From Aneurinibacillus thermoaerophilus (lineage in GTDB: Bacteria > Bacillota > Bacilli > Aneurinibacillales > Aneurinibacillaceae), in contig NZ_FNDE01000009.1 in NCBI RefSeq assembly GCF_900099925.1, positions 1 to 64,000 of the forward strand: a stretch of DNA of 64,000 nucleotides. Reading direction: 5' to 3'. This document shows, in pieces, positions 1 to 64,000 of the stretch (its first letter is position 1; every line of letters begins with the position of its first letter). The position numbers and the translations under genes are program-made. Below the pieces are notes generated by a model. It did no database searches and had not been told where the DNA came from. It saw nothing but the letters and a program-made list of their open reading frames with translations.

Positions 1-252
1 GCCACTACTAAGGGAATCGCATTTGCTTTCTCTTCCTCAGGGTACTTAGATGTTTCAGTTCCCCTGGTGTGCCTCTCGCTGCCCTATGGATTCAGGCAGG
101 AGTCCTTCCCCATTACGGGAAGTGGGTTTCCCCATTCGGACATCTCCGGATCAACGCTTGCTTACAGCTCCCCGAAGCGTTTCGTCGTTTGCCACGTCCT
201 TCATCGGCTCCTGGCGCCAAGGCATCCACCGTGCGCCCTTCGTAGCTTAACC
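1..252 (-). rRNA. 23S ribosomal RNA, 5' end (partial)
   Basis: The reverse strand from 252 downward starts GGTTAAGCTACGAAGGGCGC and continues GGTGGATGCCTTGGCGCC, the conserved 5' end of bacterial 23S rRNA. The gene runs off the left edge of the window. Upstream at 307-319 lies the motif CCTTGAAAACTGG (reverse strand), which commonly precedes 23S in Bacillales spacers. Reading frames overlapping this stretch are spurious. No 16S gene precedes it; the next feature upstream is a spore protein gene. Confidence 0.96.
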
Positions 253-362
253 ACATTGAAGGGTTTCTTTTATGGAATCCTTGTTTTGCGCGTGTTTCTT
301 CTGTATCCAGTTTTCAAGGTACAACTCTATTTTTGTCGCTCAATTTAGTGTCGACATATAAA

Positions 363-391
363 AATATATCACTTTGTAAAAACATGTGCAA
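363..391 (-). promoter_or_regulatory. Probable sigma-A promoter for the 23S gene
   Basis: On the reverse strand a TTGCAC -35 box (386-391) is followed after exactly 17 bases by a TATATT -10 box (363-368). It points at the 23S gene about 100 bases downstream. The 390 bases between the 23S 5' end and the spore protein gene hold this promoter, the 23S leader and AT-rich sequence. No tRNA and no 16S 3' end with its anti-Shine-Dalgarno (CCTCCTTT) is seen. Confidence 0.6.
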
Positions 392-602
392 GCACTTTTT
401 AGAAGAATTTTATACCTTTTTTTCTAAACTCTTTATTCCCTCAAGCTAAAATTTTTTTGTTGGTTCATACCACAATAAATATATGAAAGGCCCGCGAAAA
501 CAATGTTCATTCATTCTTTATTTCGTTGTAAAAATATGACTACTTTATGTATCAAAAAACAAAGAATGGCACGCCAAAACTTTTATTGCTTCCTCACATA
601 TA

Positions 603-633
603 AGGAAGCCCCGGCTTTCGCCGAAGCTTCCTT
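603..633 (-). terminator. Terminator of the spore protein gene
   Basis: Stem AAGGAAGC/GCTTCCTT with an inner GGC/GCC extension and a short loop, just downstream of the spore protein stop codon. The distal side on the reverse strand is T-rich. Confidence 0.6.
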
Positions 634-641
634 TAGAATTG

Positions 642-815
642 TTACCGCTGATTTTGATTTTGAGCGGCTTTGGCCTGAGATTGCTGATTCGCTTGGCGAA
701 TAGCTTGTGCATCTGTTTCGCTTGCAAATTCAGTGTCGGAAGCATCCATTTGAGAAGCTTGATTTTGCTTGCGTACTTGGTCAACGTTAGTGCCGGCTTT
801 TGAACGTTTAGCCAT
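642..815 (-). CDS. Gamma-type small acid-soluble spore protein
   Basis: A 57-residue, very polar, Gln/Asn/Ala-rich protein beginning MAKRSKAGTNVDQVRKQN, typical of gamma-type SASP (SspE type). These proteins are made late in sporulation and serve as an amino acid store broken down at germination. I chose the ATG at 815 because GGAGGTGAG lies directly upstream; a longer frame from a GTG at 824 would place its start inside that ribosome binding site. The C-terminal half repeats A/Q/N-rich stretches (ASETDAQAIRQANQQSQAKA), as the family does. The gene stands alone and ends at a hairpin. Expression from a sigma-G promoter is expected from the family; I could not identify one with confidence. Confidence 0.9.
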   Translation of the reverse strand: MAKRSKAGTNVDQVRKQNQASQMDASDTEFASETDAQAIRQANQQSQAKAAQNQNQR

Positions 816-857
816 GATTCTCACCTCCGCTATTTAAGATGCGCCTTTTGCAAGAAA

Positions 858-1115
858 TTAAGCATCCTTATTCTTCCACAGTTCAATTAAACGTTCCTTT
901 TTGTATCTAGCGTATTGTTTAATCATGTATTCCCTTTTCATTGCCGTGCTTTTATCCAAAAACGTTTCCACATATACTAGTTCCACCGGCGTTCGCCCGC
1001 GTGTGTAGCGAGCTCCTTTACCTGCATTATGTTTTTTTACTCTTTCTTCTACATCTGCTGTGTATCCGGTATATAAAGATTGATCGGAACAACGCAATAT
1101 ATAAACATAGTACAT
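858..1115 (-). CDS. GIY-YIG nuclease superfamily protein, UPF0213/YhbQ (YazA) type
   Basis: An 85-residue protein with the single GIY-YIG fold. The first strand reads MYYVYILRCSDQSLYTGYT, giving the YVYI...LYTGYT signature, followed by a conserved Arg (ERVKKHNAGKGARYT) and a basic C-terminal half (AMKREYMIKQYARYKK). The start at 1115 fits the family N-terminus and has GAAAGGG upstream; the frame is open to 1166 but that extension is not family-like. The family is small and widespread; nuclease activity on branched or damaged DNA has been proposed for relatives but the cellular role is unsettled. It is divergent from tldD. Confidence 0.85.
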   Translation of the reverse strand: MYYVYILRCSDQSLYTGYTADVEERVKKHNAGKGARYTRGRTPVELVYVETFLDKSTAMKREYMIKQYARYKKERLIELWKNKDA

Positions 1116-1200
1116 AATTCTGACAAACCCTTTCTGTTTTCTCTGTCCCATCATACAATAAATCATATAAAATGGTTAAAAAAGAAAGGGGAGATGCACC

Positions 1201-2589
1201 ATGCTCAATCAGGCAACCGTTGAGCGGGTACTGCAAGCCGCTTTATCCCATGGTGGAGACTTTGCCGAGGTGTTTGTCGAAAACAGGATCGAGCAAAATA
1301 TTTCCATGGTAAAAGGCGAAGTAGAAAAAGCGCGCTCCGGTCAAGATTTCGGAATCGGTATCCGTATTTTTCATGAAAATGATTACCTTTATACGTATAC
1401 CAACAATGAAGACGAAGACCATCTCATCGAAATCGCCCGTCTTCTCTCCCAAACAGCAAAAAAAAGCGAACATAAAAACAGAACGATTACATTCACCAAG
1501 CAACTGATTGTTCCCCGTCATATTGCACAAATCGACCCGCGTGTCATTTCCATCCGGCAAAAAAGGGACGTGTTAGCAGAGTTAAACCACCATGCTATGG
1601 CTTATCATACAGCCATTACCCAAGTGCGAACGAGATACTTTGACGAAACTCAAAAAGTACTAGTCGCCAACTCTGAAGGGGTCTGGGCGGAAGATACGCG
1701 GGTACGGACGCGCGTATTCGTGGAAGCGATTGCGACTGAAGGCAACCAAAAGCAGCGCGGCTATGCTGCGCCCGGAGCGCAAAAGGGATTTGAATTTTAT
1801 AATGAGCTTGATTTGCGTGCCCTCGCCGAGTCGGCCGCCGATATTGCAGTGCGTATGCTGGAAGCGAAACCGTGTCCAGGCGGAAAGATGCCGGTTGTAA
1901 TCGACAACGGTTTCGGAGGAGTCATTTTCCATGAAGCGTGCGGGCACGGTATGGAAGCGACTGCTGTCGCCAAGGGCAAAGGCCCATACGCAGGCAAAAT
2001 CGGACAACAAGTGGTCAGCCGAAAAATTTCGGCGGTAGACGACGGAACCATCGGCAACGAATGGGGATCGCTTCACATCGATGACGAAGGGACGCCCACC
2101 AGGCGCAATGTGCTAATTGAAAACGGTGTACTCAAAGGATATCTCATCGATAAATTGAATGCGCGTCGCATGAAAATGGAGCCAACCGGATCGGCCCGCC
2201 GCCAATCTTACCGTTTCGCTCCGACTTCCCGCATGACCAATACCTACATTCTACCTGGCAAAGACAAGCTCGAAGATATGATTACCAATACCGAATATGG
2301 CTTATACGCCAAAACGATGGGGGGCGGCAGTGTCAATACCACCACAGGCGATTTTAATTTCGCCGTATTGGAAGGTTATATGATTGAAAAGGGCAAACTC
2401 ACCTATCCAGTTAAAGGCGCCACGCTAATCGGCAATGGACGGCAAACAATGTACGACGTGGACATGGTCGGGGACAACTTCCTGCCGGGTCAGGGCATGT
2501 GCGGTTCCATTAGCGGATCGATTCCGGTTAACGTTGGGCAGCCGGCCTTACGCGTATCACAATTGACGGTTGGGGGGAGCAGCCAATGA
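1201..2589 (+). CDS. tldD: Metalloprotease TldD
   Basis: A 462-residue member of the TldD/PmbA (U62) family. The metal-binding HExxxH motif is present as HEACGH near residue 243, followed by the usual GxGxEATAVAKG-like segment. The C-terminus carries the conserved VRVSQLTVGG-type region. In the characterised system TldD and TldE form a heterodimer with the active site in TldD, which trims unfolded or modified peptides (microcin B17 maturation, CcdA degradation in E. coli). A GGGGAG ribosome binding site precedes the ATG. Its stop overlaps the start of tldE in an ATGA, so the two are translationally coupled. No peptide antibiotic precursor is seen nearby, so a general housekeeping protease role is more likely. 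Confidence 0.95.
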   Translation: MLNQATVERVLQAALSHGGDFAEVFVENRIEQNISMVKGEVEKARSGQDFGIGIRIFHENDYLYTYTNNEDEDHLIEIARLLSQTAKKSEHKNRTITFTKQLIVPRHIAQIDPRVISIRQKRDVLAELNHHAMAYHTAITQVRTRYFDETQKVLVANSEGVWAEDTRVRTRVFVEAIATEGNQKQRGYAAPGAQKGFEFYNELDLRALAESAADIAVRMLEAKPCPGGKMPVVIDNGFGGVIFHEACGHGMEATAVAKGKGPYAGKIGQQVVSRKISAVDDGTIGNEWGSLHIDDEGTPTRRNVLIENGVLKGYLIDKLNARRMKMEPTGSARRQSYRFAPTSRMTNTYILPGKDKLEDMITNTEYGLYAKTMGGGSVNTTTGDFNFAVLEGYMIEKGKLTYPVKGATLIGNGRQTMYDVDMVGDNFLPGQGMCGSISGSIPVNVGQPALRVSQLTVGGSSQ

Positions 2590-3887
2590 TTGAACAATTG
2601 TTCGAACTTGCAAAGAAAAAGAAAATCACTGAGCTTGAAGTGCTGATCAATCACTCGACCAGCTTCAGCATTCAAGCATACGAAGGAAAAATCGAATCGT
2701 ATAAGAAAACGAGTACAGCGGGCCTTGGCGTCCGTGGTACGTATCAAGGCGGTACCGGCTATGCTTACACCGAGCGGCTTCACCTGCGAGAATTCGATAC
2801 GGTACTTGATATGGTGAAAGATAACGCCTCCCTAATGAAAGAAAAAGAACCGCTTCTCGCGGAAAAGCAGAAAGGAAGCTGGCAGGACAGCCAGCCGGAC
2901 ATATCAGAGGAAGAAAAAATAAACCTAGCGCTGATGCTGGAAGCGGAGGCGAGAGCCGCCAAAGAGGTTTCTGACGTCAGCTACGCGCTCGTCAGTTCAG
3001 GGGAGGGGATACGCCAAGTCGCCAATACATACGGTCTGAACAAAACATACCGTTCTAACTACACTATGGCGTATCTTTCCGTCATCGTAAAAAGAGATGA
3101 TGAGGTGGAAACGGACAGCGCTTATTATCTGGGCGACTTAAACAAATTGGATCGGGCAAAGCTAATTCAAGAAGCCGTTAGCAAAGCACGGCGCAAGTTG
3201 GGCGGAAAGCCCATACCGGTCGGGCATTATCCAGTCGTGCTGGATCGTCGAGTCGTCTGCTCCCTGCTGGGGGTCTACAGCGGGGTATTCTCGGCGCGCA
3301 ATGTTATGCAAGGGACTTCCCGCCTAGAAGGTCAACTTGGGGCGAAACTGTTTGGCTCGCTGGATTTACTGGATGACCCTCATTCCGGGCATGAAAAGGT
3401 GATGTTCGACGATGAAGGCGTAGATACTGCGAAAATGTATCTCGTGCGCGATGGCGTAGTAGAGAGCTATTTGCATAGTCTGCAAACGGCTAACGAAATG
3501 GGGCAGGCGCCGACCGGTCATGGCATCCGCAGCTATAAAGGCCCGGTGCAAATCACGCCGCACCGGATGCAAATACCGAACGGAGAAACAGCTCTCTCCA
3601 CCCTGTTCGCAGAGATGGGCAACGGGGTCTACATTACCGATGTGCAAGGACTTCATTCTGGCACCAATACTGTTTCTGGCGATTTTTCGCTCGCCGCACA
3701 AGGTTTTCGCATTGAAAACGGGAAAATCGCCGCACCCATCAAAGAGATTACTATCGCTCATAATTTCTTTGACCTGTTCGCGCACATCGAAAAAAAAGCA
3801 AACGATTTCGATTTTGCAATGCCAAATGGTCATAGTCAGTATGGTGCTCCTTCCATTCTTTTTTCCAATATCGCCGTTTCAAGCTGA
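2586..3887 (+). CDS. tldE: TldE/PmbA-like partner of TldD
   Basis: A 433-residue TldD/PmbA-family protein lacking the HExxxH motif, as expected of the non-catalytic subunit. Recognisable family segments include GxGVRGxYQGGTGYAYTE near residues 48-62, YPVVLDRRVVCSLLG near 215-230, FDDEGV, GLHSGTNTVSGDFSLAAQGF near 360-380 and the C-terminal ILFSNIAVS. The ATG overlaps the tldD stop codon by four bases, so the subunits are probably made in equal amounts. It ends about 145 bases before a bidirectional hairpin shared with the convergent lipoprotein gene. Confidence 0.94.
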   Translation: MIEQLFELAKKKKITELEVLINHSTSFSIQAYEGKIESYKKTSTAGLGVRGTYQGGTGYAYTERLHLREFDTVLDMVKDNASLMKEKEPLLAEKQKGSWQDSQPDISEEEKINLALMLEAEARAAKEVSDVSYALVSSGEGIRQVANTYGLNKTYRSNYTMAYLSVIVKRDDEVETDSAYYLGDLNKLDRAKLIQEAVSKARRKLGGKPIPVGHYPVVLDRRVVCSLLGVYSGVFSARNVMQGTSRLEGQLGAKLFGSLDLLDDPHSGHEKVMFDDEGVDTAKMYLVRDGVVESYLHSLQTANEMGQAPTGHGIRSYKGPVQITPHRMQIPNGETALSTLFAEMGNGVYITDVQGLHSGTNTVSGDFSLAAQGFRIENGKIAAPIKEITIAHNFFDLFAHIEKKANDFDFAMPNGHSQYGAPSILFSNIAVSS

Positions 3888-4031
3888 CGCACATAAGAAA
3901 ATCCGTATGCTATATTCTCAGCTTCCGCACACATATAATACCGGTGTCAAACGCAAGCGCGAACAGCAGTCTTAATAGCCTTTATAGAACCATGTCGCAC
4001 AAACGAAAAGATAAAGTGAGCAAAAAACAAT

Positions 4032-4063
4032 CCCCCTCTTGTCCCATACGGGTCAAGAGGGGG
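4032..4063. terminator. Bidirectional terminator between tldE and the lipoprotein gene
   Basis: Stem CCCCCTCTTG/CAAGAGGGGG with a 12-base loop. On the plus strand it is followed by TGTTTTC, and on the minus strand by ATTGTTTTTTG. The stop codon of the minus-strand lipoprotein gene lies inside the stem arm. It can serve both convergent transcripts. Confidence 0.8.
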
Positions 4064-4778
4064 TGTTTTCATCCTGCTCAGGCGCTGATGCACCTGAAGA
4101 TTCCGTCGGCTGTGTCGCAGGTGCAGGACTTATTTTCGTATTTTTCAACTTCCACCCAAAATCCGTTTTTTCTACAGTAATGGCCATGAGAAAATCCTGA
4201 CTTACCTGAGGATGAGACGAACCAAACGAAACGCCACTAAAACGCGTAATTAACGCTTCTACTACAGCCTGCTTGTCCTGCTTTTGTTTCAATGTAAGCT
4301 TCTTTACTTTATCTGTCGGAAATATAATCGGATTTTTACTGTTCCATGCATCCTGCAATCTTCGCGTTTCTACGTCGATGTATTGCTGGGTAGCGTGTGG
4401 AGCAAGCGCATGCTGGAACTGGGTAATAACCAGTTGTTTTTCCTTCTCCCCGTTTGGAGCATTAATAAAGGAAATACTTGCTTCATACGCGCCCTTAAAC
4501 GCCGCGCGCGCCTGTTGTTCCATTAGATATGCCAGCTGTGGAAGTGTTTGTTCGTCCACTTCAGCGCTCTTCAAAAATTCTATTTTTTGTTCAAGATTTG
4601 TTTTTGCTTCCGCCAACTGCTTGGTTTGCTGCCGACTTTCGCTCAGCTGCTTTTTCACGTTCTCCAATTCCGCCTTCAACGCCTGGTTTTCGTGTTCAAT
4701 TACCTTTGTATTACAGCCGGTCAGTACGCTCAACGACGCGAATAACGCAAACGCGCCAAATTTTAATTTTTTTCCCAT
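4053..4778 (-). CDS. Putative lipoprotein with coiled coil, unknown function
   Basis: I do not recognise the family. The protein is 241 residues from the ATG at 4778 (AAAGGAG about ten bases upstream; the frame is open to 4829 but without such a site). It starts with a lipoprotein signal: MGKKLKF, a hydrophobic stretch, then the lipobox LTGC at residues 19-22. Residues 30-70 form a heptad-rich coiled coil (ENQALKAELENVKKQLSES). The rest is a soluble domain with no motif I can name; the tail is Ser/Pro/Glu-rich (TESSGASAPEQDENTPS). It should sit on the outer face of the membrane. It stands alone between convergent tldE and a run of remnants. Confidence 0.7.
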   Translation of the reverse strand: MGKKLKFGAFALFASLSVLTGCNTKVIEHENQALKAELENVKKQLSESRQQTKQLAEAKTNLEQKIEFLKSAEVDEQTLPQLAYLMEQQARAAFKGAYEASISFINAPNGEKEKQLVITQFQHALAPHATQQYIDVETRRLQDAWNSKNPIIFPTDKVKKLTLKQKQDKQAVVEALITRFSGVSFGSSHPQVSQDFLMAITVEKTDFGWKLKNTKISPAPATQPTESSGASAPEQDENTPS

Positions 4779-4928
4779 ATTACGTCGAACTCCTTTGTTC
4801 GCGGAATCTTTCTTGCTGCTTGGCAGCACGAATCACCCGCCGAGCCGAATCAGCTCTTCTTTATGTACATACAATTCATAGTATAACATTCTCTATTGTA
4901 ACAGGAAGGTAAAGAATTTGGGAACAAA

Positions 4929-4962
4929 AAAAAAGAGAATCAGAAGACTCTCTTTTTCGCCG
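4929..4962. terminator. Hairpin with A- and T-rich flanks
   Basis: AGAGA/TCTCT core stem flanked by a run of nine A on the left and TTTTT on the right, so it could stop transcription in either direction. It lies just downstream of the ABC-transporter gene remnant at 4965-5037 and may be that gene's surviving terminator. Confidence 0.45.
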
Positions 4963-4964
4963 GC

Positions 4965-5037
4965 TTATTTTTGCGCAAAATATTTTTTGTAAATCTCGTC
5001 GTACGTACCGTCCGGAACCATAATGATCTGCTTCCCT
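4965..5037 (-). pseudogene. C-terminal remnant of an amino-acid ABC transporter binding protein
   Basis: The reverse strand reads GKQIIMVPDGTYDEIYKKYF-AQK then stop (about 23 codons). The DGTYDEIYKKYF ending is the usual C-terminus of family 3 extracellular solute-binding proteins for polar amino acids. No upstream coding part is present: the sequence breaks into an AT-rich stretch with repeated TAATCATTA. A terminator-like hairpin still follows it. This is best read as the tail of a deleted gene. Confidence 0.5.
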
Positions 5038-5130
5038 TTTAGTATAATCATTAATGACAATTAATCATTATACGAATGAGACATAAAAAAGGCACTTAAA
5101 TATTTTGCCTATCACCTTTATTTTTTTATA

Positions 5131-6330
5131 TTAGCGAAAAAAGACGCGGCGTTCTTTTTCGTTTACGAGCACGGCTTCTTTGACGTTTTTACCATCGAAA
5201 TCTACATGGAGCCGCCCGCTTCCAATATTATAAAAAATATATTTTCCTTTATAGATTTCATATGGCTGCGGTTCCGGATTGCGGTGTCCGATAATCATAT
5301 CAGCTCCGGCATCAAGCAAATCTCTAGCTAATTCCTTCTGATACCGTTCCAGCGTACTCTGCCCTTCCCTCCCCCAATACATCGTGAGAATTAACACATC
5401 CACCTGGCGTTTCGCCCGCCGGATATCATCAAAAATATGGGACCCGTATGCGTCGGCTACTCCGATTTGCTTGCCTTCCGCTTTCCACTCCACTGCAGGA
5501 ACGACACGGGAATATACCATGACTCCGTATCTTGTTCCATCCTTCTCGATAATATGGGGCCGAAATACTTCATCTGCCATCCCATATCCCATCACTTTCA
5601 CGTTATGTTTTAAAAGCTGCGAGGCTTCTTGCGCAATACGTTCCCGACTCTGGCCTTGAAGAATATCAACATTCGCCACATCAATAGCGGTCGGCGCCTT
5701 CCGTGCGGCTTCCTTCAGCCATTCCGGAATTCCCTGCCCAACGCGAAACTGGTAAACAGGAAACAGTTGAAAATCGGCAGAAACAGGCAGAGGCTTGTCT
5801 TTCCCATGATATGGCCTGTCCCCGTATACAACCAGGCGAAATCCGGAAGTATTTACTGCCTTTTTTTTCTCTTTGTCATTTCCCTGTGGAATAGAAGGCT
5901 TCGCTACCTGCGCCGCCAGCCAGTCGCTTACTTTTTGCTCGCCTCCTGCTTGCCGCTGTTGCGCTATCTGCTCGCCAAAACTTCCAGCATCTTTCGCAGA
6001 ATACGTCCCTTGCAGAAAGAAATAACCTTTATATCCTCCATATCCAATCGTGACCAAAAGCCCTGCCCATATGACTGCCTTTACGCTTTTCCGCTTCCAG
6101 CCATCCGGACTACCTAAATTATGGTATGACATGAGCGTACCGGCATCCATTCCGTAAAACGCAAGCAACACCTCCGCCTCTTCAACGGTAATCGGTTGAA
6201 TCCCTTGTTCGATCCGCTTCAGTCGCTGCTGGGCAATTCCCGTTTTTCTCGCCACTTCTTCCAAGGTGATGCTATGATCGAGCCTATATTCTCTTAATTT
6301 TTGTGCAAACGCATAAAACTGTGAATTCAT
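5131..6330 (-). CDS. Membrane protein: XRE-type HTH + TM helix + degenerate CapA-like domain
   Basis: A 399-residue protein with three parts. Residues 1-70 form an XRE/Cro-type helix-turn-helix (YRLDHSITLEEVARKTGI, QQRLKRIEQG). A single membrane helix follows at about 85-105. The rest aligns by eye with CapA/PgsA-type metallophosphatase domains (PF09587): AGADMIIGHRNPEPQPYEIY and KGKYIFYNIGSG match the family's GAD-hGHHPH-QP-E-Y and Y-SLGN regions. The catalytic-type His residues are replaced (ANNH by ANVD, HWG by YWG, GHHPH by GHRNP), so hydrolase activity is doubtful. The layout recalls RodZ: a cytoplasmic HTH and an extracytoplasmic domain. The start at 6330 has GGGGAGGAG close upstream; a start at 6399 is possible. 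Confidence 0.7.
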   Translation of the reverse strand: MNSQFYAFAQKLREYRLDHSITLEEVARKTGIAQQRLKRIEQGIQPITVEEAEVLLAFYGMDAGTLMSYHNLGSPDGWKRKSVKAVIWAGLLVTIGYGGYKGYFFLQGTYSAKDAGSFGEQIAQQRQAGGEQKVSDWLAAQVAKPSIPQGNDKEKKKAVNTSGFRLVVYGDRPYHGKDKPLPVSADFQLFPVYQFRVGQGIPEWLKEAARKAPTAIDVANVDILQGQSRERIAQEASQLLKHNVKVMGYGMADEVFRPHIIEKDGTRYGVMVYSRVVPAVEWKAEGKQIGVADAYGSHIFDDIRRAKRQVDVLILTMYWGREGQSTLERYQKELARDLLDAGADMIIGHRNPEPQPYEIYKGKYIFYNIGSGRLHVDFDGKNVKEAVLVNEKERRVFFR

Positions 6331-6495
6331 TCTCCTCCCCGCTTTCAATGAGAAAAACTCGCAGGCGTTGCCGCTCGCCTTCTTCCTCCGAAAAGCCATA
6401 TGGCAGCTTTATGTCCCTTCGGTCGGATTTGCTTCACACTTCACCATTCAAACAAGCTGTGTCAGATTGCAAACAAAGTACAAAAGATATAAAGT

Positions 6496-6735
6496 TTACA
6501 CGCTAAGAAAAGCGTGAAGAGTAAACGGTGCATGAAATACTTCACAGTCACTCTTTTTACCTTCAAGGAAAGCGAAAAGTTTTGCGTGTAGCCTGCTAGA
6601 TATTCGTTGGTGTTTTACAGAAGGTGATGGTGACATGAACACAACTCCATCAACATATTCCAGCAAGTTGTCCGTTTTCCCGCGCATCGCATAAAATTCT
6701 TCTATACTTACAAATCTTTCTTGCGCCATGCTCAT
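6496..6735 (-). pseudogene. Truncated Uma2-family (DUF820) endonuclease-like gene
   Basis: The 79 residues match the N-terminal part of Uma2 proteins: SIEEFYAMRG, LLEYVDGVVFMSPSPSVKHQ (the LIDGEI-MSPSP-h-H-type signature) and CEVFHAPF. Full family members are about 180-200 residues with the PD-(D/E)XK nuclease residues further on. Here the frame leaves the family pattern after CEVFHAPF and stops, so the catalytic half is missing. The remaining sequence down to the CapA-like gene does not continue the homology. It is most likely dead. Confidence 0.6.
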
Positions 6736-6907
6736 TTTCTACACCATCCCTCCCTGCTTTTTTAGACGAACTTTATATTACGATTATAATACATCTTTAC
6801 CTTTCTCTATTGTACGTTATAACAAGAAAGTTTAGCTTTGCGTATCATCCGGCTTGTCGTAGAACCAGTCGCCCTCTTTGGGGTTGGAGATAATGCATAC
6901 AAACGAA

Positions 6908-6978
6908 ACAAACTCCCTCTGCTACTATGGCAACAAGGGAGTTTGTCTGCAAGCTGAAGCCCGGATCATATCCGGGCT
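6908..6978 (-). terminator. Two tandem hairpins downstream of the desaturase gene
   Basis: The first hairpin is ACAAACTCCCT/AGGGAGTTTGT (6908-6946), followed on the reverse strand by TTTCGTTTG. The second is AGCCCGGA/TCCGGGCT (6958-6978). Both lie just after the desaturase stop, and the first has the better T-rich tail. The remaining bases between here and the Uma2 remnant show no gene. Confidence 0.6.
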
Positions 6979-6993
6979 TACTCATTTCTGCCA

Positions 6994-7896
6994 CTATCCA
7001 CGCATTTTTGTAGCACGCAAGCGGGCGCATACTTTTTTTAATCGTTCATGGTGCCTTAACACACGCTGCCTCGCGTCCTCAGCTTCCGGCATACTCGGGC
7101 GAAGCAAAGGAATGGCCCAGTAATCTACTAATACGTCAAATACTTGATCAAAATATTCAACGGGGCCATAGGATGCTTCGCGGGCAATAACGCTCATTCT
7201 TTCTCCATAATCCGGCATAACAGCGCCAGGCATCGTAAAGTTAATCATTACGCCAGCTATATAGTAAATATAATTCTCGTCAACTTCCAAATGCGCTTTA
7301 ACTGCATCGCGGTAAAAAGCATAATGCAAAACTTCATCTTTTGCCAAACGGCGCAAGAGCGTAGAAAGCACCGGATCTTGCTCTTTTGCGACGCGCGCCA
7401 CATTATTGTAGAACACCATGGTAGCCAATTCTTGCAAAGTCGTATACGCCAGCGTTTCCAATGGTGTCATGAAATTCCCTACCCAGCCGTGTTCAACCGT
7501 TTGCTTGCGTAACTGATGAAGCTTCCGCGGGTCGCCGTTACGGGTCAGCAACAGATACGTCTCCAGTAGGCTGGAATGCTGATCCTCTTCCGCTGTCCAC
7601 GTATGGATAAAATCATGCATCACTGAAAATGAACCCTTAAACGTCTCGCACAAATAACTGGTAAACCAGGGCAAATTTACTTCTGTCAGAAGCGCTGTTT
7701 CTACGGCGATGCGAAGCGCTTCGCTCAAGTTGCCTTGCCCCGGCTCATACGGCACACTTTTGAAATCCTGTCCCCTATCCCATGGCAAAAATTCATGGTA
7801 ACTCCAATCGATTTTTCGAGATCGTTCCAAATGCGTTGTGTATAATTCCCGAAATCTTTTTTCCAAACGATGGTCTAAATGGCTGTTTAATAACAA
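6994..7896 (-). CDS. Acyl-ACP (stearoyl-ACP type) desaturase family protein
   Basis: A 300-residue soluble di-iron protein of the FA_desaturase_2 family (plant stearoyl-ACP desaturase, mycobacterial DesA1/DesA2). The iron ligands can be seen: Glu in TEVNLPWF, EEDQH (EExxH) in WTAEEDQHSSLL near residue 105, a further Glu in TLQELATMVF, and DEVLH ((D/E)ExxH) in LAKDEVLHYAFYRDAV near 190. Family members insert a double bond into acyl chains on ACP, or modify related substrates. The gene is monocistronic, with hairpins downstream. Such enzymes are uncommon in Firmicutes, which usually use membrane-bound Des-type enzymes. The true substrate cannot be read from the sequence. Confidence 0.85.
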   Translation of the reverse strand: MLLNSHLDHRLEKRFRELYTTHLERSRKIDWSYHEFLPWDRGQDFKSVPYEPGQGNLSEALRIAVETALLTEVNLPWFTSYLCETFKGSFSVMHDFIHTWTAEEDQHSSLLETYLLLTRNGDPRKLHQLRKQTVEHGWVGNFMTPLETLAYTTLQELATMVFYNNVARVAKEQDPVLSTLLRRLAKDEVLHYAFYRDAVKAHLEVDENYIYYIAGVMINFTMPGAVMPDYGERMSVIAREASYGPVEYFDQVFDVLVDYWAIPLLRPSMPEAEDARQRVLRHHERLKKVCARLRATKMRG

Positions 7897-8028
7897 AACA
7901 AAACCTCTTTTCTCCTCACGGCTGTTCTTTTCCTACATGCTTTGCAGTTAGTCTTTCATTATCGGTATTATACCACGCGAAAAAGAAATGTCAGCCTTTT
8001 CGGGAATTTTTTATGGTTTCGTCTTGTT

Positions 8029-8532
8029 TTATACAAGGATACGTCCGCATTCATCACATGTAACTAATGGCTTTCCTTTATGCCATGCTTCCATTTTTGC
8101 AACGGAAAGCGGGAGGAAACAGCCCATGCAGGAACGGCGTCTAACTTCGACTACAGGATTTTCTACATTTTCTTTTACCTTATAGTAAAGCTCAAGTGCT
8201 TTTAGACTAAGCGAAGCCTCAAGTCCAGCCGCTTTGTCTTCCCATTCCCGCTTGCTCTCATGCAGGGAAAACTCCTTTTCAAAGCGCTCTTCCATAAACC
8301 GTTCCGTATCTTTATTCACCAGCCACAACTCCTGTTGGGCAAGCGCAAGCGCGATTTTTCCATCAATATCATCATCGGCCGGTTCACCGATTTGTTTGAT
8401 TTTTGCCTCGACCTCCCGTCGTTTGGCTTCTAATTCTGCTTCCCGTTCTTTTAGCTGATCAAGCGCTTGTTGCACCGCTTTTATTTTTTCTTTCGCCTGA
8501 TGCCATTCCAGCAATTTTCTCGCTTCCACCAT
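8029..8532 (-). CDS. Coiled-coil zinc-ribbon protein (C4-type, PF02591-like)
   Basis: 167 residues. Residues 1-120 are a long charged coiled coil (KAVQQALDQLKEREAELEAK). The last 40 carry a zinc ribbon with two CxxC pairs: CMGC and CDEC, separated by about 22 residues and ending GRILV. This architecture (coiled coil plus zf-RING_7) is typical of genes next to nif3 in many bacteria, as here. Function is unknown; nucleic-acid or protein binding has been suggested for the family. About 170 bases separate it from nif3, without a clear terminator. Confidence 0.85.
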   Translation of the reverse strand: MVEARKLLEWHQAKEKIKAVQQALDQLKEREAELEAKRREVEAKIKQIGEPADDDIDGKIALALAQQELWLVNKDTERFMEERFEKEFSLHESKREWEDKAAGLEASLSLKALELYYKVKENVENPVVEVRRRSCMGCFLPLSVAKMEAWHKGKPLVTCDECGRILV

Positions 8533-8699
8533 TCTTTTCTCTCTCCTGATTCAACATCTTCTCAGATTGTTGACAAATCTACCACTTCTTCCCGATACTT
8601 CTTCCTCGGCTTGGTTGATTTTCTGCAAAGAAGTGATAGCTATCCGCACGCACAACATCTGGGTATAAGGTCTGTCTACAATCTGTTCTTTCCTCTATA

Positions 8700-9815
8700 T
8701 CATAGAAAAGTAAACGGATCAGTATTGACTTTAGATACAATGATTTCTGTTTCTAAATGCTCTTCCTTTAACCGTTTATCCAGCACATTTTTAACGCCTT
8801 GCTTCATGATTTTTTCAACGTTATGGCCAGGGTCAACAATCGCAAGGCCCCCCGCCATGGCATCATGCGCTGTATGATAGTAAATATCGCCAGTAACAAG
8901 CACATCGGCTCCCTTAAATATCGCTTTAGGGACGAAACTGTTGCCATCTCCGCCGAGCACGGCTACTTTCTGAACTTTTCGCTCCAAATCGCCGACCACA
9001 CGCAATCCTTTAACTTCGAAAGCTTCTTTGACCTGCAAAGCAAACGTACGCAACGGTACAGGCTCTTTCAGTTTGCCGATACGACCGATGCCAAAGGTCG
9101 CTCCTGTCTGTTCCACCGGATAAATGTCATAAGCAACTTCTTCATATGGATGGGCTTTTATCATCGCTTTCAATACGCGCGACTGCGCCTCTTCCGGCAT
9201 AATCGTCTCCAGGCGCACTTCTTCGACCTGTTCCAGCTTCCCCTGTTCCCCGATATACGGATTGGTACCTGCACGTGGCATAAATGTGCCAGTTCCCCGT
9301 ACACCGAACGTACAATGGCTGTACTGCCCGATCCAACCCGCGCCTGTCTGCGACATCGCGTCGCGCACAATATCGATGTGCGACAGCGGCACATAAACCA
9401 CGATTTTTTTAAGTTTTTGTTCATGCCATTTTTCCAGAATCTCGACTTCTTCCAAACCGAGCGCTTCGGCCATTAAATCATTGATGCCACCTTCCGCCAC
9501 ATCCAGATTAGTATGAGCGACATACACCGCGATATCGTGCTTAATTAGTTTCTCATATAGACGCCCTGCCGGAAGGTCGGTACGCAAATTCTTTAGCGGA
9601 CGGAAAATCACCGCATGGTGCGCAATAATTAAATCCACCCCTTCCGCAATGGCCTCATCCACCACCTCCTCAAGCACGTCAAGCGCAATCATCACTTTTT
9701 TTACATTTTTCTGCAATGTCCCGACTTGAAGGCCAATTTTGTCGCCTTCCATTGCAAGATGTTTGGGCGCGAATTCCTCGAAATACTGAATTATTCTCTG
9801 TCCATTTGCATACAT
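8700..9815 (-). CDS. yqfO: Nif3-like dinuclear metal centre protein (YqfO type)
   Basis: A 371-residue Nif3/GTP cyclohydrolase I type 2 family protein with the Gram-positive insertion domain (about residues 130-235). Metal ligands are visible: IIAHHAVIF (HH), VYVAHTNLDVA (H and D), and GDIYYHTAHDAM near residue 330. The family forms toroidal hexamers. Its exact role is unsettled; it has been linked to metal or iron handling. I chose the ATG at 9815 because GGAGGAG lies about 8 bases upstream; the frame is open to 9836. The start overlaps the end of trmK by 25 bases, so the two are co-transcribed and translationally coupled. Confidence 0.92.
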   Translation of the reverse strand: MYANGQRIIQYFEEFAPKHLAMEGDKIGLQVGTLQKNVKKVMIALDVLEEVVDEAIAEGVDLIIAHHAVIFRPLKNLRTDLPAGRLYEKLIKHDIAVYVAHTNLDVAEGGINDLMAEALGLEEVEILEKWHEQKLKKIVVYVPLSHIDIVRDAMSQTGAGWIGQYSHCTFGVRGTGTFMPRAGTNPYIGEQGKLEQVEEVRLETIMPEEAQSRVLKAMIKAHPYEEVAYDIYPVEQTGATFGIGRIGKLKEPVPLRTFALQVKEAFEVKGLRVVGDLERKVQKVAVLGGDGNSFVPKAIFKGADVLVTGDIYYHTAHDAMAGGLAIVDPGHNVEKIMKQGVKNVLDKRLKEEHLETEIIVSKVNTDPFTFL

Positions 9816-10519
9816 GCGATCATCTCCTCCATCCATGCCAGTTTTTTTTGTACCTCTCGCTTTTTGTGCTCCGCTTCCGGGCTTTTGGCATATTGCAGCT
9901 GGTGTTGCACCGCCTTCAGCTTCTCCTGCTCCTGCACAAGCTTCTTACGAAGTACCGGAGATTTTTCCTCCCATAAATACGGTCCAATTTCAAGTAAGTC
10001 TTCAAGTTTTTTATCTCTGTTACGGTATGGCAAAATAGGATCACCTGGCACAGCCTCAAGAATTTCATAAATAATGCCGTCTTCTTCAAGAATCTTCTCC
10101 CGGCTAAGCTGAAAGCCATGCTCAAGAAGCCAGCGCCTAACGATAGGCGCCGCCACATTTGGTTGCAGCAACAGCTGGGATACACCGGAGAGCTTCTCCG
10201 CTCCTGCTTCCAAAATGGAAGCAATAAGGCTTCCTCCCATGCCGGCGATGCATATGGTATCTACTTCTCCGAGCGCCACAACGGCCAGACCATCGCCCAA
10301 TCGAACGTCAATTTTGTCCGTAAGCCCGGCGGCTTGCACCTGGCGCACGGCCGCCTGCCAAGGCCCATAGTTTACTTCACCAGCGATGCAGCGCAGTGCA
10401 ATTCTTTTTTGAACTAAATATGTAGGGAGATAGGCATGATCAGAGCCGATATCCGCCACTATACTTCCTTTTTTCACCATATCTCCGATTGTTTGCAGTC
10501 GTTTTGAAATTTCAATCAT
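9791..10519 (-). CDS. trmK: tRNA (adenine(22)-N1)-methyltransferase TrmK
   Basis: A 242-residue protein of the YqfN/TrmK family. The SAM-binding motif I is VADIGSDHAYLPTYL near residues 20-34, followed by the family's AGEVNYGPWQAA and ICIAGMGGSLI segments. The C-terminal third is a basic coiled coil (EKLKAVQQHQL-like), also typical. TrmK methylates N1 of A22 in tRNA with SAM and is found mainly in Gram-positive bacteria. It is the first gene of a trmK-nif3 unit, next to dnaG-sigA in related genomes. Here sigA and trmK are separated by the inserted lipid genes. Confidence 0.95.
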   Translation of the reverse strand: MIEISKRLQTIGDMVKKGSIVADIGSDHAYLPTYLVQKRIALRCIAGEVNYGPWQAAVRQVQAAGLTDKIDVRLGDGLAVVALGEVDTICIAGMGGSLIASILEAGAEKLSGVSQLLLQPNVAAPIVRRWLLEHGFQLSREKILEEDGIIYEILEAVPGDPILPYRNRDKKLEDLLEIGPYLWEEKSPVLRKKLVQEQEKLKAVQHQLQYAKSPEAEHKKREVQKKLAWMEEMIACMQMDRE

Positions 10520-10705
10520 CTATTTCGCTCCTCACTCATACCTTCCCTACTAGATTAACATTCTCGGTTAAAATTTAACAACAGAACAATAGCCGCTTAA
10601 CCTTATGCTGATACGCTATGATTAGGAATCTTTGTCTTAAATCGAATCCGTGTCATTTATCTGTCGCCCGTCTTTAGCATGATATCAAGGAAAGGCGTGA
10701 TTATT

Positions 10706-11455
10706 TTGAATACGCTGCCTGCTCTCCAAGTAAAGCTGGCTGATTGTGAGGACGAACTGAAAAAGGCGTTGCGTTTACGCTATGAAGTGTTCGCAGAAAA
10801 GGAAGCGAATCCGGCGCTGTATAACGAAAGCCGAATGGAAAGCGACATCTTCGACGAGCATTGCGACCATCTTATCGTAAAAGATACAAATACGAATCAG
10901 GTGGTTGGGACGTACCGTTTGCTCCCAGGCGAACGCGCTGTCATGCATAAAGGGTTTTATTCAGAAACAGAATTCGATCTATCCGGATTCACTGTCCCTA
11001 AATCCCAAATACTTGAAGTGGGACGAAGCTGCGTTGCTCCCGAGTATCGAGATGGAAAAACGATTCAACTCCTGTGGGAAGGCATCGCTGGCTACATCAT
11101 GGATGGTTTATTCTCACATCTTATCGGCTGTGCCAGCATTCCCGTCCAGAACATACATGAACTAAACCGGATGTACACGTTTCTTTGCGCTAAAAAGATG
11201 ATAACGGACCGATTCAAAGTACAACCGCTAATGTCACACCGGGTTACAGGATTGCGTACGGTGGATATAACCGGGCAGGAAAAAAACATTCTGCGTACGC
11301 TCCCGCCCTTGATTAAAGGATACCAACGATTAGGGGCGGAAATCGCCGGGGCCCCCGCATTCGACCCGATATTTCAGACCACCGATTTTTTCATTGTGCT
11401 GGAAACGTCACGCATCGCGCAAAAATACAAGCGGCACTTTATAAAAACTCCATAG
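10706..11455 (+). CDS. OlsB-like GNAT N-acyltransferase
   Basis: Matches the Acetyltransf_5 group (ornithine N-acyltransferase OlsB, glycine-lipid GlsB). Visible family segments: LRLRYEVFAEKEAN near residue 20, DIFDEHCDHLIVKD, VVGTYRLLPGE, GFYSETEFDLS, LEVGRSCVAPEYRDG (the strongest signature) and LLWEGIAGYI. Members move a 3-hydroxyacyl chain from ACP to the amino group of ornithine or glycine. I prefer the TTG start at 10706 with GGAAAGG ten bases upstream (249 residues); an ATG at 10679 lies before that site. The next gene, 17 bases on, is an acyltransferase, which together would suffice for an ornithine- or glycine-lipid type product. The amino substrate is inference. Confidence 0.8.
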   Translation: MNTLPALQVKLADCEDELKKALRLRYEVFAEKEANPALYNESRMESDIFDEHCDHLIVKDTNTNQVVGTYRLLPGERAVMHKGFYSETEFDLSGFTVPKSQILEVGRSCVAPEYRDGKTIQLLWEGIAGYIMDGLFSHLIGCASIPVQNIHELNRMYTFLCAKKMITDRFKVQPLMSHRVTGLRTVDITGQEKNILRTLPPLIKGYQRLGAEIAGAPAFDPIFQTTDFFIVLETSRIAQKYKRHFIKTP

Positions 11456-11472
11456 GAAAGGGGCGTAACATC

Positions 11473-12393
11473 TTGTACGAATGGCTTGCAAAAATCACGA
11501 CATCGCCGTCTCGCTTGCGCCTTTTACGCTGTGCAGGAACCAAACTTCCGGGATGGCTTGCCTGGCTGCTCTGCGCATTTTGCGCTTTTCTGCTTTATAT
11601 ATGCTCCACGAACCTGCGCGGCCGTATAAAACAAAATATCAGCGAAATTCTGCCACAGCGGAAAAAATATTCTTTATCCTTTCTTAGCTATCGTTATTTC
11701 TTTCATTTATTCCGCTTTTTGTTTGAAATAATTATCGATGTGCAACAAACTCCTTCTCGCCAAAAAGTAACGGTAAAAACGGAGGGACTCTATCATCTTG
11801 AACAGGCGTTGCGGCTCGGACGCGGCGTAGTGCTGCTCACTCCGCATACAGGCAACTTTTTCGCTTACTATATGTATCTTTCAAAAAAATATCCCTGTTT
11901 AACGGTAGCTACCGCAAGCAGCCCGGAACTGTTCCCTCTTTATGAGACATTTAGGCAGATGGGTTGCCGTGGGTTGGATTACGATACGACTCCGCCGCGC
12001 GAATTGTGGCGCACTCTTCGTCAACATCTGAAAAAGAACGGGGTCGTTATGCTGCTAGGCGATTTCTTCCGTCCCAACTTTCCACCCGCATACCTGTTCG
12101 GAAAACCGACGCGCTGTCCTGCGGGCAGCGTGACGCTGGCCTTGGAAAGCCGGGTGCCTATCATTCCTTTTTACGGATGTTGTACCGGTGGATTCTCCCA
12201 CCGTATGGTCTTTCTGCCGCCGCTGTTTCTTTATGAACAGTACGCCCCGCAAGAGCGCGAAAAAGCAATGGAAGCTCTGACCCGAACGCTTGAATTTCTT
12301 ATCCTGCAGGCACCTTCCCAATGGTTATACTGGTTCAACGCGGATGAACGCTGGATTCGTAGGCCTGAAGAAAAACAAGAGGCTGTCAATTGA
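11473..12393 (+). CDS. LpxL/HtrB-like lysophospholipid acyltransferase family protein
   Basis: 306 residues. An N-terminal membrane segment (LPGWLAWLLCAFCAFLLYI, about 27-45) is followed by NLRGRIKQNISEILP, a typical LpxL-family lead-in. The acyltransferase block reads GRGVVLLTPHTGNFF near residue 120, then LLGDFFRPN, and PAGSVTLALESRVPIIPFY with the late QWLYWFNADERW. LpxL enzymes use an HX4(D/E) pair; here HTGNFF has Phe where the acid is expected. The ribosome binding site (GAAAGGGG) lies at the end of the OlsB-like gene, and the start appears to be TTG. The pairing suggests O-acylation of the OlsB-like product. A lipid A role is excluded in a Gram-positive cell. Confidence 0.75.
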   Translation: MYEWLAKITTSPSRLRLLRCAGTKLPGWLAWLLCAFCAFLLYICSTNLRGRIKQNISEILPQRKKYSLSFLSYRYFFHLFRFLFEIIIDVQQTPSRQKVTVKTEGLYHLEQALRLGRGVVLLTPHTGNFFAYYMYLSKKYPCLTVATASSPELFPLYETFRQMGCRGLDYDTTPPRELWRTLRQHLKKNGVVMLLGDFFRPNFPPAYLFGKPTRCPAGSVTLALESRVPIIPFYGCCTGGFSHRMVFLPPLFLYEQYAPQEREKAMEALTRTLEFLILQAPSQWLYWFNADERWIRRPEEKQEAVN

Positions 12394-12410
12394 TGCTGGC
12401 AGCCTCTTGT
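12377..12410. terminator. Bidirectional terminator
   Basis: Stem AAGAGGCTG/CAGCCTCTT containing the stop of the plus-strand acyltransferase gene. On the reverse strand, after the acyl-CoA synthetase stop, it is followed by GTTTTTCTTC. It separates two convergent units. Confidence 0.7.
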
Positions 12411-12415
12411 CCATT

Positions 12416-14068
12416 TCAGTTTGTTTTCAATCCAAATGCTTGAATCGCGTTTTCCCGCAGGCGAAACTTCTGTATTTTTCCAGAAGCGGTCATCGGATAT
12501 TCATCTACAAATTGCACATAATGGGGAATTTTGTAGCGGGCAATTTTACCGTTGCAGAATTCTTTTACTTCTTCTACCGTCATCGTCTCGCCCTCTTTTA
12601 CTTTAATGCATGCAAGGATTTGCTCGCCGTACAGTTCATCTGGCACGCCGACAACCTGAACATCAAAGATTTTCGGATGCTGGTATAGAAATTCCTCGAT
12701 TTCGCGCGGATATACATTTTCACCGCCACGAATAATCATATCTTTCAGTCGGCCGGTAATTTTGTAATAACCATTTTTATCAACAGTAGCCAGATCCCCC
12801 GTATGCAGCCAGCCTTCGCTGTCAATCGCTTTTGCCGTCTGCTCCGGCATCTTATAGTAGCCTTTCATCACATGCACGCCGCGCGTGCACAGCTCTCCTT
12901 GTACGCCTGGCGGCACTTCTTCGCCTGTGGCCGGGTCGATAATTTTCACTTCCACGTGCGGCAATACGCGCCCAACGGTGGTGACACGCTGTTCAATAGT
13001 GTCATCCGGACGTGTCTGTGTAATAACCGGTGAGGATTCCGTCTGTCCGTATGCAATGGTAATTTCACTGATGCCCATTACTCCCACCACTTTTTTCATC
13101 ACTTCAATCGGACACGGGGAGCCGGCCATAATACCCGTGCGCAACGAACGCAAATCAAACTTACTAAATTCCGGGTGGTTTAGCTCAGCAATAAACATCG
13201 TCGGTACGCCGTAAAGGGCCGTGCACTTCTCATCCTGTACCACCTGTAGCACCTTCAGGGGATCAAACGAAATGAGCGGCACCATGGTTGCGCCTGTGGC
13301 CATGCAAGCTAACGTTCCCATCACGCAACCAAAGCAATGAAAGAACGGAACCGGAATGCAAATCCTATCTTTCTCCGTAATGTTCTGGCAGGCGGCGACA
13401 TTAATAGCATTGTTGACAATGTTTTTGTGCGAAAGCATCACGCCTTTCGGGAAGCCAGTCGTCCCGGATGTATACTGCATGTTAATCACGTCATCTGCGT
13501 CCAAGCTGCCCTGTATACGCGCAAGTTCTTCGTCTGATACTTCCGCTGCGCGCTCGAGCAAGTCCGCCCATGTAAACATGCCAGGCTTGCGTTCGTCTCC
13601 GATAAAAATCACATTTTTTAAGCAGGGAAGGCGCTTTGATTTTAGCTGTCCAGGTTCGCATTCTTTCAGCTCCGGGCAAATTTCGTACATCATATCGGTA
13701 TAGCTAACCCCCCGGAAAGAGTCAATGAGCAATAATGTTGTGGAGTCAGACTGGCGCAGCAAATATTCAAGCTCTTGTACCCGGTAGCTTGTGTTAACCG
13801 TAACGAAAACGGCTCCCATTTTCGCGGAAGCGAACTGAGTAATCACCCACTCCGGCACATTGGTCGCCCAAATGGCGATATGTTCACCCGGCTTAATGCC
13901 CAGCGCGATTAACCCTTTCGCTACCTGATTACAAAGCGCCTGAAACTCGGAAAATGTGTACCTCAGCCCCAATTCGGGATAGACAACCGCTTCTTTATCT
14001 GGGAACCTGGCAGTCGTCTGATCCATCAATTCCCCAATGGTGATTGTTACCGGCTCGCTCACTTTCAT
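12416..14068 (-). CDS. AMP-binding fatty acyl-CoA synthetase
   Basis: A 550-residue ANL-superfamily ligase. The P-loop-like motif reads [16 protein letters not shown] near residue 195, the A5 motif [10 protein letters not shown] near 345, the A7/A8 motifs [22 protein letters not shown] near 425-445 with RGGENVYP, and the catalytic Lys in [12 protein letters not shown] at the C-terminus. It resembles B. subtilis YngI and activates a medium- or long-chain fatty acid with ATP and CoA. It follows the acyl-CoA dehydrogenase gene by 24 bases in the same orientation, which fits a beta-oxidation or branched-chain acid catabolic operon. Confidence 0.92.
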
Positions 14069-14092
14069 TCCTCCTTCATTTCCCTGGTTTAA

Positions 14093-15235
14093 TTATCTGC
14101 AGCCAATTTCGCGAGAGATAACCATGCGCAACACTTCAGAAGTCCCTTCTCCGATTTCAAGTAATTTAGCATCGCGGAAGAAGCGTTCAACCTTATACTC
14201 TCTCATATAGCCGTTTCCGCCGTGGATTTGAATCGCCTGGTCACATACCCGCATGCACATCTCCGAGGCGAACAGCTTCGCCATAGCGGCCTCTTTCGTG
14301 AATTTACGCCCTTGATCCTTAAGCCATGCTGCTTTGTATACCATGTTGCGCGCTAGCTCAATATTCATCGCCATATCAGCTAACTTAAACTGAATCGCCT
14401 GAAACTTGGACAGTGTCTGTCCGAATTGCACCCGCTCTTTGGCGTAGGCAAGCGCTTTTTCGTACGCTCCCTGCGCAATGCCGACCGCCATCGCGCCAAT
14501 GCCAATGCGCCCGCCATCCAGCACAGCAAGAAACTGTTTGAAACCGTTTCCTTCCACACCGAGAATATTTTCGTGCGGAACGCGTACATCTTCTAAAAAC
14601 AGTTGGGTTGTATTGGACGCGTGTAAGCCCATCTTTTCGTAATCCGCCACAACAGAAAAGCCTTTGGCGTCCGTAGGCACAATAAAGGCAGTAATGCCGC
14701 TTGTGCCTTTGCTTTTATCGGTAACAGCAGTGAGCGCAAGTGCTTTGGCATAACTAGCATTGGTAATGTAGCATTTAGAGCCGTTAAGCACCCACTCATC
14801 GCCATCTCTGACGGCTATGGTCCGTGTTCCGCCCGCATCAGAGCCTGCTTGCGGCTCAGTAAGGCCGAACGCGCCCAAGTATTCACCTCGTGCAAGCGGC
14901 GTTAAATATTTTTGCTTTTGTTCGTGGGTACCAAACATATTAATCGGCGCGCCGCCAAGCGAAATATGGGCTGAGTAAGTAATGCCTGTGGAGGCGCATA
15001 CGCGACTCAATTCTTCTACGACGATGGCGAAACTAATGGTATCGGCGCCCGCTCCGCCGTACTCTTCTGGAAACGGAAGCCCCATCAAATCCAACTTCGC
15101 CATTTTTTTGAACACTTCAAGTGGAAATTCTCCCGTTTTATCTCTTTCATCTGCGCCAGATTCCACCTCTCCTTCCGCAAAGTCGCGGATTACATTTTTA
15201 ATCATCCGTTGTTCCTCAGTGAGGTTAAATTCCAT
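14093..15235 (-). CDS. Acyl-CoA dehydrogenase
   Basis: A 380-residue FAD flavoprotein of the acyl-CoA dehydrogenase family. Signatures: LTEPQAGSDAGGT near residue 128, WVLNGSKCYITNA (FAD/substrate region), VQFGQTLSKFQAIQFKLADM near 270, QIHGGNGYMREYKVERFFRDAK near 340, and the catalytic Glu in IGEGTSEVLRMVISREI. It introduces the alpha-beta double bond in acyl-CoA and passes electrons to ETF. It resembles B. subtilis YngJ and leads a two-gene operon with the acyl-CoA synthetase. An imperfect palindrome upstream may be a TetR/FadR-type operator. Confidence 0.93.
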   Translation of the reverse strand: MEFNLTEEQRMIKNVIRDFAEGEVESGADERDKTGEFPLEVFKKMAKLDLMGLPFPEEYGGAGADTISFAIVVEELSRVCASTGITYSAHISLGGAPINMFGTHEQKQKYLTPLARGEYLGAFGLTEPQAGSDAGGTRTIAVRDGDEWVLNGSKCYITNASYAKALALTAVTDKSKGTSGITAFIVPTDAKGFSVVADYEKMGLHASNTTQLFLEDVRVPHENILGVEGNGFKQFLAVLDGGRIGIGAMAVGIAQGAYEKALAYAKERVQFGQTLSKFQAIQFKLADMAMNIELARNMVYKAAWLKDQGRKFTKEAAMAKLFASEMCMRVCDQAIQIHGGNGYMREYKVERFFRDAKLLEIGEGTSEVLRMVISREIGCR

Positions 15236-15264
15236 GCTCTCCCCAACCTTTCATCAACTATGAT

Positions 15265-15278
15265 TGAGCGCTAGCTCA
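15265..15278. promoter_or_regulatory. Palindrome upstream of the acyl-CoA dehydrogenase gene, possible operator
   Basis: TGAGC-GCTA-GCTCA, a 14-base inverted repeat 30 bases upstream of the acyl-CoA dehydrogenase start. Fatty-acid catabolic operons in Bacillales are commonly repressed by TetR-family FadR; the sequence differs from the B. subtilis FadR box, so the regulator is unassigned. Confidence 0.3.
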
Positions 15279-15410
15279 TAATTGTGAACCTAAAAATAAA
15301 AACGTTTACATTTCTAATTTATCTTATTTTTCATAATTATAATTATATTTTTTTATTCTACATTTTACTAAGGTTTCCTGCTAACGTTTTCAATTATTTA
15401 AGAAAATCGT

Positions 15411-15440
15411 TAAAAAAAAGCCGGTTTTAGAAAACCGGAC
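15411..15440 (-). terminator. Terminator of the membrane protein gene
   Basis: CCGGTTTT/AAAACCGG stem with a three-base loop. On the reverse strand it is followed by CTTTTTTTT, an ideal Rho-independent tail, 11 bases after the stop codon at 15451. Confidence 0.85.
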
Positions 15441-15450
15441 AAATACGTGG

Positions 15451-16308
15451 TTAGTGAAGAGAATACCGATCGCCAAACCAAGGCCACCAGAAATTTTTAA
15501 GCGAGAGGAGAAGGAAAGAGGCAATAAATATTTTGAGGTAAAAGAAAGAAAGCAACAAATCTTTGTCAGTCGACGCAATAAACAAAGTGGCGATCTCAGC
15601 GCCAAAAAGAGCAAGGATTCCATTAAAAAAAAGGACGGCCGATGTGCGCTGTTGACGGCGTTTCCAGAGCAATCCAAAAGTAAGAAGCAGCATCGCAACC
15701 GGAATCCAAAATGCTTCCATTCGCCACCAGGTGAATTGATCGTATACTTCGCAATACGTTATCCATCCGTAAATTCCCTGAAATCCGAGCAACGCGCAAA
15801 AAGAAAAGTAACGCTTGCCTGCTGTAATACCGACGATATACCAAATCAGGCAAGAAGCTGCTACATATGAAATAATCTCCATCGCTCCGTATCCATAAAA
15901 TCCCAGTACATATACCCCACCGAGCGCGAGCAAAACGGAAGCCAATCCGAGAAATACATGACTCGAGACCTTCTGCCGCTTAACAAATCCCAAAATATAA
16001 AAAAACAGTGTCAAAAATCCAATCAGCGCCATTTGCATTGTCAAAGTAAAATCGGTAAAATGAAAAGCAAGATAGAATAACACAATAATGAACAAAGCGA
16101 TGCCTGCCCATTTTGCCTCCGGTTTTGGAACGGAGAATATCGGAAGCGCTTCGAAAGTTACAGTAGTCTCGTTGCGTGTATGTTTAGCGGCGGCCTCGCC
16201 TTCCGTATACAGATTAAGCAAAAAATCGCAATACTGGCGAGGCAAAAGATTGTTTGTGCGCCAATACTCAATTTCGGACGTAATTATTTTCTTTTTCTGC
16301 TCATTCAT
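15451..16308 (-). CDS. Multi-pass membrane protein (DUF2157-like), unknown function
   Basis: 285 residues. The N-terminal 60 are soluble (IITSEIEYWRTNNLLPRQYC, then LLNLYTEGEAAAKHT), a region typical of DUF2157-like proteins. About eight hydrophobic helices follow between residues 62 and 275, with Trp-rich ends (NFWWPWFGDRYSLH at the C-terminus). No catalytic motif is visible. It is a single gene between sigA and the fatty-acid operon, with its own terminator. The family assignment is by general layout and is tentative; the role is unknown. Confidence 0.65.
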   Translation of the reverse strand: MNEQKKKIITSEIEYWRTNNLLPRQYCDFLLNLYTEGEAAAKHTRNETTVTFEALPIFSVPKPEAKWAGIALFIIVLFYLAFHFTDFTLTMQMALIGFLTLFFYILGFVKRQKVSSHVFLGLASVLLALGGVYVLGFYGYGAMEIISYVAASCLIWYIVGITAGKRYFSFCALLGFQGIYGWITYCEVYDQFTWWRMEAFWIPVAMLLLTFGLLWKRRQQRTSAVLFFNGILALFGAEIATLFIASTDKDLLLSFFYLKIFIASFLLLSLKNFWWPWFGDRYSLH

Positions 16309-16358
16309 CGAACTTCACCTCTCATGCTAATCTGTATCTGCGAGAAGAAAAAAGAAAA

Positions 16359-16386
16359 AGCCTACGCAGTTCATGCGGCGCAGGCT
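16359..16386 (-). terminator. Terminator of the dnaG-sigA operon
   Basis: Stem AGCCTACGC/GCGCAGGCT with loop, followed on the reverse strand by TTTTTCTTTTTTC. It lies 25 bases after the sigA stop codon. Confidence 0.8.
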
Positions 16387-16410
16387 ATCTGCAATCAATA
16401 GCGCAAAGGA

Positions 16411-17538
16411 TTATTCTAAGAAGTCTTTCAAACGTTTGCTACGGCTTGGATGACGAAGCTTGCGCAGCGCTTTCGCTTCAATTTGGCGAATCCTTTCTCT
16501 TGTCACGCCGAAAACTTTGCCTACTTCTTCGAGTGTGCGAGTTCTGCCGTCGTCTAGTCCGAAGCGTAAACGAAGCACATTTTCTTCCCGTTCGGTCAGC
16601 GTGTCAAGCACGTCTTCTAATTGCTCTTTCAGCAATTCGTAAGCGGCAGCATCGGACGGCGCCAGAGCATCTTGATCCTCAATAAAGTCGCCTAGGTGGG
16701 AATCATCTTCTTCTCCAATCGGGGTTTCCAGCGAAACAGGTTCCTGTGCGATTTTCATGATTTCCCGAACTTTCTCTGGCGTAAGATCCATCTTTTCGGC
16801 GATTTCCTCAGGGGTAGGCTCACGTCCCAGTTCCTGTAATAGCTGGCGAGAAACACGAATTAATTTATTAATGGTTTCCACCATGTGAACCGGAATACGA
16901 ATAGTACGCGCTTGATCCGCAATCGCTCGTGTAATGGCTTGTCGGATCCACCATGTGGCGTACGTACTAAACTTATAACCTTTCTGGTAATCAAATTTTT
17001 CAACCGCTTTAATAAGACCCATATTTCCTTCTTGGATCAGGTCAAGGAACAGCATGCCTCTTCCCACGTAGCGCTTGGCAATGCTGACAACAAGACGCAG
17101 GTTAGCTTCTGCAAGACGGCGTTTCGCTTCTTCGTCACCTTGTTCAATCCGCTTCGCCAGTTCAATTTCTTCTTCCGCTGACAAAAGCGGCACTCGGCCA
17201 ATTTCTTTTAGATACATACGAACAGGATCATTAATTTTTACCCCTGGCGGTACAGATAAATCGTCGAAATTGTAGTCTTCGTGATCTTCACTGTCATCCT
17301 GCGGTATAATATCATCGTGATCATCATCTTCTGATTCGTTAATTACTTCAATCCCTTGATCATTGAGGTATTCAAAGAATTCGTCGATCTGATCCGAATC
17401 CTGATCAAAGGTGGCCAAGCGTTCCATAATTTCTTTGTAGGTGAGTACTCCCCTTTTTTTTCCTTGTTCAACAAGTTGCTCTTTCACTTGCTCAAGATTC
17501 TGTTCCATTTCTGGTTTGCTCTCTGTTTTCTTGGCCAT
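16411..17538 (-). CDS. sigA: Primary sigma factor SigA (RpoD)
   Basis: A 375-residue group 1 sigma factor. Region 1.1 is followed by an acidic linker ([20 protein letters not shown]). Region 1.2 reads [17 protein letters not shown], region 2 [22 protein letters not shown] with [20 protein letters not shown] (-10 recognition and melting), region 3 [13 protein letters not shown], and region 4 [20 protein letters not shown], which contacts the -35 box. The length is normal for Bacillales. It follows dnaG by 37 bases, the classic macromolecular synthesis operon minus rpsU, which lies elsewhere here. Confidence 0.98.
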
Positions 17539-17575
17539 GGTGTTCCCTCCTTCCGGCGCTCTTATCTTTCTTTAC

Positions 17576-19399
17576 TTATTTTAAAGCTCGTTTCAACGGG
17601 ATGAGTTCCAGACTGATTCGGACTGCTTCCGCTGTGTTTCCCATACGTTCGTATTTCAGCTTTTCCTTTTCCAGCTTTTCTATTTGCATACGCTTTGAGT
17701 TTTTTATCACATGCTCCATATAATCTTCCAATATGCGTGGAGACATCAGGTGCGCCTGCACATCTATAGTGGCAAGCTCAGCGGCCTTCTCCACCAGCCG
17801 TTTCTCGTCCTGCAGATACGAAATGAACCGGGCCACATCTGGCTCATATCCTTCCGCATAATAGCGATAGAGATGAGCCGCGAGCGCAGCGTGGTCTTCA
17901 ATGGCAAAGTCAGCGCCGACTTTCGCCTGTACCTGCTCCGCAATTTCCGCACTATGCATCATCAGTACAAGCAAATATTGCTCCGATTTAATGTAGGCGG
18001 GCAGCATCGGTTTTTCGGCAACATATCTACTACTATCTATACTATTATTCCATCCATCTTTGAGATTATCCCTGTTTCCTGCCTTTTTTTGCTGTTTAAA
18101 AATCTTTCTTTGCTCCTGTTTTATCGCATCGAGCGAAAGGTGAAATTCATCGGCCAATTGACGCAAGTAATGATCCCTTTCCACCGCGCTCGGCAAACGG
18201 GATATTTCTTCAAGCGCTTCATGAATGAATTTCATCCGCTCCGTCTCATCGTTCAATGCGTAACGCGAACGGATAACCTGCAAACGGTATGAAGGTAACG
18301 AAAAAGCATTTAGCAAAATTTCCTGCTTAAATTTCTCTCCGCCGTGTTGCCGAATATAATCGTCCGGATCCATACCTTTCGGCATCTGCGCCACTTTTAC
18401 GGTGCAACCCGCGGCAACGAGCAAATCCGCCCCTTTAAACGCCGCTTCAATTCCAGCCTGATCCGAATCATAGCAGAGAATCACACTTTCCGCATTGCGA
18501 CGAATCAGCCGCGCCTGCTGTTCGGTAAGCGAAGTGCCAAGCGAAGCGATCCCGTTATGCACTCCGGCTTGCCAGGCAGAAATTACATCGACGTATCCTT
18601 CAAACAATATGGCTTCCTGTTGCCTGCGAATATGCGCCCGGGCACGATGCAGATTGAAAAGCAATTGGCTTTTGTTGAAAAGAGGAGTCTCTGGACTGTT
18701 TAAATACTTGGGCTGTTCATCCCCCAGCGTACGGGCACCAAACGCAACCACCCGTCCCTGAGAATCATGAATCGGGAACATGACCCGTCCCCGGAACCGA
18801 TCGAATGGTCGGCTGTTTTTGTCTTTTCGGCTCAATAATCCCGCTTCTTCCATCAGAGACAGTGAAAAGCCGCGCTTCTCAAGAAAGTGAGTGATAAAAT
18901 CCCAGCTTTCCAGGCTGTATCCGAGCCCAAACTCCTCAATTGTAGCAAGTTGCATCTGTCTGTTCAAGAGATAGTTTCGTGCTCGGCTCCCGTGATCCGT
19001 ATTTAGCAAAAGGTGATGATATAATTTCGCCACAAGGTCGTGAGCGGCCAGCATGCTTTCTTTCCTTTTGCGGGCTTTCTCATTCTCGGATGTGCCTTCT
19101 TCTCTCGGTATATCGATCCCTACGCGCTGGGCCAGATTGTGCACCGCTTCCGGAAATTCGAGACCCTCTATTTTCATAATGAAAGAAAACACATTGCCGG
19201 ACTCACCGCATCCGTAGCAACGAAAAATCTGTTTGTCAGGATGTACAGCGAATGAAGGACTTTTCTCAGAATGAAACGGGCAAAGCCCAAAGTAGTTGCG
19301 CCCGGTCTTCTTTAGATGAACATATTGCCCAACAACATCCATAATGTCATTCTGCGCACGCACCTGCTCGATGACATCTTCAGGAATTCTTCCTGCCAT
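17576..19399 (-). CDS. dnaG: DNA primase DnaG
   Basis: A 607-residue primase. The zinc finger CHC2 shows CPFHSEKSPSF and CYGCGESGNVFSF (residues 39-70). The catalytic Toprim domain carries EGYVDVISAWQAG (Glu) and ILCYDSDQAGIEAA (DxD) near 265-320, and the C-terminal helicase-binding region is present. It makes RNA primers for lagging-strand replication. I chose the ATG at 19399 with AGGTG upstream; a GTG at 19408 also lies in frame but overlaps that site. It is the upstream gene of the dnaG-sigA pair. Confidence 0.97.
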   Translation of the reverse strand: MAGRIPEDVIEQVRAQNDIMDVVGQYVHLKKTGRNYFGLCPFHSEKSPSFAVHPDKQIFRCYGCGESGNVFSFIMKIEGLEFPEAVHNLAQRVGIDIPREEGTSENEKARKRKESMLAAHDLVAKLYHHLLLNTDHGSRARNYLLNRQMQLATIEEFGLGYSLESWDFITHFLEKRGFSLSLMEEAGLLSRKDKNSRPFDRFRGRVMFPIHDSQGRVVAFGARTLGDEQPKYLNSPETPLFNKSQLLFNLHRARAHIRRQQEAILFEGYVDVISAWQAGVHNGIASLGTSLTEQQARLIRRNAESVILCYDSDQAGIEAAFKGADLLVAAGCTVKVAQMPKGMDPDDYIRQHGGEKFKQEILLNAFSLPSYRLQVIRSRYALNDETERMKFIHEALEEISRLPSAVERDHYLRQLADEFHLSLDAIKQEQRKIFKQQKKAGNRDNLKDGWNNSIDSSRYVAEKPMLPAYIKSEQYLLVLMMHSAEIAEQVQAKVGADFAIEDHAALAAHLYRYYAEGYEPDVARFISYLQDEKRLVEKAAELATIDVQAHLMSPRILEDYMEHVIKNSKRMQIEKLEKEKLKYERMGNTAEAVRISLELIPLKRALK

Positions 19400-19477
19400 G
19401 CTCCTCACCTGTACTTCCTATCTTGGCCTTCTTGGTTACTAAAAAGGCAACGGAATAATAATATTCGTCAAAACCTC

Positions 19478-19942
19478 TTAAATTCCTTCTTCGTTGCACA
19501 AAAGTTTTCGTAGATTTTGTCGAAAACACTCGACTTCGTTAGTAGTCAACGGACGCAGCCCTTTCAGCCTTTTCCCGGCTTTAGCCGTTTGCCGCGAAAT
19601 GTGACGGTTCATAAGCAGAAAAGAGATATTATCTCCAGTATACCCTTTTCCTCTTGTTCCCAACGCTAGACATCCTTTTCCCAAGGCAAGGCAGGCCAAC
19701 CCATAGTCATCGGTAATAATCAGATCGCCTGCTTTCACACCATTGATAATATACATATCAACGGATTGATAACTGGCATCCACGAAAATCACGCGGGCCA
19801 GCGGATGTGACAACGACAAATAGTGGTTATACGAAGAGACAAAAATGACCGTGATTTGCTTCTGCTCAGCCTCTTGAAGAATGACATCTTTCACCGGACA
19901 GGCATCAGCATCAACCCATATTTCAGGCTTTATTTTATTCAT
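19478..19942 (-). CDS. yqxD: YaiI/YqxD family protein (DUF188)
   Basis: 154 residues. Family landmarks: IWVDADACPVKDVIL at residues 8-22, VIFVSSYNHYLSL, DLIITDDYGLACLALGKG near 73-90, and the basic AKAGKRLKGLRPLT near 120. The fold is PIN/NYN-like, and the acidic residues VDADACP and TDDYGLA suggest metal binding, but no activity is established. In many Bacillales it lies directly upstream of dnaG, as here (about 80 bases). Confidence 0.9.
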   Translation of the reverse strand: MNKIKPEIWVDADACPVKDVILQEAEQKQITVIFVSSYNHYLSLSHPLARVIFVDASYQSVDMYIINGVKAGDLIITDDYGLACLALGKGCLALGTRGKGYTGDNISFLLMNRHISRQTAKAGKRLKGLRPLTTNEVECFRQNLRKLLCNEEGI

Positions 19943-20033
19943 ATCCGTAGTATTCTACATGAATGTTTTTTTTCCTGCACAAAAAATATAGTTTGTCAAT
20001 TTCGAAAGTTGTCGAAAGTAAAGAAAATGAAGA

Positions 20034-20077
20034 GAAAGCATATGTTGCTTTGTCATCGTAAAGCAACATATACTTTC
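20034..20077. repeat. Dispersed palindromic repeat, copy A
   Basis: An 18-base stem (GAAAGCATATGTTGCTTT against AAAGCAACATATACTTTC, one mismatch) with an 8-base loop. It sits between yqxD and yqfL. A second copy with about 84% identity lies at 24862-24905. No T-run follows directly, so it is not a simple terminator. Confidence 0.6.
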
Positions 20078-20093
20078 TTATGCGACAAAAAAA

Positions 20094-20115
20094 CGCAGCA
20101 TGAAGGCTGCGCTTT
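20094..20115 (-). terminator. Terminator of the ccpN-yqfL operon
   Basis: GCGCAGCC...GCTGCG stem, followed on the reverse strand by TTTTTTTGTCG. It lies directly after the yqfL stop at 20121. Confidence 0.75.
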
Positions 20116-20120
20116 CGCTT

Positions 20121-20951
20121 TTATTTTTTTATTCCGTTGCGCCGAATGATTTCCATGATAATATTGGCTGTTTCTTCAACGGCTTTGTTCGAGACATCGA
20201 TGACGGGACAACCAACTCTCTCTATAATTTTGCTTGAATATTCAAGCTCCTGCTTAATACGCTCCATGCTTGCATAGTTGGCTTCCGGCGTAAGACCAAG
20301 CGATTTTAGACGCTCGGTACGAATCATATTTAGCTGATCCGCATTAATCGTCAAACCGATGCACCGTTCACTTGGAACAAGAAATAATTCTTCCGGTGGT
20401 TCGACTTCCGGCACGAGCGGAACGTTGGCGACTTTCAATCTCTTGTTGGCTAAATACATCGACAACGGTGTTTTGGATGTGCGGGATACGCCAATAAGAA
20501 TAACATCAGCCCGCAGAATACCGCGCGGGTCACGACCATCATCGTATTTCACAGCAAACTCAATCGCCTCAACTTTGCGGAAATAATCTTCATCAAGCTG
20601 GCGAACAAGTCCGGGCTTATTGTTCGGCTCTTTGTTCAAATACATCTGTAGCGCGTCTACCATTGGGCTCATAATATCGACGGCTACCACATTTTCTTCG
20701 GCCGCCTTCCGCTTAATGTGTGCTTTGAGCGTGGGAATAACAAGTGTATAAGCGATAATTGCCTTTGATTCAGCAGCAGCCCGGATAATTTCATTCAATG
20801 TCCCTTCATCTTCTATGTAAGGAAACTTACGAATTTGCACAGACTGCCCCGCGAATTGGGTGGCTGCAGCCCTTACTACAAATTCGGCCGTTTCACCGAC
20901 GGAATCGGAAACAACATAAACGGTTGCATCATGTAGAAATGTAGGAAACAT
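20121..20951 (-). CDS. yqfL: Pyruvate, phosphate dikinase / PEP synthase regulatory protein (YqfL, DUF299)
   Basis: 276 residues of the bifunctional Ser/Thr kinase-pyrophosphorylase family. The start [20 protein letters not shown] and the central P-loop-like [16 protein letters not shown] near residue 153 are diagnostic. Members inactivate PPDK or PEP synthase with ADP by phosphorylating a Thr near the catalytic His, and reactivate with Pi. It lies 14 bases after ccpN, the gluconeogenesis repressor, the same pair as in B. subtilis (ccpN-yqfL). This fits joint control at the PEP-pyruvate node. PPDK itself is not in the window. Confidence 0.95.
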
Positions 20952-20964
20952 GGTTCCTCCTTTG

Positions 20965-21606
20965 CTATACGTTTATTTCATTGCCCAGCTCCACAAATCC
21001 CCGAGTAATCGTTGTTTTCGTCACACGGCCCACCACTTCATACGCATTTTTTCCCGCGTCTTTTGCCGGTCGCACAACCGGAAGGGAGTCAATCTGATAA
21101 TCAATTAATTTTTTGGCCGCGTCCAACAGGCTATCTTCTGGCGTACAGATAATGATATTAGGCATCCGCGTCATAATAATGCTAACCGGCATATCTTCAA
21201 GGTTCTGCTTGCCCAGCGCAGCCCTAAGCAAATCCTTGCGGGAGACAACTCCCGCCAGATGTCCCTTGCCGTTTACAACAAACAAGGTCCCCACATCTTC
21301 AAGAAACAAGGTGCATATCGCGTCATATACAGAGCTAGATTCTTTAATAATAATAGGCGGGGCTTTATAGTCTTTCACAATTTTACGACTGACTTCTTCT
21401 TTAATCAACTGATTGCTGTCTTTTCCGGTATAAAAATATCCGACTCTTGGCCGTGCATCCAAAAATCCGGCCATGGTCAAAATCGCCAAATCGGGACGCA
21501 ACGTAGCACGCGTAAGCGACAAACGTTCAGCGATTTGTTCACCTGTAATCGGCCCTTCATTTTTAACAATTTCAATAATATGTTCCTGACGTTTCGTGAG
21601 TTCTAT
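20965..21606 (-). CDS. ccpN: Gluconeogenesis repressor CcpN (HTH + two CBS domains)
   Basis: From codon ATA at 21606 the frame gives 213 residues, as in B. subtilis CcpN (about 212). It reads [40 protein letters not shown]: the DeoR-type HTH. Two CBS domains follow (about 80-140 and 145-205). No ATG, GTG or TTG lies between the upstream in-frame stop and the TTG at 21522; starting there would delete half of the HTH. GGAGGTG lies seven bases upstream of the ATA, so ATA is the likely start codon, unless a base is misread. CcpN represses gapB and pckA in glycolytic conditions, and its CBS pair senses nucleotides. Confidence 0.88.
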
Positions 21607-21723
21607 GACCGCTCACCTCCTATTTCGGAGATCAATCATGACATACTAATCGTACACTTCTCTACATATAGTATATACTATATAATCCTAAACACGTCCT
21701 GCAAGTAATTTTTCGTTAAGAAC

Positions 21724-21753
21724 AAAAAAGGCGCAGAGCGCGCGGCGCTTTTT
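21724..21753 (-). terminator. Terminator of glyQS
   Basis: AAAAGGCGC...GCGCTTTTT stem (one G-U pair) with a GC-rich loop. On the reverse strand it ends in CCTTTTTTG. It lies about 55 bases after the glyS stop. Confidence 0.65.
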
Positions 21754-21805
21754 CACATAATGAAAAACCGAGACGTCTTCTGCACCTTTCTTTCTTGTTT
21801 GATTT

Positions 21806-23881
21806 TTACGCAAAAACAATCTTGCTAAAGTCGGCAAACGCAAAGACGAACGTCGCGATAGAAGCTAAAAGCGCCAGACGATTCGTTTTTATTTTTTCAT
21901 CTTCTACCATAACCATAACATGGTCAAAGAATGCGTCGATAACAGCTTTTAATTCTCCTATGCGGCTTAAGACCTTGTCAAACTTACGCGCGTCAAGCAG
22001 TGCTTCCGCTTCATGCTTGATGGTCTGGAACGCCGTCCATAGTTCACGTTCTTCGCGCGTTTCAAATAGATCCGGATTTACTTCTTTCGTCTCCGCTTTC
22101 TGTGCAAGGTTGTTCACCCGGTTAAACGATTCAACGATGCCTTTGAATTCTTCTTCATCGACCTGTGCCATCAGTGCTTCCGCCCGTTCTACCACATCAG
22201 TCACACGGGTCGAGTCGGCGCTGAGCACCGCGTCGATCACATCATAACGTACGTGCTGTTCTTGCAGCAAGTTTTTCAGACGCAGCGCAAAAAATTCACG
22301 CAAATCCTGCTTAATCTCTTCTTTATCGCGCTTTAACAACGATTTTCCATCAAGAATCGACAGCGCTATATCAAACAGTTCCTCAAGCGAAATGTGAAGC
22401 TCTTTGTCAAGCAGAATTTGCACAATACCGGCAGCCTGGCGGCGCAAAGCGTACGGATCCTGCGAACCAGTCGGCACGATTCCAATAGCGAAGCAGCCGA
22501 CAATCGTATCGAGCTTGTCGGCGATACTCAACACAGCTCCTTCGTTCGTGGTCGGCAAACTGTCTCCGGCAAAACGCGGAAGATAGTGTTCAAAAATCGC
22601 ACGGGCTACGATCGCGTCCTCACCAGCGAGACGAGCATAGCGCTCCCCCATAATTCCCTGTAGTTCCGGAAATTCGTATACCATTTGCGTGACAAGATCA
22701 AACTTGCTGATAGCCGCTGCGCGCGCCAGTTTTTCCTTTTCTACAGCAGATAGTTCCACTTTGGTGGCGATTTCGTCTGAAGCTTCCTGAATGCGGCGAA
22801 TTTTATCACCAATGGTGCCTAGTTCTTCGTGGAATACAACACTTTCTAGGCGTACCACCGCATCTTCAATTTTCAGCTTTTGGTCTTCCTGATAAAAGAA
22901 ACGGGCATCAGATAAACGGGCGCGCAGCACTTTTTCGTTGCCGCGAGCTACTGTCTCAAGCGCGCGTTCATCTCCATTGCGAACAGTTACAAAGTGCGGC
23001 AAAAGCTCACCTTTATCATTTTGTACCGGGAAATACCGCTGATGCTCGCGCATCGATGTCACAAGCACTTCCTGTGGAATTTCCAAGAACTCTTTCTCAA
23101 AGCTTCCCGACAAAACGGTCGGATATTCCACAAGATGGATAACCTCGTCCAGCAGCCCCTCGTCAATCGGCACGTTCCAGCCTTTTTCGGATTCCAGTGC
23201 TTTAATTTGCGAAAGAATGCGTTGCTTCCTTTCTTCGGGATCGGCTAGCACATATTGCTCGGCGAGGGCGCTCGCGTAATCTTCCGGCTTTTCAAGCTTT
23301 ACGGCTTGGCCCAAGAAGCGGTGACCCTGCGTTTCATTGCTTGAGCGAATGCCGGCAATAACCATCGGAATGACGTCGGAACCGAACATCGCGACAATCC
23401 AGCGAATCGGGCGGACAAAACGCAGGTCATATGCACCCCAGCGCATATTTTTCGGGAAAGAAAGGCCGGTAATGATTTCAGCAAGCTGAGGCAAAAGTTC
23501 CGCCGTCGGCTGTCCCGCTTGGTGTCTGCGGGCGAATACATATTCGGCGCCACCCACCTCTTTTACATACAGATCGTTCGGAGTTAAACCTTTGCCGCGG
23601 GCAAAACCGAGCGCAGCTTTTGTCCATTCGCCATTTTCGTCCATCGCGATTTTTTTCGCTGGCCCGCGCAACTCCTCATTGATGTCCTCCTGCTGTTCGC
23701 TCACGTCTTTAATCATCACCGCGAAGCGGCGCGGAGTTTCAAAGCTCTTCACTTCGCCGTAGGAAATACGGTTATGATTCAACCATTTTTCCACTTTTTC
23801 TTTCAATTGTTCGCACGCGCCGGCAACAAAGCGGGCCGGCATTTCTTCTGTACCAATCTCAAGCAATAGCGTCCTGCTCAT
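21806..23881 (-). CDS. glyS: Glycyl-tRNA synthetase beta subunit
   Basis: A 691-residue beta subunit of the alpha2beta2 bacterial GlyRS. Typical segments: LLLEIGTEEMPARFV at the N-terminus, NMRWGAYDLRFVRPIRWIVAM near 140-160, TSMREHQRYFPVQN near 275, KFDLVTQMVYEFPELQGIMGERYA near 395, and DPYALRRQAAGIVQIL near 500. The C-terminal anticodon-binding part is complete. It follows glyQ by four bases. Confidence 0.97.
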   Translation of the reverse strand: MSRTLLLEIGTEEMPARFVAGACEQLKEKVEKWLNHNRISYGEVKSFETPRRFAVMIKDVSEQQEDINEELRGPAKKIAMDENGEWTKAALGFARGKGLTPNDLYVKEVGGAEYVFARRHQAGQPTAELLPQLAEIITGLSFPKNMRWGAYDLRFVRPIRWIVAMFGSDVIPMVIAGIRSSNETQGHRFLGQAVKLEKPEDYASALAEQYVLADPEERKQRILSQIKALESEKGWNVPIDEGLLDEVIHLVEYPTVLSGSFEKEFLEIPQEVLVTSMREHQRYFPVQNDKGELLPHFVTVRNGDERALETVARGNEKVLRARLSDARFFYQEDQKLKIEDAVVRLESVVFHEELGTIGDKIRRIQEASDEIATKVELSAVEKEKLARAAAISKFDLVTQMVYEFPELQGIMGERYARLAGEDAIVARAIFEHYLPRFAGDSLPTTNEGAVLSIADKLDTIVGCFAIGIVPTGSQDPYALRRQAAGIVQILLDKELHISLEELFDIALSILDGKSLLKRDKEEIKQDLREFFALRLKNLLQEQHVRYDVIDAVLSADSTRVTDVVERAEALMAQVDEEEFKGIVESFNRVNNLAQKAETKEVNPDLFETREERELWTAFQTIKHEAEALLDARKFDKVLSRIGELKAVIDAFFDHVMVMVEDEKIKTNRLALLASIATFVFAFADFSKIVFA

Positions 23882-23885
23882 TCGC

Positions 23886-24761
23886 TTAAACCTCCTTCTT
23901 CAACATCGGGAACCCGAGCTCTTCCCGCACATGATAATACGTCTGCGCCACTTCGCGGGCCAGATTGCGCACCCGGGCGATATAACCCGTGCGCTCCGTT
24001 ACACTAATGGCCCCGCGCGCGTCGAGCAAGTTGAATGTATGCGAACATTTCAGCACATAGTCATACGCCGGAAACACCAGCTTTTGCTCCATGCAGCGCT
24101 TCGCTTCCGCCTCGTATGTGCTGAATAGATCAAATAACATTTTTGCATCCGATACTTCGAACGTATATTTGGAATGTTCATATTCGGCTTGTTTAAATAC
24201 GTCACCGTATGTGTAGCCGTTTACCCACTCCAAATCAAACACGTTTTCCTTGTCCTGAATGTAGGAAGCGAGACGTTCAAGACCGTATGTAATCTCGACC
24301 GCCACCGGGTTACAATCAATGCCGCCTACTTGCTGAAAATACGTAAATTGTGTGATTTCCATGCCATCAAGCCATACTTCCCAGCCAAGCCCCCAGGCGC
24401 CCAGCGTTGGGGCTTCCCAGTTATCCTCCACAAAACGGATATCATGCTCCAAAGGATCAATGCCAAGCTCTTTTAGACTTTCCAGATACAATTCCTGAAT
24501 ATTATCTGGCGATGGCTTCATAATCACTTGAAATTGATGGTGCTGATACAGGCGGTTCGGGTTTTCGCCGTAACGTCCGTCCGCCGGACGACGGGAAGGC
24601 TCCACATATGCTACGTTCCACGGCTCCGGACCGATAGAACGCAGGAATGTCATTGGGCTCATCGTACCCGCGCCTTTTTCAACGTCATACGGTTGGACGA
24701 TGATACAATTTTGCTTTGCCCAAAAGTTCTGCAATGACAAAATAATATCCTGGAAATTCAT
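23886..24761 (-). CDS. glyQ: Glycyl-tRNA synthetase alpha subunit
   Basis: 291 residues from the ATG at 24761 (AAGAGGT upstream; the frame is open to 24827 but the extension is not family-like). Signatures: [60 protein letters not shown] and [20 protein letters not shown] (class II motifs). It carries the catalytic site for Gly-AMP formation. A glycine T-box leader precedes it, and glyS follows. Confidence 0.97.
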
Positions 24762-24861
24762 GATTCGTACCTCTTTTCTTCTATAAAAATTGATATCATG
24801 AAGATGGAAAAACAACGTATGGCACACACCTCGCGAGTGTTTCCTCGTTTACGAATAGAGC

Positions 24862-24905
24862 GAAAGGATATGTTACTTTATCACTATAAAGCAACATATG
24901 CTTTC
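24862..24905. repeat. Dispersed palindromic repeat, copy B
   Basis: GAAAGGATATGTTACTTT against AAAGCAACATATGCTTTC with an 8-base loop, two stem mismatches. It lies between the T-box terminator and glyQ, inside the untranslated leader. It is about 84% identical to copy A over 50 bases. Confidence 0.6.
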
Positions 24906-24911
24906 TTATAC

Positions 24912-25178
24912 CAAAATAAAAAGCTCCCGTCTCTATGCAGTATGAGAAATCATACAACATAGGGACGGGAGTCACTCCCGCGGTTCCACCCTATTTGATC
25001 GGCTGAATAAGAGAAAAGTTAGAATATATAAGCCGATCCACTCTTACATATAAACACGCTCAGAAGTGCCGTTCACCAGTGTTTGCCGCCGGGCTTACAC
25101 CATCCCCGACTCGCTATGAGGCCCCCTGTCTGGTTACTCCTCTCCATCATTGCGCGACGTTTATAGCTATCAATTTTG
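24912..25178 (-). promoter_or_regulatory. T-box riboswitch (glycine) controlling glyQS
   Basis: The reverse strand contains the T-box sequence AGGGTGGAACCGCGGG (24977-24992). Downstream is a terminator, CATAGAGACGGGAG pairing with CTCCCGTCCCTATG (24924-24971), then a T-rich run. Upstream lies the stem I apical motif GGGATGGTG...AAGCCC. The likely specifier codon is GGC (25068-25070) in GAACGGCACTTCTGAGC, matching a glycine tRNA. Uncharged tRNA-Gly pairs with the specifier and T-box bulge, forms the antiterminator and allows glyQS transcription. The element accounts for the 450 bases between recO and glyQ. Confidence 0.93.
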
Positions 25179-25184
25179 TAGATA

Positions 25185-25213
25185 AATATAAACATTTTTG
25201 AGGTCATTGTCAA
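25185..25213 (-). promoter_or_regulatory. Sigma-A promoter of the T-box-glyQS transcript
   Basis: TTGACA (25208-25213) and TATATT (25185-25190) separated by exactly 17 bases, reading toward the T-box. Nearly consensus. It overlaps the end of the recO gene region by proximity only; the recO stop is at 25217. Confidence 0.75.
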
Positions 25214-25216
25214 CTC

Positions 25217-25984
25217 TCATTCTATATTCTGGTCTGCAAAGCCAAGCTGGTCTATTTGATCGAGAAAGCGACGCGATTTCAAATATAGCCCCGTGCAGTC
25301 TTCAAGAAATGCGTACAATATACGGCGCAACTGTCGCTTCGTTTCCAGTTTGACCCGGACGTTACCAAGCTGCGGCATGTTCATTTGCTGTAGCAGGCGC
25401 AAAATTTTTACCGTGCCAGGGCTGGCAACGATAAGCGAAGGGTCATCTTCTCGTTGACAGGACTGGCAAATAAAACCACCTTCCTGAATGCTGACGAAAA
25501 ATGGGGCATCCTTCGTTCCGCAATTCATACAAGCATGAAATTGAGGCCGACACCCGGTCACGTAGAGCATTTTTATTTCGAACAGACGTGCGATGATTTC
25601 AGGATCTTTGCCTTCCTCCATCCACTTTAGGGCATACAGCATCATCTCGAATAAATATTGGTTTGGCTCTTTATCCTCGGTTAGACGATCCAGCAATTCC
25701 GCTAAGTATACCGCATACGCCGTTTTTACTAAATCTCCGCGGATGGCACGGAACGAATTCAACAGATCTCCCTGCTGAAGCGAACCCATGCCTGAGCCGA
25801 TTTGATAAAGAAAATAGCCGTACGTAAAAAGCTGCGATACGGCTGTAAAGCGACTTTTCGATTTTTTTGCACCACGGGCCATCAGGCTAATCTTACCGGC
25901 CTCACGCGTATAAACAGTCAAAATTTTGTTCGCTTCCCCATAATCGGTGGTGCGGACAACGATTCCTTCCGCTTTTCCAATCAT
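25217..25984 (-). CDS. recO: DNA repair protein RecO
   Basis: 255 residues. The N-terminal OB fold begins GKAEGIVVRTTDYGEANKIL (residues 3-22) with SLMARGAKKSKSR. The helical middle is followed by a zinc-binding cluster, CMNCG and CQSC near residues 157-185, then a short C-terminal tail. RecO loads RecA on SSB-coated DNA with RecR. It is the last gene of the phoH-era-recO run. Confidence 0.95.
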   Translation of the reverse strand: MIGKAEGIVVRTTDYGEANKILTVYTREAGKISLMARGAKKSKSRFTAVSQLFTYGYFLYQIGSGMGSLQQGDLLNSFRAIRGDLVKTAYAVYLAELLDRLTEDKEPNQYLFEMMLYALKWMEEGKDPEIIARLFEIKMLYVTGCRPQFHACMNCGTKDAPFFVSIQEGGFICQSCQREDDPSLIVASPGTVKILRLLQQMNMPQLGNVRVKLETKRQLRRILYAFLEDCTGLYLKSRRFLDQIDQLGFADQNIE

Positions 25985-26012
25985 TCCTTCATTCCCCTCT
26001 GCTGGCGCTATT

Positions 26013-26168
26013 CTATACTTCCGTAAGAGAAGGCTGATCTACACCAGCGATGTTCTCAGGCTCTGTAAGCTCTTCCAGGAATAAAGCATCGTCATGCTCC
26101 GTATACAGCAAGTAGGCATCAATACTACCTGTCTGGGCAAAATAATGCCAATAAAAGTCTTTGAGCAT
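26013..26168 (-). CDS. yqzL: YqzL family protein
   Basis: A 51-residue protein, MLKDFYWHYFAQTGSIDAYL then LYTEHDD and an acidic tail. The FYWxxFxxTGxIxAYLLYxE core matches the short YqzL proteins found between era and recO in Bacillales. The ATG at 26168 has AAAGGATGG six bases upstream; the longer open frame is not family-like. Function is unknown. It lies between era and recO, its usual place. Confidence 0.8.
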   Translation of the reverse strand: MLKDFYWHYFAQTGSIDAYLLYTEHDDALFLEELTEPENIAGVDQPSLTEV

Positions 26169-26279
26169 TTGTATCCATCCTTTCGGAGAAGATAAGCAAA
26201 GCATGAGTGACGAAACTTTATTCTTATCATAACCCGGTGCCGCATGCGCTATCCGTTGGAACATTTACCAGAAAACCGA

Positions 26280-28094
<1,815 letters not shown>

Positions 28095-28098
28095 GCAC

Positions 28099-28581
28099 CT
28101 AGTCGCGCGTGAGACGCACCCGATTCAAAATTTCTTCCTGCCGCCCGAACATTTCTTTTTCCTGCTCTTTTGTCTCGTGGTCATAGCCAAGCAAGTGCAA
28201 AAAGCCATGGACGGCAAGAAACCCCATTTCCCGTTCAAAAGAATGACCGTATTCTTCGGCTTGCTCCTTCGCTTTCGGTACAGAAATAATAATATCTCCA
28301 AGCATATTTGGCATCTCTTCCATGTCTTCGCCAAGGAAAATCTCCATCTCGTCTTCCCCTGTCTCGTTCATCGCAAACGAAAGTACGTCGGTCGGACGAT
28401 CAATACCCCGGTATTCCCGGTTCAGCTCGTGGATGCGTTCATTGCCAACAAACGTGACGGTTACTTCCCCATCCACTTCTTCCACACGGGCTGCCTCTGT
28501 AAGCGCCCGGCTCACAAGATCAAGCACATTTTCCGGTACTTTCGGAACATATTCCTGGATAAATTCGATCTCTATACTCAT
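28099..28581 (-). CDS. ybeY: Endoribonuclease YbeY (16S rRNA maturation)
   Basis: 160 residues. The metal site is [11 protein letters not shown] (HxxxHxxxxxH) near residue 122; the upstream [14 protein letters not shown] is also diagnostic. YbeY is needed for 16S 3' end processing and ribosome quality control, working with Era. Its start overlaps the yqfF stop by four bases. Confidence 0.97.
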
Positions 28582-30710
28582 GCTTGGTTCACCGCCGCCT
28601 GTTTATCGTCCGGATACTCAATCCGGTTGTGGAAAAAGCCATGCAATGTCTCGCAAATCGTGCGCGTAATGATCTCCAGTTCTTGCATCGTCAAATCACA
28701 TTCGTTAAACTGCCCATCTTCCAAACGGTCTGCAATAATCCGGCGCACAAGCTGCTCGATCCGCTCTGGTGTCGGCCTGGAAAGCGAACGAACAGCTGCT
28801 TCAACACTATCGCAAATGCCGACAATCGCCGTCTCCCTTGTCTGTGCTTTCGGTCCCGGGTACCGGTATTCTGACTCAAGCACCGACGCGTCAGACATTT
28901 TCGCCGCTTTATGGTAGAAATACTTCAAAAGCGTCGTACCATGGTGTTGCTGTGCAAAATCAATAATTTGCTTCGGCAGTTTATGCTCCTCAAGCATGCG
29001 TACACCATCCTCCACATGTGCGATAATAATGCGCTTGCTAAGCGCCGGGGATAACGTATCATGCGGATTATCACGATTCATCTGATTTTCAATGAAGAAG
29101 TGCGGACGCTTCATTTTGCCGACATCGTGATAATACGCTCCGACACGTGCCAAAAGCCCATTTGCGCCCACCGCTTCGCATGCCGCTTCCGACAGGTTTG
29201 CCACCATCATACTATGATGATACGTTCCTGGCGTCTCCATTAACAGACGACGCAAAAGCGGTTGGTTTGGATTGGATAGCTCAAGCAAGCGCATCGGAGA
29301 TAAAATGCCAAACATCCCTTCAAAAAACGGCAGAAAGCCGATCGTCAACACAGCCGCCAGCACACCACTCAGGGCGCCAAATGCATATGCATTAACAAGT
29401 TCACGCCATGTCACCGTGGAAGAGACGAGCAGGTACAGCGCGGAAATAATCGCTATATTTACCATCGAAACGATAAATCCCGCCTGCAAAATCCGCGACC
29501 GCTTCGTCGCTTTGCCGAGCGAGTACGCCCCTGCCACTCCGCTTAAAAATCCGTAGAACAAATAGCGAAAATCCACAGGTAGTAAGCTCTCATAATTGAA
29601 CACGATGCCGGCTACAAACGCGAATAATAGGCTGCAAACGACCGCAAGCTGCGTATCCAGCAAAATTGCGATAAGCATGGAGCCGAGCGCAACCGGCACC
29701 CCGTAGCCCGGCGAGAAAAAATCGACCGTCTGGCCCGCACTTATAATTTTCATAACCAGAATGTTTAAGAAAATAATGAGTGAAAACATTAGAATGTGCG
29801 TATTGTTTTTATACACATTCCGGTGCGCTTGTGCCATATACATCGCAAGAAAAGCAACGAAAAACGTGACAAACAGCGCAAGCCCGAGAAGCGGACGTTT
29901 GCTTGCATTTTGCTCCAGTAACCCCGCCGCATCCAGCTTTCGGTACACTTCCTCAGAGATATACTGATCCTTTTCTACCAGCACTTCTCCCTTATAGATC
30001 ATGACTGGCTTTACGGAACGGCGAACGGATTCTTTAAGGGCGTTGGTCGCCTCCTCATCGATTGTCAGGTTCGGCACAATGCTCGCCATCGCGACCTCTC
30101 TCACTACTTTACGCACCTTGCTATCAAGATCCGCAAGTACGATCTGCTGATTTACTCGCTGCTGTACAAGTTCCGGGTTCGACGTAACTTTTTCATCGAC
30201 CCCTTTCTGCATAATTGAAATAACAACCTTGTTCGTTTCTTGGGCCGCTGCATGTAATGCCGGAACCGGCAGCGTCAGAAGCGCCTGCAACGTTTCTGCT
30301 GACAGGGCAAACGGAACGTTTTCTTTGAATTCTTTCAGTCGGGCTTCCGGTGTTAACTCCTGCTTCGCTTGCAATTCGCCCGCTTTTTTGAAAATATAAG
30401 TGACCAGTTTTACCTGATGGGTCGTAATGTTATCGTTGCGCGAGTAGACTGGTTGCACTTCGCTAGCCGCCTTGGTCCGCGCCTGCTCGGTCGCCTCAGT
30501 GTCTTCCACCGTCACCGGGGCGGTCAGCGTAACATCGCTTACCGTATTTACACGCAAATCAAACGTTTTGGGCAGTACATCCCCCATAAGGGGGAAATAA
30601 ACCATTAACCCGAGAAGAACAAACAGCAACCGGCGAATGGTCGCACTTGTCTTCCACGATTCGGGAACAAAAAGATGCAGCCGCCTTAGTCTCCATTTCA
30701 TATCATACAA
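28578..30710 (-). CDS. yqfF: 7TMR-HD c-di-AMP phosphodiesterase (YqfF/PgpH)
   Basis: 710 residues. An N-terminal membrane helix is followed by the extracellular 7TMR-HDED domain (about 50-285), seven membrane helices (about 290-470) and a cytosolic HD domain. HD residues: [27 protein letters not shown], and [12 protein letters not shown] near 490-560. PgpH hydrolyses c-di-AMP to pApA and helps set osmolyte and cell-wall balance. It is between phoH and ybeY. Confidence 0.96.
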
Positions 30711-30716
30711 CCCCTT

Positions 30717-31688
30717 TTAGCGAGATTCCTCGTCCTCCTGTTCATAGGCGGTAATAATCTTCTGCACCAGCGGGTGACGAACCACGTCCATTCCGGTTAA
30801 ACGCACAAAGGAAATCCCGTCGATTCCTTCAATCTTTCGACACGCGTCCTGCAAGCCAGATTTCTTTCCGCGCGGCAAGTCCACCTGAGTCACATCTCCA
30901 GTAATGACCATTTTCGAGCCAAAACCAAGGCGCGTCAAAAACATTTTCATTTGTTCGGGTGTTGTGTTCTGTGCTTCATCGAGAATGATAAACGAATCGT
31001 CAAGCGTGCGGCCCCGCATATATGCCAGCGGCGCGACTTCAATAATGCCCCGTTCCATATACTTCATCATATTTTCTGTGCCCAGCAAATCCTGGAGCGC
31101 ATCATACAGCGGCCGCAAATATGGATCCACTTTCTCCTGTAAATCTCCTGGCAAAAATCCGAGATTTTCTCCCGCCTCCACAGCCGGGCGGGTCAACACA
31201 ATCCGCTTTACTCTGTTGGCCTTGAGCGCATTCACAGCCATCACGACCGCAAGGTACGTTTTACCCGTACCGGCTGGGCCAATGCCAAACACGATATCAT
31301 TTTTCTTGATCGCGGTAATGTAGTGGCGCTGTCCAATCGTTTTGACGCGGATTTGCTTTCCCTTTACCGACGTAGCGATCGGTTGATCATATAGCTCCAT
31401 TAATTCTTCAAGCGCGTCTTCCTTAGACAGTTGAATCGCATACAACACATCCTGCAAGGATAGCTTTACACCACGGCGCAATAGGGATGACAGCACTTTA
31501 AGCAGACGCACATTACGATCCACTTCCTGCGGCAAGCCGGAGATGGTAATTTCCTCACTTCGAGCGAAAATGTGCGCAGGCGTGGCATTTTCGATTTCTT
31601 TCAAGTACGAATCGTGCGGGCCGAATAGTAAGCTGGCTTCTTCCGCACTCTCAAGACGTATCGTTTTGCTTGTCTCTTCTACGTGCAA
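30717..31688 (-). CDS. phoH: PhoH family ATPase
   Basis: 323 residues. An N-terminal KH-like region is followed by the PhoH ATPase: Walker A GPAGTGKTYLAV near residue 140, Walker B FIILDEAQNTTPEQMKMFLTR near 230, and GDVTQVDLPRG. PhoH proteins are predicted RNA helicase or nuclease partners and co-occur with ybeY, as here. The start appears to be TTG at 31688 with GAGG upstream, directly after the yqfD stop. Confidence 0.94.
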   Translation of the reverse strand: MHVEETSKTIRLESAEEASLLFGPHDSYLKEIENATPAHIFARSEEITISGLPQEVDRNVRLLKVLSSLLRRGVKLSLQDVLYAIQLSKEDALEELMELYDQPIATSVKGKQIRVKTIGQRHYITAIKKNDIVFGIGPAGTGKTYLAVVMAVNALKANRVKRIVLTRPAVEAGENLGFLPGDLQEKVDPYLRPLYDALQDLLGTENMMKYMERGIIEVAPLAYMRGRTLDDSFIILDEAQNTTPEQMKMFLTRLGFGSKMVITGDVTQVDLPRGKKSGLQDACRKIEGIDGISFVRLTGMDVVRHPLVQKIITAYEQEDEESR

Positions 31689-31694
31689 AAGACC

Positions 31695-32879
31695 TCATTC
31701 TCCTTCGTAAGTAATAGGCTGTTCAGCTGCGATATCTTCAACTACGACAAAATAAATCTTCATATAAACTTTACCATTGTCTTGCTTCTCGTGCAAAACT
31801 TTTTCCGTCTTGACATACCCTCCTTTTTTTAGACGTTTTTCTAAATTCTCGCGTGCATATTTTTTTCCGATTTCTATTGCTTCCTTTTCTGTCAGGCTCA
31901 CTTCAATCATTTGGCGTTGCCGAATGATCTCTTTTTTTACACCGAGCGGCAAGGCCGCTTTTCCGATTGTAAGCCAGCTTGTATCTTCCGTTTTGGTGGA
32001 TTGGGCATACGGCTCGGCAGTGAACCCCTGGATTTTGACGGCATGTTTTCCAAACATAAGATAGCGGTTCGTATAGCTTTCCCCGGTTAATACGAGGCGC
32101 TTTTGTTTCAGAGGAACCATAACGGTCGATTCATACCACGTCTCCCCTTCCACCCGACCTGTCGCCGGTACGAGCACCGTTTGTTCCCCGTCACCCAACA
32201 CGCCGGAGATAAGAATGTCTCCCGGCTTCACCAAATCATTCGGCCGCACCATCTGGCGCCCTTTTTCAGCGAAAATAGAATGCACAATCGCTTTCTTTGT
32301 AGCGATAATATGACGCGGCCCGAAATTTTCCTTCTTTTCGGGCAATACTTTTTCGACAACGCGGATAAGCGCTGTCGTGCCTTTCATTTCAAAACCGATC
32401 CAAGAAGCTTGCGGAATTTTCTTCATTAGTTCTCGCTGCATTTGCTCGGCGGAAGGCAGACGAAAAATTAGCGCGCCGCGTTTAATCCCAAACTGTTCGG
32501 CCACCTGCTTTATCTGCTGAGAAGAAATTTTTTCATTGCCAATCACTTGCACACTCCATACTACGTTAGACAGGAAGTAAATTCCTATAAAGAAAATAAG
32601 CACGCCCGCGACGAACATAGAGCGCGTCCACATTTTGTGCAACAAAAAAGGAAAACCGACGCGTCGGACAATATAAATCCGGCATCCGGTTTCTTTTAAA
32701 AACGGCCTGAGCTGATAGAAACTTTCGAGAGGAATGCTCAAATAAGCTTCCTCTGCACTCCGGCGGATATCCCAAACATAGATGCCTTGTCCGACAATGC
32801 GGTTCAAAAAACGCTCAAGGCGTTTGCCGCGCACTTTAAGAACAAGGTATCCTTTAAGCCAGCTTCCCCCTTGATTCAT
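31695..32879 (-). CDS. yqfD: Sporulation protein YqfD
   Basis: 394 residues. A soluble N-terminal domain of about 90 residues is followed by one membrane helix ([21 protein letters not shown]), then an extracytoplasmic region resembling the POTRA-like part ([29 protein letters not shown]). In B. subtilis yqfC-yqfD are sigma-E dependent and needed for normal spore formation. It follows yqfC by 17 bases. Confidence 0.92.
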
Positions 32880-32896
32880 ACCCGTCTCCCCTTTCC

Positions 32897-33178
32897 CTAT
32901 TCATCAAGAAACACGACTTGGTGAATGGTTCCTTCTACAAGCACTTCCTCCTGCAATATCATGCGAATGATCAAGTTCTTCCCCCGGATTAAGAGCTGTC
33001 CTTTCGTTAAAAGCAAGCGGAGTTCCTGATTGCTGAACCAAAGGACTCCGCGATGGTTTTCAATATACATCTGCAGTTGGCCAATCATGGTAATGCGCGG
33101 CATTTCCATCGTTAAGTCCTGCGGCACATCCAGCACACCGGTAGCAATCCGCCGCCATTTTTCGCTCCATTTTTTCAC
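32897..33178 (-). CDS. yqfC: Sporulation protein YqfC
   Basis: From the GTG at 33178 the protein has 93 residues, the same as the usual length, with AAAAGGGGGG upstream. An ATG at 33202 would add eight residues without a good site. Features: [20 protein letters not shown] and a repeated-strand body ending [13 protein letters not shown]. YqfC is a YabP-family protein expressed in the mother cell. It leads the yqfC-yqfD-phoH run. Confidence 0.9.
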
Positions 33179-33284
33179 CCGAAAGGCCCCCCTTTTCCGC
33201 ATCCGGACCTAAAAGAAAGATGCATAGTCTCTACCTTCACGATATGCGTAAAAGACAAAGAATATGAAGACGGAAAACGCAAAA

Positions 33285-33311
33285 ACCCCGCATGCGTAAT
33301 GCATGCGGGGT
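33285..33311 (-). terminator. Terminator of rpsU-yqeY
   Basis: Perfect 11-base stem ACCCCGCATGC/GCATGCGGGGT with a 5-base loop, followed on the reverse strand by TTTTTGCG. It lies 19 bases after the yqeY stop. Confidence 0.88.
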
Positions 33312-33329
33312 CATGATCCATCGCTACAT

Positions 33330-33773
33330 TTAAGATAAAGATTCCTGAACAATTTTATTGACCAAGCTTCCGTCGGCGCGCCCTTTCACTTTTGGCATAA
33401 GTGCGCCCATAACTTTACCCATGTCTTTCTTCGAAGAAGCACCGGTTTGCTCAATCGCTTCCTTAACGAGCGTACGAATTTCATCTTCGCTTAATTGTTC
33501 AGGCATATATTCCATCAATATTTTAATTTCATCACGCGCGGATGTTGCAAGGTCGTCACGACCAGCTTTTTCGAATTCTTGGAGGGAATCGCGTCTTTGC
33601 TTCAGCTCACGAGTCAAGACAGTAAGCACTTCATCGTCAGACAGTTCTTTGCCCTGATTAATCTCCTCGTTTTTAATCGCGGATTTCACCAGGCGGATGA
33701 CGGAAAGTTTGAGCTTGTCTTTATCTTTCATCGCTTGCTTCATGTCATTTGTCAGACGATCGATGAGTCTCAT
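33330..33773 (-). CDS. yqeY: GatB/YqeY domain protein
   Basis: 147 residues. The helical YqeY fold is marked by DKLKLSVIRLVKSAIKNEEI, RDSLQEFEKAGRDDLA, YMPEQLSEDEI and the C-terminal GKVMGALMPKVKGRADGSLV. It resembles the tRNA-binding tail domain of GatB; activity alone is unknown. It lies 12 bases after rpsU, the standard arrangement. Confidence 0.95.
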   Translation of the reverse strand: MRLIDRLTNDMKQAMKDKDKLKLSVIRLVKSAIKNEEINQGKELSDDEVLTVLTRELKQRRDSLQEFEKAGRDDLATSARDEIKILMEYMPEQLSEDEIRTLVKEAIEQTGASSKKDMGKVMGALMPKVKGRADGSLVNKIVQESLS

Positions 33774-33785
33774 TAATTATTCCTC

Positions 33786-33959
33786 CTAAAACTTGCGCTT
33801 ACGAGCCGCCTCGGACTTCTTCTTGCGTTTGATGCTCGGCTTCTCATAGTGTCTACGCTTTTTCAGTTCCGCAAGAACGCCGTCCTTGGAGCAGTCACGC
33901 TTGAATCGACGCAGCGCTTGGTCTAACGACTCATTTTTACGTACACGAACTTCTGCCAT
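33786..33959 (-). CDS. rpsU: Ribosomal protein bS21
   Basis: 57 residues, [20 protein letters not shown] followed by [20 protein letters not shown] and a very basic tail rich in Lys and Arg. It belongs to the 30S platform near the anti-Shine-Dalgarno. The length and sequence match Firmicutes S21. GGAGGG lies upstream of the ATG. It leads a two-gene operon with yqeY. Confidence 0.97.
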
Positions 33960-34186
33960 TTATTTCCCCTCCCTCCGCCTTAACCATCAGTGACGACCCA
34001 ATGAAAGAAAAGGTTCTCCAAAAGCCGTCAAAAAATATTATATTACACAGGCATAAGCTGGTCAACCTTGAGCCTCCTTTTTTATCTTTTCCTCAGACAG
34101 GTTATTCAAAACCTATTCTTTGCCCACAATCGCGCTATAATGAATAATGATGGGAAAGAAAAAGACGAACCGGGAGGACATCATTT

Positions 34187-35572
34187 ATGTTTACCGTAAA
34201 AGAGATTATGGAGATTACCGCGGGGGAACTGCTTGCGGGAGATCAGAATACTGTTATTACATCCGTTCACTTCGATTCCCGCCAAATAAAAGAAGGCGCC
34301 CTATTTGTGGCGCTGACCAGCGGGGCAAGAGACGGTCATGACTTTCTTGTGAACGCCGCAGCAGGCGGAGCCGTCGCCGCTTTCGTGTCAGACCGCGCGA
34401 AAGCGCTGAGCGCCGGATTGCCCAGTACGTTTGCGCTCATCTGCGTAAAAGACACGGAAAAAGCATTCCAGCAAATCGCCCGCATATACCGTAACCGTCT
34501 GACCATACCGATCGCCGCAATTACGGGAAGTAACGGCAAAACCACCACCAAGGATATTCTGGCCCACCTATTGTCAGGGCAAAAGAAAGTATATAAAACA
34601 TACAAAAACTTCAACAACCATCTTGGTGTTCCGCTCTCGCTCCTGCAAATTACGCCCGACACCGAAGCGGCGGTGCTGGAATTGGGAATGAATCACGCGG
34701 GGGAAATTGATTTTCTCGCCGGAATAGTGCGTCCAACGTATAGCGTAATTACAAACGTAAACGATGCGCACATGGAATTCTTCGAATCCAAGGAAATGAT
34801 CGCCCAGGCAAAAGGGGAAATTCTCGGCCATACCGACCCGGACGGATTCGCTTGTTTAAATCAGGATAATGAACTGGTAGCCAACCTCGCGCATCTGAAC
34901 CCGGGCAAAACATATTTTTACCATGTACAGCGCGCAGGTGAAAAATCCTGTACAGCTGACATTACCGCTTCGAACCTTTCATTCGACGAAAACGGCAGCC
35001 GCTTTGTGGTAACGATGAACGGAGGTGAACCATTTGAATGCTTCATGCCGCTGTTCGGTGAACACAACATTTCCAACGCGCTCCCCGCGATCTTTATCGC
35101 AATGCATCTTGGCATCTCCCGCGACGAAATCATCAAACAGCTTGCGACGCTTACGATTTCCGCAATGCGCTTTGAACGCTTGGAAGGAGCGAACGGACTG
35201 CTGGTAATTAATGACGCATATAATGCTAGCCCGTCTTCCATGGTCGCTTCTGTCGAAACGTTCCTTTCCATCTATCCGGATCGGAAAAAAGTGCTGATAC
35301 TCGGCGATATGTTCGAATTGGGAGCGCAAAGCGAAGCGTATCACCACGAAGTCGGTAAGAAGCTAAAAGAACTGGACAAAGAATTTGAGCTTGTCGCCAT
35401 CGGCAAAGATGCGAAGCACCTAGCGAAAGGCTACGGACCAGAAGCGAGATATTTCGTGGACAAGGACGAAGCCGCCGCTTATCTGGAGCGATTCAAAAGC
35501 AACAATTATGCCGTGTTGCTGAAAGCATCGCGTGGAATGCAGCTGGAAACATTGCTGGATATATTGTGCTAA
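34187..35572 (+). CDS. murF: UDP-MurNAc-tripeptide--D-alanyl-D-alanine ligase
   Basis: 461 residues. Mur ligase motifs: N-terminal domain with DSRQIKEGALFVAL, P-loop ITGSNGKTTTKDIL near residue 112, LGMNHAGEIDFLA, the NHLGVPLSLL region, HNISNALPAIFIA, and DAYNASPSSM with LGDMFELG. It adds D-Ala-D-Ala to the peptidoglycan precursor. GGGAGG lies eight bases upstream of the ATG. It converges with ddl, which makes the D-Ala-D-Ala it uses. Confidence 0.96.
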   Translation: MFTVKEIMEITAGELLAGDQNTVITSVHFDSRQIKEGALFVALTSGARDGHDFLVNAAAGGAVAAFVSDRAKALSAGLPSTFALICVKDTEKAFQQIARIYRNRLTIPIAAITGSNGKTTTKDILAHLLSGQKKVYKTYKNFNNHLGVPLSLLQITPDTEAAVLELGMNHAGEIDFLAGIVRPTYSVITNVNDAHMEFFESKEMIAQAKGEILGHTDPDGFACLNQDNELVANLAHLNPGKTYFYHVQRAGEKSCTADITASNLSFDENGSRFVVTMNGGEPFECFMPLFGEHNISNALPAIFIAMHLGISRDEIIKQLATLTISAMRFERLEGANGLLVINDAYNASPSSMVASVETFLSIYPDRKKVLILGDMFELGAQSEAYHHEVGKKLKELDKEFELVAIGKDAKHLAKGYGPEARYFVDKDEAAAYLERFKSNNYAVLLKASRGMQLETLLDILC

Positions 35573-35580
35573 ATAAAAAA

Positions 35581-35625
35581 GCGAAGCCGGGCCTGCGGGA
35601 TGATCCCGCAGGCCCGGCTTTTTTG
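35581..35625. terminator. Bidirectional terminator between murF and ddl
   Basis: A long stem GCCGGGCCTGCGGGA / TCCCGCAGGCCCGGC with a short loop, preceded by AAAAAAG and followed by TTTTTTG. It is perfect for both convergent genes. Confidence 0.93.
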
Positions 35626-35631
35626 CTAGTA

Positions 35632-36708
35632 TCAATCATTAAATTGTTCCGCGACAAGCTCATTCGCTTTCTTTTCTTCATAACGCTCAATGCCAAATTG
35701 AATCAAGCGATCGATAAGCGCCGGATACGACACACCAGCCTCTTTCCAAAGCATCGGATACATGCTAAACGCCGTAAATCCAGGTACTGTATTGATTTCG
35801 TTAATATAAACCACATCGTTCGCTTCATCCCAGAAAAAATCCACGCGGGACAGGCCACTGCAATCAAGCGCTTTGAACGCTTTAACCGCCATCTCTTTCA
35901 TTCGCTCCACTACACTTTCCGGCACATTGGCCGGAATGTCAAGACGTGTGCCGTTGCTTTTATATTTCGCTTCATAGTCATAAAACTCATTGCTTGATGT
36001 GATTTCTCCGACAACCGATGTCGCGGGCTCGTCATTCCCTAACACGCCAATTTCCAGCTCACGGCCCGAAATAAATGCCTCCACAATAATTTTCCGGTCA
36101 AAGCGCGCCGCAAAGCGAAGCGCTTCTTCTAATCCGGCGCGATCCTTCGCTTTGCTAATGCCAACGCTTGAGCCCATATTCGCCGGCTTAACAAAGCATG
36201 GCAGACCTAGCTCCGCTTCGATTTTATCGCAAATTGCCGCCATATTCCGTTCAAGCTCGCTACGCAAATAGCTCTGATATTTGCACTGCCGCAGCCCTGC
36301 GCTTGCAAACACTTCTTTCATTACCACTTTATCCATGCCGACCGCGGAACTGAGCACACCACAACCAACATAAGGTACACCGATGATTTCTAAAAATCCC
36401 TGCAACGTACCGTCTTCACCGTTCGGCCCGTGGATAACTGGAAAAATCACATCCACCATATTTTTAAGAGCAAAAACATCCGGCGCCTGATGAGAATCAA
36501 GAGAAAAACGAAGCTCATCCACATGCGCTAGTTCCTTTTCGATCCACGGTCCTTGAACCCATTGGCCAGTTACATTAACATAAATCGGCAACACATCATA
36601 ATGCGTTTTATCTACCGCATTAATAACAGACAGAGCCGTGTGAATTGACACCTCATGCTCGCTTGATTTTCCCCCGTAAATCACGCCTAGTTTTCGTTTG
36701 TTTGACAC
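35632..36708 (-). CDS. ddl: D-alanine--D-alanine ligase
   Basis: 358 residues. ATP-grasp enzyme: GVIYGGKSSEHEVSIHTA at the N-terminus, VIHGPNGEDGTLQG near residue 93, GLPCFVKPANMGSSVGISK near 170, and DFFWDEANDVVYINEINTVPG near 290. The VKPANMGSSVG and EINTVPGFT motifs fix the family. It makes D-Ala-D-Ala for MurF. A promoter-like TTGCAC-17-TAGGAT lies 87 bases upstream. Confidence 0.96.
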   Translation of the reverse strand: MSNKRKLGVIYGGKSSEHEVSIHTALSVINAVDKTHYDVLPIYVNVTGQWVQGPWIEKELAHVDELRFSLDSHQAPDVFALKNMVDVIFPVIHGPNGEDGTLQGFLEIIGVPYVGCGVLSSAVGMDKVVMKEVFASAGLRQCKYQSYLRSELERNMAAICDKIEAELGLPCFVKPANMGSSVGISKAKDRAGLEEALRFAARFDRKIIVEAFISGRELEIGVLGNDEPATSVVGEITSSNEFYDYEAKYKSNGTRLDIPANVPESVVERMKEMAVKAFKALDCSGLSRVDFFWDEANDVVYINEINTVPGFTAFSMYPMLWKEAGVSYPALIDRLIQFGIERYEEKKANELVAEQFND

Positions 36709-36794
36709 CCGTAACGTCCTCCTTCATTACTCTATCGCACAGCCTATTTCCCGTGCTGAAAAAGCAGGCCATTGCCTACGTTTTTCGCTTCTTC

Positions 36795-36823
36795 ATCCTA
36801 TGTACAAATAAAATTTCGTGCAA
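36795..36823 (-). promoter_or_regulatory. Possible promoter of ddl
   Basis: TTGCAC (36818-36823) and TAGGAT (36795-36800), 17 bases apart, on the reverse strand 87 bases upstream of ddl. The 260-base gap between ddl and the response regulator shows no gene. Confidence 0.4.
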
Positions 36824-36968
36824 CGTATTTATCATATCAGTTTTTCGAGAGCATGAGGGCATTAATATTTTCGCAATTTACGAAGGCTTAACAAACATGA
36901 AATCAATCCGCCGCTCTTGTTGAAGCAACCGATTCGCCAAATGGCAGAATTGTAATGTTGTGAACTTG

Positions 36969-37853
36969 TTATGTATGTTCTTTTGTTTCAATGTATAACG
37001 TGAAAATAAATTTTTTTACATTCAATCGTACGCGAGATCCGTCTTCATTTTGTTCAATCTCCCGCATTTTTTGTCTGACATCAGCAAAATCAAAATATTT
37101 GGAGGCATACATTTCAAACTTTGGATTGCTGTAATCCTCTAAGCCAAGCGAAGCGATATTTTGCAGGGCCCGCGCCACCGTGCGACGGATTCGCTGCTCC
37201 ATCGCTCTTACCTCCCGCTGTACGTCAGCAGCATTTCTGTATGTTGCATACTCGGTAAAGATTTCTTTCAAAGACGGCAATTCACGCACCTGCTCATTTT
37301 TATACCGCTTAAGCAGATATTCGATAAGATGAATCAAATCCTGACTCCCCGATTCGCCGAGAATACCAAAATCCGCCAGAACACTGCGAATAAAAGGCGT
37401 GGCCCGATCTTCCGGCGGCTCTTTCGGCAGCTTATCGAAAAGGGAAAGCGTATGACGAATTCCTTCAAGGGAGCGTTCTAACCGAATATGTTCCATGACT
37501 TTCTTAATAACTGAAATTACTTCAATCCGATTAATCGGCTTATGGATGAAGTATTCCGCACCTTTGCTGTATGCCTCCGCTACCATATCTTTGTGCTCCA
37601 CCTGCGAAATCATAATAAATTTACCTTCATACCCCATCTCCTGCAGACGGGAAATGGTTTCAATGCCATCCTGTTTCGGCATCAACAAATCGATCAGCAC
37701 GATATCGCAATTCTTTAAAATAATACTCGCTTCCGCACCGAGACCGTCTTCCGCTTCTCCCACCACATCGCCCAGATCTTCGTATTCAATTGCGTTATGA
37801 AGCATTTTACGGGAAGATGGATCATCATCAATAATGAAAAAACGAAATCTCAC
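36969..37853 (-). CDS. glnL: Response regulator, GlnL (YcbB)-like
   Basis: 294 residues from the GTG at 37853 (GGGGGTGAG upstream). The receiver domain has IIDDDPSS, phosphorylation Asp in VLIDLLMPKQDG, and the Lys in IHKPINRIE. The C-terminal half is the YcbB-type DNA-binding domain (RRTVARALQNIASLGLEDYS and YFDFADVRQKM). In B. subtilis GlnL responds to glutamine with kinase GlnK and activates glsA-glnT. Those targets are not nearby here. It starts five bases after its kinase. Confidence 0.85.
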   Translation of the reverse strand: MRFRFFIIDDDPSSRKMLHNAIEYEDLGDVVGEAEDGLGAEASIILKNCDIVLIDLLMPKQDGIETISRLQEMGYEGKFIMISQVEHKDMVAEAYSKGAEYFIHKPINRIEVISVIKKVMEHIRLERSLEGIRHTLSLFDKLPKEPPEDRATPFIRSVLADFGILGESGSQDLIHLIEYLLKRYKNEQVRELPSLKEIFTEYATYRNAADVQREVRAMEQRIRRTVARALQNIASLGLEDYSNPKFEMYASKYFDFADVRQKMREIEQNEDGSRVRLNVKKFIFTLYIETKEHT

Positions 37854-37857
37854 ACGC

Positions 37858-39159
37858 TCACCCCCACAACCTATGTATCGGAATTGAAACTTCAAATACG
37901 GTTACTTCTGAAATTTGTCCTTGCACCAACCTTATCGTTCCTTCGAAGCTTTCTACCACATCTTTCACGTGTGCAAGCCCAATACCCGTAGAAGCATTGC
38001 CCTGTTCGTCATATTTCGTTGTATAGCCGGGCTTAAAAATAAACGCCTCGTCTCCGGGCATAATTCCTGTGCCCGTATCGCTTATCCGGAATACAAGACG
38101 CCTGTCCCGCTCATATGCGCGGACAGCTATCGTACCCGTCTCCTCAATCGCTTCCACCGCATTGGAAAGCAAATTGTTCAGCACAGAAAGCAACGAATAC
38201 ACATGTCTGGTCGTAAGGGACGTTTCCACTTCATTTTGGAATGAAATGTCTTTTCCCAGCATACGCGCATATTTTTGATTGGCGTTGAGAACGAGACAAA
38301 CAATTTCCGCGATGGTCAACTCTTTTACGATCTGCTCCTGCTGAATGATTTTGCTTACTCCGCTCAAAATCCGCTGCGAATCTTTTTTAATCTCATGCAC
38401 TTCTTCCGCGATGCTGAGCGCGCAGCAGGAAAGCGGCGGGTCGAGTTCAGGCAGATTTCCTTTGGCCTCCTGTTTTTTTAACTCGCGATATAAATTATAG
38501 CTGTTCCGCGTTGCTTGTTCGATGTGGCCCATTACCTTCTTAAGATATAGTGCCTCTACATGCAAGTCGCTGCTAATCATTAGCATTTTTTCAAAGCGCA
38601 ATTGTTGTTCGCGGCTTATCTCGCGCAAATGTCGCATTTGGATAATGGAAAAAAAACCTACGATAAAAAAGCTGCGTACAAATGCAAGAATAAGCAGAAA
38701 AAACGGTGGCCACGGCGGAAAAGAAAACGGAACGCCATGGGAGATAAGGATTTTACGCACGATAAGCTCCAGCATATTTCCAGAAAAATCGGCTACCACG
38801 CCGAGCGCTCCCAGCTTCAAGAGAGCTTGCAAATAATTCCAGAATCTACCCACCCAAAGTATGAGAGCAAAAAACAGGTAAAACGCAAGCGAAGGTACAT
38901 GAATAAACGCGCTTTCATATAACCGAAATCCGTCACCCAGAGCCATGAAATCAAGCCAAATACGGAATAAAACCACTGCGCTTCCCATCAATAGAGAAGC
39001 AAACAAAATCGGTATTTCACGAAACCATATCAACCAGAAAAAAAAGATACCGCTACCAAAACTAATGCGAAAATCACTGTGAAACGGCTGATATTTCAAT
39101 TCGCCCAATAACATAGTGGTCGTTACCATAATAACGATTATCAAAGCTTTGTTACGCAT
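37858..39159 (-). CDS. glnK: Sensor histidine kinase, GlnK (YcbA)-like
   Basis: 433 residues from the ATG at 39159 (GAAGGGAAG upstream). Five or six membrane helices in the first 190 residues, then a coiled DHp region with the phospho-accepting His in AEEVHEIKKDSQRIL, N box NNLLSNAVEAIEE, G1 SDTGTGI and G2 GNASTGIGLAHVKD. The order and partner match the B. subtilis GlnK/GlnL pair. The membrane-embedded sensor suggests detection of a small molecule or membrane state; glutamine is inferred from the family only. Confidence 0.83.
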   Translation of the reverse strand: MRNKALIIVIMVTTTMLLGELKYQPFHSDFRISFGSGIFFFWLIWFREIPILFASLLMGSAVVLFRIWLDFMALGDGFRLYESAFIHVPSLAFYLFFALILWVGRFWNYLQALLKLGALGVVADFSGNMLELIVRKILISHGVPFSFPPWPPFFLLILAFVRSFFIVGFFSIIQMRHLREISREQQLRFEKMLMISSDLHVEALYLKKVMGHIEQATRNSYNLYRELKKQEAKGNLPELDPPLSCCALSIAEEVHEIKKDSQRILSGVSKIIQQEQIVKELTIAEIVCLVLNANQKYARMLGKDISFQNEVETSLTTRHVYSLLSVLNNLLSNAVEAIEETGTIAVRAYERDRRLVFRISDTGTGIMPGDEAFIFKPGYTTKYDEQGNASTGIGLAHVKDVVESFEGTIRLVQGQISEVTVFEVSIPIHRLWG

Positions 39160-39256
39160 GACCGCGCTCTTCCCTTCTACAGAAAAGAAGCCCCTCAAGC
39201 AAGGGCCTCTATCATATGCATCCGCGCAGGCAGAGCCCATCTTCCATTCTCCTGCT

Positions 39257-40507
39257 TCATTGTACGACAGTTTTAATGGTTATAAGCACAAGCCCGATTA
39301 AAAAGCCGCACAGCGCACCGTTCACCCGAATCCACTGAATATCTTTCCCAATTTTTTGTTCCATCATTTGAATAAGCGTTTCGTTATCCAGCTTATCCAA
39401 GTTTTCACGAACAAGACTACCGATTTTCGAATGGTTCTGATCCACCAGCACGGCAATCTGCTGCTGTGTCCAATTTTCAAATCGAAGCATCATTTCTTTA
39501 TCCGCGCGCAATGTAGCAAGCAAACGCGAAAGGAACGGAACCGCGTATTGAGCCGAATAGGCATCGCTGCCTACGAATGCCAGCGCCTGTTCGCGTAAAT
39601 CCTGGGCAATATCCGCCAAACGTTCACGCAAACGCGCTTCTTCGATGAAACTGTCCTTCCATTGTTCGACGATGTGCAACAACTCCTCATTTTCCCGTGC
39701 TATCTCCAACTCGCGGCGTGCATAGGCCAGAATCGCTTGCCTGTTTTTGTTTTCTGGCCGGCGCAAATCATCGCTTATGCGCAGCAATAAATTTTGCAAC
39801 ACACCGCCCAATTTTTCCTCGTTGAGCATGCCGGTAAACGATTTTAAGGCAAACTGCATAAATCCGTCCAATTCAATGTTATCAAGCGCGCGCAACGCTA
39901 AGGAGCCCAGCTTATGACGCGCCTCGCTTCGTACTGTCCACTCGCCCACTTTCCCAAGCAAAAAATCAAACACTTTCTCTTCATAGCGCCCGTCCAGTAC
40001 CTTATTGATCAAGCGGCGCAATAGATCAGCCATGTTCACGCTTCTGGCATATTCCTTGAGTTTTTGCTCAATGATCGGAAACACCGGTTCTATATCAATA
40101 TTGCGAACAACCTGTTCGCTTACCGCCCTTAGCGCGCTTTTAACCTGCGGGGAAGCAAGCTCTTTTTCAAGCATATCGAGCACTTTTTCGGTAATATTCA
40201 CTTGCTTTATTTTTTCTTCGATGCTTGCTTTGTTCAGCCAGTCATTTTCCAAGGTATGAACAAGCGCATCTGTAATCCGTTTGCGGTTTCTCGGCAACAG
40301 CGCCGTATGCGGAATTTTCAGCCCCAGCGGATGGCGAAACAGCGCAGTGACCGCGAACCAGTCCGCCAGGCCGCCAACTAGTCCCGCCTCAAATCCACCT
40401 TGTAAAATTCTGGACCAAAGCGCGTCCGGAAACGGCAACGTAGCAGCGAAGCCGGCTGCCATCACGCCGAGTGAAACACTTGCGATATGTTTTGCTTCTC
40501 CTGACAT
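39257..40507 (-). CDS. DUF445 family membrane protein
   Basis: 416 residues. DUF445 marks: a first helix region ASVSLGVMAAGFAATLPFPD, GLVGGLADWFAVTALFRHPLG near residue 40 (diagnostic), HTALLPRNRKRI, then long amphipathic helices, and a final membrane helix (NGALCGFLIGLVLITIKTVV). The QWIRVNGALCG ending is the other fingerprint. Function is unknown; relatives such as YheB have been tied to the cell envelope. It is upstream of the GlnK/GlnL-like pair in the same direction. Confidence 0.9.
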   Translation of the reverse strand: MSGEAKHIASVSLGVMAAGFAATLPFPDALWSRILQGGFEAGLVGGLADWFAVTALFRHPLGLKIPHTALLPRNRKRITDALVHTLENDWLNKASIEEKIKQVNITEKVLDMLEKELASPQVKSALRAVSEQVVRNIDIEPVFPIIEQKLKEYARSVNMADLLRRLINKVLDGRYEEKVFDFLLGKVGEWTVRSEARHKLGSLALRALDNIELDGFMQFALKSFTGMLNEEKLGGVLQNLLLRISDDLRRPENKNRQAILAYARRELEIARENEELLHIVEQWKDSFIEEARLRERLADIAQDLREQALAFVGSDAYSAQYAVPFLSRLLATLRADKEMMLRFENWTQQQIAVLVDQNHSKIGSLVRENLDKLDNETLIQMMEQKIGKDIQWIRVNGALCGFLIGLVLITIKTVVQ

Positions 40508-40630
40508 TCATCTTCCCTCTTTACTGTTTTACTGGCAGTTTTCATATCAAGCTTACCACAAACGGCACACAAGCTTACAACAATTTTCTCTATGGGCATG
40601 AACGGAATGATGGCTAAAGTGTTTCTTACA

Positions 40631-40674
40631 CATGAAAAAAGCCGACTTCGCTCTATTGAGCGAAATCAGCCAGT
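40631..40674 (-). terminator. Terminator of fadH
   Basis: TTCGCTC/GAGCGAA core stem extended by imperfect GCTGA/TCGGC pairing, followed on the reverse strand by CTTTTTTCATG. It lies directly after the fadH stop. Confidence 0.75.
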
Positions 40675-40679
40675 TATAC

Positions 40680-41447
40680 CTAAAACGGAGGGCGGTTCAA
40701 CCACTGGCCGCCATCCATCGTGATACATTCACCATTTATATATTCTGCTTCCGGTGACAAAAGAAAATACGCAAGATTCGCAATTTCCTCTGGCTGTCCC
40801 AGACGTCTGAGCGGTACGCTTTCCAGTGTTCTGCGCGCAGCTTCTTCCGATTCCCACAGTCGCGCTGCACCCCCGGTATTGTCAATCGGTCCCGGCGCAA
40901 TCGCATTGACACGAATGCCATACTTTTTGCCCCATTCGACAGCAAGCGTTCTTGTCATAGCCATAACTCCTGCTTTGGCCGAAGCTGAATGGATAACACC
41001 TTCCCCCGCCAGCCAGGCGTACGTGGCCAACATGTTTAGAATACTACCTTTATGTCCGGTAGCAATCCATTCTTTGCCGACCGCCTGCGAACAATACCAT
41101 GTTCCATTAAGTACAATATTAATTACCGCATTCCAACCGTTAATCGAAAGCTCCTCGGCCGGACAAATAAAATTTCCTGCGGCGTTATTCACAAGAAAAT
41201 CGATTTTGCCGAATGTCTGTTTTGTTTCATCCACCATGCGTTGGACGTCTTCCGGATTGCGCACATCCATCTGCACACATAACACTTGTCCATCCGTCTG
41301 CTCAATTTCCTGCCTCGTTTTTTCCAAATTGTCTGCATTGCGCCCTGTAATGACGACAAACGCCCCTTTCTTCGCAAATTTCTTTGCCATCGCCTTCCCC
41401 ATCCCGCTGGAACCTCCGGTAACGATCGCTACTTTCCTGTTCATCAT
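40680..41447 (-). CDS. fadH: 2,4-dienoyl-CoA reductase-like SDR (FadH)
   Basis: 255 residues. SDR motifs: TGGSSGMGKAMA (NADP binding, TGxxxGxG), NNAAGNF, and a catalytic region ending with GPIDNTGG. The active-site Tyr-x-x-x-Lys is atypical: the IHSASAKAGV segment has Ser instead of Tyr, as in 2,4-dienoyl-CoA reductases (FabI-like families also vary here). B. subtilis FadH is the closest named relative and reduces dienoyl-CoA from polyunsaturated fatty acid breakdown. An AAATGA/TCATTT inverted repeat lies upstream. Confidence 0.85.
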   Translation of the reverse strand: MMNRKVAIVTGGSSGMGKAMAKKFAKKGAFVVITGRNADNLEKTRQEIEQTDGQVLCVQMDVRNPEDVQRMVDETKQTFGKIDFLVNNAAGNFICPAEELSINGWNAVINIVLNGTWYCSQAVGKEWIATGHKGSILNMLATYAWLAGEGVIHSASAKAGVMAMTRTLAVEWGKKYGIRVNAIAPGPIDNTGGAARLWESEEAARRTLESVPLRRLGQPEEIANLAYFLLSPEAEYINGECITMDGGQWLNRPPF

Positions 41448-41503
41448 TTCCCTCCCTATTTTTTAGAATTATATTAATTTTATACTGAAATGAACAAAAA
41501 TGA

Positions 41504-41523
41504 AAATGAATAAACAATCATTT
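41504..41523. promoter_or_regulatory. Inverted repeat upstream of fadH, possible operator
   Basis: AAATGA and TCATTT arms separated by eight bases, 57 bases upstream of fadH. It recalls the ATGA/TCAT half sites of B. subtilis FadR boxes, but the spacing is larger (eight against four). Assignment is weak. Confidence 0.22.
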
Positions 41524-41536
41524 AATGTATGATATT

Positions 41537-41573
41537 AAAAACCTTCCCAGCAACCATTTGGCCGGGAAGGTTT
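41537..41573 (-). terminator. Terminator of the 41.6-kb small protein gene
   Basis: Stem AAACCTTCCC/GGGAAGGTTT with a 16-base loop, followed on the reverse strand by TTTAATATC. It lies four bases after the stop at 41577. Confidence 0.7.
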
Positions 41574-41576
41574 CCT

Positions 41577-41948
41577 TTACTGTATTCCACCGTTCTTTTC
41601 TACAATTTGAAGTGCCGAATGATGTTTTTCCTCTTCAACTACTATAGTCAACAGTATATCACGTCCTATTGTATCGTCCTGTCCTCCATCGCTCATTCCG
41701 CTGGCACCTACATCTGCTGCCAATAACACCCCTGCATCTCGGTTCGAAACATCAGCGCCTAACGTTACATCAGCCAGCGAAGACATATTACCAGTAATTG
41801 GATTCATGATACGCCCTACTCCATCTCCAGGAAACCGGGAAATACGGTCGATTTGCATATCTACCACACCAAGCGTCTGTAACTCTGATGCCGCTTTTTC
41901 AGCTTCTTCCGGACTTTTAAAATATGCAAGTATGTTCTTTTCGCCCAT
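41577..41948 (-). CDS. Conserved hypothetical protein, unknown function
   Basis: 123 residues from ATG 41948 (AAGGAGGG seven bases upstream; the ATG at 41954 touches that site and is less likely). The start NILAYFKSPEEAEKAASEL followed by GVVDMQIDRIS suggests an ACT-like or GSP17M-like sheet-helix fold. The middle is Gly/Asp-rich and low in order (GASGMSDGGQDDT), and the end returns to a strand (ILLTIVVEEEKHHSALQIV). I do not recognise a named family. Such proteins are common near stress genes in Bacillales. It is monocistronic. Confidence 0.65.
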   Translation of the reverse strand: MGEKNILAYFKSPEEAEKAASELQTLGVVDMQIDRISRFPGDGVGRIMNPITGNMSSLADVTLGADVSNRDAGVLLAADVGASGMSDGGQDDTIGRDILLTIVVEEEKHHSALQIVEKNGGIQ

Positions 41949-41980
41949 TTTCATCCCTCCTTGTCATTCCCCTATATTTT

Positions 41981-43174
41981 TTAATAAATACCCATTTTTT
42001 TATGCAAGTGAATTCTCCGTTCCTCTTCTCTCCTTCTTGGCTCCCGCACCGGTAGAAGCATCAATAGAAATCCGACAAGTACGATGAAGCCAGAGATGCC
42101 AAACGGAGCTTGCGGGAAGAGCTTATGGCCAAGCACCCCGGATAAAATCGGAGCTACTCCCGCTCCTAGCCAACGCACAAAATTGTAAACTCCTGACGTT
42201 ATGCTGCGCTCATACGGCGAAGATTCCATCACATGAGTCGTAAACAGGGCGTTGTTTAATCCTGAGAAAAGACCGGACAGTATGACCAATACGATTTGCA
42301 ACCACGTTAGTTTAACAAAATACAGAGCGAACAAAAACAAAGAGAAAAGCAACAATCCCCAGCGCAAAAGTTTTTTTACATCATACTTTTTTTCCAGCTT
42401 GTGTGATAAAACAGCCGAACCATAGGCAAGGCAAAGTCCCCAACCGAAAAAAATGAGCCCCAATTGAATAGTGGGTAAATTCATCACCAGCGGCGAATAC
42501 GCCAACACAGTGAAAAATCCGTAGTTATAAAACATACCTGCAAGCGCTCCGCGCAAAAACGGTGAATAGGAGAACAGGTGCCCCATTTCTTTGAATCCTG
42601 CCGTTTTTCTTTTTGGTCGCTGCCCAGGTACCTTAACAAAGAAACACACCAAAATAAAGGCAATAAAAATGAGTAAACCTGTGGAAATAAACGGATAACG
42701 CCACGTATAGCCGCCCAAAATACCACCAACCAAGGGACCACCGGCCATTCCCAAGCCAATGGCCGCTTCATACAATCCAACTGCTGAACTTACCTCTTTC
42801 GACAGGGCAATCAACAAGGTCATCGCCGTGGCAAAAAAGAAAGAGTTGCCAAGACCCCAGCCGGCCCGAAAGCTTGACAGTTCAGCAATCGTATTGGAAA
42901 ATCCGCACAGCAAAGCAAAAATAGTAACAATGATAAGACCGGCTACCATCATCGGCTTATCTCCGAATTTCCCGGCCAGCAAACCCGCAGGCAACATCAT
43001 AATCGCCATTGTAAAAATATAAGACGTAAACAGCATTTCAACTTGCCAGTGCGTAGCCCCGATTTGCTCAGCGATCGAAGGCAGAATCGGATCCACCACC
43101 CCAATTCCCATAAATGCGAGAAATGTGGCAAACATGGTAATGATTCTTGCCCTTCGTCTTTTGTTTTCCATCAT
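41981..43174 (-). CDS. MFS transporter (DHA1-type efflux)
   Basis: 397 residues with 12 membrane helices. MFS motif A appears as GLLAGKFGDKPMM after helix 2, and motif C region as AIGLGMAGGPLVGGILGG in helix 5, which points to drug:H+ antiporters. The substrate cannot be read. A PadR regulator gene is divergently transcribed 213 bases away, the usual arrangement for self-controlled efflux. Confidence 0.87.
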   Translation of the reverse strand: MMENKRRRARIITMFATFLAFMGIGVVDPILPSIAEQIGATHWQVEMLFTSYIFTMAIMMLPAGLLAGKFGDKPMMVAGLIIVTIFALLCGFSNTIAELSSFRAGWGLGNSFFFATAMTLLIALSKEVSSAVGLYEAAIGLGMAGGPLVGGILGGYTWRYPFISTGLLIFIAFILVCFFVKVPGQRPKRKTAGFKEMGHLFSYSPFLRGALAGMFYNYGFFTVLAYSPLVMNLPTIQLGLIFFGWGLCLAYGSAVLSHKLEKKYDVKKLLRWGLLLFSLFLFALYFVKLTWLQIVLVILSGLFSGLNNALFTTHVMESSPYERSITSGVYNFVRWLGAGVAPILSGVLGHKLFPQAPFGISGFIVLVGFLLMLLPVREPRRREEERRIHLHKKMGIY

Positions 43175-43270
43175 CCTCTCACTCCTTTATGTTATTCTTT
43201 CACACAACGCAATCCCCTGGCGATGCGTAGCAAAGCAGCTTACCAACAGCCGCTTTGAAAAGCAATTTAT

Positions 43271-43297
43271 ATGTCATTTTTTATATATAAAAGACAT
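43271..43297. promoter_or_regulatory. Inverted repeat in the MFS-padR intergenic region
   Basis: ATGTCATTTT and AAAAGACAT arms flank an AT-rich centre. PadR operators often contain ATGT/ACAT half sites. It lies between the divergent MFS and padR genes and could be the operator for both. Confidence 0.35.
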
Positions 43298-43387
43298 GAA
43301 ACAGTATACTGCCATCTATTTGCAGACGTCAATATTTATATATATAATTTTTTACATATATTCTGACCATAAACCGGAGGGAACCAT

Positions 43388-43966
43388 ATGAACGCTTTAG
43401 GATATGCTTTGCTTGGTATGCTGATGCGCAAGCCTTGTTCTGGATATGAGCTAACCCAGTTGCTCGAAGTATTCTGGCGGGCAAAACACAGCCAGGTGTA
43501 TCCTCTGCTGGCCAAACTGGAGCAAGAACAATATGTTACATTTGAACATGTTGAACAAACAGGAAAACCGGATAAGAAGATTTACTCAATTACCGATAAG
43601 GGAAAAAAATTGCTGCAAAAGTGGATTGCTCAAACACCGGCCGCTCCAGTGATACGGGATGAATTTTTGATTAAGGTATATTCCATCTGGCTGACAGATA
43701 AAAATACGGCGAAAAAGCTGTTTTGGGAACGTATTTCAACATTTGAAGAAAAAGTTACACACCGCAAAGAAGAAATCAAAAAAATGGAGGAAGAGTACGG
43801 GGAAACCATTACAAATTTTACATCCCGCCACTTTGGGCGGTATCTATTATTTAAACGAAAGCTAAGACAGGAAGAAGAAGAGATTATCTGGTGCCGCTGG
43901 GTGCTCGATCTGCTGGATAAAGCGAATGAGGACTCTGAGACATCCATAGAAGGAAAAAGGGAGTAA
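43388..43966 (+). CDS. PadR-family transcriptional regulator
   Basis: 192 residues. The N-terminal winged helix begins NALGYALLGMLMRKPCSGYE, then AKHSQVYPLLAKLEQEQYV and KKIYSITDKGKKLL; the C-terminal half is the helical Vir_act_alpha_C dimerisation domain. It has CCGGAGGGAA upstream of the ATG. PadR proteins usually repress a divergent efflux or detoxification gene and release on ligand binding. Here the intact MFS gene at 41981-43174 is the likely target, and a broken MFS gene follows downstream. Confidence 0.92.
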   Translation: MNALGYALLGMLMRKPCSGYELTQLLEVFWRAKHSQVYPLLAKLEQEQYVTFEHVEQTGKPDKKIYSITDKGKKLLQKWIAQTPAAPVIRDEFLIKVYSIWLTDKNTAKKLFWERISTFEEKVTHRKEEIKKMEEEYGETITNFTSRHFGRYLLFKRKLRQEEEEIIWCRWVLDLLDKANEDSETSIEGKRE

Positions 43967-43972
43967 ACACAA

Positions 43973-44006
43973 AAAGGGAGGCGTTCGCAAAAACACGTCT
44001 CCCCAT
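43973..44006 (+). terminator. Hairpin after padR
   Basis: GGGAGGCG/CGTCTCCC stem (one mismatch) with a loop of about 12 bases, followed by CATTCTTCTT. It begins just after the padR stop and may end that transcript; the tail is weak. Confidence 0.4.
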
Positions 44007-44708
44007 TCTTCTTATTTCTTCTCTTGCTATTCTTCAATCTTCCGGCGGCGCTCTTTGGGCAACGATTTTTCCCGTTCAAGTCGCATTTTCTTTTCACCTA
44101 AACAACAGGTAAAGCCGTTTCAAAAACAGCTTCAAGAAATCATAAAAAACAAAGCTTTATATCCTGTTTTCTTTACCGGAATTTGCATGATCTCATTACA
44201 AATGGTAATTGTTGGACATTTGACGATTTTTCTTACCAACACCGAATCATTATCGCCGATGCTGGCGGGACAAATCTTTTCGGTTTCGTTGTTTTTGGGA
44301 ATGGTAGGGCGGATTATTTTGGCATCGATTAGCGATTATTTTTACAGAGGAAATCGCAGGAAACCGCTTTTATTTTCTGTTCTAGCAGCTTTTGCTTCCG
44401 TATTAATCTTCACAATGAATATACATACTTTACCGCTTTGGAGTTTATTTTTGCTTAGCGGTTGGTTAGGTTTCTTCGGTATAGGTTGGTATAGCCTTTT
44501 TATCGTTGAAGTTGCTGAAAAATCATCAGAAGATTCAGTTGGTGTAACTGTCAGTTTTGCACTTACTTTAAATCAATTCGCTATCATTTCAGCCCCGCCT
44601 ATTTTTGGATTCATTGTGGATGTAAAAGGATATACCTGGGCATGGTTAAGCATAGCTTTTTTACTTCTTCTCTCAGGAATCGGGTTATTGAAAAACAAAA
44701 ATTGCTAA
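43981..44708 (+). pseudogene. Deleted MFS transporter gene
   Basis: An open frame at 43981-44112 reads RLPILLISSLAILQSSGGAL then WATIFPVQVAF, a convincing first helix of an MFS carrier, and stops. A second frame (44055-44708) continues with a linker (KPFQKQLQEII) and six membrane helices that look like the C-terminal half (TM7-12). The middle (about TM2-6) is missing and the two pieces are in different frames. No start codon with a ribosome binding site is seen for either. It follows padR directly and is most likely non-functional. Confidence 0.65.
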
Positions 44709-44861
44709 AAAGGGTTCTTACCACTAGATTATTGACAAATTAATAGGGTAACAGTCTGTGAAGCCTTAAGTCTTTGATTTTCTCGGAACACGTCTATGAA
44801 CCGCTCTGATTCGAAAATAAGCGCTCCGTCACCTTCTGCACCGCGTCCTGCGATGCATCAG

Positions 44862-44905
44862 ATTGAAGACAAACTCCCTTTCTGCAAGGGGAATTTGTCT
44901 TCAAT
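44862..44905. terminator. Strong hairpin, likely former terminator of the rsmF-like gene
   Basis: ATTGAAGACAAACTCCC pairs with GGGGAATTTGTCTTCAAT. On the reverse strand it follows the copy of the rsmF-like 3' end by about 15 bases. This is where the original terminator of that gene would lie if an element inserted at its 3' end. Confidence 0.5.
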
Positions 44906-44923
44906 CTAAATTCATACAATCAT

Positions 44924-44963
44924 ACCCAGCGCAATTCTTTGGGATAATGGTTTAACCCCATTT
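44924..44963 (-). repeat. Direct repeat copy 1 (candidate attachment site), 3' end of rsmF-like gene
   Basis: Forty bases containing CCCAGCGCAATTCTTTGGGA match 48674-48713 with three mismatches. On the reverse strand they spell HYPKELRWV and continue a few bases past; the intact gene ends HYPKGLRWV. There is no gene upstream of this copy. Confidence 0.7.
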
Positions 44964-45178
44964 ATGGCGTTCTGTACTATTGCGTTACATCCTTTTAAAT
45001 CAGGGGATTAACGTTTTTTGTTGTGTTTTGTTGCTTTAAAATGTGTTAACTTTGTTGCCATATTGTCCCCAATGCTGTCCCCATAATATTCTTGCTTTTA
45101 TTCAACTATTGATTCCCATCAGTTGCTCAAATTCTGATAAATCTTTTCATTGTTCAGGTTTACAAGCAAAGAAAATGA

Positions 45179-46246
45179 TCAACGAATGGGAATAGTTATC
45201 TCTAGTCCCTTGACTACATCTGAAGGAAGAGCATTTTGATCTTGAGTAATAGGACGTACAGTTAAAGATTTGGGTGGTTCTTGAAAAGGTTGGTAGATCG
45301 CTTTCCAACGAACGGTTTCTTTCTCCCTATCTATTTTATTTTCCTCAGCTGATGAACTAAGAAGTCCTATTTTATTTCCTTTATCATCAATTACTTCAAA
45401 AATCGTCGAAAGTGCTCCGCTTGGTTGGATCAATTGCCCCACTAATTCAGTTGAGTTGACTGAGAATGTGACCTTTTCAAGTATTACGGTCATGTCTTTA
45501 TACGTTTTTGTTAACATTGGTACAATTTGTTTATTTGAAGTGTCATTCTTCACAACTGGGAAGGAAAAAGACCAATCCCCCTTTATATCTCCAATCTGTG
45601 TAATAGCAAGATCGAACTTAAATTTGTCGGGTAATGGTTCACTTGTGCTAAAGTTAATGACGCCCACAGTATGATGGTCATCAATACGATGGCTCGCCCC
45701 GCCAGCCCCCCATTTCTCAGGTAAGTTTCCATTTATTTTTATAGCTTTTTCTTGATAAACCCTGTCAGGCAATTTATCAGGAGACTCCAGTATATATCCA
45801 ACGGAGACCTGTGAGCCGTCATAAAAGACTTCCGTGATGGTAACCGTGATATCCTTGTCAGTCGCGACTTTCTGTATATTAGTGACTAAACCTTTTTCTT
45901 GGGCCTTTTTGAGTCCGTCACCACCCACAATACTAAATACCGATTGAATTAGAGGCATCTGTTTTAGAGTTTGGGCAAAACCGGGGTATGTAACACCGAC
46001 TCCTATTACCAACACTAGCGACGCTGCGGCAGCTGTTATGAGAACGCCCGTTTTTTTGAAAATTTCCCTTCTCCCATACGCAATAGAAGTAGTTACCGAT
46101 TTTTGGAGTATGGGCCACGATTGTCTAGTTTTCAATTCTTTTTGTTCCTCTAATTTTTGAAACACACGTTTTTTGAAATTCTCAACATTTACAGTATGAT
46201 TTTCGTGATAAAGTTTAGCAGCTTTGATTTGCTTGTCCAAACTCAT
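45179..46246 (-). CDS. DUF4179-type membrane anti-sigma factor
   Basis: 355 residues. A short cytosolic N-terminal part (about 1-65) is followed by one membrane helix (GVLITAAAASLVLVIGVGV), then a long extracytoplasmic region typical of DUF4179/DUF5643 proteins (ITVTITEVFYDGSQVSVGY near residue 133; GDWSFSFPVVKN near 225). Such proteins bind and hold an ECF sigma factor at the membrane. GGGAGGAGG lies before the ATG. It overlaps the sigma gene by 32 bases. It lies within the element-like region. Confidence 0.82.
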   Translation of the reverse strand: MSLDKQIKAAKLYHENHTVNVENFKKRVFQKLEEQKELKTRQSWPILQKSVTTSIAYGRREIFKKTGVLITAAAASLVLVIGVGVTYPGFAQTLKQMPLIQSVFSIVGGDGLKKAQEKGLVTNIQKVATDKDITVTITEVFYDGSQVSVGYILESPDKLPDRVYQEKAIKINGNLPEKWGAGGASHRIDDHHTVGVINFSTSEPLPDKFKFDLAITQIGDIKGDWSFSFPVVKNDTSNKQIVPMLTKTYKDMTVILEKVTFSVNSTELVGQLIQPSGALSTIFEVIDDKGNKIGLLSSSAEENKIDREKETVRWKAIYQPFQEPPKSLTVRPITQDQNALPSDVVKGLEITIPIR

Positions 46247-46751
46247 GATATTCCTCCTCCCATACTTTTCTTAATCGTTCTCTGCCTCGTGCTAGTCTAG
46301 ACTTCACTGTTCCTTCATTTATCCCAAGTATTTCGGAAATTTGTTTTAACGATAACTCTTCAAAGTAATACAGAATTATGGGGGTACGATAAGGTTCCAG
46401 AAGTTTTAGAACAACCTCGTACATTTTTTGATTAGACTCCATTGCTAAAAAGGTATCTTCCGAGCTAATATCAGCACGCTCAGGCAATAGTGCGGATATG
46501 ATTTCCCTCCACCCTTTCCTTTGTGCCATTCTACACTCGTTAATGACAATTTTAGCAAGCCAAGGGAATGGGTCATGCTCTTCCTTGAATTGATCCATTT
46601 TTTCGTACACCTTAACAAAAGCATCCTGTACCTTATCCTCTGCTGTTCCCCACTCACGAACGTATGTATACGCAAGGCGAACTAAACGCTGAGTGTACAA
46701 ATCCATCCATGTTTCTAGTCGTTTTTCACGCTCCAATTTTATCCTCACCAT
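46215..46751 (-). CDS. ECF RNA polymerase sigma factor
   Basis: 178 residues from the ATG at 46751 (AGGTG upstream; the frame is open to 46913 but that part is not family-like). Region 2 reads LVRLAYTYVREWGTAEDKVQ then DAFVKVYEKM; region 4 reads LSLKQISEILGINEGTVKSR with LARGRERLRK. It lacks other domains. It overlaps the anti-sigma gene, the normal coupled arrangement. A GGAACC box about 40 bases upstream on the reverse strand may be an ECF -35 element for self-activation. Confidence 0.88.
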   Translation of the reverse strand: MVRIKLEREKRLETWMDLYTQRLVRLAYTYVREWGTAEDKVQDAFVKVYEKMDQFKEEHDPFPWLAKIVINECRMAQRKGWREIISALLPERADISSEDTFLAMESNQKMYEVVLKLLEPYRTPIILYYFEELSLKQISEILGINEGTVKSRLARGRERLRKVWEEEYHEFGQANQSC

Positions 46752-46786
46752 CCTTTCACCTGTATTATGCAAAAAAGCAGAAATAG

Positions 46787-46792
46787 GTTCCC
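46787..46792 (-). promoter_or_regulatory. Possible ECF-type -35 element
   Basis: GGAACC on the reverse strand, preceded by T/G-rich sequence, about 36 bases upstream of the sigma gene start. It resembles the GGAAC core of ECF promoters. No clear -10 (CGTC-like) is seen, so this is tentative. Confidence 0.25.
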
Positions 46793-46948
46793 AGTTTAAA
46801 AAAAAATAATTAAACCATTCACAACCAAAATATGGATATGACATCGACAAAAAACACCCTTTCAGGAGTTCTAAGATTCTGCAAGTTATTCCGCTATTCT
46901 GCCCGTTAGCCATCCATGCAGCACAAAAAAGTGCTGCACCATAGAGAA

Positions 46949-47166
46949 TGACCCCCTGTCAAGTAGACAGGAATAAAAAAGCACTTTTAAGCAGCCTGAG
47001 TCCTATATTCATAAGGACTCAGGTTATTTAATTTCTTTTGGAAATGTTGATGGTTATAAAAACGAATATATTTGTGTACGGCATCTTTCACCTCTTCAAC
47101 CGTGCGGAAAGAGTACAGATTGAAACACTCTGACTTGAAATGGCTGAAGAAGTTTTCCATGCTGCA
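46949..47166 (-). mobile_element. Right-end fragment of an IS3-family (IS150-type) insertion sequence
   Basis: The reverse strand encodes the last 57 residues of an IS3 OrfB transposase: MENFFSHFKSECFNLYSFRT, VEEVKDAVHKYIRFYNHQHF and NNLSPYEYRTQAA before the stop. The terminal end TGACCCCCTGTCAAGTAGACA-like sequence lies at 46949. The rest of the transposase, including most of the DDE core, and the left end are missing. The break near 47166 joins it directly to a truncated PepSY gene. Confidence 0.85.
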
Positions 47167-47176
47167 TATTGACTAA

Positions 47177-47548
47177 TATAGCGGAAAAATACTAGCAGAC
47201 TTACGTTTTCAAGATTATGGTCCATTAGCGAAAGCTATTTCCATTGGAGTTGCTTTACACGAAGGTCATTATTTTGGGCTAGCTAATCAATTGCTTGATC
47301 TAATTATCTGTCTTGGTCTTATAGGAATTACAATAAGCGGTGTGATCATGTGGTGGAAACGGAAACTAACTGGAAAATTCGGCACTCCATCCTTGCCAAA
47401 AGATTTTAAAATACAAAAAGGAGCCGCTTTTATTATCATTGTTTTTGGTGTCATTTTTCCGTTAGTTGAAATATCTCTATTAATTGTGTTAGCCTTAGAT
47501 TGGCTCGTAATTAAAAGAATGCCGGCAATAAAGCAATGGATTGGATAG
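47177..47548 (+). pseudogene. 5'-truncated PepSY-associated membrane protein gene
   Basis: In frame from 47177 (after a stop at 47174): YSGKILADLRFQDYGPLAKA, ISIGVALHEGHYFGLANQLL, then membrane helices (LDLIICLGLIGITISGVIMWW and a later pair near VFGVIFPLVEISLLIVLALDW). The SGxxL-D-ADY-P-A-KAIxxGxxLHEGxxFG pattern is the C-terminal part of PepSY-TM proteins (iron-regulated, about 450 residues). The N-terminal two thirds are gone at the junction with the IS fragment. Confidence 0.78.
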
Positions 47549-47591
47549 AGGATGCCATTGATGTAAATACTGTGTGCTGTAGGAGTTACTC

Positions 47592-47909
47592 ATGTACCGT
47601 ATCACAAGACTGATTCATCGCATAGCAGGAATAATCGGGGCCATTCTCATGCTGATTATGGCAATCACAGGATTGTTACTAAATCATCGATCATTCATTG
47701 GCTATAGTTCAGAAATGGAAATGAAGCTACAGAAATTTATATTTGGCCTTCACTCTGGAACAATAGGGAAAATGTCTATTGTATGGCTTACTGATGTAGG
47801 AGCGATTTGTATGATTGTGTTAAGTATGACAGGAATATGGATGTGGTTTAAAGGAGATCGCAAGATGAAACCTGTAGATACACGTTTAAAAAGGGGAAAT
47901 GATGAATGA
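47592..47909 (+). CDS. Small membrane protein, PepSY-associated TM type
   Basis: 105 residues with two or three hydrophobic helices: MYRITRLIHRIAGIIGAILM and VWLTDVGAICMIVLSMTGIWMW. The R-x-x-HRxxG...TGLLLNH pattern (LIHRIAGIIGAIL, TGLLLNHR) is that of PepSY-associated TM helices, whose His residues may bind heme or metal. It overlaps the following lipoprotein gene by four bases and follows the PepSY remnant, so the three formed an operon. Confidence 0.7.
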   Translation: MYRITRLIHRIAGIIGAILMLIMAITGLLLNHRSFIGYSSEMEMKLQKFIFGLHSGTIGKMSIVWLTDVGAICMIVLSMTGIWMWFKGDRKMKPVDTRLKRGNDE

Positions 47910-48376
47910 GAACCAAAAACGTTATATTTGCTTCACTTGTTTTGTTATTTGGTTTAGGACTAACTGGGTGTAGCTCTTCATCTCAACAACCAGCACAAGA
48001 TCATGTTCATCATGAAGAAGGACAACCTCATCAGCATGAAGGTGGAGATACAACGAGTCCTAATAATACTCAAGTAGAGAAAGCAATCAAAGATGAAATA
48101 CAAGGACTCGCTACCATTGAAAGCAATGTTAATAAAAATGATTTCCAAAGCGCTAGTACATTATTTGACCAAATTCATGAAGAGTATCATTCTGCTATAC
48201 TCCCTTCAGTAAAAGCCAAAAACGCAAAATTAGCTGAGGATATGCATGGTAAATTTGATGCTTTAGAAGACGCTATTAAGAATAAGGATAAAACCAAAAC
48301 GTTAAATATGATTAAAATAAATCGCGACAATCTCAATCAAGCTGCTAAAGAGTTAGGGATTTCATTAAAACAATAG
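47906..48376 (+). CDS. His-rich lipoprotein, probable metal-binding
   Basis: 156 residues. Lipobox: signal helix ASLVLLFGLGLTGC with Cys at 22. A His/Glu-rich segment follows (DHVHHEEGQPHQHEGGD, residues 32-48). The rest, about 55-156, is helical and charged (KNDFQSASTLFDQIHEEYHS, then KFDALEDAIKNKDK), suggesting a small helical bundle. The cluster of His suggests binding of a transition metal outside the cell. With the PepSY-type neighbours it suggests a metal-uptake or reductase module, now partly broken. The exact metal is not known. Confidence 0.7.
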   Translation: MRTKNVIFASLVLLFGLGLTGCSSSSQQPAQDHVHHEEGQPHQHEGGDTTSPNNTQVEKAIKDEIQGLATIESNVNKNDFQSASTLFDQIHEEYHSAILPSVKAKNAKLAEDMHGKFDALEDAIKNKDKTKTLNMIKINRDNLNQAAKELGISLKQ

Positions 48377-48395
48377 GTTTGGATACAGCGAGCCA

Positions 48396-48503
48396 ATGAA
48401 AACAAAAACAGAAGCAAGGAACGTATACACCAAAGAACAGGTAACGGCTCTGCTACAAGCAGTACGAGAAGAGGAGATTCAGATGTACTGGCAAATATGC
48501 TGA
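48396..48503 (+). pseudogene. Fragment of a tyrosine-type integrase
   Basis: Thirty-five codons read KTEARNVYTKEQVTALLQAV then REEEIQMYWQIC and stop. The ARNVYTxEQVxxLLxAVREE...YW pattern is the entry to the catalytic domain of phage-type tyrosine integrases. Nothing before or after continues the homology in frame. It is one of two integrase-like scraps in the element-like region. The rest of the 300 bases between the lipoprotein and the rsmF-like gene holds no gene. Confidence 0.45.
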
Positions 48504-48637
48504 GCAATGAAAAAGGTAACCAACAATCATCTGGTCAGTACTTCATAGAATTTGCTCTTGTTAGATGATATAACGCTGCGCTTGTCTACAAATTGTCCCC
48601 AATTCCCCTCTTATAAAAGACAACCTGTAATATAGAA

Positions 48638-48662
48638 AAACCCCTTAATTAATAAGGGGTTT
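48638..48662 (-). terminator. Terminator of the rsmF-like gene
   Basis: AAACCCCTT/AAGGGGTTT stem with a short AT loop, followed on the reverse strand by TTTTCT. It lies about 20 bases after the stop of the intact gene. Confidence 0.8.
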
Positions 48663-48673
48663 ATGACTATGTT

Positions 48674-48713
48674 TCATACACTCACACCCAGCGCAATCCT
48701 TTGGGATAATGGT
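48674..48713 (-). repeat. Direct repeat copy 2 (candidate attachment site), 3' end of the intact rsmF-like gene
   Basis: Matches 44924-44963 at 37 of 40 bases, including the codons for the last nine residues and the stop. It is part of the intact gene. Confidence 0.7.
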
Positions 48714-50037
48714 TCTTTAACTGTCCCTGCACCAGCTTGCCCCAGCCTAGCGGATAGCCATCCACCGTCACCACGTCCCAACCCTTTCCAGTCTTCTGCA
48801 CAAACAGGCTTTCCCCTTTTAAATACCGGTACACTTCATCGCTGTCAGTGGAAAAGTTGACATTCCGCTTCCATTCTCCGGGCTTCAGTGCCAGCGCCAG
48901 TGCGTGTGAAGGTTCAAACCGATCCTTCTTAACGGTTCCCATATGCCAGCCCGCCCGCGCGATCTTGAGTCCTTTCAAACTTGGCAGACCATCCGCCAAA
49001 AGGTAGAGTTGTTCACCGAACAACGCATACTGTCCTTCGGGGATAAATGTCAGCGTTTCGCGACAGAATGCTTCAAATAATTTGCGCGTAGCTGCGGGAA
49101 TCGGCTTTACCTTTCCTGCCCCCGGTTTTTCTGATCGCTCCCCAGTGCTAGCGCTCTTGCGCAGGCGGGCGAGAAAATGTCCCTCTCCGCTCAATTTGTG
49201 GGGCCAAAGGCGGTATGTATTCGCCAGTTTCCCACGCTCAAAGAAACATTCTCCCTGCGCCACCGGCTCCAGGGAAAATTCAGGGTGTGATAAAAGAAAC
49301 CTTTCAATCTGCCATTCATTTTCTTCTTCCGAAAATGTACAGGTGGAATATACCATCACGCCGCCTGGCTTCAGCATGATGGAAGCCGATTCCAAAATAT
49401 CCGCCTGCATGAATGCACAATGCCCTATCTTCTCTTCCGACCAATCATCGCACGCTTCCGGCAGCTTGCGGAACATCCCCTCGCCCGAGCACGGGGCATC
49501 CACCACAATCTTGTCAAAGAAACCGCGGAACCGTTCGGCCATACGTTCCGGCGTTTCATTCACCACTAAAATATTACGCGCCCCCCAGCGCTCCAGATTT
49601 TCTGAAAGCACTTTTACGCGGGTTGGGTGGATTTCATTCGCTACCAGCAAGCCGCTATTTCCAAGATAGCTGGAAATATGGGTTGATTTTCCACCTGGTG
49701 CTGCGCATAAATCAAGCACAATATCTCCTGGCTCTGGCTTGAGCGCTTCCACCACCGCCATTGCGCTTGGTTCTTGAATATAATATAGACCTGCTGCATG
49801 GTACGGATGCTTTCCAGGTCTATCCTTTTCATGATAATAAAACCCGAGCGGGCACCACGAAACCGGCGTCAAGGAAAACGGCATCTTTACGATGAATTCA
49901 TCCAGCGGTACTTTCGCCGGATTCAGACGCAATCCATGCGCTGCGCTCCCGGTATAACTCGCGAGAAATGCTGCCGCCTCCTGTTCACCAATCATCTGCT
50001 TTATCCGTTGCACAAAACGTTCAGGTAACGCTGTCAT
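48682..50037 (-). CDS. RsmF-like rRNA cytosine-C5 methyltransferase (NOL1/NOP2/Sun family)
   Basis: 451 residues from the ATG at 50037 (AAAGGATGG upstream; an ATG at 50046 and a longer frame to 50106 exist). Methyltransferase motifs: DLCAAPGGKSTHISSYLG near residue 110, NEIHPTRVKVL, DAPCSGEGMFRK with the catalytic Cys, and VYSTCTFSEEEN with the second Cys. The C-terminal part is the PUA-like RsmF extension. It methylates a cytosine in rRNA. The 3' end is duplicated 3.7 kb away. Confidence 0.9.
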   Translation of the reverse strand: MTALPERFVQRIKQMIGEQEAAAFLASYTGSAAHGLRLNPAKVPLDEFIVKMPFSLTPVSWCPLGFYYHEKDRPGKHPYHAAGLYYIQEPSAMAVVEALKPEPGDIVLDLCAAPGGKSTHISSYLGNSGLLVANEIHPTRVKVLSENLERWGARNILVVNETPERMAERFRGFFDKIVVDAPCSGEGMFRKLPEACDDWSEEKIGHCAFMQADILESASIMLKPGGVMVYSTCTFSEEENEWQIERFLLSHPEFSLEPVAQGECFFERGKLANTYRLWPHKLSGEGHFLARLRKSASTGERSEKPGAGKVKPIPAATRKLFEAFCRETLTFIPEGQYALFGEQLYLLADGLPSLKGLKIARAGWHMGTVKKDRFEPSHALALALKPGEWKRNVNFSTDSDEVYRYLKGESLFVQKTGKGWDVVTVDGYPLGWGKLVQGQLKNHYPKGLRWV

Positions 50038-50112
50038 TCTATCCATCCTTTTTTCTTGCTGTGATGCCAAATATATTACCAAAAATCGTCCAGAAAAACG
50101 AGGCAAAATGAA

Positions 50113-50154
50113 CAGAAGGGCGGGTGCCCGGTTAAAAGCCGGACATCCGCCCTT
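50113..50154 (-). terminator. Terminator of the stalk-domain protein gene
   Basis: AGGGCGG/CCGCCCT outer stem with an inner CCGG/CCGG, directly after the stop at 50170. A T-rich tail is short. Confidence 0.65.
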
Positions 50155-50169
50155 TACATGAAACCAAAA

Positions 50170-50835
50170 TTAGTTTGTTTTAATCGTTGTCTTGATATGG
50201 ACGGTCGCGTTTTTCGCATCCCATTCCACACTTGCACCTAACGCTTCGCTTACGAAACGCAACGGCACCATTGTACGATTGTTAACGATAGTAGCTTTTT
50301 GGTTCAGCTTTACTTTCTTGCCGTTCACCACAGCATTTTGGTCACCGATTTTAATCATCACTTTCCGGTTTCCTTTCGTCGCATACACAGTTTGTTTCTT
50401 GGCATCCCACTTGATTTCGGCTCCCAGTGCTTCGAAGATGCTGCGCAGCGGAACAACTGTGCGATTATTGATGATAATCGGCTTCTGGTTTGTAATCATA
50501 ATTTTGCCATTTATTTTAATTACGATTACACTCGGCTTTTTCGCCTCTTCTTTAGGCTTGTCCTCTTTTCCAGGAGTGACCGTGACAGAATCCCCCGTCG
50601 TTACCGTAACCGAATCTCCTGTCGTTGCTTTCCATTGCTTTTCAATGTTATCCATAATATGCTGTCTCGCCGTTTCGTTTTTTACGTGCTCCAAAGCGTT
50701 TTCAAGGCCAGTTTTCTTCGTGGTTGATTCCTGTTTCTGCGGCTTGGCTGTAGCATCCGCCGTTTGTGCGAACACGGAAGTCCCTCCCGCAAGCAAAGTT
50801 GCCGCCAGCAAACTGCTTACAATTTTCTTATTCAT
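50170..50835 (-). CDS. Secreted protein with copper-amine-oxidase-like stalk domains
   Basis: 221 residues. Signal peptide: MNKKIVSSLLAATLLAGGTS, cleavage near VFAQT. A charged linker with GDSVTVT repeated twice (residues 73-87) is followed by two copies of the PF07833-type domain: VIKINGKIMITNQKPIIINN, NRTVVPLRSIFEALGAEIKWDA and NGKKVKLNQKATIVNNRTMV with PLRFVSEALGASVEWDA. Such domains occur in cell-wall and surface proteins of Bacillales. It stands alone with AAAAGGAGAG upstream. Confidence 0.85.
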   Translation of the reverse strand: MNKKIVSSLLAATLLAGGTSVFAQTADATAKPQKQESTTKKTGLENALEHVKNETARQHIMDNIEKQWKATTGDSVTVTTGDSVTVTPGKEDKPKEEAKKPSVIVIKINGKIMITNQKPIIINNRTVVPLRSIFEALGAEIKWDAKKQTVYATKGNRKVMIKIGDQNAVVNGKKVKLNQKATIVNNRTMVPLRFVSEALGASVEWDAKNATVHIKTTIKTN

Positions 50836-50975
50836 GCCATTCTCTCCTTTTCATGATGATGTTTCGCCTGTACTGTCATAACTTTCGCAGAGAGGATATT
50901 TTTTCTGTCGCATTTTTCGACATAAATAAGAAAGGGCCCCGTCTATCATACAAATGGGGAATCGCTGTTACAGCT

Positions 50976-51215
50976 TTACAGCTTCAATAAGCGGATAAAT
51001 TCCTTATTGCGATGTACTCTTTCCATTTCGTCTGCCAAATCATATTTTTTCAGCAAATGAAATACGTAATTCAACTCTTCCTGCGTGCGTCCACTTTCCA
51101 AGTACGTGGGCAGCACCGCAACAATGCGATCCGGCAAATGCGGTGCGATGACTTCCAGTTTTTTACGTATATCTTCAAGCGAATGATCAAGATTGCAGGT
51201 TGATTTTTGCTCCAT
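50976..51215 (-). CDS. Small hypothetical protein
   Basis: 79 residues, MEQKSTCNLDHSLEDIRKKL then EVIAPHLPDRIVAVLPTYLE, helical and charged, no motif I recognise. GGAAGATAAT lies upstream of the ATG. It is divergent from the Na/Pi symporter gene. The codon use and a ribosome binding site support a real gene, but the family is unknown to me. Confidence 0.55.
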   Translation of the reverse strand: MEQKSTCNLDHSLEDIRKKLEVIAPHLPDRIVAVLPTYLESGRTQEELNYVFHLLKKYDLADEMERVHRNKEFIRLLKL

Positions 51216-51409
51216 ATTATCTTCCTTTCCCTTCGATACGTCATACTAGGTTTGCGTCTATTTTATACGCACCTGCCTGTACCGCTGGACATATGTATGG
51301 CTATAGACCCGTTATCTCCTTCGGGTCCATCCTTGTTTATCCGGGTCTGTCATGCCTGTCTCGTATTCCGCATACAAATGGGATAGATGCAGACGGAAGG
51401 AGAAAAAAA

Positions 51410-52333
51410 ATGCTCACTCTCGCGTTTCCTCTACTTGCGGGGCTTGGACTTTTCATGGGCGGCATGCATCTCATGCGACTCGGACTTTTTGCGCTCGCGG
51501 GCAAAAGCCTGCAAGGCTGGCTCACGCGCTTTACAAAAACGCCAACGCGCGGGCTCATCACAGGAACCATCGTGACAATGATTATCCAAAGCAGCAGCGC
51601 GGTAGCCATTGTAACCATCGGACTTGTAAACGCTAACCTGCTTTCGTTTCCACAAACGGTAGGAATTATCCTTGGGACGAATATTGGGACGACCTTCACC
51701 ACACAGCTCATCGCGCTTAATCCACAAAAATGGGCCCTTCCCATGTTCCTCATCGGCTGTTCCATTCTCTGGTTCCGCTCCCCCATCATACGGGCGATCG
51801 GCATATCCATATCCGGCTTTGGTTGCGTATTTCTTGGAATCCAGATGATGCAGATGATTGCTGTGCCATTGCAACATACACCGTTCTTTCTGTCAATGCT
51901 GGCGCGCCCAGAAGCAAGTTACTTCAACGGAATTTTCATCGGTACCATCTTCACGGCGCTTTTGCACAGCAGTTCGGCGGTAACAGCCATTACCATGGGA
52001 TTTATGAATGAAAACATCCTTTCTCTTGGCATGGGAATCGCCATTATTCTCGGCAGCAATATCGGCACGTGCATAACGGCAGTACTGGCAGCGATCGGCG
52101 GCAATGCGGCAGCGAAGCAAGTCGCTTGGGTTCACGTATTCTTGAATATTGCGGGCGTTCTTCTGTTTCTGCCGTTCATTTCGCAACTTGGGACGCTAGT
52201 ATCATTACTGACAAGCGATCCCGCGGTACAAATCGCCCACGCGCAAACGCTGTTCAATGTCATTTGTTCGCTCCTAGCGCTCCCGTTTGCGCATCCGATC
52301 GCAAAGGCAGCGCAATTTTTCATTAAAAAATAA
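51410..52333 (+). CDS. Na/Pi cotransporter family protein (NptA/YjbB type)
   Basis: 307 residues with about eight helices. The two inverted Na_Pi_cotrans repeats have the family motif QSSSAVAIVTIG near residue 65 and HSSSAVTAITMG near 190, each followed by GxNIGT (GTNIGTTFT, GSNIGTCIT). The C-terminal PhoU domain found in longer members is absent. It likely moves phosphate, or another anion, with sodium. The ATG at 51410 has GGAAGGAG upstream; the open frame from 51200 is not family-like. Confidence 0.87.
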   Translation: MLTLAFPLLAGLGLFMGGMHLMRLGLFALAGKSLQGWLTRFTKTPTRGLITGTIVTMIIQSSSAVAIVTIGLVNANLLSFPQTVGIILGTNIGTTFTTQLIALNPQKWALPMFLIGCSILWFRSPIIRAIGISISGFGCVFLGIQMMQMIAVPLQHTPFFLSMLARPEASYFNGIFIGTIFTALLHSSSAVTAITMGFMNENILSLGMGIAIILGSNIGTCITAVLAAIGGNAAAKQVAWVHVFLNIAGVLLFLPFISQLGTLVSLLTSDPAVQIAHAQTLFNVICSLLALPFAHPIAKAAQFFIKK

Positions 52334-52617
52334 GAAAAACTCACGATTTTATACCTCGCGAATTTTCTCTATCTGCACTAAGAGAGTAAGATAATGAATA
52401 ATACGCCCCTTCTTCCTTCGCGCCTTTTCACTTTCCACTCCACATCGAACCATACAAAGGTGAAACAGCAAACACGAGTGTCCCACTCTTCGAATTTACT
52501 CAAATGTTTTGGGGATGCAGCTTTTGACATGGACGTACGATAAAATGGTAACTTTGTAGAAAGATAACACAAGCGCAGGAAGAAAGGGCATATTTTTTAT
52601 CCTAGCTCCTTAGCATA
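52334..52617. other. Gap of about 280 bases without a confident gene
   Basis: Neither a clear terminator nor a promoter is visible between the convergent Na/Pi gene and deoC. A 64-codon frame on the reverse strand (52378-52572) has no family resemblance and no good ribosome binding site. Confidence 0.4.
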
Positions 52618-53298
52618 TTAATATTGCTCAGCGTTTGTGCCACCCTGAACGATAGCGACGCCACCACTCGTACCAATACGGGTCGCGCCGGCTTGAATCA
52701 TCGCTTCCGCATCTTCAAAGGTACGTACACCACCGGACGCTTTAACACCCATCTCTTCGCCAACCGTTTTTCGCATCAATGCCACATCTTCCACCGTCGC
52801 ACCGCCGCCTAAGAATCCAGTCGAAGTTTTGACAAAGTGCGCGCCCGCCTCTTTACTCAGGCGGCAAGCCCTCACTTTTTCCTCTTCCGTCAACAAACCG
52901 GTTTCAATAATTACTTTAACCAGCGCATCGTCACCAGCTACCGCCACAACCCCTGCGATATCCTGTAACACCGCTTCATCATCGCCCGATTTCAGCGCGC
53001 CGATATTGATAACCATATCGATCTCGTCTGCTCCGTCCTTAATCGCTCTCGCTGCTTCAAATGCTTTGACTTCAGCGATGCTTGCACCGAGTGGAAATCC
53101 GATTACGGTGGCGACTTTTATATCGCTGCCTACAAGATTCTGCTTTGCGCGTTCAACCCAATAAGGATTAATGCAAACAGCGAAAAATCGATGTTCTTTC
53201 GCTTCCTGGCATAGTTTATCGATCATCCCAGCTGTCGTTTCCGGCTTGAGCAACGTATGATCGATATAAGTTGCAAGCTTGCCCGGTTCCATTGTCAT
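52618..53298 (-). CDS. deoC: Deoxyribose-phosphate aldolase
   Basis: 226 residues. Class I aldolase signatures: [13 protein letters not shown] at the start, [13 protein letters not shown] near residue 60, [19 protein letters not shown] with Asp, and the Schiff-base Lys in [15 protein letters not shown] near 155, then [13 protein letters not shown]. It cleaves 2-deoxyribose 5-phosphate in nucleoside catabolism. The ATG has GAAAGGGG upstream and overlaps the NUDIX stop by four bases. Confidence 0.96.
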
Positions 53299-53744
53299 GA
53301 TGTTTGCCCCTTTCGCGTACTAAGTCCTAACAGTTGATAGGCTTTTGCCAGAACGGAAATATTATTCTGGTACCCATGTTTCGTTTGTTTCTCCCATGCC
53401 GCTTCTGGCGACATCCATACTGCTGTGTTTATTTCTTCAAGTTGCGGCGCAAGCGTTCCCGACATCGCTTCCACAAGATAGTAATGAACTTCTTTTTTCA
53501 CGGCCCCAACTTTCGGATGGTAATAGTTATAATAAATCGTTTCCAGCGGCTGGACAACCTTTCCTTCAATTCCTGTCTCCTCTTTGATCTCTCTAAGCGC
53601 GGTCTCCTCCATCGTCTCGCCCTCTTCCTGCTTTCCCTTCGGCAGAGACGCTTTTAAATACCTGTCTTCAATAATCATGAGTTCGATCTTGTTGTCTTTT
53701 GTTCTCCTATATACAACGCCTCCTGCTGAAACCTCCTTTGCCAT
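53295..53744 (-). CDS. NUDIX hydrolase
   Basis: 149 residues. The Nudix box is complete: [20 protein letters not shown] followed by TGI near residues 36-58. The start [14 protein letters not shown] is typical. Substrate unknown: nucleoside diphosphates linked to another moiety, perhaps diadenosine polyphosphates or oxidised nucleotides. It is translationally coupled to deoC, suggesting nucleotide clean-up and salvage. Confidence 0.9.
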
Positions 53745-53825
53745 TCAACATTCCTCCTTGCAAAAGCATCCTTTTTCAAAAGTTTATCTCACTCTGCCTG
53801 CCCTTTACCACTTTTTTTAGCATAT

Positions 53826-54905
53826 TTATTCGTAGCCACCGCTCCTCTTCTGTAAAGCCCGCTCGTCTGCCCCTAGTTTTTTCCATTCTTCCAAAACTTG
53901 TGTTCCGATGGTATCTTTAAACTGATAATAGACAGGCGCCAGGCGTTTTTTCCATGCTTCTTTCTCCTTATTTGTCTGCATATGAATATGAATCAAATTT
54001 TTTGCTTTCATTTCCGCGAGCGCCCTGTCGTTCATTTTTTTCGCGTACTGGCGAATCCAGGCCGTCGTTTCCGCCATTGCCGATTCAATTGCCGCCCGTT
54101 GCTTTGGGGACAACTTATCCCACGTCGTTTTATTTATTAATACAATATACCCAAGATAGCCATGATTACTAACTGTCATATGCCGCTGTACCTGGTATAA
54201 ACGTTTGCTGTAAATATTGGATAGCGTATTTTCTTCTCCCTCCACGTTTTTGAACTGCAATTGCCGGTACAAATCATTAAAAGAATAGCTTTCCGCTTTC
54301 GCGCCCAGCGCCCTGAATTGTGCTTGAAGAATCGGGCTTGCCATAATCCGAAATTTCATCTGCTTAAAATCCTCTGGATCAATGAGCGGCCGATTGGCGG
54401 TCATCTGCTTAAAGCCATTATCCCAAAGCGCCAGGCCTTTAATATTTTCGTCATTGATGGCCTTAAATAACAATTGGCCAAGCCGCCCGTCCATCGCTTC
54501 TTTTACTTCGCTTTCGTTTTTGAACGCATATGGCAAGTCCATAATCATCCAAGCCGGATAGCGCGAGGACAGCTTAGAGGTGGCAGGCGCAATCATTTCG
54601 ACTTTGCCTGTCTGCAAGGCCTGAAACTCTTTTTCGTCATCAAATAGTGTAGCGTTAGGATACACTCGGATTTCCACCATACCGTCCGTTTTTTCCCGAA
54701 CAAGCTGAGCGAACCTAGAAACAGCTAAGCCTTTCGGCGTATTTTCTGCTACCACATGGCTGAAGCGAATGATAACTTTTTTGTCCAACCCTTCCTGTTC
54801 AGCATCATAATGTACAGGCTCTTTCGCGCTGAAGCCGAAACCGACAGCAATCGAAATGGCTAATCCTGCAAGCAGAAATACAATCAACCACCCAAGGGAT
54901 TTCAC
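53826..54905 (-). CDS. dctB: C4-dicarboxylate-binding protein DctB (TRAP DctP-type)
   Basis: 359 residues. One N-terminal membrane segment (LGWLIVFLLAGLAISIAVGF) anchors an extracytoplasmic DctP-type binding domain: IIRFSHVVAENTPKGLAVSR, VRVYPNATLFDDEKEFQALQ-like and DLPYAFKNESEV, with FRIMASPILQAQFRALGAK. There are no TRAP membrane subunits here. In B. subtilis DctB acts with DctS to sense fumarate and succinate. The start is GTG with AAAAGGAG upstream. It follows dctP in a four-gene set. Confidence 0.9.
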   Translation of the reverse strand: MKSLGWLIVFLLAGLAISIAVGFGFSAKEPVHYDAEQEGLDKKVIIRFSHVVAENTPKGLAVSRFAQLVREKTDGMVEIRVYPNATLFDDEKEFQALQTGKVEMIAPATSKLSSRYPAWMIMDLPYAFKNESEVKEAMDGRLGQLLFKAINDENIKGLALWDNGFKQMTANRPLIDPEDFKQMKFRIMASPILQAQFRALGAKAESYSFNDLYRQLQFKNVEGEENTLSNIYSKRLYQVQRHMTVSNHGYLGYIVLINKTTWDKLSPKQRAAIESAMAETTAWIRQYAKKMNDRALAEMKAKNLIHIHMQTNKEKEAWKKRLAPVYYQFKDTIGTQVLEEWKKLGADERALQKRSGGYE

Positions 54906-55000
54906 GTTACATTCTCCTTTTCCTGCTTTCGTATTCCTATCATAGCATAAGAAAAACTCGCAGATATTGCACGCTCGTCCTTTTTCTTTCCATCAAAAAA

Positions 55001-55025
55001 GCGTCGGCTATATTCTAGCCGACGC
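55001..55025 (-). terminator. Terminator of dctP
   Basis: Perfect 9-base stem GCGTCGGCT/AGCCGACGC, followed on the reverse strand by TTTTTTGATGG. It lies between dctP and dctB. Confidence 0.87.
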
Positions 55026-55053
55026 GCAAATTGTTGCTAAAACAAACCGCCAA

Positions 55054-56328
55054 TTAAGCGGAAACTTGTTCATTATACGAGCCGTTTTTGCTCTCTGTCT
55101 CTGTACGGAATTCATCTTCCATCTTCGCAACTACCACAGTAGCAACCCCATTACCAATAAGGTTCGTAATCGCCCGCGCTTCTGACATAAAGCGGTCCAC
55201 ACCGAGAAGAAGCGCCATACCTTCAACCGGAATCGTCGGGAATACAGCCAATGTTGCCGCCAAAGTTACGAAACCCGAGCCCGTAACACCAGCTGCTCCT
55301 TTTGAAGTGAGCATCAAAATAGCGAGAAGCGTGATTTCCTGGGTAAGAGTCAAATCAACCCCATAAGCCTGAGCGATAAAGATGGCGGCCATAGATAAGT
55401 AAATGGCTGTACCATCCAAGTTAAATGAATAACCGGTAGGAAGCACAAGTCCAACAACAGATTTTGAACATCCGTACTTTTCCAGCTTTTCTATCATTTT
55501 TGGAAAGGCAGCTTCAGAAGAAGAAGTACCTAATACGAGAAGAATCTCTTCTTTGATGTATTTAAGAAAGCCAAAGATGCTAAATCCATATATTCTAGCT
55601 ATTAAACCAAGTACAAGAATAATAAACAAAAACATTGTAATATAAACGGAACCCATTAGTTTTCCCAAATTGTGCAAAACTTCAATCCCAAAATTGCTAA
55701 TTGTATAAGACATCGCGCCGAACGCTGCAATCGGGGAAACTTTCATGACCATATTTACAATACCAAACATGCCTTCTGTTAACTTTTCAAATAAATCAAG
55801 CACCGATTTTGCACGTTCTCCCATCGCCGTCAGCGATATGCCGAACAAAACAGCAACAAAAAGAATCGGCAGGAGTTCGCCGTTCGCTAAAGCTCCAAAA
55901 ATGTTCTCTGGAATAATGCTCATTAAAAAGTCTATTATACCGTGGCTCGTTTCAGCAGCCTGTTTCGTATATTTCGTTATATCGCCTGTGGCCGCAGCTT
56001 TATCCATACCTTGTCCCGGCTTAATTATATTAACGACAATAATTCCGATAGCCAAAGCAATTGTACTTACGATCTCAAAGTAGATGAGCGCTTTTCCCCC
56101 AATGCGGCCAACTTTCTTTAAATCGCCCATCCCTGCAATTCCGACTACAATCGTAAGGAACACGATGGGGGCGATCACCATTTTAACCAGCTTAATAAAA
56201 ATATCCGCCAAAACCTTCAATTGCGAGCCAAAGTCAGGGAAAAATTGTCCAACTAAAATCCCTAAAATAATGGCGCATATTACCTGCACGGTAAGATTTC
56301 TGAAATTTAGCCTCATTTTCTTTTTCAT
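55054..56328 (-). CDS. dctP: C4-dicarboxylate:cation symporter DctP (DctA/DAACS family)
   Basis: 424 residues with eight helices plus two re-entrant loops. Family motifs: VLGTSSSEAAFPKMIEKL (the serine-rich hairpin), VLPTGYSFNLDGTAIYLSMA near residue 300, the SKGAAGVTGSGFVTLAATLA hairpin near 335, and VDRFMSEARAITNLIGNGVA with Asp/Arg/Asn binding residues. It imports succinate, fumarate and malate with Na+ or H+. A cre-like site and the DctR region lie upstream. Confidence 0.95.
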   Translation of the reverse strand: MKKKMRLNFRNLTVQVICAIILGILVGQFFPDFGSQLKVLADIFIKLVKMVIAPIVFLTIVVGIAGMGDLKKVGRIGGKALIYFEIVSTIALAIGIIVVNIIKPGQGMDKAAATGDITKYTKQAAETSHGIIDFLMSIIPENIFGALANGELLPILFVAVLFGISLTAMGERAKSVLDLFEKLTEGMFGIVNMVMKVSPIAAFGAMSYTISNFGIEVLHNLGKLMGSVYITMFLFIILVLGLIARIYGFSIFGFLKYIKEEILLVLGTSSSEAAFPKMIEKLEKYGCSKSVVGLVLPTGYSFNLDGTAIYLSMAAIFIAQAYGVDLTLTQEITLLAILMLTSKGAAGVTGSGFVTLAATLAVFPTIPVEGMALLLGVDRFMSEARAITNLIGNGVATVVVAKMEDEFRTETESKNGSYNEQVSA

Positions 56329-56503
56329 CCTATCCTCCCTTTCATTTACTCACGGTTACGCTCCGCTGAAGCGAAAGGAAGGAAGTGATGAAGTTCAAAA
56401 ACGTTAACGGTTGCGATTGCAATAAGAACTGAAACCGTCCGTTTTTTTTGAATCTTCATCAAACCCTTCCCTTTGCTAATTATTTATCTTGTCTGATAGT
56501 TTT

Positions 56504-56518
56504 ATGATAACGTTTGCA
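56504..56518 (-). promoter_or_regulatory. Candidate CcpA cre site upstream of dctP
   Basis: ATGATAACGTTTGCA agrees with the WTGNAANCGNWNNCW consensus at all but one position. It lies 180 bases upstream of dctP in a 217-base gap. Catabolite repression of dctP is known in B. subtilis, so control by CcpA is plausible here. Confidence 0.4.
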
Positions 56519-56545
56519 AAGGAAAGGAAGAAGTTTTCGTATTTA

Positions 56546-57262
56546 TTAAACATTTTGTTCTTTTTGTTCATCAACCCACGTATACATTTTCATCGGGCGT
56601 CCTACCGTGCCGTATACCATATGCGATTTCGCCTTGCCAACCGATTCCAGATATTCGAGATAGCGGCGCACCGTGACGCGGGACATGCCGATGATCTGTC
56701 CGATGTCTTCTGCAGACAAATCCGTTTCCGCTTCCCGAAGGCAGTTGGATACTTGCTGAAGCGTAAACGCTTGGATCCCTTTTGGATAGTTCGTTTCTTC
56801 TTTTGTAGACTGCTTTTTGCCCGCAATGGCCAATGTGCGGGCGCCATCGAATATTGTCTGCGAAAATACGGCTGACTGATTACGGAGAAAATGCTCTTTA
56901 TAACGCAAAAGCGCTTCCTTGATTCGTGAAAACTGGAAAGGCTTAAAAATATAATCAACGGCACCAAGACGCATGACACGCAGCACAGTGTCCCGATCGT
57001 TAGCCGCCGTTACCGCAATAACGTCCAAGTCAAACTCCTCCTGGCGAATAATGCGCAGCGTTTCCAGTCCGCCTTTGCCTGGCATGTATAAATCAAGAAT
57101 AACAAGGTTCGGCGCCAGTCGTCTGATCTTTTCAATCGCTTCCTCCCCGTTCCTCGCCCAGCCTATTACTTTAAAACCTTCTACCTGCTCAATAAACGAG
57201 GCGTTAATCTCTTGTACCATCGGATCATCTTCGACTAATAAGACCGTAATCGGTTTGCTCAT
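56546..57262 (-). CDS. dctR: Response regulator DctR
   Basis: 238 residues from the ATG at 57262 (AAAGGAGG upstream). The receiver has VLLVEDDPMVQE, Asp in LVILDLYMPGKGG, and Lys in YIFKPFQF. The C-terminal part is the CitB/DcuR-type HTH (LSAEDIGQIIGMSRVTVRRY with LEYLESVGKAKS). It activates dctP when phosphorylated. The ATG overlaps the dctS stop in an ATGA. Confidence 0.93.
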   Translation of the reverse strand: MSKPITVLLVEDDPMVQEINASFIEQVEGFKVIGWARNGEEAIEKIRRLAPNLVILDLYMPGKGGLETLRIIRQEEFDLDVIAVTAANDRDTVLRVMRLGAVDYIFKPFQFSRIKEALLRYKEHFLRNQSAVFSQTIFDGARTLAIAGKKQSTKEETNYPKGIQAFTLQQVSNCLREAETDLSAEDIGQIIGMSRVTVRRYLEYLESVGKAKSHMVYGTVGRPMKMYTWVDEQKEQNV

Positions 57263-58863
57263 GTTGTTTCCTCCTTTCGCTCCATCGGAAGCTTTACGCG
57301 CACCCATGTGCCATATCCGACCATACTGTCCACTTCAATCTCGCCTCCGCTCCGTTCCACAATGGAAGAGACAAGATATAAGCCAATACCACGCTCGTCT
57401 TTTTGCTTCGTGGAGAAGCCTTTGGCAAAAATCTGATGCCGTATTTCTTCCGGGATTCCAATCCCGTTGTCCTCCACTTCAATCGTTAAATAGCTCTCGT
57501 CCTGCACGATCGACACATCCACCCGTCTTTCACGGTCGTTCATCTCAGATAACCCGTCAAACGCGTTTTCGATCAAGTTCCCGATAATAATCACAAGGTC
57601 ATGGTAGGTAACCCCTTCCGGAAACATGCGAAATTCGCTATACGGATCGATACAAAGCGCAATATCCAGCTCTTTGGCTCGGCTAATCTTCCCGATCAAA
57701 AGTCCTGTCAAGTTTATGTCCTGAATGCGCCCGCTGATATAATGGGCCACATTTTCCTGCTCTTCGTCAAGCTGGAAAATGTAACGAAGCGCTTCCTGTT
57801 CCTTGCCCAGCTGGATCAACCCAGCAATCGTATGCAGTTTGTTACTGTGCTCATGATTTTTTGCGCGCAGCGCATCCACAAATGCCTTAACTCCGGTCAG
57901 TTCTTCCGCAAGGCGGGTCACTTCCGTCTTATCCTGGAAAATAGCGATAGCTCCTGCAATCTTCTCTTTGACACGAATCGGAATTCGATTGCTTAAAATC
58001 AGCGTATCGCCCACATAAAACTGCTGGTTATAAATCGGGCGGCCCAATTCAAGAATTTCTGGCAGGCGCGTGTCGGGAATAACATCGCGGATGTTTTCAC
58101 CGATCGCCTTTCCTTTCACTTTCAGCATGCGCCGCGCCGCATCGTTAATCACGGTAATGCGTTCTTTGTCATCAATAGCAATAATGCCCTCATGGATGGC
58201 ATGAAAAGCGGATGTACGTTCGTCCAATATCCGGGCCAGCTCCTGCGGCTCCAATTGGAATGTTTGCTTCTTAATATGGCTCGCCAGCAAATAAGAACCC
58301 CAGATACCAAAACAAAGCGTAAGCGAAAGAATAAGAACGATTTCTTTACTCATATCCTCAAGAATTGTGAGAATGTGAGGAACTGTATTCCCTACCATCA
58401 CAACGCCGATCTGCTGATGTTCTTCATTCATAACCGGAGCGTACGCCCGCACTCCTTCGCCAAGACGGCCTTCGACCCGTTCGACATAGATATGTTCAGC
58501 AAACGCCGGCTTCGCTTCATTTACATTAAAATGTGTGCCGACACGACTTTCGATAGGATGCGAGAACCGCTTCCCGTTCATGTCAACTACGACAATGTAA
58601 TCAGCCCCGTAGATAGCACGCACCTGTTCAATAAGCGGCTGGACACGCAACTCGCCGTTCAGCAACCCTACCGCGCGTTTGACTTCCGGCATTTGCGCTG
58701 TGACTTTAGCGATCAAGAGCGAGCGTTGGCCAACCTCTTCCACTTTCATACTAGAAATTTTACCCAAAAGAATCGTAGCGGCCATCAGCAGAGAAAATAG
58801 CACAATGCCAAATGCGAGCAGTGTAATTTTCCAACGGATAGGCCAGTTATTCAAATGAAACAT
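57259..58863 (-). CDS. dctS: Sensor histidine kinase DctS
   Basis: 534 residues from the ATG at 58863 (AAAAGGAG upstream). Two membrane helices (about 12-35 and 170-190) flank an extracytoplasmic sCACHE domain (IRAIYGADYIVVVDMNGKRF). A PAS domain follows (AIHEGIIAIDDKERITVIND), then the HPK5 His box AKNHEHSNKLHTIAGLIQLG, N box NLIENAFDGL, and G boxes DNGIGIP and GIGLYLVSS. It senses external C4-dicarboxylates with DctB and passes phosphate to DctR. Confidence 0.94.
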   Translation of the reverse strand: MFHLNNWPIRWKITLLAFGIVLFSLLMAATILLGKISSMKVEEVGQRSLLIAKVTAQMPEVKRAVGLLNGELRVQPLIEQVRAIYGADYIVVVDMNGKRFSHPIESRVGTHFNVNEAKPAFAEHIYVERVEGRLGEGVRAYAPVMNEEHQQIGVVMVGNTVPHILTILEDMSKEIVLILSLTLCFGIWGSYLLASHIKKQTFQLEPQELARILDERTSAFHAIHEGIIAIDDKERITVINDAARRMLKVKGKAIGENIRDVIPDTRLPEILELGRPIYNQQFYVGDTLILSNRIPIRVKEKIAGAIAIFQDKTEVTRLAEELTGVKAFVDALRAKNHEHSNKLHTIAGLIQLGKEQEALRYIFQLDEEQENVAHYISGRIQDINLTGLLIGKISRAKELDIALCIDPYSEFRMFPEGVTYHDLVIIIGNLIENAFDGLSEMNDRERRVDVSIVQDESYLTIEVEDNGIGIPEEIRHQIFAKGFSTKQKDERGIGLYLVSSIVERSGGEIEVDSMVGYGTWVRVKLPMERKEETT

Positions 58864-58944
58864 ACAGGACTCCTTTTCATGGTAGAAACATCTCAACTTG
58901 ACGCTTTCCTTAAAAAATTATAAAAAGAATCACCATGAAAAAAA

Positions 58945-58971
58945 AGCGAAACTGCGGAAAACAGTTTCGCT
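58945..58971 (-). terminator. Terminator after mtaB
   Basis: Perfect 10-base stem AGCGAAACTG/CAGTTTCGCT, followed on the reverse strand by TTTTTTTTCATGG. It lies 26 bases after the mtaB stop and just before the dct operon. Confidence 0.88.
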
Positions 58972-58997
58972 TACGCCCTGTTTCGTTCAGCGTCTCA

Positions 58998-60338
58998 TTA
59001 CGCTTTGAGCGCTTCTTCACTGAGCACGCGGACGAACGTTCCTTTGCAATATTCAGAGCCCGGAGCGTCCAGACGAACTTTACAAATTTTTCCTACCAAC
59101 GTTTCGTTAGCCGGGAAAACAAGCTTCAGATAATTGTCGGAATGGCCCACATACAGGCCGCTGTCCGTCGCTTCTTTGTACGGCTCTTCCGGAATCACTT
59201 CCAACACTTCGCCTACAAACTTGCTGGAATAATCCAGCGCCAGCTTATTAGATAGCTGAATCAACTCATGCACACGACGGTTTTTTACTTCTTCGTCCAC
59301 CTGGTCTTCCATGCGAGCCGCCGGTGTACCGCTGCGCTTAGAATACGGAAAGACGTGCAGTTCGGCAAATTTCATTTCCTCAATGAAACGATACCCGTTC
59401 ATAAACATTTCTTCCGTTTCACCTGGGAAACCGACGATAACGTCCGTCGTAATCGCCACGTCCGGCAACGCTTCATGCAATTGCTCAATTTTGCGGCGGT
59501 ATTCATCCGTCGTGTACTTGCGGCGCATACGCTTCAAGACATAATCGTCACCCGCCTGCAACGGCACATGCAAATGACGGCACATCTTGTCGGAAGAATT
59601 GAGCACTTCGATGACTTCATCCGTAATCTGACTCGCTTCAATCGAGCTGATGCGGATACGTTTCAATCCCGGCACTTTGCTGTCAAGGTCGCGTAGCAGG
59701 CGCGCCAGATTATAATCTTCCAAGTCTTCACCATAACCGCCGGTGTGGATGCCAGTCAGCACGATTTCTTTATACCCTGCGGCCACCAGCTTGTTTGCCT
59801 GTTCGATCACACTTTCCGGCTTGCGGCTGCGCATTAAGCCGCGCGCCCACGGAATAATGCAAAACGTACAGAAGTTATTGCAGCCTTCCTGAATTTTTAG
59901 CGACGCGCGCGTACGATCCGTAAATTCCGGCACATCAAGCTCTTCGTATTCACGAGCCTTCATGATGTTCGTCACCGCATTAATCGGCTGACGCTCACGC
60001 AAATACTGGTTGACATAGTCAATCAGCTGGTCACGGCCGGACGTGCCCACAACGATATCTACACCCGGAATCGCCATAATCTCGTGCGGCGTCGTTTGCG
60101 CATAGCAACCCGTAACAGCAACAACCGCATCCGGGTTACGACGGATGGCACGACGAATAACCTGGCGGCTTTTCTTATCTCCCGTATTTGTGACCGTACA
60201 TGTGTTAATAACATAGACATCCGCTTTTTGTTCAAAATCTATCTTTTCGTAGCCGGCCTGCTTAAACAACTGCCAAATCGCTTCAGTCTCATAGTGATTC
60301 ACTTTACAACCAAGCGTGTGAAATGCTACAGTTGGCAT
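58998..60338 (-). CDS. mtaB: tRNA t6A37 methylthiotransferase MtaB
   Basis: 446 residues, radical SAM methylthiotransferase. UPF0004 domain with Cys residues in FHTLGCKVNHYE, NTCTVTNTGD and TGCYAQ; the radical SAM cluster CNNFCTFCIIPWARG near residue 153; a TRAM domain at the C-terminus. It makes ms2t6A in tRNA decoding ANN codons. It is in a run with rsmE and prmA, both RNA or ribosome modification genes. Confidence 0.97.
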   Translation of the reverse strand: MPTVAFHTLGCKVNHYETEAIWQLFKQAGYEKIDFEQKADVYVINTCTVTNTGDKKSRQVIRRAIRRNPDAVVAVTGCYAQTTPHEIMAIPGVDIVVGTSGRDQLIDYVNQYLRERQPINAVTNIMKAREYEELDVPEFTDRTRASLKIQEGCNNFCTFCIIPWARGLMRSRKPESVIEQANKLVAAGYKEIVLTGIHTGGYGEDLEDYNLARLLRDLDSKVPGLKRIRISSIEASQITDEVIEVLNSSDKMCRHLHVPLQAGDDYVLKRMRRKYTTDEYRRKIEQLHEALPDVAITTDVIVGFPGETEEMFMNGYRFIEEMKFAELHVFPYSKRSGTPAARMEDQVDEEVKNRRVHELIQLSNKLALDYSSKFVGEVLEVIPEEPYKEATDSGLYVGHSDNYLKLVFPANETLVGKICKVRLDAPGSEYCKGTFVRVLSEEALKA

Positions 60339-60443
60339 CTCTCATCCAACTCCTTATTCGTGTAATACTTTGATATCCTGACATCCGTATCATAGTATGC
60401 CGGTATATCAAGCCAAATGTATAGACTCTCCACTCTCATCTGA

Positions 60444-61181
60444 CTACTGCTGTTCAAACTGATAAGAAACGCAAGACAAGGCGTATAACGGTGCAGTTTC
60501 TGCGCGCAAAATCCGCCTTCCCAACGATACGCACAAAAACCCGGCCGCTTCCGCCTCTGCCACCTCTTTCTCGTCGAAACCGCCTTCCGGGCCGATAACA
60601 ATCAAAATTTTCGAGCCGGGTGCCGCTTCAGCAAGAACGCGGTGCAGCGTGACCGTTTCTTCTTTCTCGTATGCAAATAAAGCATAATGAAAACGGGACG
60701 CGGATGCAAGAAGCTCGCGCCAAGTTAACACATTTTCTATAATGGGAACATGACTTCTATGCGACTGCTCAGCAGCTTCTTTGGCAATTTTTTGCCACCG
60801 TTCCAGCCGTCTTCTCTCCTTTTTTTCGTCGAGCTTAACAACCGTGCGCATAGAAGTGAACGCGCAAAAAGAAAAAGCACCGAGCTCAGTGCCTTTCTGA
60901 ATGACTACCTCCATTTTATCACCTTTCACAAGCCCCTGTGCAATGGTAACTTGCACCGGAAGTTCGCGATTCGGCCCCTCTTCTCTCAAGATGCGCACAC
61001 GCACGGCATTGGGTTGGATTTCCTCAATTACACCGCGCACGTCGCGTCCTTGTCCGTTGCAACAAATAATCTCATCGCCGCTCCTAAAGCGCATCACTTT
61101 TGCGATATGGTTTACGTCATCCCCGACAATCGTTACGTATTGTTCATTCATTTGCGAAGGATTCACAAAATAGCGCTGCAT
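60444..61181 (-). CDS. rsmE: 16S rRNA (uracil(1498)-N3)-methyltransferase RsmE
   Basis: 245 residues, SPOUT class. A PUA-like N-terminal domain (YFVNPSQMNEQYVTIVGDDV) is followed by the trefoil-knot methyltransferase with QGLVKGDKMEVVIQKGTELG, LIVIGPEGGFDEKEVAEAEA-like and SLGRRILRAETAPLYAL. It methylates U1498. It lies 10 bases after prmA. Confidence 0.96.
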   Translation of the reverse strand: MQRYFVNPSQMNEQYVTIVGDDVNHIAKVMRFRSGDEIICCNGQGRDVRGVIEEIQPNAVRVRILREEGPNRELPVQVTIAQGLVKGDKMEVVIQKGTELGAFSFCAFTSMRTVVKLDEKKERRRLERWQKIAKEAAEQSHRSHVPIIENVLTWRELLASASRFHYALFAYEKEETVTLHRVLAEAAPGSKILIVIGPEGGFDEKEVAEAEAAGFLCVSLGRRILRAETAPLYALSCVSYQFEQQ

Positions 61182-61190
61182 TCATATCCC

Positions 61191-62225
61191 TCACTCTGCT
61201 TTTCGTTCCGCAATTATGCACACCCAACCTGAGATTAGGGCGTTTCGATCGTAAATGGTCGGCGGGGCAACCGTATCCGCGAATGAATCGTTCGCACCGT
61301 CTTCATTGTCATACATATCGTGCATATAGTGCGATTCTTTTACCCGGAAGCCCGCTTTCTCCATTGCAGCTTTTACTTCTGCTTCTTTCTGGGTAATAAT
61401 GCCAGAAGCAATAAACAATCCGCCCGGCTTCAGCACAGCCGCCGCGTCGTCAACAAACCGCAGGATCACTTCCGCAAGAATATTGGCAACGACAATATCA
61501 ACCGGTCCCTTTATACCGTCGAGCAAATTGTTCTGCGCTATTGTTACTTTGTCTTCCACACGATTCAGTTTCACATTCTGAATGGCAGAATGGACAGCTA
61601 CTTCATCAAGATCAAGCGAGCGCACGGAAGCAGCACCAAGTTTTGCGGCCGCGATACTGAGCACACCAGTACCGCAGCCTACGTCAATCACGCTTTCCCC
61701 GCCCTGAATGAGTTCATCCAAGGCGCGAATGCACAGCACAGTTGTTGGATGTGTTCCGGTGCCAAATGCCATGCCTGGGTCCAGCTCAATCACTAATTCG
61801 TCCGCTTTCTTCGGCAAATAGTTTTCCCAGGTAGGAGTGATTGTAATCCGCTCGGATACTTCGACTGGTTTATAGTACTTCTTCCAGGCGGTGGCCCATT
61901 CCTCTTCCTGCACTTCCGCAAGCGTCACCGTGCCCGGGCCGGCATCAATGCCGTACGAAGACAGGTTGTTGACCGCTTCTTTGATTTCTTCCACCGTTTC
62001 TGCAAGATAGCTGTTGACGAGAAGATAGGCTTTTACAATGACACCTTCAGTCGGATAATCCTTCTCCGAAAGTTCGTAGATTTCGCCATACTTATCATCC
62101 CAATCACGCCCAAGAACTTCCGGATCTTCAATAACTACGCCCGTGGCACCTGCCTCGTGCAAAATATTCGCAACCGCCTCGACCGCTTCCTGCGCCGTAT
62201 GAATGCTAATTTCAGACCATTTCAT
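61191..62225 (-). CDS. prmA: Ribosomal protein L11 methyltransferase PrmA
   Basis: 344 residues. N-terminal L11-binding part (WSEISIHTAQEAVEAVANIL), then the SAM fold: VIDVGCGTGVLSIAAAKLGA near residue 182, the substrate motif DPGMAFGTGTHPTT, and IVVANILAEVILR (NPPY-like N-I-L-A). It trimethylates L11. It follows dnaJ by 38 bases. Confidence 0.96.
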   Translation of the reverse strand: MKWSEISIHTAQEAVEAVANILHEAGATGVVIEDPEVLGRDWDDKYGEIYELSEKDYPTEGVIVKAYLLVNSYLAETVEEIKEAVNNLSSYGIDAGPGTVTLAEVQEEEWATAWKKYYKPVEVSERITITPTWENYLPKKADELVIELDPGMAFGTGTHPTTVLCIRALDELIQGGESVIDVGCGTGVLSIAAAKLGAASVRSLDLDEVAVHSAIQNVKLNRVEDKVTIAQNNLLDGIKGPVDIVVANILAEVILRFVDDAAAVLKPGGLFIASGIITQKEAEVKAAMEKAGFRVKESHYMHDMYDNEDGANDSFADTVAPPTIYDRNALISGWVCIIAERKAE

Positions 62226-62263
62226 CGCTTTCGTCCCATCCTCCCGTTACGCTATCTTGTGTT

Positions 62264-63388
62264 TTAAAGTTCTCCCCGCAACACTTTTTTCATTTTGTCA
62301 AAGAAAGAAGTTTCTCCGCTACCATGCATTTCTTCTCCGCTGATCTCAGCGAATTCGCGCAGCAATTCTTTCTGTCTTTCGCTAAGTTTGGTAGGAGTAA
62401 CAATGACAACTTTCACGTGCTGATCCCCTTTGCCTGAGCGGTTCAAATAAGGAACACCGTGACCGCGCAGGCGGAATCTTGTTCCAGTCTGGGTACCGGC
62501 CGGAATTTTCAGCTTCACTTTGCCGTCAAGCGTCGGAACCTCAATCTCATCACCAAGCGCCGCTTGGGCAAATGTAATCGGAACCTGACAGTAAATATCG
62601 TTTCCATCGCGTTCAAAGAACTCATGGGGTTTTACCTGGAAGACAACATACAAATCTCCCGGGGGGCCACCGTTTATTCCTAACTCACCTTCGCCGGCGA
62701 TGCGCATTCTTGCGCCATCGTCCACGCCGGCCGGGATTTTGATATGAATTTTGCGACGTACCTTTTCACGTCCGCTCCCGTGACATTTGCTGCATTTTAC
62801 CTTGATAAACTTGCCGCTTCCCTTACAGTTCGGACATACCCTGCGGTTTACGACACGGCCAAACGGTGTATTCTGTACGATCTCCTGCTGTCCGGTGCCA
62901 CCGCATGTCTGGCACGTTTCGATCTTGCTGCCCGGCTCAGCCCCGGAACCGTTACATTTGGAACACGTCGCTTCTTTCGGAATTTCAATATCGACTTCTT
63001 TTCCAAACACTGCATCCTTAAAATCGATCCGCATCGTGTATTGCAGATCATCGCCCTGACGCGGCGCGTTCGGGTTGCGGCGCCCGCCGCCGAAAAACAT
63101 GTCAAAAATGTCGCCAAAACCCCCAAAATCTCCGCCAAAGTCAAAGCCTCCGCCACCAAAACCGCCCTGTTGGGCGCCGGCATGGCCGAAGCGATCATAG
63201 TTAGCGCGCTTCTGCGGGTCGCTTAGCACATCGTACGCTTCTTTTACCTCTTTAAATTTCTCTGCCGCATCCGGCTCTTTGTTAACGTCCGGGTGGTACT
63301 TGCGAGCCAGCTTGCGGTACGCTTTTTTGATCTCGTCTTCCGAAGCGGACTTGGAGATGCCTAACACCTCATAATAATCGCGTTTCAT
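62264..63388 (-). CDS. dnaJ: Chaperone DnaJ
   Basis: 374 residues. The J domain has [15 protein letters not shown] (HPD); a Gly/Phe-rich linker follows ([20 protein letters not shown]); the zinc finger has four repeats [32 protein letters not shown]; the C-terminal substrate domains are complete. It stimulates DnaK ATPase and delivers clients. A strong hairpin between dnaK and dnaJ may lower readthrough. Confidence 0.98.
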
Positions 63389-63446
63389 TGCTCTTCACTC
63401 CCGCACTACTTTACTCATAAAGTCCATCATATCAGGTTGCGAAAAA

Positions 63447-63481
63447 AAGTCAAAGTCAAGGTGCCCCTGACTTTGACTTTT
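63447..63481 (-). terminator. Hairpin between dnaK and dnaJ
   Basis: Perfect 13-base stem AAAGTCAAAGTCA/TGACTTTGACTTT, followed on the reverse strand by TTTTTTCGC. It sits 11 bases after the dnaK stop. It could partly terminate and make DnaK more abundant than DnaJ, or stabilise the dnaK mRNA end. Confidence 0.75.
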
Positions 63482-63492
63482 CGATCACTTGA

Positions 63493-64000
63493 TTATTTTT
63501 TTTCATCCTCGTCAACGATTGTATAGTCGGCATCCACTACATTATCGTCCTTTTTCTGTGCAGTGTCTTCCGCGCCCTGAGCTGCCTGCGCCTGTTGCGC
63601 CGCTTGCTGATACAGTTTTACGGACAGTTGCTGTACCACTTCTTGCAGTTCATTTTTCGCGGTGCGGATCGCTTCAATATCGGAACCTTCAAGCGCAGTT
63701 TTCAGCTTGTCTTTTGCCGCGTTCGCTTTGTCGATTTCAGCTTGATCTACCTTGTCTCCAAGCTCTTTTAATGTTTTCTCGGTCGCAAAAATCATTTGAT
63801 CCGCTTCATTGCGCAGTTCAACCTGCTCTTTGCGCTTCTTGTCGGATTCGGCGTTCTCTTCCGCCTCTCGTACCATGCGCTCAATTTCTTCTTCACTCAG
63901 ACCAGAGGAAGACGTAATCGTGATTTTTTGTTGTTTGCCCGTGCCTAGGTCTTTCGCCGACACATTGACGATACCGTTCGCGTCGATGTCAAACGTAACC
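63493..64000 (-). CDS. dnaK: Chaperone DnaK, C-terminal part (gene runs off the window)
   Basis: The reverse-strand frame enters at 64000 with [20 protein letters not shown], the end of the substrate-binding beta domain, and continues through the helical lid ([20 protein letters not shown]) to the end [15 protein letters not shown]. The EEK-like acidic tail is usual. The N-terminal ATPase lies beyond the right edge. It is the Hsp70 partner of the adjacent dnaJ. Confidence 0.97.

What the first reader, a model, noticed from the sequence alone, without database searches (positions are those of the whole stretch)
44924..48713. Degraded integrative element at the 3' end of an rRNA methyltransferase gene
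A 40-base segment spanning the last codons of the rsmF-like gene (48674-48713) is repeated at 44924-44963 (37/40 identical). The left copy is the gene's tail without a gene, followed by a strong hairpin (44862-44905) that may be the original terminator; the intact gene now has another terminator (48638-48662). Two integrase-like scraps (GDSIGDNMATK near 45,060; NVYTKEQVTALLQAV at 48396) lie near the two ends, both by the motif GTCCCC. This is the signature of site-specific integration at a gene's 3' end, with the gene restored by the element. tRNA genes are common targets; a NOL1/NOP2/Sun methyltransferase gene is less often described.
Basis: partly seen in the sequence, partly recalled or inferred. 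Interest (0 to 1): 0.6.

Follow-up and report, generated by a model that had tools for sequence, protein, structure and literature searches.

The report
Decayed mobile element at rsmF's end
A worn-out piece of mobile DNA sits at the very end of a ribosome-modifying gene; it once slotted in there with its own enzyme and rebuilt the end of the gene so that the host kept a working copy, which is a known trick at an unusual address.

Summary
A 42-base direct repeat (39/42) marks 44911-44952 and the last codons of an rsmF-type gene (48673-48714); 20 dinucleotide shuffles give at most 29/42. Its left end (44959-45090) recurs at 6 further places in the same family (5 of 151 genomes hold it, window's included). 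Its right end (48480-48663) matches a second decayed element in same-genus G004, with a clear integrase pseudogene. ATTGTCCCCAA occurs only twice in 64 kb, once per end; its core GTCCCCAA is paired on both sides of the integrase gene's end in a phage: probable arm-type sites. Corrections: the left 'integrase scrap' is those repeats mistranslated; the right one is real. The hairpin 44860-44907 belongs to a dispersed repeat. The terminator 48638-48662 resembles congeners' rsmF terminators; G004 has a similar block beside its integrase without rsmF, so the element may bring last codons, UTR and terminator, though this is less certain. No empty site with conserved flanks was found. Known kind (CIME-like remnant); target rarely described; interest moderate.

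The parts
44911..44952 (.). left copy of the repeat (attL-like): rsmF tail without gene; reads NHYPKELRWV* on the minus strand
48673..48714 (.). right copy of the repeat (attR-like): last codons, stop and start of the 3' UTR of rsmF
44937..44952 (.). identical core CTTTGGGATAATGGTT, left copy; its partner is 48699-48714; all three mismatches of the repeat lie outside it, so the crossover most likely lies inside it (inference)
44959..45090 (+). left element end (LE), with a hairpin at about 44982-45014
   Evidence: recurs in G002, G004 (3 places), G006, G008; fold
45062..45083 (+). two direct repeats TGTCCCCA (45064, 45076): probable arm-type integrase sites at the left end
   Evidence: compared with a phage
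45179..46246 (-). cargo: DUF4179/DUF5643 protein, probable anti-sigma factor (function inferred from the neighbouring sigma factor)
   Evidence: 45097-46815 is 94% identical to G002:C6:5293-7021
46215..46913 (-). cargo: ECF-type sigma factor (start codon uncertain; the G002 homologue is 185 aa)
46953..47160 (-). end fragment of an IS3-family insertion sequence (transposase C-terminus only)
47161..47909 (+). remnant of PepSY-type membrane protein genes (Pfam support for the ORF 47592-47909 only)
47906..48376 (+). lipoprotein-like ORF (by eye), 156 aa, no Pfam family
48390..48568 (+). tyrosine integrase pseudogene: start of the catalytic domain fused to the C-terminus, about 0.5 kb lost between them compared with the G004 pseudogene
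48592..48602 (+). ATTGTCCCCAA: probable arm-type site at the right end
48638..48662 (.). terminator hairpin between the convergent integrase remnant and rsmF; possibly element-borne
48682..50037 (-). rsmF-type 16S rRNA methyltransferase gene, the target, intact
44860..44907 (.). hairpin left of the left copy: member of a dispersed palindromic repeat, not shown to be rsmF's terminator
44055..44708 (+). truncated MFS transporter gene outside the left repeat; 90% identical DNA lies between LE and the rsmF tail in G002

Best explanation
About 3.7 kb (44937-48714) is the decayed remnant of an integrative element that a tyrosine integrase put into the last codons of an rsmF-type gene. SHOWN: the repeat; left and right ends that recur in related genomes; an integrase pseudogene at the gene-proximal end; the same 11-mer near both ends; an intact target gene. 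INFERRED: the crossover lay in the identical 16 bp CTTTGGGATAATGGTT. The gene kept its body, and the element supplied the last five or so codons and the stop codon and, less surely, the 3' UTR and a terminator that faces both rsmF and the convergent integrase gene; the host's old tail was pushed to 44911-44952. The integrase bound the TTGTCCCCAA arm repeats at both ends. Later the integrase lost about 0.5 kb of its catalytic domain, and cargo (sigma/anti-sigma pair, PepSY and lipoprotein genes, an IS3 fragment) was gained or eroded, so it can no longer move by itself. An older element at the same site is suggested by G002 and by the MFS remnant just outside the left repeat.
For: Repeat 39/42 against at most 29 in 20 shuffles, sharp edges. 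Only two such sites in the own genome. LE: E = 3.8e-31 to G004, with further places in G002, G004, G006, G008; 7 places in 5 of 151 genomes, reversed-pattern control 0 in all. Right end: 69% over 190 nt to G004 (E 1.4e-14) and 73% over 123 nt to G003:C66 (E 4e-13). The G004 integrase fragment matches PF00589 (E 6e-9), and four of its pieces match an integrase profile at E 9.8e-34 to 1.6e-9; the window piece scores E 1.2e-4 among the fragments tested. The junction CGCAATCC...CATTTATGG has 21 nt between in both G004 and the window's rejoined ends. ATTGTCCCCAA only at 45062 and 48592. A related phage integrase has GTCCCCAA twice in its gene end and twice 0.25 kb downstream. In G002, LE lies 4.5 kb from the rsmF tail, and the usual terminator is missing behind that tail.
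Against: No intact element of this family was found, nor an integrase within the held flanks of rsmF in 80 loci of genome contigs. No empty site with conserved flanks on both sides. Of 25 other integrase loci of the order with a usable ORF, none shows the paired GTCCCC repeats (3 have a single one within 0.5 kb of the gene end), and the phage stretch holds 9 GTCCCC in 5.3 kb, so the motif is not confined to the ends there. G004 has a different 21-nt core and no close rsmF, so its element does not show the same target. The UTR next to rsmF looks like the native one of congeners, and without the shared CGCAATCC it is not significantly like G004's (13/30 identical, 62 of 1000 shuffles as good), so the origin of UTR and terminator from the element rests on G004's layout alone.
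Confidence: 0.9

Rival explanations
1. Partial duplication of rsmF (or of a paralogue) left the tail copy at 44911-44952; no integration took place.
For: The left copy reads as an rsmF tail with a stop codon.
Against: Homology is limited to 42 bp with sharp edges. The DNA on the inner side of the left copy is an element end known from other genomes. The nearest other rsmF-like gene of the own genome is only 49% identical in protein, and the own genome has no third copy of the tail.
Confidence: 0.03
2. The integration is real, but the terminator and UTR at 48638-48672 are rsmF's own; the element inserted beyond them or the region was reconverted by homologous recombination, so the element did not bring a terminator.
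For: The 30 bases of UTR are like those of G005, G003 and G008 (0 of 1000 shuffles as good for each) and not significantly like G004's (62 of 1000); no LE was found in G003 or G005.
Against: In G004 a block of integrase end, GTCCCC, terminator, rsmF-like UTR (19/30 to G005 and G008, 3 and 2 of 1000 shuffles as good) and CGCAATCC is contiguous although no close rsmF is present there, and LE sits next to the left tail copy in the register expected if the block belongs to the element.
Confidence: 0.4
3. The left repeat is not the host's old tail but the right end of an older, more decayed element of a tandem array (accretion), whose cargo included the MFS gene.
For: The MFS gene flanks the rsmF tail in both G002 and the window at 90% DNA identity, while rsmF itself is 72% identical; in G002 it lies between LE and the tail. 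Passages of PMC7563491 describe such arrays with the most decayed element farthest from the target.
Against: No integrase trace or second LE was recognised left of 44911; a dispersed hairpin lies there instead.
Confidence: 0.35

Closest known systems
CIMEs / microCIMEs (decayed integrative elements that keep attL and attR; passages of PMC5704250 and PMC7563491)
   Same: Element flanked by att-like repeats at a gene's 3' end, own recombinase lost, possible tandem accretion.
   Different: Descent from a conjugative or mobilizable element cannot be shown; no transfer gene is left. The targets in the passages seen are streptococcal.
Tyrosine-integrase ICEs at 3' ends of tRNA or housekeeping genes (PMC4701971, passages)
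   Same: Integrase gene at one end next to the target, flanking direct repeats, target gene kept whole.
   Different: Target is an rsmF-type rRNA methyltransferase gene; no conjugation module; the element may also bring a UTR and terminator.
SCCmec / ECC cassettes at the 3' region of rlmH (PMC6222049, passages)
   Same: Insertion at the 3' end of an RNA methyltransferase gene; remnants known.
   Different: Those use large serine recombinases (ccrAB); here the remnant is a tyrosine integrase.
rumA-targeting ICEs and IMEs (PMC4701971, PMC5704250, passages)
   Same: Target is an rRNA methyltransferase gene.
   Different: Serine integrases at an internal site, which change or disrupt the gene; here the gene end is whole.
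Integration module of Paenibacillus larvae phage GIW2016 (L216)
   Same: Integrase 45% identical over the matched part; GTCCCCAA pairs in the integrase gene end and 0.25 kb downstream.
   Different: Complete phage; no rsmF-like core noticed by eye in the 481 bases read.

Membership tests
Tyrosine-recombinase integrative element at a gene 3' end | direct repeats at both borders, one completing the target gene | tested here: met
Tyrosine-recombinase integrative element at a gene 3' end | tyrosine integrase gene next to one border | tested here: met
   as a pseudogene only; the G004 sister fragment matches PF00589, the window peptide alone has no Pfam match
Tyrosine-recombinase integrative element at a gene 3' end | arm-type integrase binding sites at both ends | tested here: inconclusive
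   shared 11-mer at both ends and a phage parallel; binding not testable here
Tyrosine-recombinase integrative element at a gene 3' end | empty site with a single repeat in relatives | tested here: inconclusive
   one tail copy genome-wide in G003 and G005 at up to 3 mismatches, one recognisable tail near rsmF in G008 and G010, but no conserved downstream flank
CIME | att sites retained, recombinase and transfer genes lost | tested here: met
CIME | derived from an ICE or IME | not testable with these tools
   no transfer gene among the ORFs scanned
ICE / IME | relaxase or conjugation genes | tested here: not met
   none among the nine ORFs scanned, six of them inside the element
Prophage | phage structural or lysis genes | tested here: not met
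   no such Pfam match; no DNA match in the phage collection
SCC/ECC cassette chromosome | ccr serine recombinases at rlmH | tested here: not met
   target is rsmF type; recombinase remnant is of the tyrosine type

The most novel reading that the evidence does not exclude
A family of integrative elements, so far seen only in this one bacterial family, whose integrase-side end carries a captured copy of rsmF's last codons, 3' UTR and a two-way terminator, so that insertion rebuilds the whole functional end of the gene including its transcription stop. Between two constant ends lies a 21-nt core that differs between the window and G004, as if G004's element had switched target while still carrying the rsmF-derived end as a fossil of its former address.
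Probability: 0.3. Interest if true: 0.5.

Novelty: new member of a known kind. Interest (0 to 1): 0.35.

Why it matters
It adds an rsmF-type rRNA methyltransferase gene to the list of protein genes whose 3' ends serve as integration sites, and gives diagnostic end sequences with which intact members can be sought. If the terminator really travels with the element, it is a clear case of an element protecting its target's transcript end, and a fossil record of target switching.

Tried and rejected
Left scrap as integrase: rejected. The peptide GDSIGDNMATK is the minus-strand reading of TGTCCCCA repeats; a typed query that included it found nothing in phages, and neither did the related typed reading from G004 in plasmids. 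The right scrap as a short typed peptide also found no integrase in phages and no Pfam family; it was recognised only through G004 and the profile.

Hairpin 44860-44907 as the old terminator of rsmF: not supported; 11 arm matches in the own genome, reversed-pattern control 0.

G002's tail: I first took its UTR to be cut exactly at CGCAATCC. A recheck shows weak likeness to the native UTRs (20 to 54 of 1000 shuffles as good for G003, G005, G008), so the border there is not defined; only the missing terminator and the LE remain as evidence.

Tail repeats or integrases beside rsmF elsewhere: in 114 loci with a located rsmF end, some from the same genomes and many with at most 1.5 kb of flank, no same-strand second tail was found; three loci (L067, L087, L092) gave opposite-strand matches with 4 of 24 mismatches, taken as chance. 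The window's own short locus also scored none, since its second copy lies beyond its flank. A 5-of-20-mismatch match at L117:16443 (G010) was also taken as chance. An integrase profile found nothing in the held flanks of the 80 genome-contig loci. Elements longer than 10 kb would be missed.

Viral matches: the tail pattern had 0 matches. A short LE pattern had 4 (L182-L185), in all four inside one and the same gene, with no visible similarity beyond the pattern; dropped as chance (ORFs listed for two of the four). L215 was not read. A terminator-only match in G006 (G006:C1:1660236) was fetched (L176) but not followed.

One search used a mis-spaced LE pattern and its tally (1 of 398) is void; the corrected pattern was run on 151 genomes. 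An apparent 8.8-kb element in G006 turned out to be a short dispersed repeat.

Not in print? Searches listed no paper whose title or shown abstract concerns integration at rsmF; this is weak evidence, since only open papers are held and the term NOL1/NOP2/sun could not be searched.
Full report
OBSERVATION. The repeat is real and slightly longer than reported: 44911-44952 and 48673-48714, 39 of 42 identical, spacing 3762. In 43001-51000 the best 42-base direct match in 20 dinucleotide shuffles was 26-29; identity falls to 9/30 and 5/30 just outside the repeat. The own assembly (3.66 Mb, 103 contigs) has this sequence at these two places only at up to 3 mismatches. All three mismatches lie on one side of an identical 16-bp stretch, CTTTGGGATAATGGTT. 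The right copy is the end of a full-length RsmF-type gene on the minus strand; the left copy reads NHYPKELRWV and a stop codon, without a gene.

ELEMENT ENDS. The DNA just inside the left copy (44959-45090, LE) recurs in related genomes: G004 at three places, G002, G006 and G008. A 32-base LE pattern was found at 7 places in 5 of 151 genomes, all in the window's family, with none for the reversed pattern. The DNA just inside the right copy (48480-48663) matches G004:C1:2760960-2761149 (69%), and 48480-48602 matches G003:C66:1352-1474 (73%). The shared stretch runs over the end of an integrase gene, a GTCCCC motif and, in G004, the terminator. In G004 it is the end of a tyrosine integrase pseudogene: one open piece matches PF00589, and four pieces match a profile built from 11 integrases of the order. 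The window keeps 48390-48482 and 48480-48568 of it, with about 0.5 kb missing between. The piece with NVYTKEQVTALLQAV scores E = 1.2e-4 among the fragments tested and had no Pfam match on its own.

ARM SITES. TGTCCCCA occurs four times in the 64-kb window on both strands, three of them at the two element ends; ATTGTCCCCAA occurs exactly twice, at 45062 and 48592. In a Paenibacillus larvae phage with a related integrase (45% identity of the matched part), GTCCCCAA occurs twice in the last 32 bases of the integrase gene and twice about 0.25 kb downstream. This is the layout expected of arm-type sites around attP (general knowledge of tyrosine integrases; the phage's attP was not mapped here). 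The 5.3-kb phage stretch holds 9 GTCCCC on both strands in all, 6 of them within 120 bases before and 700 bases after the gene end. Among 25 other integrase loci of the order with a usable ORF (3 more had none) no such pairs were seen; three had one GTCCCC within 0.5 kb. So the motif would mark this subfamily, not all integrases.

TARGET REGENERATION AND TERMINATOR. If the crossover lies in the identical core, the element supplied the last five or so codons, the stop codon, the UTR and the terminator 48638-48662. Against this, the window's UTR is like the native ones of G005, G003 and G008 (0 of 1000 shuffles as good in each), which also have a similar terminator there. For it, G004, in which the rsmF query found only a 35% match, has integrase end, GTCCCC, terminator, an rsmF-like UTR and CGCAATCC in one block, followed 21 nt later by LE. 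The window's right and left ends, when joined, give the same 21-nt spacing. The 21 bases themselves differ. With CGCAATCC left out, 30 bases of G004's UTR have 19/30 identity with G005 and with G008 (3 and 2 of 1000 shuffles as good), 17/30 with G003 (17), 16/30 with G010 (30), 13/30 with the window's right copy (62), 11/30 with its left copy (151) and 11/30 with G002 (377). I favour an element-borne terminator only mildly, at about 0.55.

RELATED LOCI. In G002, LE lies at L113:5875, then genes that look by eye like a CoA transferase and a LysR regulator, then the MFS gene, then the rsmF tail at L113:10341. The usual terminator is missing behind that tail, and its UTR is at best weakly like the native ones. 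This suggests a second integration at rsmF in another species, with borders now blurred. The same MFS gene (90% DNA identity, against 72% for rsmF) lies truncated just outside the left repeat in the window, which hints at tandem accretion. G003 and G005 hold one tail copy genome-wide at up to 3 mismatches; G008 and G010 have one recognisable tail near rsmF. Downstream DNA of G005, G008 and G010 does not match the window's and the G003 contig ends 158 bases after the gene, so none is a strict empty site. The best rsmF matches in G001, G004 and G006 are 47%, 35% and 36% identical.

CARGO. The sigma/anti-sigma pair is 94% identical to DNA elsewhere in G002 (45097-46815), where no LE pattern was found on that contig. 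An IS3-type end fragment, PepSY-type remnants and a lipoprotein-like ORF follow. No relaxase, conjugation or phage gene was seen among nine ORFs, six of them inside the element.

KNOWN KIND. Passages (not whole papers) seen: PMC4701971: site-specific tyrosine integrases of streptococcal ICEs mostly use tRNA (9 of 73) or housekeeping genes (30 of 73), while rumA is used by serine integrases. PMC5704250 and PMC7563491: decayed elements that keep att sites are called CIMEs; accretion occurs, with the most decayed element farthest from the target. PMC6222049: ECC and SCCmec at rlmH use serine recombinases. PMC9035990 was of no use. The window element is a CIME-like remnant by anatomy; its descent from an ICE or IME is untestable. 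Searches listed no paper whose title or shown abstract concerns rsmF as an integration site.

LIMITS. No intact element was found. The LE distribution was tested with the right pattern on 151 genomes of the class only, which left out some members of the order (for instance G007, G010, G014); an earlier, similar pattern found nothing in those three.

Noticed in passing
44860-44907 and 6935-6955: A palindromic repeat (AGATTGAAGACAAACTCCCTT arm) is dispersed in the own genome: 11 arm matches at up to 3 mismatches, two of them the arms of the hairpin at 44860-44907; reversed-pattern control 0.
   Followed up: partly
45097-46815: The ECF sigma / DUF4179 pair is 94% identical to DNA at another locus (after an ssb-like gene, by eye) in G002: recent transfer or shared mobile cargo.
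   Followed up: partly
L170:7534-7663 and 11208-11249: G004 has LE at both sides of a 3.7-kb stretch with the integrase pseudogene and a permease-like gene (by eye); the second LE follows the right end directly, as in a tandem or attP-like junction.
   Followed up: partly
L171:9724 and L173:9435: Solo LE copies at what looks like the same site in G004 and G006, upstream of a small gene, with no right end found in the 19-kb stretches.
   Followed up: partly
43969-44094: An intergenic stretch 80% alike to G000:C46:178358-178499, next to the truncated MFS gene.
   Followed up: no
1-252: The window begins with one end of a 23S rRNA gene on the minus strand.
   Followed up: no
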